Of a DNA stretch of 64,000 nt, positions 1-64,000 are shown one piece after another. The DNA comes from Arthrobacter sp. UKPF54-2 (lineage in GTDB: Bacteria; Actinomycetota; Actinomycetes; Actinomycetales; Micrococcaceae), in NCBI RefSeq assembly GCF_007858535.1, contig NZ_CP040174.1:558001-622000 (forward strand), written 5' to 3'. The notes under the pieces were generated by a model. It was not told where the DNA came from, did not search any database, and saw nothing but the letters and a program-made list of their open reading frames with translations. Within the stretch, counting starts at the first letter, position 1. The number at the start of each line of letters is the position of its first letter. The translations under genes and the position numbers were made by a program.

Positions 1-1
1 C

Positions 2-916
2 CTGTCCCTGCTGGCCATGGTCCCGGCGGTCTACGGCATTAAAATGCTCGCGACCCACGGCCCGGCGCCGGAGCCCCTGGCCGCCCTCGGCATCGGCCTC
101 CTGATGGGGTACGCCTTCGTCCGCCGCCAGCGCCGGCTGGCAGCCGCTGAGTCAACGGCTCCCCTGCTGGACCTCGGCCTCTTTGGGAACCCGGTCTTCA
201 GCACCGCCATCACGGCGAACGTGCTGGCACTGTTTTCCTACAACGGCTTTATCCTTTTCCTCGCCCAGCACCTGCAGCTGCTCGAGGGCCAGTCGCCGTC
301 GGAGTCCGGCCTGGCGATGGTCCCGGCCCTGGCCGCCACCGTCGTCGCCGGCCTGCTCGCGGTGCCGCTGGTGCGGAGGGTCCGCCCGGGCTTTGTGGTC
401 GCCGGCGGCCTGCTGTTGAGCGCCGGGGGCTATGCCCTGGTCGCCGTGGGCGACCACGACGCCGGTCCCGGGATGTTGCTGGCGGCGCTGCTGGTGCTCT
501 GCCTAGGCGTCGGCGCGGCCGAGACGATCTCCAACGACCTGATCCTGGGGGCGGTCCCGGCCGCCAAGTCCGGCGCGGCGGCCGCCATCTCGGAAACAGG
601 TTACGAGATCGGCTCTCTGCTCGGCACCGCCATCCTCGGCTCGATCCTTACCGCCTCCTACCAGCGGAACTTGCAGCTGCCCGCCGACGTCGCCAGCGCC
701 GGTACCGGGGCGGCCCACCAGGCCGGCGAGACCCTGGCCGGGGCCACCGAGCTGGCCCAGAGCCTCCCGGCCCCACTGGCCGAGGCCGTGACGGCCGCCG
801 CCCGGACCGCCTTCGACTCCGGCGTCCACATCACATCCACGATCGCCCTGGTACTGATGGCGGGCGCAGCCGTGCTCGCCGCCGTCGTGCTGCGGAAGGT
901 GCCGACGGCGGCCTGA
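2..916 (+). CDS. MFS multidrug-type transporter, C-terminal part (5' end outside window)
   Basis: The reading frame is open at the left edge, so the N-terminal half is missing and the first ATG at 17 is probably internal. The visible 304 or so residues contain about seven to eight hydrophobic helices separated by short basic loops (an RRQRR loop near the start, RRVRPG in the middle), ending in a final helix and a short tail. Layout and loop chemistry fit the 14-helix DHA2 drug:H+ antiporters (EmrB/QacA type), which export drugs or dyes across the plasma membrane. The substrate cannot be inferred. It converges on dps across a hairpin at 945-978. Confidence 0.8.
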   Translation: MSLLAMVPAVYGIKMLATHGPAPEPLAALGIGLLMGYAFVRRQRRLAAAESTAPLLDLGLFGNPVFSTAITANVLALFSYNGFILFLAQHLQLLEGQSPSESGLAMVPALAATVVAGLLAVPLVRRVRPGFVVAGGLLLSAGGYALVAVGDHDAGPGMLLAALLVLCLGVGAAETISNDLILGAVPAAKSGAAAAISETGYEIGSLLGTAILGSILTASYQRNLQLPADVASAGTGAAHQAGETLAGATELAQSLPAPLAEAVTAAARTAFDSGVHITSTIALVLMAGAAVLAAVVLRKVPTAA

Positions 917-944
917 ACCGGCTTACCGCGGGTTAAACGCCGAA

Positions 945-978
945 CGTCCGACGCCGGGCGGGAACCCGGCGCCGGACG
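945..978. terminator. Hairpin between convergent MFS and dps genes
   Basis: Two 14-nt arms (945-958 and 965-978) pair with one G-U-type mismatch around a 6-nt loop. It lies 29 nt after the MFS stop and 28 nt before the dps stop, as expected for a bidirectional terminator. There is no clear T-run on either side. Confidence 0.6.
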
Positions 979-1005
979 CTTGGATAGGCGCGTGGAAGGC
1001 TGCGT

Positions 1006-1488
1006 CTATTTCTTGGTGTCAGGGGTGGTGACGCTGGCGGAGGCCCGCATGGTCTCAGCGTTCACCATCCAGGCGAACTGTTCGAACTTGGCAATAAATT
1101 CGTGCAGCAGGTCCGCGGTGGTGGGGTCTTCCTCGTCCACCTCGTCGTGCACCTTGCGCATGGTGCCGACGGCGGCCTCGAGCGCGGCGACGATTTTGTC
1201 GATCGCGTCCTTGGTGTTGATGAGCCCGGCCGGGAATTCCGCGAGTGCGGTCGAGTTGGAGACGGTCGAGCTGCGGCCGTCCGGCAGGGCATGCAGGGCG
1301 CGCATCCGCTCGGCCAGGTCGTCGGCGAAGCCGCGGGCGGCCTCGATGATCTCGTCGAGCTGGAGGTGGAGGTCGCGGAAGTTGGTGCCCACGATGTTCC
1401 AGTGGGCCTGTTTGCCCTGGACGTGGAGTTCAATCAGGTCCACGAGAACGGCCTGCAGGTTGCTTGTCAGGGTGGGTGTTGCTTTCAT
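1006..1488 (-). CDS. dps: Dps family DNA-protection / ferritin-like protein
   Basis: The protein has 160 residues, normal for Dps. These proteins form dodecamers that oxidise and store iron with peroxide and may coat DNA. The ferroxidase signature is visible: QAHWN with its His near residue 30, then LHLQLDEII about 15 residues later with the Asp and Glu ligands. The whole chain is predicted helical. A strong Shine-Dalgarno (AAGGAGG) lies a few bases before the ATG. It follows fliA in the same direction after a 136-nt gap containing a palindrome (1589-1610) and a GC hairpin (1551-1570), so it is probably its own transcription unit. Confidence 0.93.
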   Translation of the reverse strand: MKATPTLTSNLQAVLVDLIELHVQGKQAHWNIVGTNFRDLHLQLDEIIEAARGFADDLAERMRALHALPDGRSSTVSNSTALAEFPAGLINTKDAIDKIVAALEAAVGTMRKVHDEVDEEDPTTADLLHEFIAKFEQFAWMVNAETMRASASVTTPDTKK

Positions 1489-1588
1489 GCATCCTCCTTG
1501 ATCGGAACGGCTGGTACGGCGTTATGCCTCAGACGCTACCCCAGGGAGGACGCGGCCCGCGATGGCCGCGGGGGAATTTCACGGTCAG

Positions 1589-1610
1589 CTTACTAAGTGA
1601 GCTTAGTAAG
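1589..1610. promoter_or_regulatory. Perfect palindrome upstream of dps, candidate operator
   Basis: CTTACTAAG, a 4-nt spacer TGAG, then CTTAGTAAG form a perfect 9-bp inverted repeat. It is AT-rich in very GC-rich DNA and lies about 100 nt upstream of the dps ATG, just beyond the fliA stop. The shape suits a dimeric winged-helix repressor such as a MarR-type protein. No candidate regulator is encoded in the window. A rho-independent terminator is unlikely because the arms are AT-rich and no T-run follows. Confidence 0.5.
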
Positions 1611-1624
1611 TGTTCCGGGCGGCC

Positions 1625-2443
1625 TTAGACGGCCTGGTTGAGCATCGGCCCCTGCGGGAAGATGGTCCGGGTGATCCCGCCGGCTGTCGCTTCGGAGAGC
1701 TGGGCCAGGTAATCGTTCCGGCGGCGCGGCGTGATCCGCGACTGCGGCTCGAAACCCTGGTCCGGGTCGTCGGCGTAGTGGGCGGTGAGGCCGTCGCGCA
1801 TGAGCCGGATCGCTTCGGCGCGCTGTTGCGACACGGCCGCGTGGGTGGACCCCAGCTCGGCCGCGAGGTCCTTGACGGTGCGGTCGCCGAAGTAGATCTC
1901 CTCGACCACGTAGCGCATCCGCTCCGGGAGGGACTTCACGGCGGCCCGGAGGTACTGGAGCCGTTCGTCCGCGAGCACCGAATGCTCCGGGGAGAGGGTT
2001 TCCGCCGCGAGGGTGTCCACAACGGCGTCGTCGAGCGGTGTGAGCGTGCGCGACGCATCTGCGAGCGCTGCTTCCACGATGCTTTGCTGGACGCCGAGTG
2101 CGGAGGCGATCTCGTCAACCGAGGGCGTGCGGCCGAGGGCTGCTGCGAGGGTTTCCTGGACGGACATGGTCTCTTTGATTCGGCGCCGCGCCGAGCGGGT
2201 GGCCCAGTCGCTGGCCCGCATCTCGTCCGCGAAGGCGCCCAGGATACGGCGCCGGGCGAAGGCCCCGAAGGGCACGCCAAGGTCGGGGTCGAAGGAGTCT
2301 GCCGAGGTAATCAGGGCAACGGCACCGGCCGACGCCAGGTCATCGCGCGAGAGGTGGGACGCCTTCGAGCACAAATCAGAGACGAGGTAACCCACCAGCG
2401 GAAGGTGCTGCGTGACCATCTCGTTGCGTTCCACGCGATTCAA
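1625..2443 (-). CDS. fliA: RNA polymerase sigma factor for flagellar operon (sigma-28, FliA)
   Basis: This is a sigma-70 family protein of about 272 residues. Region 2 is recognisable in the RRRILGAFADEMR stretch followed by DWATRSARRR, which resembles the FliA/WhiG signature (RxRGAxxDExRxxDWxxRS). Regions 3 and 4 follow, with a C-terminal helix-turn-helix (TVKDLAAELG...AVSQQRAEA). It directs RNA polymerase to flagellar promoters; four matching promoters are visible in the window. The start is uncertain: TTG at 2443 sits 6 nt after GGGGGA and is preferred, but GTG 2434 and ATG 2419 are possible. The frame stays open upstream to 2557, but that part looks non-coding. No anti-sigma factor flgM is seen. 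Confidence 0.88.
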   Translation of the reverse strand: MNRVERNEMVTQHLPLVGYLVSDLCSKASHLSRDDLASAGAVALITSADSFDPDLGVPFGAFARRRILGAFADEMRASDWATRSARRRIKETMSVQETLAAALGRTPSVDEIASALGVQQSIVEAALADASRTLTPLDDAVVDTLAAETLSPEHSVLADERLQYLRAAVKSLPERMRYVVEEIYFGDRTVKDLAAELGSTHAAVSQQRAEAIRLMRDGLTAHYADDPDQGFEPQSRITPRRRNDYLAQLSEATAGGITRTIFPQGPMLNQAV

Positions 2444-2668
2444 AAGTGTGTCCCCCCATGAGACCGGATCAGGAGCTTTAAAACCCTGAGCGCCGCACCC
2501 GCAAACGGTCCCGCACTCCCCCCATGGGAGGCGGTGTTCGAAGCTGGGGCGCAGCACCCAGAACGAAACCTATCACCTGATCGGGAATCTGCGTGTACCC
2601 TCAGGGAAAAGCTTGGCGGAAAATGCGGAAAGCCGTAATTTGGCCGGGATGGCAAGGGAATGGGGCCC

Positions 2669-3184
2669 ATGAGTGCAGGGGATCTTTCGGCGGCGCTGTG
2701 GCAAGAGCGGCGGCAGTTGGAACTGCTCCTGTTCAGGCTGGAAACCCAGCGCCTGCACGTGGCCGCCGGCAACACCCAATGGCTGACCTTTACCGCGTCC
2801 GAGGTGGAGTCGGTACTGGACCGGCTGCGGTTCGAGGCCCTGGCGCGGAACGTCGAATCGGCGGGCGTAGCGGCCGAATGGGGTCTGCCGGCGCAGGCGA
2901 CCCTGGTCGAACTCATTGCCGCCGCCCCGCCGGGTTCCTGGCCGACGGTCCTGCAGGAGCACCTGGACGGCCTGCGTGAACTCCTGTCCCGGCTCGGCGA
3001 CACGGCCCGCGCCAGCGAGGAGATGCTTCAGAGCCTGCAACTGCCCGCCGGCGCCGGCGATCCGGCCGGGATGCTGGAGCAGCTCACGATGGCGGGAAAC
3101 GTGGAGCGGGCCCTGGCGATCACGCGCCGCGCCACCGCGCCGCTGATGGCCCAGTACCTCGGCGACGACGCGAATTCCCACTAA
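2669..3184 (+). CDS. FlgN/FliT-like flagellar protein, paralogue of the gene at 29087
   Basis: This is a helical protein of 171 residues. From its first residue it aligns with the FlgN-like protein upstream of flgK: both begin with a short stretch ending LSA-x-LW-x-ER, then share spaced motifs (TFxxxEVExVL, ARxxExAxVAxxWGLPxxATLxEL). FlgN proteins chaperone the hook-associated proteins FlgK and FlgL; whether this copy does so is inference. The alignment and an AAGGGA 11 nt upstream select ATG 2669 over ATG 2660. It diverges from fliA and converges on csrA with only 6 nt between the stops. A domain-specific chaperone for another export substrate is possible. Confidence 0.7.
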   Translation: MSAGDLSAALWQERRQLELLLFRLETQRLHVAAGNTQWLTFTASEVESVLDRLRFEALARNVESAGVAAEWGLPAQATLVELIAAAPPGSWPTVLQEHLDGLRELLSRLGDTARASEEMLQSLQLPAGAGDPAGMLEQLTMAGNVERALAITRRATAPLMAQYLGDDANSH

Positions 3185-3190
3185 CCGCCG

Positions 3191-3451
3191 TTAGTCGACG
3201 GGGCGGGCGGCCGCCGGGGGCAGCAACCCGCGCAGGGCGTCCTCGGTTCCGGAACCGGCTTCCGCGCCCGCTTCGGCCGCCGCCAGGTTCGCCGCGGCGA
3301 TGGCCTCGATGACTTCCCTGCGCTGGATCGGGACGCCGCGGGGCGCCTCGATGCCGATCCGGACGCCGTCGCCGCGGCCTTCCAGAACAGTGATGACGAT
3401 GCCGTCGCCGATCATGATCTGTTCGCCCGGCTTGCGTGTGAGTACCAGCAT
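3191..3451 (-). CDS. csrA: Carbon storage regulator CsrA (translational repressor)
   Basis: The N-terminal 50 residues match CsrA closely: MLVLTRKPGEQIMIGD at the start, then ITVLE and VRIGIEAPRGVPIQRREV. CsrA is a dimeric RNA-binding protein that recognises GGA motifs in hairpin loops and blocks ribosome access. At 86 residues it is longer than the usual 60-75, with an Ala/Glu-rich tail. It is the last gene of the flagellar operon, 9 nt after the FlhF-like gene. In Gram-positive flagellar systems it is antagonised by FliW; here fliW lies 28 kb away at 31915 instead of next to csrA. Confidence 0.95.
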   Translation of the reverse strand: MLVLTRKPGEQIMIGDGIVITVLEGRGDGVRIGIEAPRGVPIQRREVIEAIAAANLAAAEAGAEAGSGTEDALRGLLPPAAARPVD

Positions 3452-3460
3452 TCTCTCAAT

Positions 3461-4621
3461 CTACCCTTCGTGGCCGGGCGCTGCGTCCCACGGCAGCGGC
3501 CGGGTCGCCGGGCGCCCGTCGATCCAGCCGACAGGCAGGCCGAGGTCGTCAACGCTTTCGGGCGTGGCGGTGTCCGCCGCGCCCACGACGGCCACCGCGG
3601 CAACGTCAAGCCGCGCCCGCAGCAGGCCGACCCAGCGGGCAGTGTCCTCATGTTTGCGTCCGGCGTCCACGACCACCCAGAGCTGGTCCGGAGAGAGCGC
3701 TGCGATCGCCTGGAGCCGGGCCAGGGTGTGGCGCCCCTTGCCCAGTCCGAAGGCGGCCAGCACGGTCTGCTCCGTTTCGACGGCATGGGCGCGGGCCGCC
3801 GTCGCGCTCTGGCGTCCGTCCAGGTGCAGGTGTCCGTAGGCGCTGAGCTCCCCAGCGGTGCGGACGTCCGCGCCGCCGGCGGCGATGGACATGGCCAGGG
3901 CGGTGTCCAGCGCGTCGTCGTCGAGTCCCACCAGGACCACCAGGTCACCGGTGCCGCCGAGCGGGACCGGGGGCATCTCGCGAACGGGCGCGGCGGCCCG
4001 CGCCGTGGGCGACGGCGACGGCGGCACCGGCGGGCCGGGTGCCGGCGCGGGGGGCTCCGCTCCCCCGCTCCCCGGGTGGGCCGGAACCCGGGCGCCGGAG
4101 CGCGCCGGTTCGGGCGCCGGCGGACGGAGGCCGGAACCGAGCTGGTCCAGCAGTTCAGCGAAGCCCGGCGATTCGGTGGACACTCCCGGGCCGGCCGTGC
4201 GGTGCAGGGTCAGTTCGGCGGCGTCGGCCTCGGCCAGCAGGGCTGCGATCGCGTCGCCCTGCAGCTCGTGGCCGGGCGCGGAGGCGGACCGCAGTCCGCC
4301 CGGTACCCCCGGCCGCGGCGTGTCGCGGGGGGCGTCCCGTGGCGTATCCCGTTGCGTGTCGCGGACGGCGTCGCGCGGCGCGTCCACGATCTCGCCCTCG
4401 GCGAGGATGTCGGCGTCCGGGACCACCTCGCCGGTCACGACGTCGTGCTTGGGCTGGACCTCGATGATGGCCTCGTAGCGGTTGGCGGCGAAGAGCCCTG
4501 CGATGCCGGGGCTGATCACGCGCTCCGCGGACACGATGCGCGCGGCGGGGCCGTACTGGGCTTCCGCCTTGCTGCGGATTTCCTCCAGCGTGGCTCCTTT
4601 AAGCCGATAGCGGTTCGGCAT
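3461..4621 (-). CDS. FlhF-like protein with degenerate GTPase domain
   Basis: The protein has 386 residues. Residues 1-60 resemble the N-terminal domain of FlhF (ATLEEIRSKAEAQYGPAARIVSAERV pattern, split here by position 10-35). Residues 82-104 hold RDxx tetrapeptide repeats, and about 165-215 is Pro/Ala-rich. Residues 225-372 align in order with the SRP-type GTPase domain, but the key motifs are gone: VVLVGLDDDALDT (228-240) sits where the P-loop should be, WVVVDAGRKHED (315-326) where DTAG is expected, and GLPVGWIDG (361-369) matches the domain end. It overlaps flhA by 23 nt and precedes csrA, the place of flhF in many operons. No flhG is present. GTP binding seems unlikely; the role is unknown. 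Confidence 0.65.
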   Translation of the reverse strand: MPNRYRLKGATLEEIRSKAEAQYGPAARIVSAERVISPGIAGLFAANRYEAIIEVQPKHDVVTGEVVPDADILAEGEIVDAPRDAVRDTQRDTPRDAPRDTPRPGVPGGLRSASAPGHELQGDAIAALLAEADAAELTLHRTAGPGVSTESPGFAELLDQLGSGLRPPAPEPARSGARVPAHPGSGGAEPPAPAPGPPVPPSPSPTARAAAPVREMPPVPLGGTGDLVVLVGLDDDALDTALAMSIAAGGADVRTAGELSAYGHLHLDGRQSATAARAHAVETEQTVLAAFGLGKGRHTLARLQAIAALSPDQLWVVVDAGRKHEDTARWVGLLRARLDVAAVAVVGAADTATPESVDDLGLPVGWIDGRPATRPLPWDAAPGHEG

Positions 4622-6647
4622 GGCGCACGACTCCTACGGTTTCGATCCGGACGTTGGCGGAAGTGACTTCGCGGTAGGAGAGCACCGGAAGCGAGCCCGG
4701 CTGCGCTCCGACGAGCCGGTGGATGGCCGGGCGCAGCGCCGGGGCGCAGACGAGGACTGCCTGCCGGTTGGCGGCGGCCGCGGAATCCACCGCGTTGCGC
4801 ACCGAGCGGAGCACGGCATCGAGCCGGTCCTGACCCATCACAATCTGGCTGCCGCCCTCGGCCGGGCGCATGTCCTCGAGCATGGACTGCTCCAGCAGCG
4901 GATCGATCATGATCACGTTGAGCACGGGGCCGTCCATGAACTTGGCGGTCAGCGCCGGTCCCAGGGCCTGGCGGGCCGCCTCCACGAGCGACTCCGGGTC
5001 GGTGGAAATCTTGGCCCGGAGGGTGAGCGCCTCGTAGATGCGGGCCAGGTCGTTGATCGGGACCTGTTCGTCGAGCAGGCCCTGGAGCACCCGCTGCAGC
5101 TCCGCGAGGGAGAGCAGGGCCGGGGTGAGCTCGTCGACGGCGGAGGGGCTTTGTTTCCGGACGCCCTCGGTCAGCACCCGGACATCCTCGCGGGAGAGCA
5201 GCCGGGCGGCGTTGGCCGTGACGATCGAGGACAGGTGGGTGACCAGCACCGAGACCCGGTCGATCACGGTGGCACCGGTCATTTCGGCGTTGTGCCGCAT
5301 CTCGGCCGGAATCCACTTCCCGGCGAGGCCGAAGACCGGTTCGATCATCGCGGCGCCCGGTAGCGAGTCCAGCGAGTCGCCGAGGGCCAGCATCTGGCCG
5401 GCCGGGGCGGTGCCGCGGCCGGCCTCCACGCCCGCGATCCGGATGGCGTAGGTGGCCGGCGGCAGGTCCACGCTATCCCTGGTGCGGACCGGGGGGATGA
5501 CCAGGCCCAGTTCCATGGCGATCTTATGCCGGAGCGACCGGACCCGGGCCAGCAGGTCGTCGGAGGCGCCGGAGACCATGTCCACCAGGTCCGGGGCCAG
5601 CAGGATCTCCACGGGGTGGATGCGCATGTCCTCGAGCAGCTTCTCGTTCGGGTCCAGTTCCGGGGAGTTCAGCGCGGCGGCTTCGGCGTCGCGGGTCCGC
5701 GCCGCCTCCTGCTGACTGGCGGCGGTGCGGCGCGAGGCCAGGATCAGCCCGGCGCCGACCAGGACGAACGGGATGGGCGGCATGCCCGGGATCAGGGCCA
5801 TGGCGAGGGCGGCCACCCCGGCGATCAACAGGGCGTTGGGCGACTGCAGCAGCTGGGTGGAGGCCGTCCGGCCCATGTCCGCTTCGGCGTTGGACCGGGT
5901 GACGATCATGCCGGTGGAGACGGCCATCAGCAGGGCCGGGATCTGGGTGACGAGGCCATCGCCCATGGTCAGCAGGCCGTAGGTGCCCAGGGCGTCGCCG
6001 ATCTCCATGCCGCGCTGCAGCATGCCGATGGCGATGCCGCCGATGAAGTTGATGATGATGATGATGATGCCGGCGATGGCGTCGCCCTTGACGAACTTTG
6101 AGGCACCGTCCATGGCACCGTAGAAGTCGGCCTCGGCCGAGACCTCCGCGCGCCGCTCCCGGGCCTGGGTGTCCGTGATCAGGCCGCCGTTGAGGTCGGC
6201 GTCGATCGCCATCTGCTTGCCCGGCATGGCGTCCAGGGTGAAGCGCGCGCCCACTTCTGCGACGCGCTCGGCGCCCTTGGTGACCACCACGAACTGGATC
6301 ACCACCAGGATCAGGAAGACGACGGCGCCGATGATCATGGAGCCGCCGACGGTCACCTTGCCGAAGGCCTCAATGACCTGCCCGGCGTAGCCGTTGCCCA
6401 GCACCAGTCGGGTGGAGGCGACGTTCAGCCCCAGCCGGAACAGGGTGGCCACCAGCAGCAGCGAGGGGAACACGGAGAAGTCCAGCGGCTTCTTCACGAA
6501 CATGCTGGTCAGCAGCACCAGCAACGCGAGCAGGATGTTGCACACGATCAGGAAGTCCAGCAGCGGCGCGGGCACGGGAACCACCAGCAGCAGCACGATG
6601 CCGACGATGCCGATGGGCACCGCCAGCCGGGCGAGCCTGTTGTTCAT
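4599..6647 (-). CDS. flhA: Flagellar type III export component FlhA
   Basis: The protein has 682 residues, the usual FlhA length. The first 300 residues hold eight hydrophobic helices with the conserved FHIPEP-family features RLGLNVASTRLVL near residue 70 and DAMPGKQMAIDADLNGG near 150. The rest is the soluble domain that docks chaperone-substrate complexes (a PVRxRDS stretch, then EGVRKQSPSAVDELTP). FlhA forms the nonameric ring of the flagellar export gate in the plasma membrane and couples proton flow to export. It starts 49 nt after flhB and overlaps the flhF-like gene. Confidence 0.97.
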   Translation of the reverse strand: MNNRLARLAVPIGIVGIVLLLVVPVPAPLLDFLIVCNILLALLVLLTSMFVKKPLDFSVFPSLLLVATLFRLGLNVASTRLVLGNGYAGQVIEAFGKVTVGGSMIIGAVVFLILVVIQFVVVTKGAERVAEVGARFTLDAMPGKQMAIDADLNGGLITDTQARERRAEVSAEADFYGAMDGASKFVKGDAIAGIIIIIINFIGGIAIGMLQRGMEIGDALGTYGLLTMGDGLVTQIPALLMAVSTGMIVTRSNAEADMGRTASTQLLQSPNALLIAGVAALAMALIPGMPPIPFVLVGAGLILASRRTAASQQEAARTRDAEAAALNSPELDPNEKLLEDMRIHPVEILLAPDLVDMVSGASDDLLARVRSLRHKIAMELGLVIPPVRTRDSVDLPPATYAIRIAGVEAGRGTAPAGQMLALGDSLDSLPGAAMIEPVFGLAGKWIPAEMRHNAEMTGATVIDRVSVLVTHLSSIVTANAARLLSREDVRVLTEGVRKQSPSAVDELTPALLSLAELQRVLQGLLDEQVPINDLARIYEALTLRAKISTDPESLVEAARQALGPALTAKFMDGPVLNVIMIDPLLEQSMLEDMRPAEGGSQIVMGQDRLDAVLRSVRNAVDSAAAANRQAVLVCAPALRPAIHRLVGAQPGSLPVLSYREVTSANVRIETVGVVRHAEPLSA

Positions 6648-6696
6648 GATGCGGTCCTTTCACAGACGCTGGTTCGGAAAGTGCAGCCTAAAGTGT

Positions 6697-7779
6697 TCAC
6701 AGCGCGGCCCCGGCCATACGGTGCAGCCCCGCCCCGGCGCCCCGGGCCTTGAGGGACATCACGAAGGCCAGCACCCCGGCCACAGCGTGGTAGAAATCCA
6801 CCGGGATCTCCTGCCCCAGCTCGCAGGCGGCGTGCAGTGCCCGGGCGAGCGGGATGTCCTGGACCATCGGCACCTTGTGTTCCTCGGCTTCCTGCCGGAT
6901 GCGTGCCGCGACGTGGCCTGCGCCCTTGGCCACCACCCGCGGTGCGGACTTTCCGGGTTCGTATTTCAGCGCGACGGCCACGTGCGTGGGGTTGACGAGG
7001 ACGACGTCGGCGTCGCCGATCGCCGCGATCATGCGGTTCCGGCTCATGGCCAGCTGCCGGGCCCGGCGCTGGGACCGGATCAGCGGGTCGCCTTCGCTGC
7101 TCTTGTTCTCGTCCTGGACTTCCTTCTTGGACATCCGGGTTTTCTTCCGGTTCCGGCGCATCACGACGAAGAAGTCCACGGCCGCCAGCGCGATGCCGGC
7201 GAAGACGGCGAACTGGACCAGCTGGGAGATGCCGCCGCCGGCCGCCGCAACGACGCCGGACACCGGGAGCCCGCCCGCCGTGAGCAGCACGGGGATCAAG
7301 CCCTGCACCACGGAGTAGAGCACCAGGCCCACGACGCTGGCCTTCAGCAGGGCCTTTACGCCGCCCCAGAGCGCCTGGGTCCCGAAGATGCGCTTGAGCC
7401 CGCTGAGCAGTTTGAAGTTCTCGAAGTCCAGGCGGAATTTCTTCAAGTGGATGCCGCCCTGCAGCGCCGAGCCGACCAGCACGACGACGAGGACCACGAT
7501 CAGCATGGGGCCGAGGATTCCGGCCAGCGAGCCGAGGCCGGCCTCCAGGGCTTTCAGTGCTTTCGCCGGGTCCGGCTGTGCCATCACGCCCTTGACGCTG
7601 AAGACCTGGTCCGTGGCCGCGCTGGCCCCGCGCTCCACGGTGGCCGGAATCATGACGGCGGCGGCGCCGACCGCCAGCCACGCGGTGAGGTCCTGGGAGC
7701 GGGAGAGCTGGCCCTTGGAGCGGACCTCCCGCATGCGTTTGTCGGTGGCTTGTTCGGTTTTTTCCTGTGAATCCGACAT
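6697..7779 (-). CDS. flhB: Flagellar export gate / specificity switch protein FlhB
   Basis: The protein has 360 residues. The N-terminus (EKTEQATDKRMREVRSKGQ) is the typical FlhB opening, followed by four membrane helices. The autocleavage motif NPTH (in VLVNPTHVAVALKYEPG, about residue 255) is intact, as is the downstream PRVVAKGAGHVA region. Self-cleavage at Asn-Pro switches export from rod/hook to filament substrates, together with FliK. A basic, charged stretch (RRNRKKTRMSKKEVQDE) precedes the cytoplasmic domain. The ATG overlaps the fliR stop as ATGA, so translation is probably coupled. Confidence 0.96.
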   Translation of the reverse strand: MSDSQEKTEQATDKRMREVRSKGQLSRSQDLTAWLAVGAAAVMIPATVERGASAATDQVFSVKGVMAQPDPAKALKALEAGLGSLAGILGPMLIVVLVVVLVGSALQGGIHLKKFRLDFENFKLLSGLKRIFGTQALWGGVKALLKASVVGLVLYSVVQGLIPVLLTAGGLPVSGVVAAAGGGISQLVQFAVFAGIALAAVDFFVVMRRNRKKTRMSKKEVQDENKSSEGDPLIRSQRRARQLAMSRNRMIAAIGDADVVLVNPTHVAVALKYEPGKSAPRVVAKGAGHVAARIRQEAEEHKVPMVQDIPLARALHAACELGQEIPVDFYHAVAGVLAFVMSLKARGAGAGLHRMAGAAL

Positions 7780-8537
7780 CAGCCCACCCCCAGCACGGTC
7801 TTGGCGGCCTGCCCGGCGAGGGTGGAGACGATCCTGGGCAGCGCAAGGAAGAGGAATCCGGCCAGCGCGAGGGTCAGCATGATCTTCAACGGGAAGCCGA
7901 GTGAGAAGGCGTTCAGCGCCGGGGCCACCCGGGTCAGCAGGCCGAGGCCGACGTCGGCGAGGAAGAGCACCACCAGCAGCGGGCCGGCGATCTGGACGGC
8001 GGCGAGGAACATTCCGGTCACCGCAGATGTCATGGCCTGGACCGGCTGGGCAAGGTCAAGGCCGCCGGCCAGCGGCAGGGCGGTGAAGCTGCCGGTCAGG
8101 CCGCCGATCACCAGCTGGTAGCCGTCCGAGGAGAACAACAGGGCCAGGGCGGCCATCTGCAGCAGCCGGGTGAACTGGGCGCCGTTGACCATCATTTGCG
8201 GGTCGAAGGCCTGGGCCATCTGGAAGCCGCTGAAGAGGTCCACCAGCGAGCCTGCGGACTGGACCGCGGCGAAGACCAGCATGACCAGGAAGCCCAGGAC
8301 GAGGCCGGTAACGAGTTCCAGGACCACGCCGGTGAGGAACCCCGCGGTATCGCGGGCGACGTAGCCGGCGGATAGGCGCTGCGAGACGGCCAGGCCCAGG
8401 CCGACGCCCAGCATGGCCTTGATCCGGCCGGGAAACGCCTGGTGTGCGAAGGGCGGCGCCACGATCAGGAAAGCCGTCATCCGGACGGTGGCCAGCAGGA
8501 GGACTTCCAGCCACGTCTGGTCGATCGGGATGCCCAC
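7779..8537 (-). CDS. fliR: Flagellar export gate protein FliR
   Basis: The protein has 252 residues with six hydrophobic segments, normal for FliR. Recognisable elements are the N-terminal VRMTAFLIVAPPF stretch and the late LADVGLGLLTRVAPALNAFSLGFPLK stretch typical of the FliR/SctT family (about residues 200-225). It forms the core of the export gate with FliP and FliQ in the membrane. Its start lies 1 nt beyond the fliQ stop, and its stop overlaps the flhB start. Confidence 0.95.
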   Translation of the reverse strand: MGIPIDQTWLEVLLLATVRMTAFLIVAPPFAHQAFPGRIKAMLGVGLGLAVSQRLSAGYVARDTAGFLTGVVLELVTGLVLGFLVMLVFAAVQSAGSLVDLFSGFQMAQAFDPQMMVNGAQFTRLLQMAALALLFSSDGYQLVIGGLTGSFTALPLAGGLDLAQPVQAMTSAVTGMFLAAVQIAGPLLVVLFLADVGLGLLTRVAPALNAFSLGFPLKIMLTLALAGFLFLALPRIVSTLAGQAAKTVLGVG

Positions 8538-8538
8538 C

Positions 8539-8814
8539 TCACAGGCCCCCGAGCAGGGACGGAATCTTGGCGAACAGGTCGTTGGTGAAGGCGACCATCT
8601 CCGTGATCATCCAGTGCCCGCAGATCACCAGGGCCACCGCTACGGCGGCGAGTTTGGGCACGAAGGAGAGGGTGGCTTCCTGGAGCTGGGTGATGGACTG
8701 CAGGAGGGAGATTGCCAGGCCCACCACCAGCGCCGTCACCAGCACCGGGGCCGAGAGCTTGGCGGCCACGATCATGGCCTGGAGGCAGATGTCCAGGACG
8801 GCGTTGGCGTTCAT
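8539..8814 (-). CDS. fliQ: Flagellar export gate protein FliQ
   Basis: The protein has 91 residues with two hydrophobic helices, exactly the FliQ size. The family pattern is clear: SAPVLVTALVVGLAISLLQS, then TQLQEATLSFVPKLAAV in the loop before the second helix. The ATG at 8814 overlaps the fliP stop (ATGA), which fixes the start within a longer open frame. It packs around the FliP-FliR core of the export gate. Confidence 0.95.
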   Translation of the reverse strand: MNANAVLDICLQAMIVAAKLSAPVLVTALVVGLAISLLQSITQLQEATLSFVPKLAAVAVALVICGHWMITEMVAFTNDLFAKIPSLLGGL

Positions 8815-9641
8815 CCCGTGCCTGCGTAACTCTGGATCAGCGAGGTGATGATCAGGCCCCAGCCGTCCACCAGGATAAAGAGCAGGATCTTGAACGGCAG
8901 CGAAATCATGACCGGCGGGAGCATCATCATGCCCATGGACATCAGGGCCGCGGAGACGACGAGGTCGATCACGAGGAACGGGATGAAGATGACGAAACCG
9001 ATGATGAACGCCGCGCGGAGTTCGGAGATCATAAACGCCGGGATCAGGGTCTGCAGCGGCACCGACTCCGGGGTCTCCGGGTTCTCCATGCCGGCGGCGC
9101 GGGTCATCAGGGCGATGTCTTCCTCGCGGGTGTGCGCCAGCATAAAGTGCTGCAGCGGCCCCGAGCCGGCGCTGAGCGCCGCGTTGAAGTTGAGGGTTCC
9201 GTTCAGGTAGGGCTGCACGCCGATGGTGTTCATCTCGTTGATGACCGGCCACATCACAAAGATGGACAGGAACAGGGCCAGGCCCGCCAGCACCTGGTTG
9301 GGCGGGATGGAAGGCAGCGAGAGCGCGTTGCGGGTCATGGCGAGCACCACAAAGATTTTGGTGAACGAGGTCATCATCAGCAGCAGTGCGGGCGCCACGG
9401 ACAGCAGGGTGATCCCGATCAGGGTCAGGACCGCGGTGGAGGGCTTCCCGTCCATGCCGTTGATCTCAATGTTGACGCTGCCGGTGTCCGGGCTGGCCGG
9501 CGGGGTGGGCGGAACGGGCGGGATAGGCGCGGCGTGCCCGGCCGAGGCGGTCACCCACAGCAGCAGGACGGCGAGCAGCGCGGCGGCCAGGCCGAGAGCC
9601 AGGACCAGGGCGGGTCGGCGGGCGGTGAGGGGGCGGATCAA
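8811..9641 (-). CDS. fliP: Flagellar export gate protein FliP
   Basis: The protein has 276 residues. A cleavable N-terminal signal sequence (residues 1-38, ending ASAGHA) precedes a short Pro-rich segment, as in many FliP proteins. The conserved core follows: MMTSFTKIFVVLAMTRNALSL pattern near residue 90-110, PPNQVLAGLALFLSIFVM, and near the end the FLVIDLVVSAALMSMGMMMLPP family signature. It forms the pentameric export channel with FliQ and FliR. It overlaps fliO and fliQ by 4 nt each. Confidence 0.97.
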   Translation of the reverse strand: MIRPLTARRPALVLALGLAAALLAVLLLWVTASAGHAAPIPPVPPTPPASPDTGSVNIEINGMDGKPSTAVLTLIGITLLSVAPALLLMMTSFTKIFVVLAMTRNALSLPSIPPNQVLAGLALFLSIFVMWPVINEMNTIGVQPYLNGTLNFNAALSAGSGPLQHFMLAHTREEDIALMTRAAGMENPETPESVPLQTLIPAFMISELRAAFIIGFVIFIPFLVIDLVVSAALMSMGMMMLPPVMISLPFKILLFILVDGWGLIITSLIQSYAGTG

Positions 9642-10279
9642 TTGCGGCGTCCGCTCCTGAGAGCGGCAGCGGCCTGCTTCCAGGTGGAACCGGCCAGGAT
9701 TGACCCGTGCAGCGGCGGGTGCGCCGGGGCACCGGACCCGGTATCCCGTCCCGGGGTGGTCCGCCCCGGGGAGGTCCGGGCGTGGGAGTCGCGGTGGATG
9801 GAACTGCGGCGGGACAGCGGCAGCTCCTGAGCCGCACCGGTCCCGGGCTGGACGCCGGTGGCGTCGGCGGCCCGCCGGGCGGCGGCGGCGTCGGCGTCGG
9901 CGTCGTTCGCGGAAACGGCGTCGTTCGCGGAAGCGGAAGCGGAAGTGGAGGCGCCGGCGAGGATCTGGGCGAACGCGCCGGCGGCCCCGCCGCGGCGGGG
10001 CTCGGGGGCCAGATCTTCAAGGGCTTCTTCGGGGATATCGCCGGTGTGGAGGACGTTGACGGCGTGGTCGGTGACGCCGAGCAGGAAGCGGTGGCCGCCG
10101 GCGTCGACGACGACGACGGAGGCGCGCTGGCCGAGGCTTTGGCGGCTGACGACGCTCAGCGCGGCGTCAGCGCGGCGGCGTCCCGGGCCCTTGCCGAGAC
10201 GGCGTTGGAGCAACCAGATCAGGCCAAGCACCGCGCCCAGGGCTACGGCTACCCGCAGCCCAAGGATCAGCGAGTCCAT
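9638..10279 (-). CDS. fliO: Flagellar assembly protein FliO
   Basis: The protein has 213 residues. One hydrophobic helix (about residues 5-24) is followed by a small beta-rich domain (SVVSRQSLGQRASVVVVDAGGHRFLLGVT pattern, residues 42-70) typical of FliO, which helps assemble the FliP channel. The second half (about 100-213) is low complexity, rich in Ala, Ser, Asp and Arg, longer than usual and probably disordered. It abuts fliN with no gap and overlaps fliP by 4 nt. Confidence 0.87.
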   Translation of the reverse strand: MDSLILGLRVAVALGAVLGLIWLLQRRLGKGPGRRRADAALSVVSRQSLGQRASVVVVDAGGHRFLLGVTDHAVNVLHTGDIPEEALEDLAPEPRRGGAAGAFAQILAGASTSASASANDAVSANDADADAAAARRAADATGVQPGTGAAQELPLSRRSSIHRDSHARTSPGRTTPGRDTGSGAPAHPPLHGSILAGSTWKQAAAALRSGRRN

Positions 10280-11008
10280 TCAGCTGAGCCCCTCGGCCAC
10301 GTCGAGGATCCGGGTGATCCGCACGGCGTAGTCCTGGTCCAGGACCACAACCTCGCCGTGGGCGATCAGCCGGCCGTTGAGCAGCACGTCAGCCGGCGCG
10401 CCGGCGGAGCGGTCGAGTTCGATGATTTTGCCGGGTTCGAGCGAGAGCACGTCGCGGACCGACATGCGGGTGCGGCCGATCTCGACGGTCAGCGCCATCT
10501 CGATGTTGTTGATGCGGCCCAGCCGGCCGGCCACCGTGTCGCCGCCGCCGAAGAGGTCGCCCGCGCGGTCCTGGCTGGTGCCGTGTTCGCGCAGCCGGAC
10601 GGCAAACCAGGCCGCCGGGGCCGTGCCATCGGAGAGTTCGAAGACGGCGGTGTCCGGGTCCGAGAGCAGCCCGGAGGCATCGGATTCGCGCAGGTCGGAG
10701 AGCACGCCGGCGCCGAAGACGGAGCTGGCGCTTTCCATCGCCGGGCGGAGCACGTCGGTGACGGAGACGACGCCGAGCTGGCCGCCGGCCATGCCGCCGG
10801 CCGCTTCGTCCAGGAAGGTTCGGTCGCTGAGCATCAGGGCCAGGTCCGCGGTCACGGACCCGACGAAGGTCGCGGTGACGGCCTGCCGGGCGTAGGGGGC
10901 CGCGGCGCGGGCTGGGACCAGGGCAACAACCTTCAGGGCCACCGGGCTCGGCAGCTCCTCAACAAGCCGTTCCGCCGACGATTCGTGCTTGGTCAGGGTG
11001 ATGCTCAT
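10280..11008 (-). CDS. fliN: Flagellar motor switch protein FliN (extended, FliY-like)
   Basis: The protein has 242 residues, longer than the 130-140 of enteric FliN. The C-terminal 80 residues are the SpoA/FliN domain (MALTVEIGRTRMSVRDVLSL, then GKIIELDRSAGAPADVLLNG, then LIAHGEVVVLDQDYAVRI). The first 150 residues form an extra domain with hydrophobic patches reminiscent of CheC/FliY, but I see no clear phosphatase motif. It belongs to the C-ring and sets rotation sense with FliM and FliG. The ATG at 11008 overlaps the fliM stop (ATGA). Confidence 0.9.
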   Translation of the reverse strand: MSITLTKHESSAERLVEELPSPVALKVVALVPARAAAPYARQAVTATFVGSVTADLALMLSDRTFLDEAAGGMAGGQLGVVSVTDVLRPAMESASSVFGAGVLSDLRESDASGLLSDPDTAVFELSDGTAPAAWFAVRLREHGTSQDRAGDLFGGGDTVAGRLGRINNIEMALTVEIGRTRMSVRDVLSLEPGKIIELDRSAGAPADVLLNGRLIAHGEVVVLDQDYAVRITRILDVAEGLS

Positions 11009-11910
11009 TGGTTGTTCTCCTCGATTGTGACAATGACGGCAGCGGCCCGGGACCCGTTGCGGGCCGGGGCGGCGGTGGCCAGCCTCGTGCCGTCCAAGGT
11101 GAGGTCGAAGGGCCGGTTTTCCAGGTGCGGGAGGGTCAGGACGTCCCCGACCGCGAGGCCCAGGACCTGGCTGGGCGTGACGTACGACGTCGAGAGCCGG
11201 ACCGAGAGTTCCACCGGAACGCGCTCCAGCTGGGAACTGACGCGGGCGGCGGCGTCGCCGCGGTTGTCCGTCGGGTTGACCTTCTTCAGCCGTCCCAGCA
11301 GGATGCCCGCGGGGACCGCCAGGGTGGCGGGGGCGCTGATGTTGCCGACGTTGATGGTGAACGCGGCGACGATCATCAGTTCGCTGGGCGCTGCGGCCTG
11401 CGCGAACTGGGAGTTGTACTGGACAGTGTCCACGCGGATGGTTTCGCTCAGCAGCGGCCCGAGCGAGTAGCCGAGGTCTTCGAGGGCCTCGTCCATGAGC
11501 CCCTTGACCAGGGCCTGTTCGATCTGGGTGAACTTCCGGTCCGGCATCACCGTGTCCGTCGAGGCGCCGAGCATCCGGTTGATCCAGCCCAGGGCCGAGG
11601 GGGCGGGGAACTGCACTACGAGCTTGGCGTCGTGGGCCTCGACGGTGCACAGGACCATCGCGGTCACGGCCGGCAGGGAGGCTGCGTACTCGTCGTAGCT
11701 CTGCATGCCGACGTCGTCGAGCCGGACCACGGATTTCACCCGGACCTTGGCGGTCAGCTGGGTTCCCCACTGGCGGGCGAAGGTTTCGAAGGCGAGTTCC
11801 AGGACGCGGCTGTGCTCTCGCGCCAGCGTCGCGGGACGCCGGAAGTCATAGACGCTGACGGTCCGCTCCCGTACCACTTCCCGCTCATCCAGAACACTCA
11901 CGGTTGCCAC
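11005..11910 (-). CDS. fliM: Flagellar motor switch protein FliM, short N-terminus
   Basis: The chain has about 301 residues from GTG 11910 (GTG 11901 is the alternative). The middle domain (ASLPAVTAMVLCTVEAHDAKLVVQF pattern, then a GASTDTVMPDRKFTQIEQAL stretch) and the C-terminal SpoA-like domain (PVELSVRLSTSYVTPSQVLGLAVGDVL) are clear. The N-terminus begins VSVLDEREVVRERTVSVYDF and lacks the EIDALL-type CheY-binding peptide seen in most FliM. Upstream in-frame sequence lies inside motB and looks like a GC-rich shadow. A weak start region and a 38-nt gap after motB leave the start uncertain. Confidence 0.9.
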   Translation of the reverse strand: MATVSVLDEREVVRERTVSVYDFRRPATLAREHSRVLELAFETFARQWGTQLTAKVRVKSVVRLDDVGMQSYDEYAASLPAVTAMVLCTVEAHDAKLVVQFPAPSALGWINRMLGASTDTVMPDRKFTQIEQALVKGLMDEALEDLGYSLGPLLSETIRVDTVQYNSQFAQAAAPSELMIVAAFTINVGNISAPATLAVPAGILLGRLKKVNPTDNRGDAAARVSSQLERVPVELSVRLSTSYVTPSQVLGLAVGDVLTLPHLENRPFDLTLDGTRLATAAPARNGSRAAAVIVTIEENNQ

Positions 11911-11948
11911 TATCGGCAAGGGATCCGCGGCCGTAAGGCGTCCGCCAG

Positions 11949-12776
11949 CTATTTCTGGCTGAGCTTCAGCGCCTCGGGAATGAGGGCCCGGACGACGTCG
12001 GGCTTGTCCGAAATCACCACAATGTCCACCCGCCGGTTCCGTTCCATCAGTTCCGGGGTGGAATCGTCGTTGACTTGCCGCGCGGAACCGAACGCCACAG
12101 CGCCGATCTGCCCCGGCGGGATCCCGCCGCGGTCCACCATGTAGCGCAGCACGTTGACCGCGCGGGCCGAGGACAGCTCCCAGGTGGACGGGTAGGCGGT
12201 GATGCCGTTGGCGGCGTGGCCTTCCACCATGATTTCCAGGGCTGCCGGGCCGAGGATGGGCGAGATGATTTGCAGCACGTGGGAGGCCCGGTCGGTGAGT
12301 TCGGGCCGGTCCGCGGCGAAGAACGCCTGGGAGCCGACCAGTTTGACAGTCAGGCCGCGCTGGTCGATCTGGAATTCGACGTTGTCGCTGAGCCCGGCTT
12401 CGGCCAGGCCGGCCTTCATTTTCGCTTCCAGTTCCCGGAGCCGGTCGACCTCCTTTTTGGCTTCCTCGAGGGCTGCCTGCGTGGCCGGGTTTCCCGGAGC
12501 CGGGACGGCGGCGAAGGCTTCGAGGTTCTTGTCCACGAGTTCGGGCGGGACCACGGTGCCCGATGCCGTGTCCACGGTCTCCGAGGCGACGGCACCGAAT
12601 CCGGTGGCAAGGGAGTTGCGGAGTTTCTCGAACTTGTTCGCGTCGACCGTGGACATGGCGTACAGGACGATGAACAGGCACATCAGCACGGTGACCATGT
12701 CCATATAGGACGCCATCCAGCGCTCGTCGACGTGGTGCGCTTCGGGTTTCTTGCGCGGACGACGTCGGCCGCTCAC
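11949..12776 (-). CDS. motB: Flagellar stator protein MotB
   Basis: The protein has 275 residues from GTG 12776, which overlaps the motA stop as GTGA. After a very basic N-terminus (GRRRPRKKP) comes WMASYMDMVTVLMCLFIVLY: a single membrane helix whose Asp (residue 26) is the ion-carrying residue. A plug/linker region follows, then the OmpA-like peptidoglycan-binding domain (MVEGHAANG... SSARAVNVLRYM... NRRVDIVV, about 175-260). Together with MotA it anchors the stator to the wall and drives rotation. The ion, H+ or Na+, cannot be decided from sequence alone. Confidence 0.96.
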   Translation of the reverse strand: MSGRRRPRKKPEAHHVDERWMASYMDMVTVLMCLFIVLYAMSTVDANKFEKLRNSLATGFGAVASETVDTASGTVVPPELVDKNLEAFAAVPAPGNPATQAALEEAKKEVDRLRELEAKMKAGLAEAGLSDNVEFQIDQRGLTVKLVGSQAFFAADRPELTDRASHVLQIISPILGPAALEIMVEGHAANGITAYPSTWELSSARAVNVLRYMVDRGGIPPGQIGAVAFGSARQVNDDSTPELMERNRRVDIVVISDKPDVVRALIPEALKLSQK

Positions 12777-13594
12777 GCGGCCGCGTCCATCGGCTCCGCA
12801 GAGTCGTCCCCGCTGGGCGCCTTCCGGCCCTTCTCGGCGCTCTTGAGCTGGTGTTCGGGGACCATGGAGCGGAGCCGTTCGGCCAGCAGCAGCGGCTGGG
12901 CGCCGGACTGCACGGCGAGCATGCCCTCCATCACGAGCGTCATGCGTTCGATGTCCAGCTCGGAGAGCCTGGCCAGGCGCGAACTGAACGGCAGCCAGAT
13001 GAAGTTGGCAGAGAGCAGGCCCCACAGGGTTGCGACGAACGCGGCGGCGATCATGTGCCCCAGTTCGTCCGGCTTGGAAAGGTTTTCCAGGACGTGGGTC
13101 AGCGAGACGACGGTTCCAACAATGCCGACGGTGGGCGCGTAGCCGCCGAGGCTGGCGAAGAACTTTGAGGAGGCATGGTCGCTGCGGGACTTGGTGTCAA
13201 TCTCGTCCTCCATCTGCATCCGGAGGTCCTCGGCGTCGGTGCCGTCGGCGATGTTTTGCAGGGCGCGGGCAAGGAAGGGGTCTTTGACACTGGTCGCTTC
13301 CTCCTCGAGGGAGAGCAGACCCTCGGCGCGTGCCTTCTCAGCAAAGCGGACCATCTGGTCGATGCTTTCCTGCGGCTTCGATGTTTTGCCCATGAACATT
13401 GCCGGCACAGACTTGAACGCCTGGATGACGTCCTTGAGGGTGTTGCCGGCCAGCCCGATGGCCAGGGTTGCCCCGAAGACCAGGACCAGGGGCCCGGGCA
13501 GCAGCAGGGAGGTGATGCTGCCGCCTTCAATGAGCACCATGGTGATGACAGACCCGAAGGCCAGGAGCAGTCCAATGATTGTTGCGGGATCCAT
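12773..13594 (-). CDS. motA: Flagellar stator protein MotA
   Basis: The protein has 273 residues with four hydrophobic helices in the MotA order: two near the N-terminus (residues 5-50) and two near 150-205. The conserved cytoplasmic loop and the third-helix region (GGYAPTVGIVGTVVSLTHVLENL) are intact, with the functional Pro residues present. The charged loop that contacts FliG lies around residues 65-130. It starts 3 nt after flbD and overlaps motB. Confidence 0.96.
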   Translation of the reverse strand: MDPATIIGLLLAFGSVITMVLIEGGSITSLLLPGPLVLVFGATLAIGLAGNTLKDVIQAFKSVPAMFMGKTSKPQESIDQMVRFAEKARAEGLLSLEEEATSVKDPFLARALQNIADGTDAEDLRMQMEDEIDTKSRSDHASSKFFASLGGYAPTVGIVGTVVSLTHVLENLSKPDELGHMIAAAFVATLWGLLSANFIWLPFSSRLARLSELDIERMTLVMEGMLAVQSGAQPLLLAERLRSMVPEHQLKSAEKGRKAPSGDDSAEPMDAAA

Positions 13595-13597
13595 GGC

Positions 13598-13885
13598 TTA
13601 CTTCCTCGGTGATTCAGGTGCAGGGGCGCCGGACTCGTCATCCGGTCCGGCCGGCGGGACCAAGCTCAACGGGTACCCGGTGACCGCGGGAAAGTTCCGC
13701 GCCTTGCTCAGCACATAGGCGCGGTACTCGGCGATCATCTCGACCACCTCGGCGAGGCTTTCAAGCACCACGTAGGCGGCGCCGTCGAGCGTGACCAGGT
13801 GGGTGTCCGGGCTCTCGTGGATCCGTTCGATCAGGTCCGGATTGACCGCGAAGCGCGTTCCGTTGAGGCGTGTGACAACGATCAT
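13598..13885 (-). CDS. flbD: Swarming motility / FlbD family protein
   Basis: The protein has 95 residues. The N-terminal 60 residues match the FlbD family: MIVVTRLNGTRFAVNPDLIE, then HLVTLDGAAYVVLES and EVVEMIAEYRAYVL. This small protein is found in Gram-positive flagellar operons between flgE and motA; its exact role is unclear. The tail from about residue 65 is Pro-rich and variable. It is the first gene of the second flagellar operon and has its own sigma-28 promoter (13952-13978), needed because a P450 gene separates it from flgE. Confidence 0.9.
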   Translation of the reverse strand: MIVVTRLNGTRFAVNPDLIERIHESPDTHLVTLDGAAYVVLESLAEVVEMIAEYRAYVLSKARNFPAVTGYPLSLVPPAGPDDESGAPAPESPRK

Positions 13886-13951
13886 GGGCCGATTCTGCTC
13901 TGGGGACTGCCCGGCTGTGGGCCGGGCGGCGGGATGGGTGTTCTCCCCTTA

Positions 13952-13978
13952 CTGTCGGCTGCGGGCACGCTTTCGTTA
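13952..13978 (-). promoter_or_regulatory. Sigma-28 promoter for flbD-motAB-fliMNOPQR-flhBA-csrA
   Basis: On the minus strand TAACGAAA (13978-13971), 11 nt, then GCCGACAG (13959-13952) matches the sigma-28 layout TAAAGTTT-N11-GCCGATAA with conserved TAA-G and GCCGA-A positions. The distance to the flbD ATG is about 60 nt. The 334-nt interval 13886-14219 otherwise holds only the upstream region of the divergent P450, where I see no clear promoter. Confidence 0.75.
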
Positions 13979-14219
13979 GGCACCCCGCCGGCCGCCGTCC
14001 GCGGCCGTGAGCCTGAGTCCGTGGGCCAGCGGCCGGAACCGGCCGGATCTACCTGCGGCCGCCTAGTGCGGGGCCCGTTGCACAGGACTAGGGTGGAAGC
14101 CAGCGGGGCCGCGCGGCCCGCCCCGTTTTACCTGGCCCGACGCGGTTGGCTGGCCGCCGGTCCACGGTCACCACCCCTTGCCCCGACCACGGCCGCCTGC
14201 CCCAGGAGGAGGGCGCGCC

Positions 14220-15380
14220 ATGCCGACCTTTCCAGCTCTCGAACAGCCGCTGAACCCGTTTCCGCACTATGAAGCGATGCGCCGCAGCGATCCGGTTTTT
14301 CAGGATCAGGACACCGGAGCTTGGCACGTCTTCGGCTATCAGGACGTGCAGCGTGTCCTGTCCGACCACGCCACGTATTCTTCCCGGTTCGGCGGGGACA
14401 ATCCCTCCGAGACCGGCCAGCTCTTCGCGGCCAGCCTGATTAACACTGATCCGCCGCGGCACCGCCAACTGCGTTCGCTGGTGACCCAGGCGTTCACGCC
14501 GCGGGCCGTCGACGCGCTCGCCCCGCGCATCTCGGCGCTCACGGCGGAGCTGCTGGACCCCGTGGTGCCCGCTGGCAGCACCGACCTGATCAAACAGCTT
14601 GCCTACCCGCTCCCGGTGATCGTGATCGCCGAACTGATGGGCATCCCGGCCGAGGACCGGGACCGGTTCAAGCAGTGGTCTGACGTGATCGTGAGCCAAA
14701 GTCCGGGTGCCGGGGAGGACCATTCCTCCGGCAACCGGGAGATGGCCGAGTATTTCCTGGCCATGATCGAAGAGCGGCGGCAGCGGCCCGGCGATGACCT
14801 GATCAGCAGCCTCCTTAGGGCGGAGATCGATGGGCAGAGGCTCAGCATCATGGAGCTGCTGGGGTTCTGCACCCTCCTGCTGGTCGCGGGCAACGAAACC
14901 ACCACCAACCTGATCGGCAACGCCGTGCTGTGCTTCACCGAGGTGCCGGGCACAGCGGAGCGGCTGGCAGCCGAGCCGGAGCTGCTTCCCCCGGCAATCG
15001 AGGAGGTGCTCCGCTACCGCTCCCCCGTCCAGTCGATGTACCGGGTGGCCGCCGTGGACGCAGAGCTGCACGGCCGGCCGATCCCTGCGGGATCCCCGAT
15101 CGTGGCCTGGATCGGCTCGGCAAACCGCGATGGGCACCAGTTTCCGCACCCTGACCAGTTCGACGTCGGCCGCTCGCCGAACCGCCACCTCGCCTTCGGG
15201 CAGGGCATCCACTTTTGCCTCGGGGCACCGTTGGCCCGTCTCGAAGCGAAAATCGCCCTGCGGGCCGTGCTCTCCCGGCTGCCAGGACTTGCCATGGAAC
15301 CGGGGGCGCAGCTGGAGCGGATGGACAGCACAATCGTCCTCGGAGTGAAAGAGCTTCCCGTGTGCTGGCAGGCCGCCTGA
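14220..15380 (+). CDS. Cytochrome P450
   Basis: The protein has 386 residues, a normal soluble bacterial class I P450. The oxygen-activation motif in helix I (VAGNETTTNL, about 235), the ExxR motif (EEVLRYRSP, about 270) and the heme-ligand loop FGQGIHFCLG (Cys about 333) are all intact. It should hydroxylate an organic substrate with electrons from a ferredoxin; no redox partner is encoded nearby. ATG 14220 follows GGAGGA with good spacing and is preferred over ATG 14178. It stands on the plus strand between flbD and flgE, splitting the flagellar operon, and converges on flgE. Confidence 0.95.
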   Translation: MPTFPALEQPLNPFPHYEAMRRSDPVFQDQDTGAWHVFGYQDVQRVLSDHATYSSRFGGDNPSETGQLFAASLINTDPPRHRQLRSLVTQAFTPRAVDALAPRISALTAELLDPVVPAGSTDLIKQLAYPLPVIVIAELMGIPAEDRDRFKQWSDVIVSQSPGAGEDHSSGNREMAEYFLAMIEERRQRPGDDLISSLLRAEIDGQRLSIMELLGFCTLLLVAGNETTTNLIGNAVLCFTEVPGTAERLAAEPELLPPAIEEVLRYRSPVQSMYRVAAVDAELHGRPIPAGSPIVAWIGSANRDGHQFPHPDQFDVGRSPNRHLAFGQGIHFCLGAPLARLEAKIALRAVLSRLPGLAMEPGAQLERMDSTIVLGVKELPVCWQAA

Positions 15381-15431
15381 GCGCCGCAACCCGGCCCCGG
15401 GCCGCCCGACAGGGCAACCCCGGTGGTGGTA

Positions 15432-16604
15432 CTAGCGCTTGAGGTTGCCGAGTTCCTGCAGGACCTCGTCGGAGGTGGTGATGATGCGGGCGTTGGCCTG
15501 GAAGCCGCGCTGGGCGACGATCAGGTTGGTGAACTCCTGGGAGAGGTCCACGTTGGACATTTCCAGCGAGCCGCCGGCCAGGGTGCCGATGCCGGGGTCG
15601 CCGGCTGCACCCAGCTGGACGTTGCCGGAGTTGGCAGTGGCGACGTAGGAGGAGCCGCCGGCTTTCTCCAGGCCGGCCGGGTTGGTGAACTTGGCCAGCG
15701 CAATCTTTGCCAGGACCTGCTTGGTGCCGTTGCTGAAGGAGCCGATCAGGGAGCCGTCGTTACCGAGGGTGAAGGACTCCAGCTTGCCGGCCGCCGAACC
15801 GTTCTGGCCTGCAACAGTCAGGGAGCTCATGCCGGCGTAGCCGGAAACCTGGGACAGGTCCACATCGATACCGCTCACGCTGAGGGGTCCGCTAGCCACC
15901 AGTTTCCCCCCGATACCGGGAGTGAGCGTGCCGACTGTCGACGTGGTTCCCCCGTCCGTTGCCGTAACGTCCCAGTCCGTACCGTTACGCACGAAACTCA
16001 GGGTTATATCGCGGGCAGTACCCACGGCGTCATAAACCTTAACTACACGATCCAAAGTGCCAGTGGCGCCGTCGGCGGGCAGGTTGCCGTCCAGCGTGAC
16101 CTTGGTGGTGGGGGTCGCGATCATCGTGTTGGGGTTGAGCGTGATGTCGCCGATGGCACCGGCCTGGTTGACCTTGCCGTTGTTGTCGGCGGTCCAGCCC
16201 TGCAGGATGCCGCCGTCGGGGCTGACCAGCTGGCTGGCGGCGTCGAACGTCATGGAACCGGCGCGGGTGAAGAGCTGCTGGCCGCCCTTGCTTGTGACGA
16301 AAAAGCCGTCGCCGGAGATCATCATGTCCGTGGCTCGGCCGGTGCTCTGCGAGGAGCCCTGGGCGAAGTTGGTGCTGACGCCGGCGACGCGGACGCCGAG
16401 GCCGATCTGCGCCGGGTTGCTGCCGCCGGACTCGCCCTGCGGCGCGGAGGCGCCCTGGGTCATCTGCGAGAGTGTGTCCTGGAACTGGGTGGAGGAGGCC
16501 TTGAAGCCGGCCGTGTTGACGTTGGCGATGTTGTTGCCGGTGACGTCCAGCATGGTCTGGTGGGCACGGAGGCCGGAGATTCCGGAGTACAGCGAGCGGA
16601 GCAT
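15432..16604 (-). CDS. flgE: Flagellar hook protein FlgE
   Basis: The protein has 390 residues. The N-terminal rod/hook signature (SLYSGISGLRAHQTMLDVTGNNIANVNTAGFK, residues 5-36) and the matching C-terminal coil (SNVDLSQEFTNLIVAQRGFQANARIITT) are intact. The middle is a Gly/Thr/Ser-rich variable domain. It polymerises into the hook with FlgD as cap and FliK as ruler. It is the last gene of the flgB operon, 30 nt after flgD. No separate flgF or flgG rod gene is seen in the window. Confidence 0.96.
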   Translation of the reverse strand: MLRSLYSGISGLRAHQTMLDVTGNNIANVNTAGFKASSTQFQDTLSQMTQGASAPQGESGGSNPAQIGLGVRVAGVSTNFAQGSSQSTGRATDMMISGDGFFVTSKGGQQLFTRAGSMTFDAASQLVSPDGGILQGWTADNNGKVNQAGAIGDITLNPNTMIATPTTKVTLDGNLPADGATGTLDRVVKVYDAVGTARDITLSFVRNGTDWDVTATDGGTTSTVGTLTPGIGGKLVASGPLSVSGIDVDLSQVSGYAGMSSLTVAGQNGSAAGKLESFTLGNDGSLIGSFSNGTKQVLAKIALAKFTNPAGLEKAGGSSYVATANSGNVQLGAAGDPGIGTLAGGSLEMSNVDLSQEFTNLIVAQRGFQANARIITTSDEVLQELGNLKR

Positions 16605-16634
16605 GGGAACTGCCTTTCTTCGGGAGGAAACTGG

Positions 16635-17069
16635 TTAGGAAGCGGCCGGCGCGGTCAGGCCGGTAATGGAGTCGAGGGGGACGGACAGGTCGCCGACCCT
16701 GACGGTCGGTACTGCGCCGGCGAAGGACACCGAGCTGGCGATGCCGGTGCCGGTGGTGCCGTCGGCCAGCGTGTATCCCACGGAGTGGCCAATCAGCTGT
16801 GAGGCGGCGGAGCGCATCTGGAGGGAGAATCCTTCCTTGCTGTTGCTGGTCAGCTCGGTCATTTTTTCCATCATGGAGAGCTGGATGGTCTGGGCCATCA
16901 TCTGGTTCGTGTCCATCGGGGCGCTCGGGTTCTGGTTCTTGAGCTGCGCCACGAGGAGCGACATGAACACGTTGGCATCGATCGTCTGCACGGGGGCCCG
17001 GACGGCAGCAGCCTGCGGGGTCGTCCCCGTGGCCGTGACCGGCTGGGGGGCGATGGGCTGGATAGTCAT
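16635..17069 (-). CDS. flgD: Hook cap / hook assembly protein FlgD
   Basis: The protein has 144 residues, short as in Gram-positive FlgD. The conserved N-terminal block is clear (FMSLLVAQLKNQNPSAPMDTNQMMAQTIQLSMMEKM pattern, residues 35-70), followed by a small domain ending in a beta-rich tail. It caps the growing hook during FlgE polymerisation. It lies between fliK (17-nt gap) and flgE (30-nt gap). Confidence 0.94.
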   Translation of the reverse strand: MTIQPIAPQPVTATGTTPQAAAVRAPVQTIDANVFMSLLVAQLKNQNPSAPMDTNQMMAQTIQLSMMEKMTELTSNSKEGFSLQMRSAASQLIGHSVGYTLADGTTGTGIASSVSFAGAVPTVRVGDLSVPLDSITGLTAPAAS

Positions 17070-17086
17070 AGCTGGGTTCCTTCGTG

Positions 17087-18610
17087 TCAGACGAGAATGT
17101 CGAGGGTGGTTTGGGGGCCGTTCTGGATCCGGGCGGTACGCAGCGAGGCTTCGTCCGCCAGGGCGTCCCAGCGGTGGCCGGGCCGTGGTTCGCCGGGCCC
17201 GTTGCGGCCGCCGGGGCCGGAACCGGCGCCGAAGCCGCCCCGTCCGGCGTCCTGCCCGCCGTCCTGCCCCGCGTCCTGGCCCCGGCCCGGCGGCGGTCCG
17301 CTGTGGTCGGAGAGGTCGAGGCTGGCGCCGAAGCCGGCGTCCGCCAGTTCCTTGCGGAGTTCAGGCAGGATCCCCCGCAACGCCTCCCGGCCGGTGTCCC
17401 CGGGTGCGAAGAGCTCGATCCGCACGCCGGCGGCATCGATATGCGCGCGCACGGTTAGCGGCCCGAGATGCTCCGGGGTGACCTTGAGGGTCATGATGTG
17501 CTGGCCGTGCGGTGCCCCCGCGAGGGTGAAGAGTGGCTTGGCCAGCTGCGGCTGGAGGGCAGGCTGCGGGGCGGGACTCGGAGCGGGAGCCGGAGGCGCC
17601 GTTGCAGACCCGGGCGCCACAGGCCCGGAGACCGGGCCGGGTGCGGCCAAGGCCGCCGCACCGGCCGCGGCCAATCCGTCGGCCGGAATGGCCGCCACTG
17701 GCACGGCATCCGGGGTTCGCCCCGTGAGCCCGGCAGGTTTGTCCACGCCGACGACGCCGGCCGGCATTGCGGTCGTCGCGCTGGAGCCGTTGATAGGTGC
17801 GGACGTGGCGGGCAGGGGGACGGCGGGCGCGGGCACCCCGGCGGTTGCAGCCAGGCCAGCCTTTTCGCCGGCGGGCGTCGTTGCCGCGCCGGGGGCGGAC
17901 GGAGCTGCCTGAACTCCAGCCGGCACCGCAGCGAAAACCGCCGACGCCGCAGTCGGAATCGACGCAACGGCCGCCGAAACCTCCGTCGTGGGCGCAGTTT
18001 GCACGGCAAGGGCGCTGGAGGAACCAGCAGGGCCGGACGGCGGAAGGCTCGAACCCATGGAGATCCCCGTGAGAGGGGTTGCCGGGCCGGTCACCGCCTC
18101 CGCTGTCACCGCACCTGCGGGAGTAGCGGCGGCGTCGCGGTTCCCGGCCGCACTGCCCACTGCACTGGAATTGATCCAGCCCAACGCGGCAAACGCGTTA
18201 AGTGTGGAATCGGAAGCCGAAGCCAGATCCGCAATCGACGCGTCGGCCGGTGCGGCTGCGCTACCCAATCCCTGGTTCGCGTCCGTCGTCTCAGCACCGG
18301 GTACGAGCACGGAAAGTACCAAAGCTGACGGAGCGTTTGGGGTGAAAGGCACCAAAGCTGAGGGAGCGTTCGGGGTGAAAGGCACCAAAGCTGAGGGAGC
18401 GTTCGGGGTGGAAGGCACCAAAGCTGAGGGAGCGTCGGGGGTGGGGGCTGCGGCGGCTGGGCGGGCGGCGGCCTCCTGGGTCACGGCGTCCTCCAACACG
18501 GTCCCAAAGCCGCCGGCTGCGCCGGGGTCGGAGCGGGCGCGGTTCCCCTGCTGGGCGGCGCGCGCCGGGGCGAGCGCCGAGGCCAGCTCCGCCGAAGCCA
18601 TGCCCTTCAT
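17087..18610 (-). CDS. fliK: Flagellar hook-length control protein FliK, with internal tandem repeats
   Basis: The protein has 507 residues, mostly Ala/Pro/Thr/Gly low complexity. The C-terminal FliK domain (about 368-428) is recognisable: IMTLKVTPEHLGPLTVRA, then IELFAPGDTGREALRGILPELRKEL. Residues 55-98 are four copies of an 11-residue unit (NAPSALVPFTP-like), encoded by 33-bp DNA repeats at 18318-18445. A Gly/Asp/Gln-rich segment follows the C-terminal domain. FliK measures hook length and triggers the FlhB switch. ATG 18610 overlaps the stop of the NlpC/P60 gene (ATGA), which fixes the start. Confidence 0.9.
   Translation of the reverse strand: MKGMASAELASALAPARAAQQGNRARSDPGAAGGFGTVLEDAVTQEAAARPAAAAPTPDAPSALVPSTPNAPSALVPFTPNAPSALVPFTPNAPSALVLSVLVPGAETTDANQGLGSAAAPADASIADLASASDSTLNAFAALGWINSSAVGSAAGNRDAAATPAGAVTAEAVTGPATPLTGISMGSSLPPSGPAGSSSALAVQTAPTTEVSAAVASIPTAASAVFAAVPAGVQAAPSAPGAATTPAGEKAGLAATAGVPAPAVPLPATSAPINGSSATTAMPAGVVGVDKPAGLTGRTPDAVPVAAIPADGLAAAGAAALAAPGPVSGPVAPGSATAPPAPAPSPAPQPALQPQLAKPLFTLAGAPHGQHIMTLKVTPEHLGPLTVRAHIDAAGVRIELFAPGDTGREALRGILPELRKELADAGFGASLDLSDHSGPPPGRGQDAGQDGGQDAGRGGFGAGSGPGGRNGPGEPRPGHRWDALADEASLRTARIQNGPQTTLDILV
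18318..18445 (-). repeat. 33-bp tandem repeat inside fliK, about 3.9 copies
   Basis: Copies begin at 18318, 18351, 18384 and 18417 on the plus strand. Each starts ACCAAAGCTGA, continues GGGAGCGTTCGGGG (with small changes), and ends with GGC before the next. Copies 2-4 contain the exact 11-mer TGAGGGAGCGT, which also forms the core of the intergenic repeats at 53361-53616. The repeat length is a multiple of three, so copy changes keep the frame. Confidence 0.95.
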
Positions 18611-19305
18611 GAGGTGCCTCCCGCGGGGACGATCCGGCGGATGGAGGTCAGGTTGGACTGCTGCTCCCAGGCGTCGCGGATCTGGATGGTCTTGCCTGGA
18701 ACGGGCGCGTCGATGGCTTTGCCGTTGCCGAGGTAGATGGAGATGTGGTTCCCGCCGAAACTGATCAGCAGGTCGCCGGGCTTGGCCTGCGCGAGGGATG
18801 CCACGGGGGTGCCCTGCTTCATCTGGTCGCTGACCACGCGGGGAAGCTCGACGCCGAGGTCCTTGAAGACCCGCTGGGTAAACCCGGAGCAGTCCATCCC
18901 GGTGGCCGGGTTGGTGCCGCCCCACACGTAGGGCACCCCGATGTACTTCTTGGCCATGGCAACCACGTCCGTGCCGGTCGCGGTGCCGGCTGGCACGGAG
19001 ACCGGGGTGGCGGTGGCCGGCGGGGTGAGCCCCTTCAACGCCCCAAGCCCGGTGCTGCCGCCCGGGCCCAACCCGTTGGCCAGCGAGGACAGGTCCGTTC
19101 CCGATGCCAGGCCGGTCCCGCCGAGCGCCGCGGTGAGCGCGTCGGTGAAGGAGGCGGCGTCGCCGGTTCCCGTGCCGGTGGCGAGCGAGGTCGCCGCAGC
19201 GGACTTCAGGGCCGTGGCGGTGCTTTCGGTCTGTGCCGGGCGGCTCAGTTCCGCGATCATCGACTGGATGCCCTGCATACGGCCCAGCGCCTCGGTCATG
19301 CTCAT
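18607..19305 (-). CDS. NlpC/P60 family peptidoglycan hydrolase, probable rod-assembly muramidase substitute
   Basis: The protein has 232 residues. Residues 115-232 form an NlpC/P60 (C40) peptidase domain: YIGVPYVWGGTNPATGMDCSGF with the catalytic Cys near 139, then NHISIYLG with the catalytic His near 190. The first 110 residues are Ala/Gly/Thr-rich, and the opening (TEALGRMQGIQSMIAELSRP) may be an export or rod-binding segment. These enzymes cut cell-wall stem peptides. It sits between fliJ and fliK, overlapping both by 4 nt, in the place where a FlgJ-like wall hydrolase would be useful. No flgJ is seen. Confidence 0.88.
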   Translation of the reverse strand: MSMTEALGRMQGIQSMIAELSRPAQTESTATALKSAAATSLATGTGTGDAASFTDALTAALGGTGLASGTDLSSLANGLGPGGSTGLGALKGLTPPATATPVSVPAGTATGTDVVAMAKKYIGVPYVWGGTNPATGMDCSGFTQRVFKDLGVELPRVVSDQMKQGTPVASLAQAKPGDLLISFGGNHISIYLGNGKAIDAPVPGKTIQIRDAWEQQSNLTSIRRIVPAGGTS

Positions 19306-19736
19306 GAGCGCACCTGCTGCTCGTCCCGGTGCCAGATCGCGGAGGAGATCTCATCCAGCGCGGACTGTTCGGCGCGCAGCTCGGCGGTGTTGACCTCGGC
19401 GTGGTGCCTGGCCTGCAGCTTCTCCAGGCCCACGGAGCGGGTGCGGGCGGCGATGAACTCCTCGCGGGCCGCGGCCTCGTCGGTCTCGGCGATGCGGGCG
19501 AGGCTCTGCAGGTCCGCGAGCATACTGTGCGAGGCGGACCGGGCGGCGGCCACGGCGCGCAGCGACGCCGAGCTGCTGATCTCGTCGTCGGTGGCGGTCA
19601 GTTGCCGGCGTGCCGAGGCTTCCCGGGCACGGACGGAGTTGGACCGGGACCGGGCGCGGGCCAGCCCGGAGGCGGCCTGGTCCTGCTGGATCTGGCGGAG
19701 GCGCAACAGCCCCGCCAGTGAAAATTGCCGGCTCAT
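19302..19736 (-). CDS. fliJ: Flagellar export chaperone / stalk protein FliJ
   Basis: The protein has 144 residues, entirely helical and charged, as expected for the coiled-coil FliJ. The opening FSLAGLLRLRQIQQDQA matches the FliJ start pattern (F-x-x-LLRLRxxQxxxA). FliJ inserts in the FliI hexamer ring like a rotor stalk and helps energise FlhA. It overlaps fliI and the NlpC gene by 4 nt each. The call rests on position, length and pattern, since FliJ sequences are poorly conserved. Confidence 0.82.
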   Translation of the reverse strand: MSRQFSLAGLLRLRQIQQDQAASGLARARSRSNSVRAREASARRQLTATDDEISSSASLRAVAAARSASHSMLADLQSLARIAETDEAAAREEFIAARTRSVGLEKLQARHHAEVNTAELRAEQSALDEISSAIWHRDEQQVRS

Positions 19737-21061
19737 GCCGCGGCTCCCAGGATCGAAGTGAGGGTCTCCAGCTGTCGCCAGGACTCGGGGTGGGGGGTGG
19801 ACTCGTCCATCGGCTGCTGCAGGAAACCGCTGACGGTTTCCTCGTGCGCCAGGGCGGCGTCCACCAGCGGGTTGGTTCCCGCCTGGTAGGCGCCGACGTC
19901 GATCAGGTCCTGCGCGGATTTGCGGGCCGCGAGGACCCGGCGCAGGGCGGAGGCCGCCTCCAGGTGGGGGCGGGCGTTGACCTTGGACGCGACGCGGGAG
20001 ACCGAACCCAGCACGTCCACCGATGGGAAGTGTCCGGTTACGGCGAGTTTCCGGTCCAGCACCACGTGGCCGTCGAGGATCGAGCGGGCGGCGTCGGCGA
20101 TGGGTTCGTTGTGGTCGTCGCCGTCCACCAGCACGGTGTAGATGCCGGTGACCGAGCCGGTTTCGGCGGTGCCGGCGCGTTCCAGCAGCCGGGCGAGGAT
20201 GGAGAAGGTCGACGGCGGGTAGCCGCGGGTGGCGGGCGGCTCGCCGGCGGAGAGGCCGATCTCGCGCTGGGCCATGGCCACGCGGGTGAGCGAGTCCATC
20301 ATCAGGACCACGTCCTGGCCGTTGTCGCGGAAGGACTCGGCGATCCGGGTGGCCGTGAACGCGGCGCGCATGCGCATCAGTGCGGGCTCGTCGGACGTGG
20401 CGACGACGACGACGGAGCGGGCCAGTCCGGCCGGGCCGAGGTCGTCTTCGAGGAACTCGCGGACTTCGCGGCCGCGCTCCCCCACGAGGGCGATCACGGA
20501 GACTTCGGCGTCGGTGCCGCGGGCGATCATGGACAGCAGCGAGGACTTGCCGACGCCGGATCCGGCGAAGAGGCCCATGCGCTGGCCCTTGCCCAGGGTG
20601 GTCATGGTGTCCAGCACACGGACGCCGGTCTGCAGGGCGGTGTCGATCCGGGCGCGCTTCATGGCGTTCGGCGCCTCGTTGTCGATCGGGACCCGGGGTC
20701 CGCTCAGCAGCGGGCCCTTGCCGTCGATCGGCCGGCCGAGGCCGTCGAGGACGCGGCCGAAGAGCCCCGCGCCGGTGGGGACCAGCACGGTGCCGCCCTT
20801 GGCGCGGACCGGGTCGCCGGCGGCGACGCCCGCGAGGCGGCCCAGCGGCATGCAGCGCACGGATCCGTCGAGGGCCGCCACCACTTCGGCGTCGAGTCCG
20901 GGGTTCTCCCCCACGGTGAGCAGGTCACCGAGCGCGCAGTCCAGGCCGGATACCTCCAGGCCCAGGCCCATTACGGAGGTGACGGTCCCGACCCGCTGCG
21001 GCGCGGCCGCAGCGAGGGCTGCGGCGAAGTCGTCGCCCTTGGGGCGCCACTGGGCGATCAC
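19733..21061 (-). CDS. fliI: Flagellum-specific ATPase FliI
   Basis: The protein has 442 residues from GTG 21061, which overlaps the fliH stop as GTGA; the frame is open to ATG 21103. The P-loop GSGVGKSS (about 167-174), Walker B region (VVLMMDSLTRVAMAQREI) and the ATPase signature (PPSTFSILARLLERAG) are intact. It resembles the F1-ATPase beta subunit and unfolds or releases export substrates at the gate. Its neighbours fliH and fliJ encode its regulator and stalk. Confidence 0.96.
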   Translation of the reverse strand: MIAQWRPKGDDFAAALAAAAPQRVGTVTSVMGLGLEVSGLDCALGDLLTVGENPGLDAEVVAALDGSVRCMPLGRLAGVAAGDPVRAKGGTVLVPTGAGLFGRVLDGLGRPIDGKGPLLSGPRVPIDNEAPNAMKRARIDTALQTGVRVLDTMTTLGKGQRMGLFAGSGVGKSSLLSMIARGTDAEVSVIALVGERGREVREFLEDDLGPAGLARSVVVVATSDEPALMRMRAAFTATRIAESFRDNGQDVVLMMDSLTRVAMAQREIGLSAGEPPATRGYPPSTFSILARLLERAGTAETGSVTGIYTVLVDGDDHNEPIADAARSILDGHVVLDRKLAVTGHFPSVDVLGSVSRVASKVNARPHLEAASALRRVLAARKSAQDLIDVGAYQAGTNPLVDAALAHEETVSGFLQQPMDESTPHPESWRQLETLTSILGAAA

Positions 21062-21711
21062 GGCTGGCCGCCCAGGGAATCGTCGGAGGCGTTCGGCGAC
21101 CACTGCTGGTCCCCCAGCAGGGCCGCCTTGGCGCGGGCGAGGGCGCTGCCGAGGCTGGCGTCGAGCCAGCCCTGCTGGTATTCCACCTTGGCGTCGCCGC
21201 GCTGCAGGGACGCGTCCGCGAGCAGCGGCAGGCCGGCGGGAAGGTCCTGGCCTTCCTTGGCGAGCACCTCGATGTCCGCCGGGTGCAGGCGGATAGCCAG
21301 CACGGTGGCGGCGTCGTTGCCGGAGAGGGCGCGGTCCAAGGCGGCGCGGGCGGTCCGGGTCCCCTCGGCCAGTTCGTAGCCCAGGATGGCCTCGGCGAGT
21401 TCCAGCGCAGTGCGGGCCAGGACCTCCTCGGCGTCGTGCAGGGCCTGGACGTTGCGGTGCGCGAAGTCGGTGCGGGCCACCGCGAGGGCGCGGACGGCAC
21501 GGTCCAGATCCTTCTGCCCGGCGGCGAGCGAGGCGGCCTGCTCGGCCGCCATCCGGTCGCGCCAGCGGCGCTGTTCCTTCGCGGCGGCGCGTACCCCCGC
21601 TGCGTAGCCGGCGGCGTGGCCCTCGGTGTAGCCGGCCTGCTCGCTGGCCGGGCCGGACGAACGCAGTGAGGGGAAGACGATGCGGGCCGGCGCGGCCCCC
21701 TCAGTAGACAT
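21058..21711 (-). CDS. fliH: Flagellar assembly protein FliH
   Basis: The protein has 217 residues. An N-terminal region with AGYTEGHAAGYAAGVRAA shows the GxxxG-type repeats common in FliH. A long helix follows, then a V-ATPase E-subunit-like C-terminal domain (about 95-205). FliH binds and regulates FliI and links it to the C-ring. It overlaps fliG by 11 nt and fliI by 4 nt. Sequence identity in the family is low, so position carries much of the call. Confidence 0.85.
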   Translation of the reverse strand: MSTEGAAPARIVFPSLRSSGPASEQAGYTEGHAAGYAAGVRAAAKEQRRWRDRMAAEQAASLAAGQKDLDRAVRALAVARTDFAHRNVQALHDAEEVLARTALELAEAILGYELAEGTRTARAALDRALSGNDAATVLAIRLHPADIEVLAKEGQDLPAGLPLLADASLQRGDAKVEYQQGWLDASLGSALARAKAALLGDQQWSPNASDDSLGGQP

Positions 21712-22717
21712 AGTCTTCTTCGTCCCCGCGCTGGATCGTGATCTGGCCTTCGGCCTCGAGCTCGCGGATGGAGCGGACGACGGCGGCGCGCGCTTCCTCG
21801 ATCTGCGAGGCGCGCAGCGGTCCCAGCGCGGCCATTTCGGATTCGAGGATTTCGAGGTTGCGCCCCGAAACGTTGGTGGTGATGGTCTCCAGCACCGGTT
21901 CCGTGGCGCCCTTCATGGCCACGGCGAGGACGGAGGCGTCCAGGCCGCGGAGCACCAGCTGCACGTCGCGGCGTTCCAGCTTCACGATGTCGTCGAACGT
22001 CACCATCTGGGCGCGGATTTCCACGGCGAGGTCAGGATCGAGCAGGTCCAGGCCGTCCAGGACGGACCGTTCGGTGCCGGCGTCGGTGCGGTTGATGATT
22101 TCCAGCAGCGGCTGGATGCCGCCCACCACCTTGGAGGCCTGCTGCGACACGGCGGCGCCGCCGCGCAGCTTCAGCGTGTCCGCCACGATGCCAATGGCTT
22201 CCGGCGCGCCGGAGCCCATCGTGGCGATGCTCAGGGCTACGTCGGCCCTAAGGGAGCCTGGCAGCCCGGACATCACGGCCGAGGCCTTGCGCGGGCTCAG
22301 GTGGGCCAGGACCAGGGCGATGGTCTGCGGCAGTTCGCCGTCGATCAGGGCCAGGATCTGCACCGGTTCGATGTCTTCGAGGAACTCAAAGGACTTGCCG
22401 GCCATGTTCACCGTCAGCCGGTTGATCAGGCCGGCGGCCTTCTCCGAGCCGAAGGACGCCTCAAGCAGGCCCTCGGCGAGCTCCCGGCCGCCGCGGGCCT
22501 GCCGCGGGCTGCTGAGGGCAGCTTCGTGGAAGTCCTTCATGATCTGTTCGGCGACGTCGGGATCCACTTTGCGGAGCCGGACAATCTCGGCGGCGATTTC
22601 CTCCGCCTCGGCGTCGGTGAACTGGGCCATCACCCGCGCCGCGTTGGCGGGGCTCATCTGCATCAGGACGACGGCGGCACGCTGGGTGCCGGTGAGGGTG
22701 GCGTCGGCGACTTTCAT
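21701..22717 (-). CDS. fliG: Flagellar motor switch protein FliG
   Basis: The protein has 338 residues, the usual FliG length. The N-terminal FliF-binding domain (TGTQRAAVVLMQM...), the middle EHPQ-type region (here GELPQTIALVLAHLSPRKASAVM, about 125-150) and the C-terminal torque helix region (LVLRGLDASVLAVAMKGATEPV...MSGRN-like) are all visible. Charged residues in the last domain contact MotA. It overlaps fliF by 4 nt and fliH by 11 nt. Confidence 0.96.
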   Translation of the reverse strand: MKVADATLTGTQRAAVVLMQMSPANAARVMAQFTDAEAEEIAAEIVRLRKVDPDVAEQIMKDFHEAALSSPRQARGGRELAEGLLEASFGSEKAAGLINRLTVNMAGKSFEFLEDIEPVQILALIDGELPQTIALVLAHLSPRKASAVMSGLPGSLRADVALSIATMGSGAPEAIGIVADTLKLRGGAAVSQQASKVVGGIQPLLEIINRTDAGTERSVLDGLDLLDPDLAVEIRAQMVTFDDIVKLERRDVQLVLRGLDASVLAVAMKGATEPVLETITTNVSGRNLEILESEMAALGPLRASQIEEARAAVVRSIRELEAEGQITIQRGDEEDYVY

Positions 22718-24324
22718 GCGGGCTGCCTGTCATCCATCAGGCCGCGGAGGTAGTCGGCGGCCTTCTCCGGGTTGGCGGCGACCATGTTGTCGATTTCCTG
22801 CATGCGGCGTTCGGCTTCGAGCACTTCCATCGGCGGGGCCGGCAGCGGCTGCAGCGGCAGCGCGGTCAGCGGGATGGCCGAGGTCGCGGGGGCCGGGTCG
22901 AAGGCCGTGACGGCCGGCAGCGGGGGCAGCAGGTCCAGGCGTTCGCCGAGGTCCACGGGTTCGCGCTTCTGCCGGCGGCGCAGAATGATGGTGATGATCA
23001 GGGCCAGGATCAGCAGGCCGAGCAGGATGCTGCCGGCGGTGACGAGGGTCCCGAAGAATGCCGCCTGTTTCTGCGCTTCGATCTCGGCTTTGGCCGCGTC
23101 GAGGGAGGCGTTGGCCTGGTCCGCTGCGGCCGTGCTGAACGGGATCACCTCGACGGTGACTACGTCCCCCCGGGCGCGGTCGACGCCGGCCGCGGAGGTG
23201 ACGAGCGCGGTCAGCGAGCCGATGTTCAGCCCGCCGGCGGCGGACTGGCTGACGGCCACCGAGATGGTCTGGCGCTTGACGGCGCCCGGCGGGATGGTCC
23301 GGTCCTCGGTGACCTTGTTGACGGCGTTGTTCTTGGTGGCCGTGGAGGAGTCGAAGTTGCCGTTGCCGCTGGAACCGCCGGGGACGGCGATATTGTCCGG
23401 GCCGAGGACGCCGGCGCCCCCTCCCCCGGTTCCGGTGTACTTCTCGGTCTTGGAGGATTCGCTCAGCGGCAGCGCACCGGGGGTGTTGGAGAATGTTTCG
23501 CTCTTCTGCTGGGCGGATTCGCCAGTGACGTCCGCGGCGACCGCCACGGTGGAGTTGCCGGGGCCCACCACACGGTCCAGGACGGCGCGGACGGCGTCGC
23601 CGGTGCGCTGCTGGTAGTCGGCGGCCTGCTTGGAGGAGGACCCGGCGGCCCCGCCGCCCACGGTGGAGAGGACGTTGCCCTGCGAGTCGACCACCGAGAC
23701 GTTGGCGGGTTTGAGGTTCTCGATCGCGGCCGAGGTCAGGTGCACAATGGCCTGGACTTTATCGCCGGAGAGTGTCACGCCGGGGGCGGTCTCCACGAAG
23801 ACGGAGGCCGTGGTGTCCGGGGTTTTGGAGACGAAGACGGTCTTTTCCGGGATCGCGAGCCGGACGGCGGCGGTCTTCACGCCTTCCATGGCGGAAATGG
23901 TGCTGGCCAGTTCACCTTCGAGCGCGCGCTTGTAGGTGACCGACTGCTGGAATTCCGAGGACGTGACGCCCATCTTGTCCAGCAGCGAGTACCCGGTGGC
24001 GGCGGCGGTGGGGAGGCCGGCGGCCGCGGCCTTGAGGCGCTCGTCGTAGACCTTGTCCTGCGGCACGAGGATGGTGGCGCCGCCGTCGCTGAGTTCGTAG
24101 GGCACATTGTCCTTGCGCAGCTGCTCCACGATGCCGTTCGCGTCCGTGTTCTTGAGCCCGGAGAACAGCGGCGTCATGGTGGGCTTGGACAGCCAGGCGG
24201 ACAGCGCGATGATGCCCACCACGAGCAGCGCAGTGCCGATCACGGCGAGCGTGCGCTGTCCGGTGGTGAAGTTCTTGAGGCCGGCGCCGAAGCGCTGGAA
24301 GAAGACGGTAATCTGCGGAGGCAT
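22714..24324 (-). CDS. fliF: Flagellar MS-ring protein FliF
   Basis: The protein has 536 residues. It has an N-terminal membrane helix (about 24-45), two ring-building periplasmic motifs (PLFSGLKNTDANGIVEQLRKDNVPYEL; ALEGELASTISAMEGVKTAAVRLAIPEKTVF, both in spaced form), a variable Gly/Ser-rich insertion around 290-350, and a second membrane helix (about 435-460). The cytoplasmic tail ends with the FliG-binding helix. It forms the MS ring on which rod and C-ring assemble. Confidence 0.96.
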   Translation of the reverse strand: MPPQITVFFQRFGAGLKNFTTGQRTLAVIGTALLVVGIIALSAWLSKPTMTPLFSGLKNTDANGIVEQLRKDNVPYELSDGGATILVPQDKVYDERLKAAAAGLPTAAATGYSLLDKMGVTSSEFQQSVTYKRALEGELASTISAMEGVKTAAVRLAIPEKTVFVSKTPDTTASVFVETAPGVTLSGDKVQAIVHLTSAAIENLKPANVSVVDSQGNVLSTVGGGAAGSSSKQAADYQQRTGDAVRAVLDRVVGPGNSTVAVAADVTGESAQQKSETFSNTPGALPLSESSKTEKYTGTGGGGAGVLGPDNIAVPGGSSGNGNFDSSTATKNNAVNKVTEDRTIPPGAVKRQTISVAVSQSAAGGLNIGSLTALVTSAAGVDRARGDVVTVEVIPFSTAAADQANASLDAAKAEIEAQKQAAFFGTLVTAGSILLGLLILALIITIILRRRQKREPVDLGERLDLLPPLPAVTAFDPAPATSAIPLTALPLQPLPAPPMEVLEAERRMQEIDNMVAANPEKAADYLRGLMDDRQPA

Positions 24325-24629
24325 CAGGCCTGCATCCTCATGATCTCGTTGAACGCGTCAACGCCCTTGTTGCGGACGGTAGCCACGAGTTCGAGCGTGA
24401 TCTGTGCCCGGCTGGCCGCGATGGTGGCGTTGTGGATGTCATCCAGGTTGCCGGTCACGGCGGAGACGGCCAGCTGCTTCGACGTCGACTGCAGCTGCTG
24501 GAGGTTGTCCACGGCGCCGGTGAGCGATGATGCAAAGCCGGAACCGTCGGTGCCGGGAACCGACGAGGCGCCGGAGAGGTAGTCGGTGGGAACGACGCCC
24601 TGCACCGGTGCGATGGGGGAAACGGGCAT
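24324..24629 (-). CDS. fliE: Hook-basal body complex protein FliE
   Basis: The protein has 101 residues, the normal FliE size. The conserved C-terminal half is recognisable: SSLTGAVDNLQQLQ, then AVTGNLDDIHNATIAASRAQITLELVATVRNK and AFNEIMRMQ (C-terminal MRMQ is the family hallmark). It connects the MS ring to the rod. Both ends overlap neighbours as ATGA (flgC and fliF). Confidence 0.95.
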   Translation of the reverse strand: MPVSPIAPVQGVVPTDYLSGASSVPGTDGSGFASSLTGAVDNLQQLQSTSKQLAVSAVTGNLDDIHNATIAASRAQITLELVATVRNKGVDAFNEIMRMQA

Positions 24630-25021
24630 CAGGATCTTCCAATCTCAAGGGCGGCGAGGTAGGTCTCGCGGGCGCGGTCCACAACCTGGGCGTTGGCCTG
24701 GTAGCCGCGCTGGGCAATGATCAGGGCACCCATCTGCTCCGCCATGTCGATGTCCGGGTACTTCACGTTGCCGTCGGCGTCGGCGAGGGGGTGGTCCGGC
24801 TGGTAGACGATGCGGCCCGCGCCGTCGCCCAGCTGCGTGCTCTTGACGTAGACGCCGGTGCCCTCGGCACCTTCGGCGGCCTCGACGTACTTGGCCCGGA
24901 ACGCGGGCCCCGAGGTCGCCGAGGCGTTGTTCATGTTCGCCAGGTTGTCCGAGACGGCGTCGAGCCACTTGCGGTGCACGGTGAGGGCGGAGCCGGCGAT
25001 GCCGATTGCGTCAAAAGTCAT
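24629..25021 (-). CDS. flgC: Flagellar basal-body rod protein FlgC
   Basis: The protein has 130 residues. The N-terminal rod signature (IAGSALTVHRKWLDAVSDNLANMNN) and the C-terminal coil (YPDIDMAEQMGALIIAQRGYQANAQVVDRARETYLAALEIG pattern) match FlgC. The usual NxAN motif is slightly changed to NLANMNN. It builds the proximal rod with FlgB and FliE. It overlaps flgB and fliE. Confidence 0.95.
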   Translation of the reverse strand: MTFDAIGIAGSALTVHRKWLDAVSDNLANMNNASATSGPAFRAKYVEAAEGAEGTGVYVKSTQLGDGAGRIVYQPDHPLADADGNVKYPDIDMAEQMGALIIAQRGYQANAQVVDRARETYLAALEIGRS

Positions 25022-25362
25022 TAGTTGGTCCTCATCGCGGCGCGCACGGCAGTGAATTCCCCGCCGATGGCCCGGGCGGCGAACTGGAAGCGCAGCACAG
25101 TATCGATGTTCGACAGCGTTTCCGTGTCCAGGTTGACGTTGTTGCCGTTGAGTTGGGTGGGCTCGAGCGACGTCCCGGTGGTGGCCTCGGCGTGGCCGTC
25201 GCCGGACTTCACCGACGCGGCCAGGGCAGCTTCAAAGCTGACGCGCTTGGCGTGGTAGTTCGGGGTGTTGACGTTCGCGATGTTGTTCGCGATGGCGCGT
25301 TGGCGCAGTGCCAGCCCGTCCATGGCGCTGGCCAGGGCTGCGGAAGTCACGGATTCGAGCAC
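25021..25362 (-). CDS. flgB: Flagellar basal-body rod protein FlgB
   Basis: The chain has about 113 residues from GTG 25362, which follows AGGCAGGA with short spacing; the frame opens up to 25443, but that segment contains the sigma-28 promoter. The signature ALRQRAIANNIANVNTPNYHAKRVSFE (residues 18-45) is the FlgB motif. It is the first gene of a 12-gene operon ending at flgE. Confidence 0.93.
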   Translation of the reverse strand: MLESVTSAALASAMDGLALRQRAIANNIANVNTPNYHAKRVSFEAALAASVKSGDGHAEATTGTSLEPTQLNGNNVNLDTETLSNIDTVLRFQFAARAIGGEFTAVRAAMRTN

Positions 25363-25433
25363 AGAGTCCTGCCTGGGAAATGGTGGGGGCCGATCCGTGG
25401 CCGGTAAACGAGCGATCCGTGCTCTTACTGTGG

Positions 25434-25460
25434 TTATCGGCACTGTTCAGCGCCGCGTTA
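25434..25460 (-). promoter_or_regulatory. Sigma-28 promoter for the flgB-flgE operon
   Basis: On the minus strand TAACGCGG (25460-25453), 11 nt, then a perfect GCCGATAA (25441-25434). The distance to the GTG start of flgB is about 70 nt. This places rod, MS-ring and export genes under FliA, unlike the enteric scheme where sigma-28 serves only late genes. Confidence 0.8.
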
Positions 25461-25516
25461 GCGAAAAGTGTGAAACGTTTATTCGGGTTCTTTTTAGTCA
25501 CCGGCCGGCGCCGGTT

Positions 25517-25918
25517 TTACCCGTTGACGTCGAGGTAAATCGCACCGGACGGATCGCCGACGCCGGGCACCGAGCTGACTGCCTGGAGTTGCCGCGCCAC
25601 GTCATGCTTGGCCGCTTCCAGCCGCCGTGCCACACGCTCCTGGGCCTCGGACAGCGCCACGGCCCGCCGCCGCGCCTCGGGGGGCAACGGCCCGCTCAGC
25701 GACGGCGGGGACCAACGCTGCACGGGAAGGGCCGCCACCGGTTGCTCCGGGGCGGACAACGGTCCCAGCGGGTCTTTCAGCGTCTTCTCGGCAGCCACGA
25801 CTGCCATCTCCAGCACGTCCAGCACCAGCAGCCACGCGGCGAGGGCCGGGTCCGCCTCGGATGGTTCGGACGGTTCGGCCTTTTGGTCCCCCCAATGGGC
25901 CTGCTCAGCCAAAGCCAA
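25517..25918 (-). CDS. Small hypothetical protein downstream of fliS (FliT-position protein)
   Basis: I do not recognise a family. The chain is about 133 residues if TTG 25918 (or TTG 25912) is used; both overlap the end of fliS, with GGGAG upstream. It is helical, with a central hydrophobic stretch (ALAAWLLVLDVLEMAVVAAE, about 28-47) and a C-terminal amphipathic helix (RRRAVALSEAQERVARRLEAAKHDVARQL pattern). Position right after fliS suggests a FliT-like chaperone for FliD, but this is inference only. The ORF opens to 26020 inside fliS, which is probably not used. Confidence 0.55.
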   Translation of the reverse strand: MALAEQAHWGDQKAEPSEPSEADPALAAWLLVLDVLEMAVVAAEKTLKDPLGPLSAPEQPVAALPVQRWSPPSLSGPLPPEARRRAVALSEAQERVARRLEAAKHDVARQLQAVSSVPGVGDPSGAIYLDVNG

Positions 25919-26438
25919 GGCTCCCGCCGGAAGCGCCCGGCTGCGTGTTCCATGTCCCGGCGGCAGCGAAAGTCGACGACGCCGACGCCGGCGCGGCTGC
26001 GGCCTGCGCGGGCTGGGCAACCGGGATAGTCGCCGCGGCCTCGTGCCACGCTTGGCGCAGGGGTTCCAGGAGATCGATGGCTTCGCGCGTCAGGGCGGCG
26101 TCGCGCTGGATGTTGGCATTGACCAGGGCGGTGAAGGCGTAGTTGTAGAGGCCCAGCAGCCCGTCCGCGCCGTCCCACGCGTCCGTCTTGAGCGAGGAGA
26201 TGAGCTCTGCGATGATCGCCTGGCCGTGCAGGAGGTTCTCCGAGGCGACCGGCCAGTTGGCGGCTTGCTGCGCTGTCTCGGCGCGGCCCAGGTCCAGCAG
26301 GAGCCGGTCGTAGAGCATGGTCAGGAGGCGTGCCGGCGGCGCCGAGAGCACGGAGTCCGCGAGGTACTGGTTGCGCTGGGCAGTGTTTCCGGAGCCGCCG
26401 CCATAACCGAACCCGTTGCCGAAGGGGGTGCTGGTCAT
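25905..26438 (-). CDS. fliS: Flagellin export chaperone FliS
   Basis: The protein has 177 residues, longer than the usual 130. Residues 20-130 match FliS: NQYLADSVLSAPPARLLTMLYDRLLLDL near the start, then a four-helix bundle with LYNYAFTALVNANIQRD. It binds the C-terminal helices of flagellin and prevents early polymerisation. An Ala/Ser/Gly-rich tail follows residue 140. The ATG overlaps the fliD stop as ATGA. Confidence 0.94.
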   Translation of the reverse strand: MTSTPFGNGFGYGGGSGNTAQRNQYLADSVLSAPPARLLTMLYDRLLLDLGRAETAQQAANWPVASENLLHGQAIIAELISSLKTDAWDGADGLLGLYNYAFTALVNANIQRDAALTREAIDLLEPLRQAWHEAAATIPVAQPAQAAAAPASASSTFAAAGTWNTQPGASGGSLGFG

Positions 26439-27766
26439 TACTTAGCGCCTCCGCCGGAGAGGCCTGCCAGCTGCGCGGTGAGCCAGGACTGTTGGGCCTT
26501 CATACCGCTGAGCGCGGTTTCCAGCCCGGCGTAGGTGCGCTGGAGCGTGGCCTTACGGGAGGCGAGCCGAAGGTCCCAGTCGCTGATCCGGTCGGCAAGG
26601 TCACGGACCTCGGACTGCTGCCCGGTGATCTTGGTGGTGAGCGTGCCGGTGTACTTGTCCGAGGCGGCAGTTGCCGCCGTGGCGATCCGCCCGGCGAGTT
26701 CCTGCACCTTGGCTGCGGTTCCCGTCGGGTCCGCGGCGAGGGCAGCGCCGAACTTGGTCGCGTCGAACTCCATGGTGCCGTTCCGGGTAATGCTGATCCC
26801 GATTTCCGAGGGCGAGCGCGGCGGTGCGCCTACCGGCAAGGAGGCTGCGGAGAGGATGTTTTGGTTGACCGAACGCACCGTGCTGTCACCGGCGAAGACT
26901 CCGGCGGAAGTGGTGGTGCCGCTGGTGTTGGTATTAGTGCTGACCGCGGTCTTACTGGCCACCAGCGAGAAGATGCCGTTCACGCCGTCCACGAGATCCG
27001 AGGCCAGCTTGGTAATGCCGGCGTCGTCGCGAGACACAGTCAGCGTCACCGGCGCCGCGGTGACGTCCTTGGCGGTGACGGACACACCGGGCAGCACGTT
27101 GGTAAAGGTGTTGCTGGAAGACGTAACTGTCTGGGCTGCAGTGGTACCCGGCCAGAGCGAGAGCTCAGCGTCCTGGGCAGTCTTGACGTTGGTAAACGTG
27201 GTCCCGCCGTCTGTGATGGTGAAGGCGCCGGCGGCGCCGGACTTTGTGGCCGTGAACTGGATCCTGAAGTCGCCACCCCCGACGTCCACCTTGCTGGCGG
27301 TGACACCGGCACCAGCGGCATTGACCGCACTGACGACGTCGTCCAGGCTGTTGGACGCGGGGGTGATTGTGTAGTCCTTGCCGCCGCTGTTGATGGTCAG
27401 GGTGGTGTACGGCCACCCGGTCACGCCGTTGACCTTGGGCGTCACGGTGACCTGGGTCTGCGCCAGCTTGGTGACCTGGAAGTCGAGGGATCCGGCCTTA
27501 GCGGAAGCGGTGGAGGTGGCGACGACCTTGTCGCTGCTCGTGGTGGCCGTGTAGAGGTCCAAAGCGCCAGGTTTGGCGGCCGCCGTGGCCTGTGTTGCCA
27601 GGGCAGCCACCTTGCCGTTGAGCCCTTGGAGGGCGGAGACCATGGACTGGATGTCATAGGACTTGTTCTTGAGCAGGGTTTGCGGGAGGGCTTCGGACTG
27701 CATGATGGAGCCAATGAGCGCGGTGGTGTCGAGCCCGCTGGCCAGTCCGTCGAGTGAGATTCCCAT
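26438..27766 (-). CDS. fliD: Flagellar filament cap protein FliD
   Basis: The protein has 442 residues. The N-terminal FliD_N region (DGLASGLDTTALIGSIMQSE, then SALQGLNGKVAAL) and C-terminal FliD_C region (YAGLETALSGMKAQQSWLTAQLA) are clear, flanking Thr/Val-rich beta domains. It forms the pentameric cap that folds flagellin at the tip. It lies 188 nt downstream of fliC across a strong hairpin, so its message probably comes from readthrough of the fliC promoter or an unrecognised promoter. Confidence 0.95.
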   Translation of the reverse strand: MGISLDGLASGLDTTALIGSIMQSEALPQTLLKNKSYDIQSMVSALQGLNGKVAALATQATAAAKPGALDLYTATTSSDKVVATSTASAKAGSLDFQVTKLAQTQVTVTPKVNGVTGWPYTTLTINSGGKDYTITPASNSLDDVVSAVNAAGAGVTASKVDVGGGDFRIQFTATKSGAAGAFTITDGGTTFTNVKTAQDAELSLWPGTTAAQTVTSSSNTFTNVLPGVSVTAKDVTAAPVTLTVSRDDAGITKLASDLVDGVNGIFSLVASKTAVSTNTNTSGTTTSAGVFAGDSTVRSVNQNILSAASLPVGAPPRSPSEIGISITRNGTMEFDATKFGAALAADPTGTAAKVQELAGRIATAATAASDKYTGTLTTKITGQQSEVRDLADRISDWDLRLASRKATLQRTYAGLETALSGMKAQQSWLTAQLAGLSGGGAK

Positions 27767-27841
27767 CGCTGCCTCTCCTTAGCAATAGCTGTCAAAAATG
27801 TTCGGTGGTGATGCTTGTGCTGATGTATCGGTGTTGCACGT

Positions 27842-27878
27842 AAGGGCCGGACGATGGTTTTGCCATCGTCCGGCCCTT
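27842..27878 (-). terminator. Perfect 16-bp hairpin after fliC
   Basis: Arms at 27842-27857 and 27863-27878 pair perfectly around a 5-nt loop. It lies 77 nt after the fliC stop. A hairpin this strong between fliC and fliD would favour flagellin over cap protein by termination or by protecting the fliC 3' end. There is no good T-run after it on the minus strand. Confidence 0.8.
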
Positions 27879-27954
27879 CCGCAGCTTGATGATCGGGGGT
27901 GTCTCTTCGTCCGATCGCCGGGTGGCAGCCCTACTGCTAGACCGCCGAGTTTGC

Positions 27955-28791
27955 CTAGCGCAGGAGCGAGAGAACGCCCTGGCTGGACTGGTTGGCCTGG
28001 GCCAGCATTGCGGTGCCGGCCTGGGACAGGATGTTTGCCTTGGTGAACTTGACCATTTCCGAAGCCATGTCGACGTCGGCGATGCGGGACTGAGCGGCCT
28101 GCAGGTTTTCACCGGCGATGTTGAGCGACTTGATGGTGTGCTCGAGGCGGTTCTGGGTGGCACCGAGGTCTGCGCGCTGAGCCGAGATCTTACCGATGGC
28201 GTCGTCGATCTTGCCGATCGTTGTAGCAGCCGCGCCGGCCGTCGAGACGTCAAAATCGGTTCCCGCACCACCCAGCAGGCCGACGGCGGTGGGCACGTCT
28301 CCGAGCTTGATGTCGATCTGCTCTGTCGTCGCATCCTTTCCGGTACCTACCTGGACCTTGAGGGTCGTGCCGGCGTCGAGCAGCTTGATGCCATTGAAGT
28401 TGGTGGAAGCACCGATGCGGTCCAACTCCTTGCCAAGAGCCGTGGCTTCCTTCGCGATCGCCTGGCGTGATTCCAGGTTGTTGGTGTCGTTACCACCCTG
28501 GACAGCGAGGTCACGCATGCGCTGCAGGATGGAGTGAACTTCGGTCAGGGCGCCTTCAGTGGTCTGGATGACAGAGATGCCGTCCTGGGCGTTGCGAGCC
28601 GCCACAGCCGAGCCGGTGACCTGGGACTTCAGACCCTCGGAGATGGACAGACCTGCTGCGTCATCGCCGGCGCGGTTGATGCGCAGGCCGGTGGACAGCT
28701 TCTCCAAGGACTTGGAGAGGTCGGTCTGGGTGGAGTTGAGGTTGCGGTACGAGTTGTTCGCCGCGAGGTTGTTGTTGATAACGAAGCCCAT
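27955..28791 (-). CDS. fliC: Flagellin
   Basis: The protein has 278 residues, a small flagellin with almost only D0/D1. The N-terminal domain (INNNLAANNSYRNLNSTQTDLSKSLEKLSTGLRINRAGDDAAGL, in parts) and C-terminal domain (LGATQNRLEHTIKSLNIAGENLQAAQSRIADVDMASEMVKFTK, in parts, ending QGVLSLLR) are well conserved. The central part (about 145-205) is short. A strong GGAGG lies 7 nt before the ATG. The 145-nt leader carries two candidate CsrA sites, and a sigma-28 promoter lies at 28943-28969. Confidence 0.98.
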   Translation of the reverse strand: MGFVINNNLAANNSYRNLNSTQTDLSKSLEKLSTGLRINRAGDDAAGLSISEGLKSQVTGSAVAARNAQDGISVIQTTEGALTEVHSILQRMRDLAVQGGNDTNNLESRQAIAKEATALGKELDRIGASTNFNGIKLLDAGTTLKVQVGTGKDATTEQIDIKLGDVPTAVGLLGGAGTDFDVSTAGAAATTIGKIDDAIGKISAQRADLGATQNRLEHTIKSLNIAGENLQAAQSRIADVDMASEMVKFTKANILSQAGTAMLAQANQSSQGVLSLLR

Positions 28792-28798
28792 GGTATTT

Positions 28799-28841
28799 CC
28801 TCCGTGAGTTGGGACTGTAAGCGATGGCCCATCCGTGGGCC
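28799..28841 (-). promoter_or_regulatory. Candidate CsrA binding sites in the fliC leader
   Basis: On the minus strand, GGCCCA and TGGGCC (28841-28826) form a 6-bp stem presenting the loop CGGA. About 25 nt further, ACGGAGG (about 28805-28799) overlaps the Shine-Dalgarno. A GGA in a hairpin loop plus a GGA at the ribosome site is the known CsrA arrangement on Bacillus subtilis hag. csrA (3191) and its antagonist fliW (31915) are in the same locus. The assignment is by pattern only. Confidence 0.6.
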
Positions 28842-28942
28842 TTCAGGAGTAGTTATCGCCATCTCGGTTGAACAGGTAAGGAGAAATCCAAAATTCTTTT
28901 TCGATTTCGTGCGCACTGTTCCTTTCCTGCGAATTTCCGCTG

Positions 28943-28969
28943 TTATCGGCCTTATTCCTGCTAACGGTT
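28943..28969 (-). promoter_or_regulatory. Sigma-28 promoter for fliC
   Basis: A perfect minus-strand GCCGATAA lies at 28950-28943. Exactly 11 nt upstream is AACCGTTA (28969-28962), which matches the -35 at about half its positions. This -35 block is the reverse complement of the one used by the divergent flgN promoter. The leader to the fliC ATG is about 145 nt. Confidence 0.7.
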
Positions 28970-28988
28970 CCACTCGCCCGGCCGATAG
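28962..28988 (+). promoter_or_regulatory. Sigma-28 promoter for flgN-flgK-flgL-fliW
   Basis: TAACGGTT (28962-28969), 11 nt, then GCCGATAG (28981-28988). The spacing is identical to the other three sites. The leader to the flgN ATG is about 90 nt. The -35 octamer is shared with the opposing fliC promoter, so the two polymerase sites overlap. Confidence 0.78.
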
Positions 28989-29086
28989 TTTGTACGAACC
29001 CTGCTGCAGGCCGCATCGTCCGCACGATGATTTTCCGGCTTGGGCAGCACCGCATCATTCACACACCTAAGGGAGCCGTCCGGACC

Positions 29087-29572
29087 ATGGCCATCCACGA
29101 ACTTTCTGCCCTGCTGTGGCGGGAGCGTGAACTTCTGGACGTACTGACTTTCAAACTGGAGGAAGAGCAGCTGCTGCTCACCGCCGGTAAGTCCCGCTGG
29201 CTGCCGCACGGGACCAAGGAAGTGGAGCAGGTGCTGGGGCACCTGTCCCAGGCGAGCCTGGCGCGCACCATCGAGGCCGCCGTCGTCGCCGAGATGTGGG
29301 GCCTCCCCACCGACGCCACCCTGGGTGAACTTGCCGAGGCCGCGCCGGAGGGCGCCTGGGCCGAAGTCCTGAGCGCGCACCTCGCCGCCCTCACCCGCCA
29401 GACCGCCCTGATCAAGGAACTGCGCGACTCGAACGAACAGTATTTGCGCACCGCCGTCCGGTCCACCCAGGAGTCGCTCGCCGATCTGCGTCCGGCCACC
29501 CCGGGTACCTACGACGCGCACGGCAAGACCGGGGATTCCGCCGGCTCCCGCATCTTCGACCAGCAATTCTAA
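29087..29572 (+). CDS. flgN: FlgN family chaperone for hook-associated proteins
   Basis: The protein has 161 residues, helical, with an acidic N-terminal half (LWRERELLDVLTFKLEEEQLLL) as in FlgN. It lies 10 nt upstream of flgK, whose product it is expected to chaperone together with FlgL. ATG 29087 is chosen because the paralogue at 2669 aligns from the same residue and AAGGGAG lies 11 nt before it; an upstream ATG at 29027 lies close to the promoter. Confidence 0.85.
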   Translation: MAIHELSALLWRERELLDVLTFKLEEEQLLLTAGKSRWLPHGTKEVEQVLGHLSQASLARTIEAAVVAEMWGLPTDATLGELAEAAPEGAWAEVLSAHLAALTRQTALIKELRDSNEQYLRTAVRSTQESLADLRPATPGTYDAHGKTGDSAGSRIFDQQF

Positions 29573-29582
29573 GGAAGCGACC

Positions 29583-30992
29583 ATGAGCACCTTCGGCGCC
29601 CTGAATACCGCCTACCGCGGGCTGACCGCCGCCCAGCAGGGCATGAACGTGGCTGGCCAGAACATCGCCAACGCAGCCACCGAGGGGTACACCCGCCAGC
29701 GTGTCCAGCAGTCAGCCATCGCGGCGCCGGCGCAGGGGCTGAACGGTTCCGGCCGTCCGGAGGCTGGCCAGGGCGTCTCGGTGGATGCCATCACCCGGCT
29801 CGGCAGCAGTGTCCTCGACGCCAGCGTCCGCTCGGCGAGCGCGCAGGCAGGCTACGCCGGAGTCCGGTCCTCAGCACTGCAGGGCATCGAAGGCATTTTG
29901 CAGGAGCCCGGCGACAACGGCATCTCCGCCTCGCTCCAGGGATTCTGGTCCGCCTGGCAGGGTGCAGCGAGGCAACCGGCCGAGGACGGACCCAAAGGGT
30001 TGCTGCTGAATGCGGCCAACTCCCTGACGGACAAGATCTCCTCCGCGTACCAAACCCTCCAGGGGCAGTGGAGCAGCGTCCGGGCCCAGGCCGCCGACGC
30101 CGTCACCGCCGTGAACGCCGCCGCCAGCCAGGTGGCCGCCTACAACGCCACCATCCGCTCCACTCTGGCCGCCGGCGGTTCAGCGAACGAGCTGATCGAC
30201 GCCCGCGCCAAGCTCACGGATACCATCTCGCGCCTGGCCGGCGGCACGGTGCGCGAACAGCCAGACGGTACCGTGGATGTCCACATTGGCGGCAACGCCC
30301 TGGTGATGGGCACCTCGGTGCGGGGCCTGCAGCTCTCCGGCAGCCAGACCGCGGACACGCTGGGATCCACGGTGCAGCTGCTTTGGACGGACCCGGCCGG
30401 GGTGGCCTCCTCCGACGGCGGCGAAATCGCCGGCGCCCTTTCCGTGCTGGCCCCTGCCGCCGGCGGCAACGGCGGCGCCATCGCCGAGGCAGCCGAGAAG
30501 TACAACGGCTTCGCGAGCAAACTCGCTGAAATCGTCAACACCGTCCACCGGGGCGGCGAGCTCCCCAACGGGACATCGGGCCAGAACTTCTTCACCATTG
30601 GCGCCGGACCTGCCGCGCTCGGCATCAAAGCTCCCGTTGGGACCGCCGGCATCGCTCTCAAGGCCCCGAACCAGGGTGCCCTCGACACCAGCATCGCGGA
30701 CCAGATTACGCAGCTCGGCACGGGCGCGGATTCGCCGGACAGGCTCTGGTCCGGCATTGTCACCGGGATCGGAGTGGAGTCCCGCGGCGCCCAGCAGCGC
30801 GAGGCACTCACCTCCGCGGCGCAGGCATCGGCGGTGACCGGCCGCGCGTCACAGGTTTCGGTGAGCCTGGATGAAGAAAACGTCAACCTGCTCACCAACC
30901 AGCACGCCTACCAGGCCGCCGCCCGCGTGATGACCGCCGTCGACGAGGCCCTTGACGTCCTGATCAACCGCACCGGACTGGTAGGAAGGTAG
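29583..30992 (+). CDS. flgK: Hook-associated protein 1, FlgK
   Basis: The protein has 469 residues. The N-terminal signature (LNTAYRGLTAAQQGMNVAGQNIANAATEGYTRQRV, in parts) and the C-terminal coil (SLDEENVNLLTNQHAYQAAARVMTAVDEALDVL, in parts) are the FlgK hallmarks. It forms the junction between hook and filament. AAGGAAG lies 5 nt before the ATG. flgL follows after 2 nt. Confidence 0.97.
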   Translation: MSTFGALNTAYRGLTAAQQGMNVAGQNIANAATEGYTRQRVQQSAIAAPAQGLNGSGRPEAGQGVSVDAITRLGSSVLDASVRSASAQAGYAGVRSSALQGIEGILQEPGDNGISASLQGFWSAWQGAARQPAEDGPKGLLLNAANSLTDKISSAYQTLQGQWSSVRAQAADAVTAVNAAASQVAAYNATIRSTLAAGGSANELIDARAKLTDTISRLAGGTVREQPDGTVDVHIGGNALVMGTSVRGLQLSGSQTADTLGSTVQLLWTDPAGVASSDGGEIAGALSVLAPAAGGNGGAIAEAAEKYNGFASKLAEIVNTVHRGGELPNGTSGQNFFTIGAGPAALGIKAPVGTAGIALKAPNQGALDTSIADQITQLGTGADSPDRLWSGIVTGIGVESRGAQQREALTSAAQASAVTGRASQVSVSLDEENVNLLTNQHAYQAAARVMTAVDEALDVLINRTGLVGR

Positions 30993-30994
30993 CC

Positions 30995-31918
30995 ATGCTG
31001 AACCGGGTAACAAACCTCACCATGAACGCGGCCGCACAGCGGAGCCTGCAGACCCAGCAGGCCAAGCTGGCCGATCTGCAGGACAAGGCCACCTCGCTCA
31101 ACAAGATTTCCCGCCCCTCGGACGATCCGGCCGCCACCGCCCAGGCCCTCGCCACCCGCTCCCTGCTCGCGGCCAACGCCCAGTACGGCCGGAACATCGA
31201 CGACGGCAACACCTGGCTCACCGCCGCCGACTCCGCGCTGGAACAGGCCAGCAACGTGATGCGCCGGGTCAAGGACCTCACCGTGATGGCTGGCAACGGC
31301 TCACTGAACCAGTCCGGTAAGGACGCGATTGCCGCCGAACTGGAATCCCTGAACAAGGACCTGGTGTCCATCGCCAACGCCCAGCACCTGGGACGGAACG
31401 TCTTCGCCGGAAGCTCGGATGCGCCCGGCGCCTTCACGCCCGGTATGGCACGCAACCCGGCCGTTCCCGGCGACACCGGGACCCCGCCCACTTTCAACGG
31501 GACCGGCTTGAGCTCGGTGGAGCGGCGGATCAGCGCCACCCAAACCGTGCGCGTCGACGCCGACGGCGCCGAGATCTTCGGTAACGGCGCCGGCTCCGTT
31601 TTTGACACCGTAAGCAAACTGGCCGCGGACCTGCGGACCGGCACCGACGTCGCCCCGCGGGTGGCCGACGTCGACACCGCCTTTAAGAAGATCGTCAACG
31701 GCCGTGCTGAAATTGGAACACGGCAGGCACAGCTGGAACGTGCCGGCAACGTCAACACCGAATTGGAGGCTTCCTTGGACGCCCAGCGGACCGGCATTGA
31801 AAAAGCTGACCTTGGCAGCGTGATCATGGACCTGAAGCTTCAGGAAACCAATTACCAGGTGGCCTTGGCCGCCACCGCGCGGGTCCTGCAGCCCACCCTG
31901 ATGGACTTCCTGCGATGA
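30995..31918 (+). CDS. flgL: Hook-associated protein 3, FlgL
   Basis: The protein has 307 residues. The flagellin-like N-terminus (NRVTNLTMNAAAQRSLQTQQAKLADLQDKATSLNKISRPSDDPAA, in parts) and C-terminus (VIMDLKLQETNYQVALAATARVLQPTLMDFL, in parts) are typical of FlgL. It joins FlgK to the filament. GGAAGG precedes the ATG, and the stop overlaps the fliW start as ATGA. Confidence 0.96.
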   Translation: MLNRVTNLTMNAAAQRSLQTQQAKLADLQDKATSLNKISRPSDDPAATAQALATRSLLAANAQYGRNIDDGNTWLTAADSALEQASNVMRRVKDLTVMAGNGSLNQSGKDAIAAELESLNKDLVSIANAQHLGRNVFAGSSDAPGAFTPGMARNPAVPGDTGTPPTFNGTGLSSVERRISATQTVRVDADGAEIFGNGAGSVFDTVSKLAADLRTGTDVAPRVADVDTAFKKIVNGRAEIGTRQAQLERAGNVNTELEASLDAQRTGIEKADLGSVIMDLKLQETNYQVALAATARVLQPTLMDFLR

Positions 31919-32304
31919 ACTCGGTCCTCAGCAGCACTCCGGTGACCTTCACTGCTCCGATGCCGGGGCTGGAAACCGTCCATGACTTCGCGCTGCGGAA
32001 CATTGACAGTGCCCCGGGCCTGTTCGCCCTCGAGTCAGGCTCCGCGCGGGTGCGGCTGTTCCTCGCGGACGCGGCCGTGTTCGTTCCGGGTTACAACCCG
32101 CCGCTGCCTCCCGCTGCGCTGGAAGCCCTGGAACTCGGCCACGGCGATGCACCCCAGGTGCTGGTGGTGGTCAACCACTCCCCCACAGCCACCTCAGTCA
32201 ACCTGATGGCACCGATCGTGCTCAACCCGGCCACCCGGCGCTGCACCCAGCTCGTGTTGGACGGCAAGGAGTACCCGCTGCGGGCGGACCTCGGCTCGCT
32301 CTAG
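31915..32304 (+). CDS. fliW: Flagellar assembly factor FliW (CsrA antagonist)
   Basis: The protein has 129 residues, typical for FliW. Family patterns seen are FTAPMPGLETVHDFAL at the start, then VVVNHSPTATSVNLMAPIVLNPATRRCTQLVLD. FliW binds flagellin and CsrA in turn: when flagellin is exported, FliW releases from it and inhibits CsrA, allowing fliC translation. It is the last gene of the flgN operon. In many Firmicutes fliW is next to csrA; here they are 28 kb apart on opposite strands. Confidence 0.92.
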   Translation: MNSVLSSTPVTFTAPMPGLETVHDFALRNIDSAPGLFALESGSARVRLFLADAAVFVPGYNPPLPPAALEALELGHGDAPQVLVVVNHSPTATSVNLMAPIVLNPATRRCTQLVLDGKEYPLRADLGSL

Positions 32305-32339
32305 CGGGACCCGCCGTCGGGTGCCATCACCGGGGCCGG

Positions 32340-32897
32340 TCACCAGAAGTGCGCCACGTCAATCACCAGGCGCGAGCCGGTGCCGGGCCCCGCCAGCGTG
32401 AAGACCCGGAACGGCAGCCGCGCCCGGACGCCAAGCCCCAGGCTGGTATAGCCCTCGAAGCTCCCGGCCCACGCGACCTGCCGGAACGTCTGGTACCCGC
32501 CCACGTTGCTCACCTCGTCCTTCGCGCCCGGCGTGTAAGTGGGCTGGCCGGCGTCGTCGTAGGCGGGCGCGTTGACGGTGAGCTGGAGGAAGGCCTGGCC
32601 GCGCAGCGGGATCGGCAACCCGGAGCCGTCCTGGGCGACCTGGGGCACGTACCGCACCGTGTAGCCCGCCACCGGGCCGTTGAGGTCAATGACGATCCGG
32701 TCGAAGCAGTAGTGCTGGCCGGTACGGACGTCGACCACCTTCGCCCGGCTCATCGCGGCATCGGTCTTGGCCAGCGACCCCCACACGAGTCCGCAGTACG
32801 GATCAGCAACGGCGGGCCCGGGGGCCAGCAGCCCCAGCCCGGCGGCCATCAGCACCGCCACCAACCAGACAGTAAGCTTCTCCCCCTGCAATCGCAT
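32340..32897 (-). CDS. Secreted AMIN-like domain protein
   Basis: The chain has about 185 residues with a signal peptide (hydrophobic stretch about 10-30, cleavage near AVADPYC). The mature part resembles the AMIN-like domain proteins of actinobacteria: HYCFDRIVIDLNGP near 60-75, YTVRYVPQV, and a C-terminal SRLVIDVAHFW. The function is unknown; cell-wall binding is suggested for the domain. GTG 32900 is an alternative start. It converges on fliW. Confidence 0.75.
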   Translation of the reverse strand: MRLQGEKLTVWLVAVLMAAGLGLLAPGPAVADPYCGLVWGSLAKTDAAMSRAKVVDVRTGQHYCFDRIVIDLNGPVAGYTVRYVPQVAQDGSGLPIPLRGQAFLQLTVNAPAYDDAGQPTYTPGAKDEVSNVGGYQTFRQVAWAGSFEGYTSLGLGVRARLPFRVFTLAGPGTGSRLVIDVAHFW

Positions 32898-33052
32898 CAC
32901 CCGGGCCGCCCCCTCAAGTCATTCAGACACCTCAAGCGTAGGATCGCGCGGCCGCCTTGGCGAGGGCCCGTGCCGCATCGGCGCCCAACCGTTAGCCGGC
33001 AGCGGCGCCGGTCACGAATTCAGCACCAATGCCGGTCCGGGCGCCGGATACA

Positions 33053-33092
33053 GCAAAGCGCCGGGCCCTTGGGGGGTAGGCCGGCGCTTTGC
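33053..33092. terminator. Hairpin downstream of the DUF4193 gene
   Basis: Twelve-nt arms GCAAAGCGCCGG (33053-33064) and CCGGCGCTTTGC (33081-33092) pair perfectly around 16 nt. It is 57 nt beyond the DUF4193 stop and upstream of the AMIN-like gene. There is no T-run on the minus strand, so it may instead be an mRNA end stabiliser. Confidence 0.55.
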
Positions 33093-33148
33093 GTTTCATT
33101 CGAAATTCTTGGCACGTGCCCGCGGGGCGGGCTCGTACTGGAGGGTAA

Positions 33149-33451
33149 TTAGCCTTCGCAGTCGCGGCAGTACTTCATGCCGTTCTTTTCCTTGGCAACC
33201 TGGGACCGGTGGCGGACCAGGAAGCAGGAGGAACAGGTGAATTCATCGGACTGCTCGGGAACAACAATGACCGTCAGTTCTTCGCCGGAGAGGTCGGCGC
33301 CGGGAAGGTCGATGCCCTCGGCGGTGTCGTTCTCGTCGACGTCGATAACAGCAGTCTGGGCGCCGCCGCCACGGGACGCCTGAAGGGCCTCCAGCGACTC
33401 AGCGGGAGACTCTTCTTCTGTCTTGCGTGGGGCGTCGTAATCGGTAGCCAT
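33149..33451 (-). CDS. DUF4193 zinc-ribbon-like protein
   Basis: The protein has 100 residues and is of a family nearly universal in actinobacteria. It starts MATDYDAPRKTEEES, has an acidic middle, and ends with two Cys pairs (TCSSCFLVRH and YCRDCEG) that likely bind zinc. GTG 33463 would add four residues; ATG 33451 fits the family start. The function is not known. It stands alone, transcribed away from the GyrI-like gene. Confidence 0.88.
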   Translation of the reverse strand: MATDYDAPRKTEEESPAESLEALQASRGGGAQTAVIDVDENDTAEGIDLPGADLSGEELTVIVVPEQSDEFTCSSCFLVRHRSQVAKEKNGMKYCRDCEG

Positions 33452-33674
33452 AGCGGGATTCACTTTCGTTGCTGCGCAGCGCCATTTCAGGCACCTCAGT
33501 GAAGCAGTTTAGGCCATCCTGCCCGGAGTTGAAGAATACTGTGTTCAAAGCGACATTTCGCGTCGCCGGACCGGGCGTGCCGCACTTTCCGGGAAGGCGA
33601 ATTCGACGCCGAAACATGCCTCAGTTTTGCCCTTGCGAGCGTCTTGGCGGACCGCCTCAATCAGAGCCGGGCTA

Positions 33675-34163
33675 TCAGCCCACCGGCCAGACGATGAGGG
33701 TCTTCCACGCCGCAGGATCCGGCTCGGTGCCCGGATCGCTGAGGTAGTACTCCCACATGGTGTCCCCCGGCGTCAGGCCCTCCGCCTGCATCCGCGCCAT
33801 CACCTTGCCGTAGGTCTCCGGCAGCGTCTCGTACGGTCCCACATGCATCGCTTCGAGGGCACGCCCGGCAGGGAGCGCACCGGCCACCACACCGCCCTCG
33901 CCCCCGCCCGGGAAAGGCGCGGCGAGCGGGAACCCGGCTTCGACGTCGACGACGTCAGTGGGCATGCCCCGGTACAGCGCGAACGGCGGTCCAGCCAGCT
34001 GGACGTGCTGCTGCTGGACGGCGGCCATCACGGAGGGATAGGCGCGGCCGAAGAACTCCCGCAGGTCCTTCATCGGGACGGTTTCACGCAGCACCGCTGT
34101 CGGCTGTTCCTGGCGATCCGTCGACTTGATGTCGGGCGTGGGTTCCGGATTCGTTTCGCTCAT
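33675..34163 (-). CDS. GyrI-like / AraC effector-binding domain protein
   Basis: The protein has 162 residues. The stand-alone GyrI-like small-molecule binding fold is suggested by the N-terminal VPMKDLREFFGRAYPSVMAAVQQ and the C-terminal GPYETLPETYGKVMARMQAEGL, then WEYYLSDPGTEPDPAAWKTLIVWPV. Such proteins bind hydrophobic ligands or act as hydrolases. There is no DNA-binding domain. It is monocistronic and divergent from the SDR gene. Confidence 0.82.
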   Translation of the reverse strand: MSETNPEPTPDIKSTDRQEQPTAVLRETVPMKDLREFFGRAYPSVMAAVQQQHVQLAGPPFALYRGMPTDVVDVEAGFPLAAPFPGGGEGGVVAGALPAGRALEAMHVGPYETLPETYGKVMARMQAEGLTPGDTMWEYYLSDPGTEPDPAAWKTLIVWPVG

Positions 34164-34468
34164 CTGAACAGCCTCCGCCGCTGCCCGGGCACGGTCAAGG
34201 GCCGAACGTCACAGCAGCCTTTGCGTTTGTGCGGCATGACCGCCGCACGCATGCGCAGCGTGCTTCTGGCCGTGGTGACGCTACGCATTCCGGACAGTCT
34301 GTCGCGCCGAACTCTGAGCCGCCTGTGTCCCTCCCGGGCGCCATTGGATCCGGTTCCGGCCCCGGCAAAACGCAAGGCCCTTACGCGCCGTCGCTGACTG
34401 GGCTATGCTCTGGCGCCTGCGGTGCTCGACCCATCGCCCGCGGGGTGGCATACGAGGGAGGCTTCGGG
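34164..34468. other. Divergent intergenic region, no gene seen
   Basis: The 305-nt interval separates the GyrI-like gene and the SDR gene. The plus frame is open back to 34229, but its composition is Arg/Gly/Ser-rich noise without a good ribosome site. A TATGCT at about 34402 could be a -10 for the SDR gene; no convincing -35 pairs with it. Confidence 0.5.
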
Positions 34469-35209
34469 ATGACGAACGAACGCGGCGTTTTGGTTACCGG
34501 CGGCGCCCGTGGAATCGGGCGATCCATCGCGGAGCATCTTTCAGAGACCGGGTGGATGGTAATCGCGACGTACAACACCGGGCTCGATGAAGCGATGGAG
34601 CTCAGGCGCACACACGGCGTGGAGATACGTCATCTGGATATGACCGACAGGCAGAGCTCGCTGGATTTCGCCAGCCGCATCCGGAGCGAGTTTGCCCTCG
34701 ATGGGTTGGTCAACAATGCCGGTCTTCTCGAAAAGGAAGGCTTCGACGAATTCACGCTGGGTGCTTGGGATCGGTCCCTCGAGGTGAATGTCACGGCACC
34801 CCTGATCCTCGCCCAGGAAATCGGCCGGCATATGCGCCCCGGGGGCAGCATCGTGAATATCGCCAGTACCGACGCCTACGTCGGATCCTTTCGCAGCATC
34901 GCCTACTCGGCTAGCAAGGCGGCTCTTCTGTCCGTCACCCGGAGCCTCGCCAACATCCTTGGACCACGGGGAATCAGAGTCAACGCCGTGACCCCGGGTT
35001 GGGTCGACAACGGCATCACCGCGGAATCCTACGAAGCCGCCAACCTCACCCCACTGGGACGCAACGGTTCTCCTGATGACATCGCCAAAGTGGTCGCATT
35101 CCTACTCGGTCCGGAAGCAGCCTTCATCACGGGCGCGTCCATCGTTACTGATGGCGGCTACAGCGGCGTGGACTTTTACATGAAGAAGGAAAACGACCTT
35201 CTTGGCTAG
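34469..35209 (+). CDS. SDR family NAD(P)-dependent oxidoreductase
   Basis: The protein has 246 residues, a classical short-chain dehydrogenase. The cofactor motif TGGARGIG (about 10-17), NNAG (about 82-85), catalytic Ser in VNIASTDAY and YSASK (Tyr/Lys about 147-151) are intact, and the C-terminal FITGASIVTDGGYSG is typical. A FabG-like ketoreductase is the nearest general class; the substrate is unknown. GAGGGAG precedes ATG 34469. Codon use looks slightly less GC-rich than its neighbours. Confidence 0.92.
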   Translation: MTNERGVLVTGGARGIGRSIAEHLSETGWMVIATYNTGLDEAMELRRTHGVEIRHLDMTDRQSSLDFASRIRSEFALDGLVNNAGLLEKEGFDEFTLGAWDRSLEVNVTAPLILAQEIGRHMRPGGSIVNIASTDAYVGSFRSIAYSASKAALLSVTRSLANILGPRGIRVNAVTPGWVDNGITAESYEAANLTPLGRNGSPDDIAKVVAFLLGPEAAFITGASIVTDGGYSGVDFYMKKENDLLG

Positions 35210-35245
35210 CCGCGGACCAAAGCCCCCACGCGCCGCCAGCAATCA

Positions 35246-35291
35246 AAGAAAACCCCTCCATCCCGGGCAAAATCGCCGGAACGGAGGGGTT
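35246..35291 (-). terminator. Rho-independent terminator of tRNA-Thr
   Basis: AACCCCTCC (35251-35259) and GGAGGGGTT (35283-35291) pair perfectly. On the minus strand the hairpin is followed by TTTTCTTTG, a good T-run, directly after the tRNA. On the plus strand it could also stop the SDR message. Confidence 0.85.
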
Positions 35292-35293
35292 CG

Positions 35294-35370
35294 TGGAGCC
35301 CCCTGTCGGATTCGAACCGACGACCCCCGCTTTACAAGAGCGGTGCTCTGGCCAACTGAGCTAAGGAGGC
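35294..35370 (-). tRNA. tRNA-Thr (anticodon TGT), CCA encoded
   Basis: The minus strand folds into a standard cloverleaf of 74 nt: acceptor GCCTCCT with AGGGGGC (one G-U), D-arm GCTC/GAGC, anticodon stem CCGCT/AGCGG with loop CTTGTAA giving anticodon TGT, and T-arm GTCGG-TTCGAAT-CCGAC. The discriminator is T and CCA is encoded (35296-35294). It reads ACA codons. Confidence 0.97.
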
Positions 35371-35480
35371 AATTTCGCCGTCGTCGTCGTGCCTCGAAAT
35401 GGGCCGGACGCTAAGCGCTAGATAAGGGTAGCCCACGGAGGGCCGCCGGTAAAAAATGCCGGCACGCTGCAGGAAAAGCG

Positions 35481-35515
35481 ACAGCCCGGCGCCGGAGGGT
35501 CCGGGGCCGGGCTGT
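35481..35515 (-). terminator. Terminator of the DsbA-like gene
   Basis: ACAGCCCGGC (35481-35490) and GCCGGGCTGT (35506-35515) pair perfectly; on the minus strand the stem is followed by CGCTTTTCC. It begins 16 nt after the stop codon. Confidence 0.8.
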
Positions 35516-35531
35516 CTCCGCGAGCGCGGGC

Positions 35532-36422
35532 TTACTTCTTGGCGTCGACCGCGGCCTGGAGGTACTGGTCGAACGGGGTCTGGGCGCTGTCGCCCTTGCC
35601 CCACTGCTTGCCCTCGACGAAGACGGTGGGCGTACCCGTGACCCCGATGGCTGCAGCCTGCTGGGTTGTGTACTTCACGTACGGGCGGTAGGTCTTGTCA
35701 TCCACGCACTTGTCGATGCTCTTGGCGCCAGTGTCAGTGGCCAACTTCTTCAGGTCCGCGTCGGAGAGGCCGGCGGTGCCCTCGGCCGGCTGCTTGGCAA
35801 ACAGTGCGTCCACGAAGTCCGAATACTTCTCCGGGGACTCATTCACCACGCAGGCCGCGGCGTTGGCTGCCCGCGAGGAGTAGTTGGTGGTGGAACGGCT
35901 GTCCAGGAAGCCCAGGGGACGGTACTCGACGGTGATCTTGCCGTCGTTGCGCAGCTTGGTGAGGGTTTCGTTGTACCGGGCTTCGAAGTCCTTGCAGACC
36001 GGGCAGATGAAGTCGATGTAGAGGACCACCTTGACCGGCTTGCCGGCCTCGGCGTCGGCGCCGGGCGCCTTGATTTCTGCCGGCGGGGTGGCGGCTGGGG
36101 ACGGCAGGTCGGCGAGCTTAACGGTGGCCGGGTCCGACTTCGCCACCTCGGTGTTGGCCAGCAGGGTCACGCCGCCGTTGACGTTGCCGTTTGCGGGCGT
36201 CGGGCCGGAATCGGCGATCGGTGCGTTCTTTTGGATGTTCGAGGTGACCACCAGGGCGACAATCACGATGATTGCGACGACCGCGGCCACGATGCCCCAG
36301 CCGATCAGCAGCTTGTTCCGCTTTTCCTTCTTCAGCTGCGCCTCGCGGATCTCACGGGCTTTCTCGCGCGCCGCGGCGGTGCGCTCCGCTTTGGACTGAC
36401 GGGGTTCGTTTGCGGGGCTCAT
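35532..36422 (-). CDS. Membrane-anchored DsbA-family thioredoxin-like protein
   Basis: The protein has 296 residues. A basic cytosolic N-terminus (KAERTAAAREKAREIREAQLKKEKRNK, in parts) leads to one membrane helix (about 38-61). The outer domain is a DsbA-type thioredoxin fold with active site CPVC (about 140-143, VLYIDFICPVCKDFE) and cis-Pro loop VTGTPTVFVEG near the end. It probably oxidises or isomerises disulfides of exported proteins. ATG 36422 follows AGGA with 4-nt spacing. It diverges from otsA. Confidence 0.92.
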   Translation of the reverse strand: MSPANEPRQSKAERTAAAREKAREIREAQLKKEKRNKLLIGWGIVAAVVAIIVIVALVVTSNIQKNAPIADSGPTPANGNVNGGVTLLANTEVAKSDPATVKLADLPSPAATPPAEIKAPGADAEAGKPVKVVLYIDFICPVCKDFEARYNETLTKLRNDGKITVEYRPLGFLDSRSTTNYSSRAANAAACVVNESPEKYSDFVDALFAKQPAEGTAGLSDADLKKLATDTGAKSIDKCVDDKTYRPYVKYTTQQAAAIGVTGTPTVFVEGKQWGKGDSAQTPFDQYLQAAVDAKK

Positions 36423-36602
36423 TAGTTCCTCGTGTCGATCGGCCTGGGATGGTCCACTAGGTGGCAACTCCACCATTTTAGGGGAGAAACCTGAGGAGCT
36501 TGCGCTTTCAAGTTTCTCTCCGTGTGCCTAACGGGCGAATAGCACAGAAGATTCCGCCCGGCTAGGGTGGATCAGAGCCACAAGCGACCCCAGGGGGCAC
36601 CA

Positions 36603-38132
36603 ATGCAAGCAAGCCAGAGCGCCGAGCACACCACTGCACAAACAGCCGAAGGGGACCGGGACACCCCGCCGACGACGGAGCCCACCCAAGGGGCGACGGA
36701 TGCCGTCGATACCTTTGAATTCATGGTCGTGTCCAACCGCATGCCCGTGGACCGTTGTTCCCCGGACGAACCCGGCTGCGAGGACGGCTGGCGCCGCTCC
36801 CCCGGCGGCCTGGTGACGGCGCTTGCCCCCATGATGACCAAGACCGACGGCGCCTGGGTGGGCTGGCACGGCGCCCCGGACGAGCACCTCGAGCCCTTCA
36901 GTCACGGCGGCATCGACCTCATCCCCGTCCAGCTCAGCACACGGGACATCGAGCTGTTTTACGAGGGCTTCTCCAACGCCACGCTCTGGCCGCTCTACCA
37001 CGACGTGATTGCGCCGCCTGAGTTCCACCGCGCTTGGTGGGACTCCTACCGCAAGGTCAACAAGCGGTTCGCCGACGCCGTCGTCCGCCACGCGGCGCAG
37101 GGCGCCACGGTCTGGGTGCAGGACTACCAGCTCCAGCTGGTGCCCAAGATGCTCCGCGAGGCCCGCCCGGACCTCAAGATCGGCTTCTTCAACCACATTC
37201 CCTTCCCGCCGCCGGAGATCTTCGCGCAGCTGCCCTGGCGCCGTGCGATCATCGACGGCCTGCTGGGGGCGGATCTGGTGGGCTTCCAGCGCAGCAGCGA
37301 CGCCGGGAACTTCATGCGCTCGGCCCGGCGTTTCCTCGGCGCCAGCGTCAAGCAGCAGCAGGTCCACGTCAAGGGCGCCGACGGCGAAACCACCCACATC
37401 GCCCGCGCCCAGGCCTTCCCGATTTCGATCGACGTCAAGCAGATCACCGAACTGGCGCAGAAGCCGGAGATCATCGAGCGCGCCAAACAGATCCGCCGCG
37501 ACCTCGGCAACCCCAAGACCATCCTGCTCGGCGTCGACCGGCTGGACTACACCAAGGGCATCCGCCACCGGCTCAAGGCTTACGAGGAACTCCTGGCGGA
37601 CGGCAAGGTCACGGTGGAGGAAGCCTCCCTGATCCAGGTCGCCAGCCCCAGCCGCGAGCGCGTCGAACAGTACCGGCTGCTCCGCGAGGAAGTCGAGGGC
37701 ACCGTCGGCCACATCAACGGCACCTACGACACCATGCAGAACACCGCCGTCCGGTACCTGCACCACAGCTACCCGATCGAAGAAATGGTCGCGCTGTACC
37801 TCGCCGCCGACGTTATGCTCGTCACCGCCCTGCGCGACGGCATGAACCTGGTCGCCAAGGAGTACGTCACGGCCCGGACGAACAACGACGGCGCGCTGGT
37901 GCTCAGTGAATTCGCCGGCGCCGCGGACCAGCTCAAGCAGGCGCTGCTGATGAACCCGCACGACATCGACGGGCTCAAGGACACCATCATGCGGGCGGTC
38001 AACATGCAGCCCGCCGAGGCCGCCCGCCGGATGCGCGCCATGCGCAAGCAAATCCTGACCAACGACGTCGACCTCTGGTCCGCGGACTTCCTCCGTGCAC
38101 TGCAGGAGAAGGTGGTCCGCGATGACTCCTGA
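36603..38132 (+). CDS. otsA: Trehalose-6-phosphate synthase (UDP-forming)
   Basis: The protein has 509 residues and is a GT20 enzyme: UDP-glucose + glucose-6-P gives trehalose-6-P. Typical motifs are VVSNRMPVD at the start, WVQDYQLQLVPKMLRE, FFNHIPFPPPEIF, GVDRLDYTKGI and the C-terminal LRDGMNLVAKEYV and EFAGAADQL. ATG 36603 follows AGGGGG; GTG 36567 is an in-frame alternative. An N-terminal Thr/Glu-rich tail of about 35 residues precedes the catalytic domain. The otsB start overlaps its end. Confidence 0.97.
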   Translation: MQASQSAEHTTAQTAEGDRDTPPTTEPTQGATDAVDTFEFMVVSNRMPVDRCSPDEPGCEDGWRRSPGGLVTALAPMMTKTDGAWVGWHGAPDEHLEPFSHGGIDLIPVQLSTRDIELFYEGFSNATLWPLYHDVIAPPEFHRAWWDSYRKVNKRFADAVVRHAAQGATVWVQDYQLQLVPKMLREARPDLKIGFFNHIPFPPPEIFAQLPWRRAIIDGLLGADLVGFQRSSDAGNFMRSARRFLGASVKQQQVHVKGADGETTHIARAQAFPISIDVKQITELAQKPEIIERAKQIRRDLGNPKTILLGVDRLDYTKGIRHRLKAYEELLADGKVTVEEASLIQVASPSRERVEQYRLLREEVEGTVGHINGTYDTMQNTAVRYLHHSYPIEEMVALYLAADVMLVTALRDGMNLVAKEYVTARTNNDGALVLSEFAGAADQLKQALLMNPHDIDGLKDTIMRAVNMQPAEAARRMRAMRKQILTNDVDLWSADFLRALQEKVVRDDS

Positions 38133-38934
38133 CGCCAACCCCGCCAACACGCGGCTCTCGCTCTCCCCCGAGCTGCTGGCGGCCGTGCGCCGGGTGGCAG
38201 GCACCGAGGAACTGCTGGTCGCGATGGATTTCGACGGCACCATGGCCCCGCTGGTGGACCACGCCGAAGATTCCCGGGCCCTCCCCCGGTCCGCCGCCGC
38301 CTTCGCCGCCCTCGCCGAGCTTCCGCGGACGACGACAGCGCTCATCTCCGGCCGCGCCCTCGACAGCCTCCGCGCCGTCGCTTCGCCCCCGGAGCAGACG
38401 CTGCTGATCGGCAGCCACGGCGCCGAGGTCTGGATGGGCCCCGGTTCAACCGAGCTCGTGCTTGAAGACGCCCAGCGCGAGCTGCTGGCCGACGTGCGCC
38501 GGATCCTGGCGGAGATCGTGGAACAGGCACCCGGAACCCAGCTCGAGGACAAGCCGGCCGGCGTCGTGCTGCACACCCGGCTGGCGGCGAACGACGTCGC
38601 CGAGGACGCGGTGGCGGCTGCGAAGGCCGCCCTGCAGGACCGGCCCGGGGTCTTCCTCAAGACTGGAAACCGGGTGCTGGAGACCTCCGTCGTCCACGCC
38701 TCCAAGGGCGAAGGTATCTCCTTCCTCCGTCAGGCCACCGGGGCCACCGCCGTCGTCTTCGCCGGCGATGACACCACGGACGAGGACGCCCTGGGCAGCC
38801 TCATCCGCGGGGACCTGGGCGTCAAGGTAGGCCTGGACTTCACCCAGGCCGAGTTCCGGGTGGAGGCTCCGGTGCACGTGTCGGAGCTGCTGGAGGCACT
38901 GCTGCGCGAGCGCCGGAAGGCCGTCGCCGGCTAA
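38122..38934 (+). CDS. otsB: Trehalose-6-phosphate phosphatase
   Basis: The protein has 270 residues and is a HAD-superfamily enzyme. It shows the nucleophile motif DFDGTMAPL (about 37-45), SGR in motif II (LISGRALDSL), KPAGVVLHTR with the conserved Lys, and AGDDTTDEDAL as the metal site. It removes phosphate from trehalose-6-P. ATG 38122 lies 11 nt inside the otsA end, after GGAGAAGGTGG. Confidence 0.96.
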   Translation: MTPDANPANTRLSLSPELLAAVRRVAGTEELLVAMDFDGTMAPLVDHAEDSRALPRSAAAFAALAELPRTTTALISGRALDSLRAVASPPEQTLLIGSHGAEVWMGPGSTELVLEDAQRELLADVRRILAEIVEQAPGTQLEDKPAGVVLHTRLAANDVAEDAVAAAKAALQDRPGVFLKTGNRVLETSVVHASKGEGISFLRQATGATAVVFAGDDTTDEDALGSLIRGDLGVKVGLDFTQAEFRVEAPVHVSELLEALLRERRKAVAG

Positions 38935-38940
38935 GCGCAC

Positions 38941-39004
38941 CCAACTGACTCGCAGTAGTTGTCGTTTTCAGCCCTCAAAACGGCAACTAATGCCACCTAG
39001 TTGG
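38941..39004. repeat. Large imperfect inverted repeat between convergent otsB and VOC gene
   Basis: Two 28-nt arms (38941-38968, 38977-39004) begin CCAACT and end GTTTT, with an 8-nt loop; about 21 of 28 positions pair. It fills the whole gap between the two stop codons. It could act as a bidirectional terminator, but the long arms with an A/T-rich centre look more like a dispersed intergenic element. Confidence 0.75.
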
Positions 39005-39005
39005 C

Positions 39006-39407
39006 TCAGGACTCGGGTTCGTAGCCAATCAGCCAGTGAAGTCCGTGCCGGTCAACCACCTGGCCGTCCGACGCTCCCCAGGGCTTCGGGGCGAGGGGGT
39101 CGATCACGGTGCCATCGACGGCGAGCTTGTCGAACCACTCGTGGAGGATGGCCGGTTCGGCGGTCCCCAGCAGCGAAAGCATCAGGCCTTCGAACCGGAC
39201 ACTTTTCTCGCCCGGCGCCGCGTCCGAGCCAGCCAGGGCGACGGCGCCGCTCAGCTGGCCGTGGGCAATGGCGTCCGGCGGGCCATCGGTGCGGTTGAAC
39301 TGCTCATACGTGAACATGGCCAGCTCGCCGCCGAAAACGTCCGCATAGAAGCCAAGGGCTTCCCGCGCCGTGCCGGGGAAACTGACATAGATCTGGAGGG
39401 CCGTCAT
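39006..39407 (-). CDS. VOC family protein (glyoxalase / PhnB-like)
   Basis: The protein has about 133 residues. It has the start ALQIYVSFPGTAREALGFYADVFGGE, a middle AIAHGQLSGAVALAGSD, and a C-terminal WGASDGQVVDRHGLHWLIGYEPES, all typical of PhnB-like proteins of the vicinal oxygen chelate fold. Substrate and metal are unknown. ATG 39422 would add five residues. It diverges from the ABC ATPase gene. Confidence 0.88.
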   Translation of the reverse strand: MTALQIYVSFPGTAREALGFYADVFGGELAMFTYEQFNRTDGPPDAIAHGQLSGAVALAGSDAAPGEKSVRFEGLMLSLLGTAEPAILHEWFDKLAVDGTVIDPLAPKPWGASDGQVVDRHGLHWLIGYEPES

Positions 39408-39496
39408 GCGCACAGCATACACAGGCGTTTCCGGCGTATCGTGACGGACCCCACCTGTGAGATCCGTAACCTTTTTACCCTAAAACCAAAAATCTG

Positions 39497-39511
39497 ACAT
39501 ACTCTGTATGT
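39497..39511. promoter_or_regulatory. Perfect short palindrome upstream of the ABC ATPase gene
   Basis: ACATAC-TCT-GTATGT is a perfect 6-bp inverted repeat in an AT-rich stretch, 152 nt upstream of the GTG start. It could be an operator for a repressor of the ugpC-type gene or of the divergent VOC gene. No matching site is seen elsewhere in the window. Confidence 0.4.
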
Positions 39512-39546
39512 GATGTGGCGCACAACTACCGTGCGGCGTCATTGGA

Positions 39547-39572
39547 TGCTCCTCGGCTTCGGCCGAGGAGCA
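39547..39572 (+). promoter_or_regulatory. Stable leader hairpin upstream of the ABC ATPase gene
   Basis: TGCTCCTCGGC, loop TTCG, GCCGAGGAGCA form a perfect 11-bp stem with a UUCG tetraloop. A second small stem GCATCC/GGATGC follows at about 39576-39590. Both lie in the probable leader, 75-115 nt before the start codon. They are not followed by a T-run, so mRNA stabilisation is as likely as attenuation. Confidence 0.5.
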
Positions 39573-39662
39573 TGCGCATCCACCGGATGCCACAACTGAA
39601 TAAAAAGAACCATTCACTACGGATCGTCCGGCACGTACCTGCCGGTGAAGGGATTGATAACT

Positions 39663-40745
<1,083 letters not shown>

Positions 40746-40758
40746 CCAAGACTGGGAA

Positions 40759-40792
40759 CGACGGCGGTCCTCCTTCGGGAGGGCCGCCGTCG
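40759..40792 (+). terminator. Terminator after the ABC ATPase gene
   Basis: Fifteen-nt arms (40759-40773, 40778-40792) pair with one G-U around a TTCG loop, 13 nt after the stop codon. No T-run follows, as is common in high-GC actinobacteria. Confidence 0.8.
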
Positions 40793-40846
40793 GCCGCTAA
40801 CCGGCCGGCTTTAGGCGCCGCCCGCCCTGTGCGGGAGAATTGCCTC

Positions 40847-42277
40847 ATGACCGAGGAGAACCGCATGAGCGAGGACAACGGTGCCCAGTGGCACGACGAA
40901 CCCACTGACTACGGCCAGATCGGCAAACTGCCCCGGTATCAGGCGGCCAGCGCCAATGACGACAAGGCCGTCTCCAGTTCGCTGAGCATCACGGCCGCCG
41001 CCACGGAGCCGGAGCTGCTGGACCTGCCCTGGCACATCGCCCTGGAGGACTGGCCGGCGGAATACCTCGCAGCGCTCCCCCGCGGCATCTCCCGGCACAT
41101 CGTGCGGTTCGCACACCTGGGCGGCTCCGTGATCGCCATCAAGGAGACCTCGGAGCACATCGCCCGGCACGAGTACCACATGCTCCGCAAGCTCGCCCGG
41201 CTGGATGTCCCCTGCGTGGAGCCGGTGGCGGTCATCACCGGCCGCACCACGCCCGAGGGCCGGCCGCTGAACCCCGTGCTGGTCACCCGGCATCTGAAGT
41301 TCTCCATGCCGTACCGCGCGTTGTTCTCCCAGATGCTGCGCAAAGACACCCTCACGCGCCTGATCGACGCCCAGGCCCTGCTGCTGGTGCGGCTGCACCT
41401 GATCGGCTTCTACTGGGGCGATGTGTCCCTCTCCAACACCCTGTTCCGCCGCGACGCCGGCGCTTTCGCCGCCTACCTCGTCGACGCCGAGACCGGTGAG
41501 CTGTACCCGGATCTGTCCACGGGCCAGCGCGAGTACGACCTGGAGATTGCCCGGGTCAACATCGCCGGTGAACTGATGGACCTGCTCGACGGCGGGCTCA
41601 TCGAGGAGAAGGTGGATCCCGTGGCCACCAGCGAGCTGATCATGGAGAGTTACCGGCGGCTCTGGACCGAGCTGACCGAGAAGGAGTCCTTCGAGATCGG
41701 CGAGCGCTGGCGCGTGGCCGCCCGCATCCGCCGGCTCAACGAACTTGGCTTCGACGTCGAGGAATACGCCATCAAGACCACCCAGAACGGCTCGACGATC
41801 CAGCTGCAGCCCAAGGTCGTCGACGCCGGGCACCACCAGCGCCGGCTGCTGCGCCTGACCGGACTGGACGCCCAGGAGAACCAGGCCAGGCGGCTGCTGA
41901 ACGACATGGACTCGTTCCGGGCGGACAACAACCCGGGCATGGACGAGGAATACAGCGCCCACCTCTGGGTAAGCCAGATCTTCGAACCGATCGTCCGCTC
42001 GATCCCCCGGGACCTGTCCGGGAAGCTGGAGCCAGCGGAAGCCGTGCACGAGATCCTGGAACACCGCTGGTACATGTCCGAGAAGGAGAACCGGCACATC
42101 CCGCTGGCCGAGGCCGTGCAGTCGTACATCGACTCCGAGCTGCGGCACCGCCGGGACGAGGCCGCGATCATGCTGAACCCCGACACCGAGCTGCTGAAGA
42201 TCCTCGAAGTCGAGACCGAGGAATCCCGCTACGGCGACGACGAGACCATCGACGAGTACCCGGACGCTGACGACTAG
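40847..42277 (+). CDS. DUF4032 domain protein, kinase-like fold
   Basis: The protein has 476 residues. Its middle shows a lipopolysaccharide-kinase/protein-kinase-like pattern: GGSVIAIKETSEHIARHEYHML with a candidate catalytic Lys, LLLVRLHLIGFYWGDVSLSNTLF with the HxGDxxxxN-like motif changed to WGDVSLSN, then YLVDAETGE. The rest is DUF4032, found in many actinobacteria, and is helical. The function is unknown. ATG 40847 follows GGGAGA; a GTG at 40829 is in frame. Confidence 0.88.
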   Translation: MTEENRMSEDNGAQWHDEPTDYGQIGKLPRYQAASANDDKAVSSSLSITAAATEPELLDLPWHIALEDWPAEYLAALPRGISRHIVRFAHLGGSVIAIKETSEHIARHEYHMLRKLARLDVPCVEPVAVITGRTTPEGRPLNPVLVTRHLKFSMPYRALFSQMLRKDTLTRLIDAQALLLVRLHLIGFYWGDVSLSNTLFRRDAGAFAAYLVDAETGELYPDLSTGQREYDLEIARVNIAGELMDLLDGGLIEEKVDPVATSELIMESYRRLWTELTEKESFEIGERWRVAARIRRLNELGFDVEEYAIKTTQNGSTIQLQPKVVDAGHHQRRLLRLTGLDAQENQARRLLNDMDSFRADNNPGMDEEYSAHLWVSQIFEPIVRSIPRDLSGKLEPAEAVHEILEHRWYMSEKENRHIPLAEAVQSYIDSELRHRRDEAAIMLNPDTELLKILEVETEESRYGDDETIDEYPDADD

Positions 42278-42295
42278 GGTTCCAGCACGCCCGGG

Positions 42296-43666
42296 CTAAA
42301 TCGCCTTGCCTGGGTTCAGGATGCCGGCCGGGTCGAAGAGCTCCTTGACCCGGCGCTGCAGTTCGCGCACCGGTTCCTTCTGCTCCAGGCCCAGCCAGCG
42401 CAGCTTGTACTGGCCCACGCCGTGCTCTCCCGTGATGGTGCCGCCCATCGCGAGAGCCACCGTGACGGAGTCGTCCAAGGCGGCGCCGAGCCGCTCCATG
42501 GCCGCGGCGTCCACCCCGTCCCCGGTCCGGTCCACCCAGAAGGTGGGGTGCAGGTTGCCGTCGCCGGCGTGCGCCACCACCTTGAGCTTGACCTTATGCC
42601 GCGCGGCCATGGCCTCGAGCTCCTCGACGTAGTCCACCAGCCGGGAGCGCGGCACGGCGACGTCCTCGCCCACCCGGAATTCGTCGTCGACCTCCACGCC
42701 GCGGCTGTTGCGGCGCAGTTCCACCAGCTGTTCTGCTTCCGCGTTCGCCTCCATGGTCACCACGGCCCCGCCGGCGGTGAGCAGCGGCCGGATCGCTGCG
42801 GCCTCGGCGGCGGCGCCGAAGCCGTCCGTCTGGATCAGCAGCAACGAGGCTCCGCGCGAGGCCAGGTCCGATCCATGGATCGCATCGAGCTGGGCCAGCG
42901 TTCCGCCGTCGAGCAGTTCCATGATGGCCGGCTGCACGCGGGCCCGGCCCACGGCGAGGACGCCTGCGGCGGCGCTGCGGAAGTCCGGGTAGAACGCGGC
43001 GATCGTGTGCACCTCCCGCGGCAGGTACTTGAGCCGCACCGTGACCCCGACGACGATCCCCAGGGTTCCCTCCGATCCCACGAAAAGCCCCGTGAGGTCG
43101 TAGCCGGCCACGCCCTTGAAGGTCTGGTGGCCGGTGTGGATGAGTGAACCGTCCGCGAGCACGACGTCGAGCGCCAGGACCGAGTCCCGTGTCACCCCGT
43201 ATTTCGCGCAGCGCAGCCCGCCGGCGTTGGTGGCGACGTTGCCGCCGATGGTGGAAATCCTGTAGCTCGCCGGATCCGGGGCGTACATCAGCCCGTGCAC
43301 GGCGGCGGCTGCGTTGAGGTCCGCGTTGATGACCCCGGGTTCGACGACGGCGGTCTCGTCGTCCGGGTTGAGGTCCAGGATGCGGTTCATCTTCTCCAGG
43401 CTGAGCACCACACACCCCTCGCTGGCGTGGGCGCCGCCGGACACTCCCGTGCCGGCCCCGCGGGCCACCAGCGGCACCCGGCGGGCGGCGCACGCCCGGA
43501 CGGCGGCCTGGACGTCGTCTACGGATTCGGCGAGGACCACGGCCTGCGGGAGCTGGTAGTCCAGCACGGGGGCTTGGTCGACGGCGTAGCCGGCGAGGGA
43601 GGCCTCGTCCACCACGACCTTGTCCGCTCCGAGGGCGGATGTCAGCTCCTCAACAATGCCGCGCAT
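42296..43666 (-). CDS. FAD-binding oxidoreductase, GlcD / D-lactate dehydrogenase type
   Basis: The protein has 456 residues. The PCMH-type FAD domain shows PLVARGAGTGVSGGA, the Pro-rich VEPGV, GGNVATNAGGLRCAKYGVTRD and FVGSEGTLGIVVGVTVRL. The C-terminal domain ends AMGGTITGEHGVGQYKLRWL with the catalytic-type EHGVG and FDPAGILNPGKAI. Members oxidise glycolate, D-lactate or related 2-hydroxy acids and feed electrons to the membrane. It converges on the DUF4032 gene with 18 nt between stops and lies downstream of the GH13 gene. Confidence 0.93.
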   Translation of the reverse strand: MRGIVEELTSALGADKVVVDEASLAGYAVDQAPVLDYQLPQAVVLAESVDDVQAAVRACAARRVPLVARGAGTGVSGGAHASEGCVVLSLEKMNRILDLNPDDETAVVEPGVINADLNAAAAVHGLMYAPDPASYRISTIGGNVATNAGGLRCAKYGVTRDSVLALDVVLADGSLIHTGHQTFKGVAGYDLTGLFVGSEGTLGIVVGVTVRLKYLPREVHTIAAFYPDFRSAAAGVLAVGRARVQPAIMELLDGGTLAQLDAIHGSDLASRGASLLLIQTDGFGAAAEAAAIRPLLTAGGAVVTMEANAEAEQLVELRRNSRGVEVDDEFRVGEDVAVPRSRLVDYVEELEAMAARHKVKLKVVAHAGDGNLHPTFWVDRTGDGVDAAAMERLGAALDDSVTVALAMGGTITGEHGVGQYKLRWLGLEQKEPVRELQRRVKELFDPAGILNPGKAI

Positions 43667-43727
43667 GGCTCTCCAGTTCTCCGTCGAATCCGGCCTTCAG
43701 TCCTGGGTTTCCGTCCTGGCCTTCAGT

Positions 43728-45629
43728 CTAGGGTGCCGGCAGGGTGACCCCGGGGAGCACCCAGGCGGCGGCCGCCGGGCCGCCGGTGCGGAAGCTCGCG
43801 CCGGCGCCGGAGTGCTCCGCAGCGGAGTGTCCGGCCTCGATGTCCCCTGCGGCGAAGGCCGGCGGCAGGGTGAGGGCAGCCAGCTGGCGGTCGGAGAGCA
43901 GGCCCGCGGCGAGGTGCACGTCCACGGCGGCGCGGGCCACCATCACCAGCACGGCGCTGTCCGAGGTTTCCCGGATGAAGGCCAGCACGTCCCCCTGCGC
44001 GTACAGCCAGCGGATGCCGCCGCCGGTGAGCGCCGGCTGGTCCCGGCGCAGCGCGGCGAGTGCGGTGTAGGGGCCGCGGAGATCGGCCAGGACCCGGGCG
44101 GGGTCGTTCCAGGGCATGGGGGTCCGGGAGAACTCCCCGTTGTCGCCCTTGAGCCCGAACTCGTCGCCGGCGAACACCACCGGCACCCCGGGCAGCGTGA
44201 ACATCAGCACCGCACCGAGCTGCTGGCCGCCGTCGATCATCACGGTGGCGGCCCGGGCGGTGTCGTGGCTGTTTAGGGCGTTCATGTTCTGCTGCCGGAC
44301 GTCCCAGCTGAAGGCGGCGGCCAGGTCCTGGTGGGTGGCGAGGAAATCCTCCGCGTCAATCCGGTTCGGACCGGCCAGGGGTGTGCCGAAAAAGTTGACG
44401 TGCCCGGCGTCGCCGGAGAGCCAGGCCCACAGCGGGCGGGTGAAGTTGGAGTAGGTCATGGCGCCGTGCCAGTGCTCGCCGCTGAAGTCCGGTGCGGCGT
44501 CGTTGGTGGCCTCCGCCAGCAGCGCCGCGTCCGGGTTGATCGCGCGGACCCGCTCCGCGATCAGCCGGGCCACCTCGTGGTTGAGGTCGGTCGCTCCCAG
44601 CCGCCCGGTCATGTTGCCGACGTCGATCCGCCAGCCGTCCAGGTTGAACGGCGGGCGGAGCCAGCGCGCCACAGGGGAATCGTCGTCGAGCACGAACTTC
44701 TCCCGCAGGCCGGCCGAGGCCCAGTTGAACTTGGGCAGGGAGGGTACTCCGTACCAGGCCTCGTAGCTGCTGTGGTCCGCGCTGAAGTAGTAGTAGCCCG
44801 CCTCCTCGGAGCCGGGGTCGGCGAGGGCCCGCTGGAACCACTCATGGGCGTCACCGGAGTGGTTGGCGGTCAGGTCCCCCATCACCTTCAGGCCGCGGGT
44901 GTGGGCTGCTTCGACGAGCTCCACCAGGGCTTCGTCGCCGCCGAGCAGCGGGTCCACCGTGGTGAACGTGGCGGCGTCGTATCGGTGGTTGGAGCGCGCC
45001 GGGAAGAAGGGCGTGAGGTAGATGATGTCCGCCCCGAGCCCCTGGATATGGTCCAGGTGTTCGGTGATGCCGTGCAGGTCGCCGCCGTAGAACTGCAAGG
45101 GCGTCTGCGCGGAGGCGCCCTGCACGGCGGTGGTGTCCCAGTCGCAGGGCACGGCCCAGTCCGGGGCCGGGTGTGCCGCGGCCGAGTTTTGTCCGGCGGA
45201 CGAGCGGGCGAAGCGGTCCGGGAAGACCTGGTACATCGTGCCCCGGCGCAGCCACTGCGGGGCGGCCGGGTAGGTTGTCAGCCGGAAGTCGGCGTAGTCG
45301 GAGACGTCCCGGCTGTAAAGGCCCTGGGCGTTGAGGCTCCAGTACTGCTGGCCGGCCTCGATCAGGAAGCGGTAGCGGGCCACCGGGTTGGTGACGGCCA
45401 GCTCGGCCTCCCACCAGGCCCAGCCGTCTGCCGCGCCGAGGGCCGCCGCGGCGGTGTAGCGGGGTTCGCCGTCGTGCACGGAGCGGAGCCAGACCCGGCT
45501 CGCGCGCCCCCACGCCTCGGGGATACGGAGCCGGAGCCGGGCCGCTTCCCCGAGTTCCACGCTCTGCGGGGCGTGCAGCCCCGAGCCGTCGTGGTGCGGA
45601 AGCGGCCCCGCCGGGTGCGCCGCGGGCAT
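43728..45629 (-). CDS. GH13 alpha-amylase family enzyme (neopullulanase / maltodextrin-hydrolase-like)
   Basis: The protein has 633 residues. An N-terminal beta domain (about 1-125) resembles the CBM34-like modules of cyclomaltodextrinases and neopullulanases. The barrel contains ADIIYLTPFFPA, GDLTANHSGD (region I), DGWRIDVGNM (nucleophile Asp), LLAEATND (acid Glu) and NSHDTARA (transition-state Asp). It should cut maltodextrins taken up by MalEFG inside the cell; no signal peptide is seen. It is the last gene of the mal operon, 2 nt after malG. Confidence 0.92.
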   Translation of the reverse strand: MPAAHPAGPLPHHDGSGLHAPQSVELGEAARLRLRIPEAWGRASRVWLRSVHDGEPRYTAAAALGAADGWAWWEAELAVTNPVARYRFLIEAGQQYWSLNAQGLYSRDVSDYADFRLTTYPAAPQWLRRGTMYQVFPDRFARSSAGQNSAAAHPAPDWAVPCDWDTTAVQGASAQTPLQFYGGDLHGITEHLDHIQGLGADIIYLTPFFPARSNHRYDAATFTTVDPLLGGDEALVELVEAAHTRGLKVMGDLTANHSGDAHEWFQRALADPGSEEAGYYYFSADHSSYEAWYGVPSLPKFNWASAGLREKFVLDDDSPVARWLRPPFNLDGWRIDVGNMTGRLGATDLNHEVARLIAERVRAINPDAALLAEATNDAAPDFSGEHWHGAMTYSNFTRPLWAWLSGDAGHVNFFGTPLAGPNRIDAEDFLATHQDLAAAFSWDVRQQNMNALNSHDTARAATVMIDGGQQLGAVLMFTLPGVPVVFAGDEFGLKGDNGEFSRTPMPWNDPARVLADLRGPYTALAALRRDQPALTGGGIRWLYAQGDVLAFIRETSDSAVLVMVARAAVDVHLAAGLLSDRQLAALTLPPAFAAGDIEAGHSAAEHSGAGASFRTGGPAAAAWVLPGVTLPAP

Positions 45630-45631
45630 GC

Positions 45632-46597
45632 CTAGCCCTTCACCGAGCCCGCCGTCAGGCCGCTGACGATGTAGCGCTGCAGGAAGAGAAACAGGGCCAT
45701 CACCGGCAGGGCGGAGATCACCGCACCGGCCGCGAAGACACCCCAGTTTTCAGAACGCTGCTGCGCGACGAACGAGTAGAGCCCGACGGCCAGGGTCTGG
45801 CTGTCCGGGTCGGTGAGCACCACGGACGCGATGACGAATTCGCCGGAGATGGAGATGTAGGTCAGCAGCCCCACGACCGCCAGGATGGGGGTGACCAGGC
45901 GCATGATGATGCCGAAGAAGATCTGGGTGTGGCTGGCGCCGTCGATCTTGGCGGCCTCGTCCAGGGACTGCGGCACGGTGTTGAAGAAGCCGTACATCAG
46001 GTAGGTGTTCACGCCCAGGGCGCCGCCCAGGTAGACCATGATCAGGCCCAGCTGGCTGCCCAGGCCCAGCGCCGGGATGACCTCGGAGATACCGCTGAGC
46101 AGCAGGAAGATGGCCACGACGGCCAGCAGCTGCGGGAACATCTGGAGCAGCAGCAGGCTCAGCAGGCCCACGCGGCGGCCGGTGAAGCGCATCCGGGAGA
46201 AGGCGTATGCCGCCATGGCGCCGAGGAACACCGTGGCCACGGAGGTCACGCCGCCCACCACCAGGGTGTTGAGGAACCAGCGGGCAAACGGCCGCGACGG
46301 GATGTCGAACAGCGCCGCGAAGTTGCCGAAGTCGATCTTGCTGAACAGGGCGTTGGAGCCCACCAGGGTGCCGGTGGAGTTCAGGGCCGCCGAGAGCACG
46401 TACAGCAGCGGGAAGATGGCGAAGATGGTGACGATGATGCCGACCACGTGGCGCCAGCCTTTGTCCTTGAACCAGGCCCCGAACGGGCGGCGGCGGTGCA
46501 GGGACTTGAGGTAGTCGACGTCGGTGGTGCCGCCGGCCGCGGTCGGGTGGTCCGTGGTGGGTGCCGCCGGAGCGGTGCGCGGTGCTGACCCGTTCAT
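45632..46597 (-). CDS. malG: Maltose/maltodextrin ABC permease MalG
   Basis: The protein has 321 residues with six predicted membrane helices after a charged N-terminus of about 45 residues. The EAA loop (SLDEAAKIDGASHTQIFFGIIM, spaced, about 215-235) that docks the ATPase is clear, and the end SGLTAGSVKG is the MalG-type C-terminus. With MalF it forms the import channel. The ATG overlaps the malF stop (ATGA). Confidence 0.94.
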   Translation of the reverse strand: MNGSAPRTAPAAPTTDHPTAAGGTTDVDYLKSLHRRRPFGAWFKDKGWRHVVGIIVTIFAIFPLLYVLSAALNSTGTLVGSNALFSKIDFGNFAALFDIPSRPFARWFLNTLVVGGVTSVATVFLGAMAAYAFSRMRFTGRRVGLLSLLLLQMFPQLLAVVAIFLLLSGISEVIPALGLGSQLGLIMVYLGGALGVNTYLMYGFFNTVPQSLDEAAKIDGASHTQIFFGIIMRLVTPILAVVGLLTYISISGEFVIASVVLTDPDSQTLAVGLYSFVAQQRSENWGVFAAGAVISALPVMALFLFLQRYIVSGLTAGSVKG

Positions 46598-48246
46598 GAG
46601 TTCACGTCCTCGAGTGCCTTGGTCTGCTTGAAGCTGATGGCCGATACGGTGGCCACGATGATGAAGATGATGATGGCCAGGGCGCTGGCCAGGCCGTAGT
46701 CACGGCCGGTCCCCTGTCCGAATGCCACCTTGTACACGAGGGTGATCAGGATGTCGGTGGCTCCGATGTCCCGGTTGGTGTCCGCGAAGCGCGGGCCGCC
46801 GCCGGTGAGCATAAAGATCACGTTGAAGTTGTTGAAGTTGAAGGCGAAGGACGAGATCAGCAGCGGCGCGATTGAGACCAGCAGCAGCGGCAGCTTGATG
46901 GAGCGGAACACCCGCCACGGGCCGGCGCCGTCCATCCGGGCAGCCTCGTCCAGTTCGCTGGGCAGGGACTGCAGGGCGCCGGTGCAGACGAGGAACATGT
47001 AGGGGTAGCCGAGCCAGAGGTTGACCACCAGCACGCTGATCTTGGCCAGCACCGGGTGGGTCAGCCAGCCGATGGAGGCGCCCCCGAGCAGGGTCTGGTT
47101 GAGCCAGCCGAACTCCGGGTTCAGGATGCCGGACCAGACGAGCCCGGTGAGGAATGCGGGGAAGGCGTAGGGCAGGATCATCAGGATCCGGTAGACCTTT
47201 TTGCCTTTGAGGTCCTCGCGGTTGAACGCGATGGCTAGGAAGAGGCCCAGGGCGAAGGTTAGGGCAACCGAGGCGAGCGCGAAGGTGAAGGTCCAGAGGA
47301 TCACGCCCAGCAGCGGCCCGCGCAGGCTCGGATCGGTGAAGGCGCGGGCGAAGTTCTCCATGCCGACGTCGATCTTCCAGCCGGTGGACAGCGTCTCGCC
47401 GCTCTCCGCGGCGAAGGCGCCCTTGCCGTTGTCGCGGTAGACGGCGCCGGTGTCGGTATCGGTGAAGGTGTCCGCGGCGGCGTCGTACTTCAGGGCCGGC
47501 TTGAACTGGTAGGCGTTGCTGCCGTCCGCGGTGCGGAGGGTGCCGTCGGCCGGGTCGGAGGAGACCGGGACGGTGATGCCCAGGATCCGCTGCTGGTTGG
47601 CCACGATCTCCTGGAAGTTCAGGGTGCGGTAGCCGTCCAGGGCGTTGGCCTTGCCGGTGGAGTCCTTGCTGGCGCCGTTGACGCTTTTCAGCGGGGCGTC
47701 GGTGCTGCCGAGCGAGACCTTGCCGTCCGGGGCGGTGAAGAGCAGGTAGAAGGAGTTGTCCTTGGCCAGCACGGCCGCCTTGTAGGCCGGGGAGTCCGGG
47801 ACGCGTTTCTGGGCGGTGAGCTGGATGGCCGCGATCGCGTCATTCTTGGTGCTGTTGTGGCCGTCGCCGTAGTTGGTGAAGGCGATGTAACCGCTGAACA
47901 GGACGACAAAAACTTGGAAGACCAGCAGGAACAGCACGCCGGGCGCGAGGTACTTCGCCGGCAGGCCGCCCTTGCGCAGGTAGATCCAGTTGATCGCCAG
48001 CACCACGACGGCGGAGACGGCCAGGACCGTCCAGGACTGGCTGAGGAACAGCATCATCAGGACGTAGACGGCCACGGCATCCACGAGGCCCAGCAGGACG
48101 ATCTTGGCGATGGTCCCCTTGGTGCCGTCCGGGCCGAAACGGCGGCGGGAGGTGCCGCGCTGCCTTCCGGGGGCGGTGGGGCCGGCGCCCTGGATGGCCG
48201 GCGCGGCGTCGGGGCCTGAGCCCTCGCGGAGTTCAGTTTCTGGCAT
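46594..48246 (-). CDS. malF: Maltose/maltodextrin ABC permease MalF
   Basis: The protein has 550 residues, large like true MalF. N-terminal helices (about 40-120) precede a big extracytoplasmic P2-like domain (about 125-285), then the core helices with the EAA loop SELDEAARMDGAGPWRVFRSI (spaced, about 455-475). The P2 domain holds the binding protein MalE in place in E. coli. It follows malE after a 132-nt gap with two hairpins. Confidence 0.94.
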   Translation of the reverse strand: MPETELREGSGPDAAPAIQGAGPTAPGRQRGTSRRRFGPDGTKGTIAKIVLLGLVDAVAVYVLMMLFLSQSWTVLAVSAVVVLAINWIYLRKGGLPAKYLAPGVLFLLVFQVFVVLFSGYIAFTNYGDGHNSTKNDAIAAIQLTAQKRVPDSPAYKAAVLAKDNSFYLLFTAPDGKVSLGSTDAPLKSVNGASKDSTGKANALDGYRTLNFQEIVANQQRILGITVPVSSDPADGTLRTADGSNAYQFKPALKYDAAADTFTDTDTGAVYRDNGKGAFAAESGETLSTGWKIDVGMENFARAFTDPSLRGPLLGVILWTFTFALASVALTFALGLFLAIAFNREDLKGKKVYRILMILPYAFPAFLTGLVWSGILNPEFGWLNQTLLGGASIGWLTHPVLAKISVLVVNLWLGYPYMFLVCTGALQSLPSELDEAARMDGAGPWRVFRSIKLPLLLVSIAPLLISSFAFNFNNFNVIFMLTGGGPRFADTNRDIGATDILITLVYKVAFGQGTGRDYGLASALAIIIFIIVATVSAISFKQTKALEDVNS

Positions 48247-48289
48247 AGCTGTCTTCAGTCCTTGGGGGAAGCTGGGGTGATGCAGGAAC

Positions 48290-48370
48290 GGGCCGGGCGG
48301 TTTGGTGCCGCCCGGCCCGGTGCTGGCCGGTTCCTGACGCCCCCGAAAGTGTTGAGGGGTCAGGAACCGG
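48290..48370 (-). terminator. Two tandem hairpins between malE and malF
   Basis: Hairpin 1: perfect 11-bp stem GGGCCGGGCGG/CCGCCCGGCCC (48290-48300, 48308-48318). Hairpin 2: perfect 12-bp stem CCGGTTCCTGAC/GTCAGGAACCGG (48327-48338, 48359-48370), extended inward by CCCC/GGGG. Hairpin 2 starts 8 nt after the malE stop. Such structures usually let malE mRNA accumulate above malFG. Confidence 0.85.
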
Positions 48371-48378
48371 CTCGGGGG

Positions 48379-49677
48379 CTAGCCCCCGATTTTGGTCTTG
48401 ATGCTGGCTGCCATCTTGGCCCAGTCAGCGGCGGGGTCGCCCTGGCCCTTGATGAGGGCGAGCTCGGTGGCTCCCCAGTCAGCCCAAACCGCGCTCATTT
48501 CCGGGATGGCCGGCATCGGGACGCCGGTGGCGCCGATCTTGCCGAATGCTGCCACAACCGGGTCGCTTGCAGCCTTCTCGAAGGAAGCCTTCAGCGCCGG
48601 CGGGCGGCCGCCTGCCTTGTACATGGAGTCCTGGGCTGCCTCGGAGGTGAGGTAGTTGGTCACGAACTCGTTGGTGGCCAGGGCGTTGGCGCTCTTGGCG
48701 CTGATGAAGAAGCCGTTAACACCGATGAACGGCTGGGCAGGCTGGCCGCCCGTGGTCGGCAGTGCGTCCACGGCGAACTTGATGCCCTTCTTCTGCACGT
48801 CCGGGACATTCCACGGGCCGGTCAGGAAGTACGGGGATTCGCCGGCCAGGAACTTCTCCTTGGCGATGTCACCGGTGATGTTGGAGTTGATGATCTTCTC
48901 ACCGGCGTCGCCCCAGGCGGCCAGCTTCTTGGCGAACTCGACGCCGGCGGCGTCGCCGATCAGGAGTTGCTTCGGGTCGTAGCCGCCGTCGGAGGCCTTG
49001 CCGAAGACCTGCGAGCCCATGGAGGACTGCAGCGGGTACAGGTGGTACGGGTCGCCCTGCTTCGGGTCCATTCCGACGAGGAACGGGAACTTGGCCTTGC
49101 CGTCGGCGACGGCCTTCTTGCCGTTGGCGATGACCTCGTCCATGGTCTTGGCCGTGTCGGAGACAATCGCGGTGTTGCGCAGCAGCGCGATGTTCTCGAT
49201 CGCGTAGGGAACGCCGTAGACCGAGCCGTTGTAGGTCATGGCCTTGATGGAGGAATCCTGGAAGGAGGCCTTCTTGTCGCCGAGCTCGACGGGTGCGATC
49301 ACGCCGTTCTGGACGAACTTGCCTACCCAGTCGTGCGGGCCGACGATCAGGTCCGGGCCCTTGCCGGTGGGGACCTGGGTGATGAAGTCGTCGCGGACTG
49401 CCGCGAAGTCCTTGACCACGAGCTTTACTTCGATTCCGGTGTCAGCCTGGAACTTCGCGGTGATGTCCTTCAGTGCGGGCGAGCGCTCGGCGTCGACCCA
49501 CATGGTGATCGTGGCTGCGCCGGCGGACTTGAGGTCCGGCTTCGCGGTGGCCGTGGCCGGGGCGGTGGTTGCCGCTCCGCCGCAGGCGCTCAGTGCCAGC
49601 GCCGCGGCCACGGAGAGCGCGCCCGCCGTGAAGACCCGGCGGCTGGTCCCGGTTGTGAGGGTGTTCTGCACCTTCAT
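48379..49677 (-). CDS. malE: Maltose/maltodextrin-binding lipoprotein MalE
   Basis: The protein has 432 residues. A signal peptide with lipobox (ALALSAC, Cys about 32) shows it is lipid-anchored outside the membrane. The body is a family 1 solute-binding protein: ITMWVDAERSPALKDITAKFQADTGIEVKLV (in parts), GPDLIVGPHDWVGKF, YGVPYAIENIALLRN and FLTGPWNVPDV. The GPHDW and YAIE patterns are typical of maltose-binding proteins. ATG 49677 follows AAAGGGA. The promoter and operator lie at 49747-49784. Confidence 0.95.
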   Translation of the reverse strand: MKVQNTLTTGTSRRVFTAGALSVAAALALSACGGAATTAPATATAKPDLKSAGAATITMWVDAERSPALKDITAKFQADTGIEVKLVVKDFAAVRDDFITQVPTGKGPDLIVGPHDWVGKFVQNGVIAPVELGDKKASFQDSSIKAMTYNGSVYGVPYAIENIALLRNTAIVSDTAKTMDEVIANGKKAVADGKAKFPFLVGMDPKQGDPYHLYPLQSSMGSQVFGKASDGGYDPKQLLIGDAAGVEFAKKLAAWGDAGEKIINSNITGDIAKEKFLAGESPYFLTGPWNVPDVQKKGIKFAVDALPTTGGQPAQPFIGVNGFFISAKSANALATNEFVTNYLTSEAAQDSMYKAGGRPPALKASFEKAASDPVVAAFGKIGATGVPMPAIPEMSAVWADWGATELALIKGQGDPAADWAKMAASIKTKIGG

Positions 49678-49746
49678 TGGTGTCCCTTTCATAAAATCCT
49701 GCATCCACGCGTTGGGCCCTGATCGGTAGGATCCGGGCCCGGTGGC

Positions 49747-49784
49747 ATCGTCGGTGATGTGGCTCACAGCTGCAAGCGCTTCCA
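49747..49784 (-). promoter_or_regulatory. malE promoter with LacI-type operator
   Basis: On the minus strand the operator TGGAAGCGCTTGCA (49784-49771) fully matches the LacI/CcpA-family consensus TGNAANCGNTTNCA. Overlapping its end, TTGCAG (49775-49770) and GACGAT (49752-49747) are spaced 17 nt as -35 and -10. The leader would be about 63 nt. The regulator is presumably the LacI protein at 51742. Confidence 0.7.
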
Positions 49785-49957
49785 AGCTACACGGTGATGC
49801 ACGCTTTGGAAAGTCATTCTAGCGGGGCGTGTCGCAGGCTGCTTACCACGCCCGTGTTTCCAGGGATTCCGAGAACCCGCGCGGACAGGGGGAAGAGGCC
49901 GCCATTGCAAGGGGAGCAGGCCTGCGGCCTCAATCCGGCGCGCCGACACCCCGCGAC

Positions 49958-49995
49958 TGGAAGCGTTTTCAATTTCGGCCGGCGGGCCTTACGAT
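49958..49995 (+). promoter_or_regulatory. Alpha-glucosidase promoter with LacI-type operator
   Basis: The operator TGGAAGCGTTTTCA (49958-49971) fully matches TGNAANCGNTTNCA. Its last six bases TTTTCA may be the -35, with TACGAT (49990-49995) as -10 after 18 nt. The ATG at 50003 begins 7 nt after the -10, so the transcript is probably leaderless. Between the two operators (49785-49957) I see no gene in the 325-nt divergent region. Confidence 0.68.
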
Positions 49996-50002
49996 TACCG
50001 GC

Positions 50003-51739
50003 ATGTCCGTTGATTCAGTCCTCTCCGCCCTGGCCAGCCCCTTGACCCTGGTGCATGCCGCAGACCAGACCCCCGGCTGGTGGCGCTCCGCCGTCATCTA
50101 CCAGGTGTACCCGCGTTCTTTCCGGGACCTGAACGGCGACGGCGTCGGCGATCTGGCGGGCATTACCGCCGAACTGCACCAGCTCGCGGAGCTGGACATC
50201 GACGCCGTCTGGCTCTCCCCGTTCTACCGTTCGCCGCAGCGCGACGCCGGCTACGACGTCAGCGACTACTGCGACGTCGATCCCCTGTTCGGCAGCCTGG
50301 CCGACTTCGACGCCATGATGGCCGAGGCCACCCGGCTCGGCCTGCGGCTGATCGTCGACCTGGTGCCGAACCACTGCTCGGACCAGCACACCGCTTTCCA
50401 GGCCGCGCTGGCCGCCCCCGCGGACAGCCCGGAACGGGACATGTTCATCTTCCGCGACGGCCTTGGCGACGCCGGCGAGCTGCCGCCCAACAACTGGCAG
50501 TCGCACTTCGGCGGTCCGGCCTGGACCCGCATCACCGAGCCGGACGGCACCCCCGGCCAGTGGTACCTGCACCTTTTCGACACCTCCCAGCCCGATTTCA
50601 ACTGGGACAACGACGCCGTCCACGCCGAGTTCGAGCGCGTCCTGCGCTTCTGGCTGGATCGTGGGGTCTCCGGCTTCCGCGTCGACGTGGCGCACGCCCT
50701 CGTCAAGGCCCCGGGCCTGCCCGAGTGGGGCGGCCGCGCGGACGGCAACAGCTCGCACGGCTTCCCCGGGCACGAGGCCCCGATGTTCGGCCAGCCCGCG
50801 CTGCACGACATCTACCGGACCTGGCGCCGGATCCTGGCCGAATACGGACCCGACCGCATCCTCTGCGCCGAGGCCAACGTGGACCCGCTCCCCCGGCTCG
50901 CCGACTGGGTCCGCCCGGACGAGATGCACCAGGCCTTCAACTTCCCGTACCTGCACGCAGGCCTGGACGTGCACCGCATGCGCGGCGTCATCACCGACTC
51001 GCTCACCGCCCTGGACGCCGTCGGCGCGCCCAGCACCTGGGTGCTGTCCAACCACGACGTCGTCCGGCACGCCACCCGCTTCGGCTACAACGGTCCGGCG
51101 CCCCGCGACGGCGACGGCATCGGCCCCGCCGACATGCAGCCGGACGAGGAGCTCGGACGCTCCCGCGCGGCCGCGGCCTCGATGTTCATGCTGGGCCTGC
51201 CCGGCGGCGCCTACCTGTACCAGGGCGAGGAACTCGGGCTGCCGGACGGCATCGACATCCCCGACCACCAGCGCCAGGATCCCACCTTCGGGCGGACCGG
51301 CGGCGAGCGGCTGGGCCGGGACGGCTGCCGGGTTCCGCTGCCGTGGCGCTCCGGCGAGGCCCACGCGGGCTTCGGCGCCGGAGCCGACCCGTGGCTGCCG
51401 CAGCCGGAGAGCTTCGCCGGGCTGGCCCGCGACGCGCAGGCCGGGTCGCCGTCGTCGCACCTGAGCCTGTACCGGCGCATGCTGGGGCTGCGGCGCGAGC
51501 TCGGCCTCGGCGGGGGCTCCCTCGCCTGGCTTGAGGACTGGTGCACGGACACGTCGCTGGCCTTCCTCAACGGCACCACCGCGGTCCTGATGAACGTCGG
51601 CCCGGATTCCCTCGAACTGCCCGCCGGCGAGGTGCTGCTTCGCAGCTCCGCGTCATCCGAATCGGAGGGCACTGCCCATCGGTTAAGCTCAGGTGAAACG
51701 GTTTGGCTGGATATCTACATCGAGGACACGGAGCGCTGA
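50003..51739 (+). CDS. GH13 alpha-glucosidase (oligo-1,6- / maltose-hydrolysing)
   Basis: The protein has 578 residues. The barrel starts WWRSAVIYQVYPRSFRDLNGDGVGDLAGI, the alpha-glucosidase opening. Catalytic regions are DLVPNHCSDQH, FRVDVAHALV (nucleophile Asp), LCAEANVDP (acid Glu) and LSNHDVVRH. The QGEELGLPDGIDIPD stretch is usual for GH13 subfamily 30-type enzymes. It releases glucose from maltose or isomaltose-type sugars in the cytosol. No Shine-Dalgarno is seen before ATG 50003, in keeping with a leaderless start. The lacI gene follows after 2 nt. Confidence 0.93.
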   Translation: MSVDSVLSALASPLTLVHAADQTPGWWRSAVIYQVYPRSFRDLNGDGVGDLAGITAELHQLAELDIDAVWLSPFYRSPQRDAGYDVSDYCDVDPLFGSLADFDAMMAEATRLGLRLIVDLVPNHCSDQHTAFQAALAAPADSPERDMFIFRDGLGDAGELPPNNWQSHFGGPAWTRITEPDGTPGQWYLHLFDTSQPDFNWDNDAVHAEFERVLRFWLDRGVSGFRVDVAHALVKAPGLPEWGGRADGNSSHGFPGHEAPMFGQPALHDIYRTWRRILAEYGPDRILCAEANVDPLPRLADWVRPDEMHQAFNFPYLHAGLDVHRMRGVITDSLTALDAVGAPSTWVLSNHDVVRHATRFGYNGPAPRDGDGIGPADMQPDEELGRSRAAAASMFMLGLPGGAYLYQGEELGLPDGIDIPDHQRQDPTFGRTGGERLGRDGCRVPLPWRSGEAHAGFGAGADPWLPQPESFAGLARDAQAGSPSSHLSLYRRMLGLRRELGLGGGSLAWLEDWCTDTSLAFLNGTTAVLMNVGPDSLELPAGEVLLRSSASSESEGTAHRLSSGETVWLDIYIEDTER

Positions 51740-51741
51740 AA

Positions 51742-52773
51742 ATGCCCGGCATCAAGGACGTCGCGGAACGGGCGGGCCTCTCCATCGCCACCGTTTCGCG
51801 CGCCTTGAGCGGCAAGGGCAACGTCTCCACCCAGAGCCGTGAGCGTGCCCAGGCTGCGGCGGCCGAACTCGGCTTTGTCCTCTCCTACCACGCCTCCAGC
51901 CTCGCGTCCGGGCGGAACCACAACGTCGGCGTTGTGGTTCCCTCCGTGCACCGCTGGTTCTTCTCCTCGGTGGTGGAGGGCGTCTCCGCGACCCTGCTCG
52001 ACGCCGGCTATGACCTCACGCTGTACAACGTCAGCGAGGGCGAGGAACGCCGGCACAGCGTGCTGAACGACTTCCTGCTGCGCAAGCGCGTGGATGCGGT
52101 GATTGCGGTGTCCCTGGAGCTCAGCGAGGCCGAGATCCAGCAACTGCTCGCGATCCACCGGCCCATTGTCGGCATTGGCGGCCCGCTGCCGGGCGCCTCG
52201 ACCATCCGGATCAACGATTCGGGCATTGCCGAGGCCGCGGCCCGGCACCTGATCCAGCTTGGCCACAGCCGGATCGCGCATATGACCGGCGACGCCGCCT
52301 ACGAGAAGGACTTCCGGCTGCCGGGCACCCGCCAGGGCGGCTTCACCAAGGCCATGCGGGACGCGGGCCTGCCCATCCGGCCCGAGTGGCTGGTCTCGGC
52401 CGACTTCACCATCCAGGGCGCGTACGCCAGCGCACGGCAGCTACTGGGCAGCTCCCCGGAACGCCCCACCGCGGTCTTCGCCGCCTCCGATGAGATGGCG
52501 ATCGGCACGATTCTCGCCGCCCGGGACTTCGGGCTGCGCGTTCCGCACGATTTGTCCGTGATCGGCATCGACGGCCACGAACTGGGCGAACTGTTCGGCC
52601 TGACCACCATCGACCAGGACCCCCGCGGCCAAGGGGCCATGGCCGTCCGGCGGCTGCTGGCAGGTCTTGAAGGCGGCACGGACACCGTGGCGGCAGACAC
52701 CGAGTACCCGACCAGGTTTGTAATCCGGTCCAGCACTGCGGTTCCGCCGGTCGACGCTGCACCCCTTCGCTAG
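51742..52773 (+). CDS. LacI family regulator of the maltose locus
   Basis: The protein has 343 residues. The N-terminal helix-turn-helix (IKDVAERAGLSIATVSRAL) and hinge (LGFVLSYHASSLASG) are standard LacI. The ligand domain shows VGVVVPSVHRWFFSSVVEGV and the late FAASDEMAIGTILAARDFGLRVPHDLSVIGIDGHEL pattern. It likely represses malE and the alpha-glucosidase through the two TGNAANCGNTTNCA sites and is released by maltose or trehalose. A weaker core AAACGGTTT at about 51696-51704 lies upstream of it within the glucosidase gene and could serve autoregulation. Confidence 0.93.
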   Translation: MPGIKDVAERAGLSIATVSRALSGKGNVSTQSRERAQAAAAELGFVLSYHASSLASGRNHNVGVVVPSVHRWFFSSVVEGVSATLLDAGYDLTLYNVSEGEERRHSVLNDFLLRKRVDAVIAVSLELSEAEIQQLLAIHRPIVGIGGPLPGASTIRINDSGIAEAAARHLIQLGHSRIAHMTGDAAYEKDFRLPGTRQGGFTKAMRDAGLPIRPEWLVSADFTIQGAYASARQLLGSSPERPTAVFAASDEMAIGTILAARDFGLRVPHDLSVIGIDGHELGELFGLTTIDQDPRGQGAMAVRRLLAGLEGGTDTVAADTEYPTRFVIRSSTAVPPVDAAPLR

Positions 52774-52794
52774 ACCGACGGCGGCGGCGCCGTT

Positions 52795-52830
52795 GGTTAC
52801 TCGGCCGTCTGCGGTTACTCGGCCGTCTGG
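52795..52830. repeat. 18-bp tandem duplication at the 3' end of the SRPBCC gene
   Basis: GGTTACTCGGCCGTCTG occurs twice in tandem (52795-52811 and 52813-52829), one base apart. The second copy encodes the last codons and stop of the SRPBCC protein; the first lies just after it. Confidence 0.9.
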
Positions 52831-53306
52831 CCGCCCATGAAGCGCACGAACTTCGCCAGGACCCCTGGCCAGCCGGCCTGGTACTCCGCACGCGTCGCAG
52901 CCGGGTCCTGGGCGCCCTCCCAGCCACTCTGCACCAGCCGCACCTCCGTGCCACCCTCCACGGCCCGGAAGGCGACGCGCAGCTCGGTGGACCACAACGC
53001 CTGCGTGCCGGGGTGCCAGCTGGCGTGGAAGGACAGCGGGGGCTGCCAGTCGTCGATGGTGCCCCAGCTGGCGGTCCGGCCGTCGTCAGCAGTTTCGAGG
53101 ATCAGGTTCTCCTCGAACTCCACGTAGGAGCCCGCGCCATACACACTGTGGTCTTCCAGCGGCCACCAGAGGTGCGTGTGCTCGGTGAATCCGACAAAGG
53201 CCCTCGCGACCGCGCCCGGGACGACGACGGTGAACACCACCGGCTCGAGGCCGCCCTCAGGTTCCGGGTCCGGGGCTGCCGCGGCATGGCTGAAGAGGTT
53301 ATCCAT
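52815..53306 (-). CDS. SRPBCC / AHSA1-like domain protein
   Basis: The protein has 163 residues. The START/SRPBCC pattern is visible: FTVVVPGAVARAFVGFTEHTHLWWPLEDHSVYG, YVEFEENLILETADDGRTASWGTI, then TELRVAFRAVEGGTEVRLVQSGWE and WPGVLAKFVRFM at the end. These proteins bind lipids or hydrophobic ligands; AHSA1-like members are often stress- or export-linked regulators. ATG 53306 is preferred over TTG 53315. It converges on lacI. Confidence 0.87.
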   Translation of the reverse strand: MDNLFSHAAAAPDPEPEGGLEPVVFTVVVPGAVARAFVGFTEHTHLWWPLEDHSVYGAGSYVEFEENLILETADDGRTASWGTIDDWQPPLSFHASWHPGTQALWSTELRVAFRAVEGGTEVRLVQSGWEGAQDPAATRAEYQAGWPGVLAKFVRFMGGQTAE

Positions 53307-53360
53307 GGGCACCAACTCTACAAGCTACCGCTGCCCGGCCAGGCGCCCGGCCCACTCCCG

Positions 53361-53506
53361 ACGCTCCCTCACCTCTGGCGGCTTCCCTCACGACGCTCCC
53401 TCACGTTTGGCATATTTCGCCCCAACGCTCCCTCACCTCTGGCACCCTTCTCCCCGACGCTCCCTCACATGTGGCACGTTTCTGCCCAACGCTCCCTCAC
53501 CTCTGG
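53361..53506. repeat. Five spaced direct repeats with core ACGCTCCCTCA
   Basis: Copies of ACGCTCCCTCACNTNTGG begin at 53361, 53393, 53425, 53457 and 53489, i.e. every 32 bp, with variable 13-14 nt between. A partial CTTCCCTCACG lies at about 53381. The rest of the 370-nt interval 53316-53686 contains no gene. The same 11-mer, inverted, is in fliK (18354-18440). Confidence 0.93.
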
Positions 53507-53599
53507 AGTGCCGCGACCGACGCCGGGGCACAGGCTGCTGCAGGAGGGTTCCGACGTTAGGCCACGGAAGTGCGGGAGGGTCTCTGTCGTGGCGGCAAG

Positions 53600-53616
53600 A
53601 CCTGAGGGAGCGTCGG
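53600..53616. repeat. Inverted copy of the ACGCTCCCTCA repeat
   Basis: CCTGAGGGAGCGTCGG at about 53601-53616 is the opposite-orientation copy, 25 nt from the rRNA terminator. It shares CTGAGGGAGCGTCGGG exactly with the fourth fliK repeat. Confidence 0.85.
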
Positions 53617-53640
53617 GTTGGTGTTTTGGGGTTAAAGGGG

Positions 53641-53672
53641 GAGAGCCTCCAACCTGGTGGTTGGAGGCTCTC
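53641..53672 (-). terminator. rRNA operon terminator
   Basis: Perfect 14-bp stem (53641-53654 with 53659-53672), loop TGGT, about 15 nt beyond the 5S 3' end; on the minus strand it is followed by CCCCCTTTAACC. Confidence 0.88.
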
Positions 53673-53686
53673 GACCTCAATGATGT

Positions 53687-53803
53687 TCCGGCGGTGACCT
53701 ACTCTCCCACACCCTCCCGGGTGCAGTACCATCGGCGCTGTGGGTCTTAGCTTCCGGGTTCGGAATGGGACCGGGCGTTTCCCCCACGCTATGACCGCCG
53801 TAA
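53687..53803 (-). rRNA. rrf: 5S ribosomal RNA
   Basis: The minus strand reads TTACGGCGGTCATAGCG at the 5' end and ends GTAGGTCACCGCCGGAA, with the GGCGGTC/CACCGCC terminal helix and the conserved CCGAAC in loop A-C. The length is about 117 nt. It is last in a 16S-23S-5S operon. Confidence 0.96.
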
Positions 53804-53911
53804 CCCTTGCTCCGCGCCCCTGGCCGGGGGCCTGGGGTGGGAAATCTGTGGTTACAACTTGTGGTGTTGTATTCAGTTGTTTTGGTTCCTGTGCAACGTT
53901 TCGTCTGGCGA

Positions 53912-53945
53912 CGGGTTTGTTGTTTGGGAACCACATAGTGGACGC
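53912..53945 (-). other. 3' arm of the pre-23S processing stem
   Basis: The 34-nt segment is nearly the reverse complement of 57267-57300 in the 16S-23S spacer (shared TTGTTTGRGAAC and ACATAGTGGACGC patterns). The two arms would pair around 23S in the precursor, forming the RNase III processing stem. Confidence 0.8.
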
Positions 53946-54018
53946 AAGCAGTCTTGTTTCTTTGTACCCTTCCCGTGGTGCGAACCCCTTTTGATGTTGG
54001 TTCGCGGGAGGGGTGTGT

Positions 54019-59190
<5,172 letters not shown>

Positions 59191-59427
59191 AAAAACAGAC
59201 ACAGCATCCGCCCCCGGGAAAACGGGAACACACACTGCACAAAATTTGAAACCAGCTAAAAACACCAGACCATCCACGGGGTGGACAATCCGGCACAATC
59301 AACCAATTCAATACAAAAAATTGGTATCAACAAACTTGGCACACTATTGAGTTCTCAAACAACAGACACACCCGGCACCACCACAACCCCTCAACAGGGC
59401 CGCGGATCGCTCCGGAGCAACTTTTCA
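59191..59427 (-). other. rRNA leader region
   Basis: The 237-nt leader between promoter and 16S contains the GTTGTTTGAGAACTCAATAG box (about 59345-59364) and the 5' arm of the pre-16S stem (59325-59334). No gene is present. Confidence 0.75.
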
Positions 59428-59456
59428 AACTTACCGGGCCGCTTCACCCTAGTCAA
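59428..59456 (-). promoter_or_regulatory. rRNA operon promoter
   Basis: On the minus strand TTGACT (59456-59451), 17-nt spacer, TAAGTT (59433-59428): a near-consensus housekeeping promoter about 240 nt upstream of 16S. Further promoters may exist upstream but none as clear was seen. Confidence 0.75.
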
Positions 59457-59620
59457 ATCAGCGTTTCCGACTCAGTCTTGCCATAGGCTTCTTGGTCTTC
59501 TTAGCGGATCAACTCCGGGGAGCAGCGCGGAAATAAACTCTACCACCAGTTGGCCCGGGTGACAAAGCGGCCCCGGCGGGCACCCCTGGCCGCCCCCTGG
59601 ACGGGCCGGCGCGGGGAACG

Positions 59621-59653
59621 GAAAGGCCCGGAACCGCAAGGATCCCGGGCTTG
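59621..59653 (-). terminator. Terminator of the maltokinase-GlgB gene
   Basis: GCCCGG (59626-59631) and CCGGGC (59645-59650) with flanking A/T pairs form a stem that on the minus strand is followed by CCTTTCCGTT, 22 nt after the stop. Confidence 0.65.
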
Positions 59654-59674
59654 TCCGTGCCAGCGGTGGGCTTG

Positions 59675-62600
59675 CTAGCCGATCGCCCTGAAGTACGCGG
59701 CACCCAGCGGCGGCAGCGTCACGGTGAGCGTGGCCGGCTGGCCGTCAACGCCGTCGGCGGATGCCGTCAGGGCACCGTCGTTCAAAACGCCCGACCCGCC
59801 GTAAGCAGCGGCGTCGGTGTTCAAGACTTCCTGCCACTGCCCCGCCGCGGGGACGCCCAGGCGGAAGTCATGGTGCGGGGCGCCGGAGAAGTTCAGGGCG
59901 CAGACCAGCTCTTTGCCGGCGGCGTCCCGGCGGATGAAGGTCAGCACGTTCCGGTCGGCGTCGCCGCCGTTGATCCACTGGAAGCCGTCGGGATCGTTGT
60001 CCCGTTGGTACAGGGCGGGCGTGGCGCTGTAGAGCTCGTTGAGGTCCTTGGTCAGGAGCTGCACGCCGCGGTGCGCCGGGATGTCCGCCAGCCACCAGTC
60101 CAGACCGTGCTGTTCGGACCATTCCGCTTCCTGGCCAAACTCGGTGCCCATGAAGATCAGCTGCTTGCCGGGGTGGGCCCACTGGTAGGCCAGGAAGGCG
60201 CGCAGGTTGGCGAGCTGCTGCCAGCGGTCGCCGGGCATCTTGCGCAGCATCGAACCCTTGCCGTGCACCACCTCGTCATGGCTGATCGGGAGCAGGAAGT
60301 TCTCCGTGTAGGCGTAGACCATCGAGAAGGTGATGGTGCCGTGGTGCCACTTGCGGTTATACGGGTCCTCGGCCATGTACTTGAGCGAGTCGTGCATCCA
60401 GCCCATGTTCCATTTGATCCCGAAGCCCAGCCCACCCTGGCTCGTGGGGGCGGTGACGCCGGGGAACGCGGTGGATTCCTCGGCGATCATGACCGCGCCC
60501 GGGTGCGTTTTGTAGACCGTGGCGTTGACCTCCTGCAGGAAGGAGATCGCCTCGAGGTTTTCGCGCCCGCCGAAGCGGTTCGGCTGCCACTGGCCTTCCT
60601 CGCGGGAGTAATCCAGGTAGAGCATCGAGGCCACGGCATCGACGCGGAGGCCGTCGATGTGGAATTCGTCCAGCCAGTAGAGCGCGTTGGCGACGAGGAA
60701 GTTGCGGACCTCGCGGCGGCCGAAGTCGAAGATCAGGGTGCCCCAGTCGGGGTGCTCGCCCAGGTTCGGGTCGGAGTGCTCGTACAGGGGTTCTCCGTCG
60801 AAGCGGGCCAGCGCCCACTCGTCCTTGGGGAAGTGTGCCGGCACCCAGTCCAGCAGCACGCCGATGCCCGCCTGGTGCAGTGCGTCCACGAGGTGCCGGA
60901 ATTCGTCCGGGTGCCCGAAGCGCGAGGTCGGCGCGAAGTAGGACGTGACCTGGTAGCCCCAGGATCCGCCGAAGGGGTGCTCGGCGACCGGCATGAACTC
61001 CACATGGGTGAAGCCGAGCCACTGCACGTACTCCACGAGTTCCTTGGCGAGCTGGCGGTAATCCAGCCCTACCCGCCAGGAGCCCAGGTGTACTTCGTAC
61101 ACGCTCATCGGGGCGTTGTGCGGATCCCGGGCCGCGCGTGCCTTCATCCACTCGTCGTCCTTGAAGGCGTAGGAGGGCTCCACCACGCGGGACGCTGTCA
61201 GCGGCGGAACCTCGGTGCCGAAGGCCAGCGGGTCGGCCTTCTCGACCCAGTGGCCGTGCCGGGTTTTGATCTCAAATTTGTAGCACGCCCCTGCCACAAC
61301 GCCGGGAATGAACAGCTCCCAGACGCCGGAGGACCCGAGCGAGCGCATCGAGAATTCACGGCCGTCCCAGCCGTTGAAGTCACCCTTCACGCGCACGGCC
61401 TGGGCGTTCGGGGCCCACACCGCGAAGGATACGCCGTCGACGTCGCCGAGGGCCGACTTGTAGTGCCGCACGTGGGCGCCCAGCACATCCCAGAGGCGCT
61501 CGTGGCGTCCCTCGCCGATCAGGTGCAGGTCAATCTCCCCCACCGAGGGCAGGTAGCGGTAGGGCTCGTCAGCCTGCTGCGGTTCCCGGCCCTCGTAGCT
61601 GACCTCAAGCCGGTAGTCGGGCACGTGGCCCTCATCGACGGGCTCCAGCACGGCCACCCACACGCCGCCGGATTCATGCGTCATCGGGAAGCTGCCGGCC
61701 GAGGTCACCACGGAGACGGCTTCCGCAAGGTGCTTCACGGTGCGGATGGTGACGTGGCCGTAGTCATCGAGGTGCGCGCCGAGGACTGAGTGCGGGGCGT
61801 GGTGCTCGCCGGCCGCGACCCGCGCAAGGGTCTCCGCGTCCACGGGAAGCGGGACGCCGGGTCGATCGGTTCGTGCTGGACCTGTCATTTTGATACCTTC
61901 CACTGCGGCTTCGGCGGGAACGCCGGAGCCTGTACTGCCGAGGAGACGACGGGATGCGTTCACCGGGATGGCGAGCCAGTCGGGCCTGTTCCGGAGTTCG
62001 TAAACAACTTCGTAGAGGGCTTTGTCGAGCCACAACGCCACAAAAAGGGGCGAGTCGCGGTCAATGGTGCCGGGCGTGACCTCCGCGTAGCCGGCCAGGA
62101 AGGCCTCGGCGCAGTCGTCCACCCAGTCCGCGGGCACCACGGCATCGTCGTATTCGCGGACGGCCGCCCCGGCGGCGTAGTCAAAGGAGCGCAGCATGCC
62201 GACGACGTCGCGCAGCGGAACGTCCGGGAAGTTGCGTTCGGAGATCGGCCGCAGCGGTTCGCCCTCGAAGTCGAGGATGGCCCAGCGCGCGGGCATCCCC
62301 GGGCCGCCGGGGACCTGGAGGATCTGGCCGAGGTGCAGGTCGCCGTGGATCCGCTGCAGGCGGCCCGCGCTGCTGCCTTCGAGGCGCGCCAGCAGGGCCT
62401 CCAGTTCATCGTCGAAGGGTCCGACGGCGGCGCCAGCTTCCGCCCATGACTGCCGTACGCGCTGGGCGACGCCGGGCGCGATGTCCCCGCCCGGCACCGT
62501 CTCGGCGGCGGTGCCCAGCGCCTCGGCCAGGCGGCGGTGCACGGTGGCCGTGGCGACGCCGAGGGCGCGGGCCTCTGCCGTGAAGCCGGTTCCGGTGCTG

Positions 62601-63355
62601 GCCGCATCCACGGCGAGGCGCCAGGCGTCCAGGCCGCCGGCCAGGAATTCGTGCGCGACGGCAAGCTCGCCGCGGGCCGTCGAGGCGCCTCCGGGGCCGG
62701 TCCATTCGCCGGTTACCCAGCCGAGGGTGGCCGGCACTTCCGCGGTGCGGCCCCCGGTCAGCGCAGCGCCGATCTCAACCTCGGGGTTCTGGCCCTCGGA
62801 CAGCACCCGGAAGAATTTGAGGATCGCCGCGGAGCCGCCGTCGTCGACGATCACCGAACTGTTGGACTGCTCGCCGGAGAGCACCCGCACCTTGCCGGTG
62901 GCAAAGGGCAGCCGGTGGCCCGATTCCACCAGGTGGCCGGCGGCGGTGCCGTCAGCGGTGGCGCCGCCTGCCCGCATGAGTTCCAGCCAAGCCGCGATGA
63001 ATGCGGGGTCGTGGACGCCGTCGTAGATCCAGCCGCGGGCCGGGTCCGCGCCGTCTGCGGGGATTTCCCCCAGCAGGGCGGCTCCGGCGCCGGCCAGCGG
63101 CAGCGAACGGAAGCTGAGCGGCACCTGCACGACGTCGGTGCGGTTGCCGTCCGCCGTCGGATACGTCACGGCGAGGAGCAGGACCTCCAGCCCGACGCCG
63201 GCCTCCGGCGCGGCGGAGTCCGCGGCGGGTTCGAGGCGCACACGGCCGGCCGGTTCGAAGCTGAAGTGCGCGCTCTTGACGGGGAACCAGCGCTGGCGCG
63301 GGAGCCAGCTGCGCAGCAGGGCGTCAAGCGCGGGGGGCAGGGTGGGTGGGGTCAT
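59675..63355 (-). CDS. glgB: Maltokinase - 1,4-alpha-glucan branching enzyme fusion (Mak-GlgB)
   Basis: The protein has 1226 residues. Residues 1-460 are a maltokinase (Mak/Pep2): N-cap [23 protein letters not shown] near 160, [14 protein letters not shown] (catalytic Asp) near 340 and [11 protein letters not shown] for metal binding. Residues 490-1226 are a GH13 branching enzyme with N-terminal beta domains ([19 protein letters not shown]), barrel motifs DGLRVDAV (nucleophile Asp about 906), MIAEEST (Glu about 959) and [13 protein letters not shown]. Mak makes maltose-1-phosphate for GlgE; GlgB adds alpha-1,6 branches. It follows treS after 1 nt. The fusion junction holds an internal ribosome site (61886-61901). 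Confidence 0.95.
61886..61901 (-). promoter_or_regulatory. Internal Shine-Dalgarno and ATG at the Mak-GlgB junction
   Basis: On the minus strand GGAAGG (61901-61896), 7 nt, then ATG (61888-61886) in frame with the GlgB half, at residue 490 of the fusion. The spacing is ideal, so a separate 737-residue GlgB could be made as well as the fusion. Confidence 0.65.
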
Positions 63356-63356
63356 T

Positions 63357-64000
<644 letters not shown>

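Follow-up and report, generated by a model that had tools for sequence, protein, structure and literature searches.

The window analysed here is a 64 000-nucleotide stretch of the genome of Arthrobacter sp. UKPF54-2 (contig NZ_CP040174.1, positions 558 001–622 000). An open reading frame on its minus strand (3461–4621), with an ATG start, encodes a product of 386 residues that we term pseudo-FlhF. The gene overlaps the upstream flhA by 23 nt and csrA follows after a gap of 9 nt, which confirms the flhF position assigned to it in a sequence-only reading that preceded this work. A flgN-like gene, on the strand opposite to the flanking csrA and sigma-factor genes, and a gene for a FliA/WhiG-like sigma factor lie beyond csrA. 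Elsewhere in the window, Pfam domains identify genes for flhB, fliI, fliG, fliF, fliD, flagellin and flgK. The features are summarized in Table 1.

Table 1. Features of the pseudo-flhF locus and of its product (window coordinates; counts refer to 96 aligned C-domains)
Feature	Position	Strand	Basis or remark
pseudo-flhF gene (386 aa; very probable FlhF homologue without GTPase motifs)	3461..4621	-	homology, hhalign, predicted structure
FliG-interaction-domain-like N-terminus, residues 1-60	4442..4621	-	hhalign, TIGR03499 matches, AF2
variable, mostly disordered linker, residues 61-217, predicted helices 120-141 and 152-164	3971..4441	-	AF2, dN/dS
predicted degenerate SRP-GTPase G domain, residues 218-374	3500..3970	-	AF2, Foldseek, VIA-align, hhalign
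P-loop position, residues 232-240, reads GLDDDALDT	3902..3928	-	P-loop Lys column = L238; Lys 0/96
DTAG position, residues 291-294, reads FGLG	3740..3751	-	DTAG Asp column = F291; Asp 0/96
VDAGRK, residues 318-323, equals FlhF S(A/V)TTK, not DTAG	3653..3670	-	D319 86/96, A320 93/96
TKLDE position, residues 346-350, reads VGAAD	3572..3586	-	TKLD Lys column = G347; Lys 0/96, Asp 8/96
flhA, upstream of pseudo-flhF	4599..6647	-	Pfam FHIPEP E=1.5e-236
csrA, next gene after pseudo-flhF	3191..3451	-	Pfam CsrA E=1.3e-24
flgN-like gene	2660..3184	+	Pfam E=1.6e-7
FliA/WhiG-like sigma factor gene	1625..2557	-	
fliG, putative partner of pseudo-FlhF	21701..22717	-	Pfam FliG_N/M/C
fliF (MS ring)	22714..24324	-	Pfam YscJ_FliF

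Ordinary annotation would miss pseudo-FlhF. As a single sequence it has no Pfam match, and it matches the NCBIfam FlhF model TIGR03499 with 16.1 bits (E = 0.0085) over residues 6–88 only, short of the equivalog cut-off of 174.15 bits. Searches of PDB sequences returned six chance-like matches for the single chain (E from 0.23 to 2.5) and two for a full-length profile (E = 0.61 and 2.5). A chance reading frame is improbable, given 289 homologues at E ≤ 1e-3 among 8000 candidates scored; the readable product names of the best 120 of these are 'hypothetical protein', mostly from Arthrobacter or Pseudarthrobacter. Among named genomes, 47 pseudo-flhF loci were detected, from Arthrobacter, Cryobacterium, Curtobacterium, Diaminobutyricibacter and other Microbacteriaceae.

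FlhF sets the sites at which bacteria build their flagella. For comparison with it, iterative profiles of the N-terminal and C-terminal parts were built from the gene after flhA in 140 flagellated genomes of the class, and an FlhF profile was assembled from 120 listed matches of an FlhF query and the 14 FlhF sequences of the phylum sample. In the AF2 model, the N-terminal domain is composed of β-strands 4–9, 27–37 and 46–55 and an α-helix at 12–23, so that residues 1–60 display the three strands and one helix of the FlhF N-terminus (the B-domain with the FliG-interaction domain). The N-part profile aligns with the FlhF profile in hhalign with P = 1.1e-13 (score 80.8); with the gap-trimmed FlhF profile the score is 80.5, against a maximum of 21.3 in 150 column shuffles and 23.0 for the reversed profile. 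TIGR03499 is matched at E ≤ 1 in 18 of 23 N-domains (best 6.1e-8). Among PDB sequences the N-part profile retrieved DNA polymerases alone (E ≥ 0.22), and the crystal structure of the FliG-interaction domain was not matched. The available text of PMC11236974 places this domain in the first 44–60 residues of FlhF.

The linker has pLDDT values mostly below 60 in the AF2 model except in its two helices, and the region preceding the G domain is disordered. Considered as a remnant N-subdomain, the two helices show no match to FlhF (P = 0.35). The linker is very long in eight loci (L128, L135, L141, L142, L147, L149, L152 and L157), where the reading frames span about 1000 to at least 1317 residues, with repeats in some; both domains are present in L128 and L157, and in the other six the C-terminal end lies beyond the sequence examined.

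The C-terminal domain is predicted with high confidence (pLDDT 90.8 across residues 210–386). The AF2 alignments comprised 76 of 85 non-redundant C-domains (out of 95) plus the window protein (A2) and 49 hand-chosen relatives (A3). The predicted structure has the SRP-type G-domain fold and matches FlhF, Ffh and FtsY in both Foldseek and VIA-align: by entry title, all 50 rows listed by VIA-align and 49 of the 50 listed by Foldseek are SRP, FtsY or FlhF structures, the remaining one being HypB. The NG-domain fold on which the FlhF assignment had been made to depend is thus borne out for its G-domain part, and no signal of the N-subdomain was found. The C-part profile aligns with FlhF at a score of 42.9 (P = 1.7e-5), the match staying colinear all the way between the P-loop strand and the closing loop, and scores 40.5 against the gap-trimmed FlhF profile, compared with a maximum of 19.5 in 150 column shuffles and 13.7 for the reversed profile; the match to an Ffh/FtsY profile of 16 sequences is weaker (P = 0.0065). 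The signal is located in the second half of the domain (score 40.5), and the first half on its own does not reach significance against FlhF (score 16.8, P = 0.066), so that the G-domain identity of the first half rests on the predicted fold and on colinearity. In the phylum genomes, the C-part profile reciprocally matched a single true FlhF, that of genome G581 (E = 2.5e-6), and none of the other 13 FlhF genes of the sample at E ≤ 1e-3. The hhalign alignment shows a query gap of 16 columns between strands two and three, where the SRP GTPases Ffh and FtsY carry their insertion box. Among PDB sequences, the C-part profile matched a designed protein (E = 0.0021), further chains of Rossmann type and, at E of about 0.8 and in the same register as the hhalign match, FtsY. 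No Pfam family was assigned to the C-domain of the window protein; across 77 C-domains the commonest weak match, TsiV (seven, best 5.3e-5), was taken as spurious, and SRP54 occurred once (E = 0.16).

The motif columns were taken from the hhalign alignment with FlhF and counted in 96 C-domains, one from the window and the others from 95 loci; the 63-residue piece of L069 at a contig end was excluded. The patterns GK[ST], DT[AP]G and [TN]KxD are absent from every row. By regular expression, GxxxxGK[ST] is present in all 134 true FlhF sequences, DT[AP]G in 131 and TKxD in 123. The earlier assignment of VGLDDDALDT to the P-loop site is correct, and GxxxxGK[ST] is absent from the whole 386-residue chain, which was searched for an intact P-loop elsewhere. 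VDAGRKHED, which had been taken for the DTAG site, is set by hhalign with two FlhF alignments on the next FlhF strand, S(A/V)TTKxxD. The GTPase motifs are lost, though the DTAG loss is not where it had been placed. The hhalign matches of both domains, the predicted fold and the motif columns support the proposed FlhF-like identity, and pseudo-FlhF is very probably a homologue of FlhF without its GTPase motifs.

The distribution in the class was read from 140 flhA loci, comprising all 104 other FlhA-positive genomes of the order and 36 of 37 outside it (G058 was left out), with domains called in reading frames of at least 100 residues (first 100 loci) or at least 80 residues that start between −90 and +250 nt of the flhA stop. 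Both domains are present in the gene directly after flhA in 95 loci, one of which is L069 with its truncated C-part. The N-terminal part alone was found in 22 (seven complete reading frames and 15 that run off the sequence examined), the C-domain alone in one (L121 of genome G461, family f4, in the same flhA–csrA position without the FID-like N-domain) and neither domain, in a reading frame starting near the flhA stop, in 22. The two domains can therefore separate, as the C-domain-only locus and the seven complete N-part-only frames indicate, and some actinobacterial flagella do without pseudo-FlhF, as judged from the 22 of 140 loci, all from flagellated genomes, in which no frame near the flhA stop carries either domain. 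None of the 118 class reading frames with a domain contains a P-loop (16 of them run off the sequence examined), and none of 197 class genomes has a TIGR03499 match above the cut-off. The variant is actinobacterial, as had been suggested, and more widespread than was claimed: it extends across the class, and the phylum contains graded forms.

Some individual loci depart from the usual arrangement. In four loci of one genus (L113, L119, L122 and L124; g150) an FID-like reading frame of 113–115 residues lies between flhA and csrA and a C-domain was not found, a natural N-domain-only version. Locus L086, one of the seven complete N-part-only frames, has a probable frameshift, with the N-part frame ending at 287 residues and the C-domain placed by tblastn at 3219–3707 (frame region 2491–3707). 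In place of a missing flhF, a small reading frame (about 80–130 residues, one of 177), membrane-type by eye, lies at the flhA stop codon or close to it in L163, L165, L167, L169, L175, L176, L178, L182, L183, L185, L186 and L187 (f30), L057 and L059 (f3) and L264, L265, L286 and L287 (f59).

In the phylum sample, FlhA is present in 52 of 296 genomes (G715 and G734 were left out of the locus reading) and TIGR03499 is matched above the cut-off in 14. A strong C-domain match (E ≤ 1e-30) occurs in six phylum-sample genomes, all FlhA-positive, and eight more have matches between 1e-3 and 2.5e-6. At 33 flhA loci outside the class (L263 was left out of the reading; L262 and L291 are cut off), the reading frame after flhA carries the N-domain in 28, of which ten have a P-loop, and the pseudo-FlhF C-domain occurs in four (families f78 and f108; E from 1e-29 to 1e-40). 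The ten with a P-loop are eroded FlhFs: DTAG is altered (to DTPG, DTPP or otherwise) in all eight sequences inspected. A MinD-type reading frame with the FlhG-type motif DQAxxLR stands beside flhF in all 14 FlhF loci. Within about 4 kb after flhA, no FlhG-type frame was found in the ten eroded-FlhF loci, in 16 P-loop-less loci of other classes or in the 140 class loci. The absence of flhG from the window, noted previously, was upheld: the Walker-A pattern has no match in the 64 kb, and an FlhG query gave six weak genomic matches, all of them outside it. The phylum shows a series from FlhF with FlhG (14 of 14 loci) through eroded FlhF with a P-loop and no neighbouring FlhG (ten) to P-loop-less forms.

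On an FlhA tree (72 hand-chosen rows with hand-set labels, computed with the method 'quick'; one of the 14 FlhF loci, L052, was not included), a single change separates P-loop-bearing from P-loop-less rows when gene-less rows are excluded; all four labels require six changes, and such counts cannot separate gain from loss. Read most simply, the order would be loss of FlhG, then erosion, one loss of the P-loop and several losses of the whole gene. A role for the eroded FlhFs as a bridge in sequence was not supported: in comparisons of five sequences each with the C-domain, the P values were 2e-4 and 0.0022. Because they are no closer to the C-domain than FlhF itself, they are intermediate in motifs and are not shown to be so in sequence. 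In a further eight loci outside the class (L275, L278, L279, L280, L290, L292, L293 and L294; f63, f82, f86 and f94) an FID-like N-terminus is followed by a P-loop-less C-terminus with no significant match to FlhF or to the pseudo-FlhF family, possibly further erosion or a new domain; that these C-termini are the same domain is unsupported (eight sequences; P = 0.13 against FlhF and 0.0041 against the pseudo-FlhF family).

Selection was assessed from 120 pairs of 16 genes, those of the named Arthrobacter loci (L201–L217 without L215 and L216, where the match starts inside the gene) and the window. Median dN/dS reaches 0.41 in the linker, against 0.19 in the N-domain and 0.16 in the C-domain; the flhA value is 0.08. 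Both pseudo-FlhF domains are under purifying selection, and from the value of 0.16 the dead G domain is therefore maintained.

We consider it likely that pseudo-FlhF is an FlhF homologue in the place of flhF that gave up its P-loop once, after local loss of FlhG, and retained its flagellar role independently of nucleotide. FlhG would have disappeared from the flhF locus first; the single loss of GTP binding would date to the ancestor shared by the later-branching actinobacterial classes or to an earlier point. As to mechanism, we would give about even weight to the likeliest function, that of an adaptor that needs no nucleotide and holds FliG in the early steps of basal-body assembly. The FliG-interaction-like domain would hold FliG, the long linker would provide reach and the dead G domain may act as a fixed protein–protein module, either a constitutive dimer or a binder of a landmark or membrane partner, such that FliG, and FliF through FliG, would be concentrated where the basal body starts. 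Release would occur through assembly or competition (FliM/FliN) rather than FlhG-triggered GTP hydrolysis. A scaffold that marks assembly sites, as the sequence-only reading had envisaged, would fit the retained FliG-binding-type domain. According to the accessible portion of PMC11236974, the FlhF NG domain binds HubP regardless of nucleotide, and a 2025 review describes, in the part available, a GTPase-activity requirement that varies among species (PMC12826062). In Pseudomonas aeruginosa, FliG binding to FlhF is reported to depend on the nucleotide state and to be weakened by GDP (PMC12713375, available text), which suggests that a GTP-free FlhF would have to work differently.

Other readings can be weighed against the same observations. 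The order flhA, pseudo-flhF, csrA, the flgN-like gene on the other strand and the FliA/WhiG-like sigma-factor gene is consistent with an action in export or in csrA/fliA regulation, the resemblance to FlhF being ancestry without shared function; we regard this as unlikely, as the strongest FlhF match comes from the FliG-interaction-type N-domain and true flhF occupies the same place after flhA (L049 and L042). The pseudo-G domain might still bind a ligand (a non-canonical nucleotide, c-di-GMP, ppGpp or another) and serve as a sensor for flagellar assembly, given the conservation of VVDAxRK, P354, P363 and LDG at sites surrounding the FlhF pocket (D319 in 86 of 96 C-domains, P354 and P363 each in 95) and the C-domain dN/dS of 0.16. 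This too is improbable: the P-loop Lys, the DTAG Asp and the TKxD Lys are each found in none of the 96, and the conservation of P354 and P363 could be purely structural.

A true FlhF N-terminus joined to an unrelated Rossmann-like domain of separate function, in place of the original C-domain, would account for the lack of a significant sequence match in the first half of the domain, for the missing Pfam family with its scattered weak matches (TsiV in seven of 77, best 5.3e-5) and for eroded FlhFs that are no nearer in sequence than FlhF. Such a swap is very unlikely in view of the structural matches (50 of 50 listed VIA-align and 49 of 50 listed Foldseek rows being SRP, FtsY or FlhF, with one HypB), the second-half score of 40.5 against FlhF and the reciprocal match of one true FlhF. 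Most improbable of all is a decaying remnant of little function that is heading for loss; loss is evidently possible, with neither domain seen at 22 of 140 class loci and only the N-part in seven complete frames, but the dN/dS values (0.19 and 0.16 for the N- and C-domains) and the retention of the two domains over many class families and in f78 and f108 outside the class argue against decay.

According to a 2023 mBio study of actinobacterial flagella, FlhF is missing from the later classes, which are those without FlgF/FlgG (PMC10746217); its candidates came from BLASTP and PSI-BLAST, with SMART and HHpred applied to those below 1e-5. A survey of this kind could have missed pseudo-FlhF because its single-sequence score is weak. 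Among the listed titles and abstract openings of the open-licence PMC literature, we found no description of a P-loop-less FlhF, and the variant, presented earlier as possibly undescribed, is apparently so within that literature. Our tentative proposal, held with slightly less than even confidence, is that FlhF was not lost from the later actinobacterial classes and was instead turned once into a pseudo-GTPase after FlhG disappeared, a FliG-binding adaptor without a nucleotide switch setting the flagellar sites. If so, the GTPase cycle of FlhF would serve FlhG-dependent release and be dispensable for FliG capture. Pseudo-FlhF also corrects the published statement that these classes are without FlhF (PMC10746217). 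A natural, selected, GTPase-dead lineage with graded forms in the phylum makes the purpose of the GTPase cycle addressable through evolution, and proteins now filed as 'hypothetical' gain a name and a testable partner, FliG.

Pseudo-FlhF shares with FlhF (TIGR03499) the position directly after flhA, as in L049 and L042, and an N-terminal domain, linker and predicted G-domain fold in the same order. It differs in having no P-loop, DTAG, TKLD or FlhG neighbour, in the undetected N-subdomain and in its score (16.1 against 174.15 bits); because of these motif, cut-off and FlhG differences it should not be filed as an FlhF GTPase. From Ffh and FtsY (SRP54 and the SRP receptor) it is set apart by the weaker profile match (P = 0.0065 versus 1.7e-5 for FlhF), the missing GTPase motifs and the flagellar context. 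The eroded FlhFs (f68, f69, f75, f89, f93 and f106) resemble it in the FID-like N-terminus, the place after flhA and the lack of a nearby FlhG-type frame, but retain the P-loop in ten of ten. The FlhF GTPase-site mutants of P. aeruginosa and Vibrio, as far as the available accounts describe them, are likewise without GTPase activity, but were made in the laboratory and are not a natural lineage. Pseudo-FlhF is nevertheless an FlhF homologue and may work like the capture half of FlhF.
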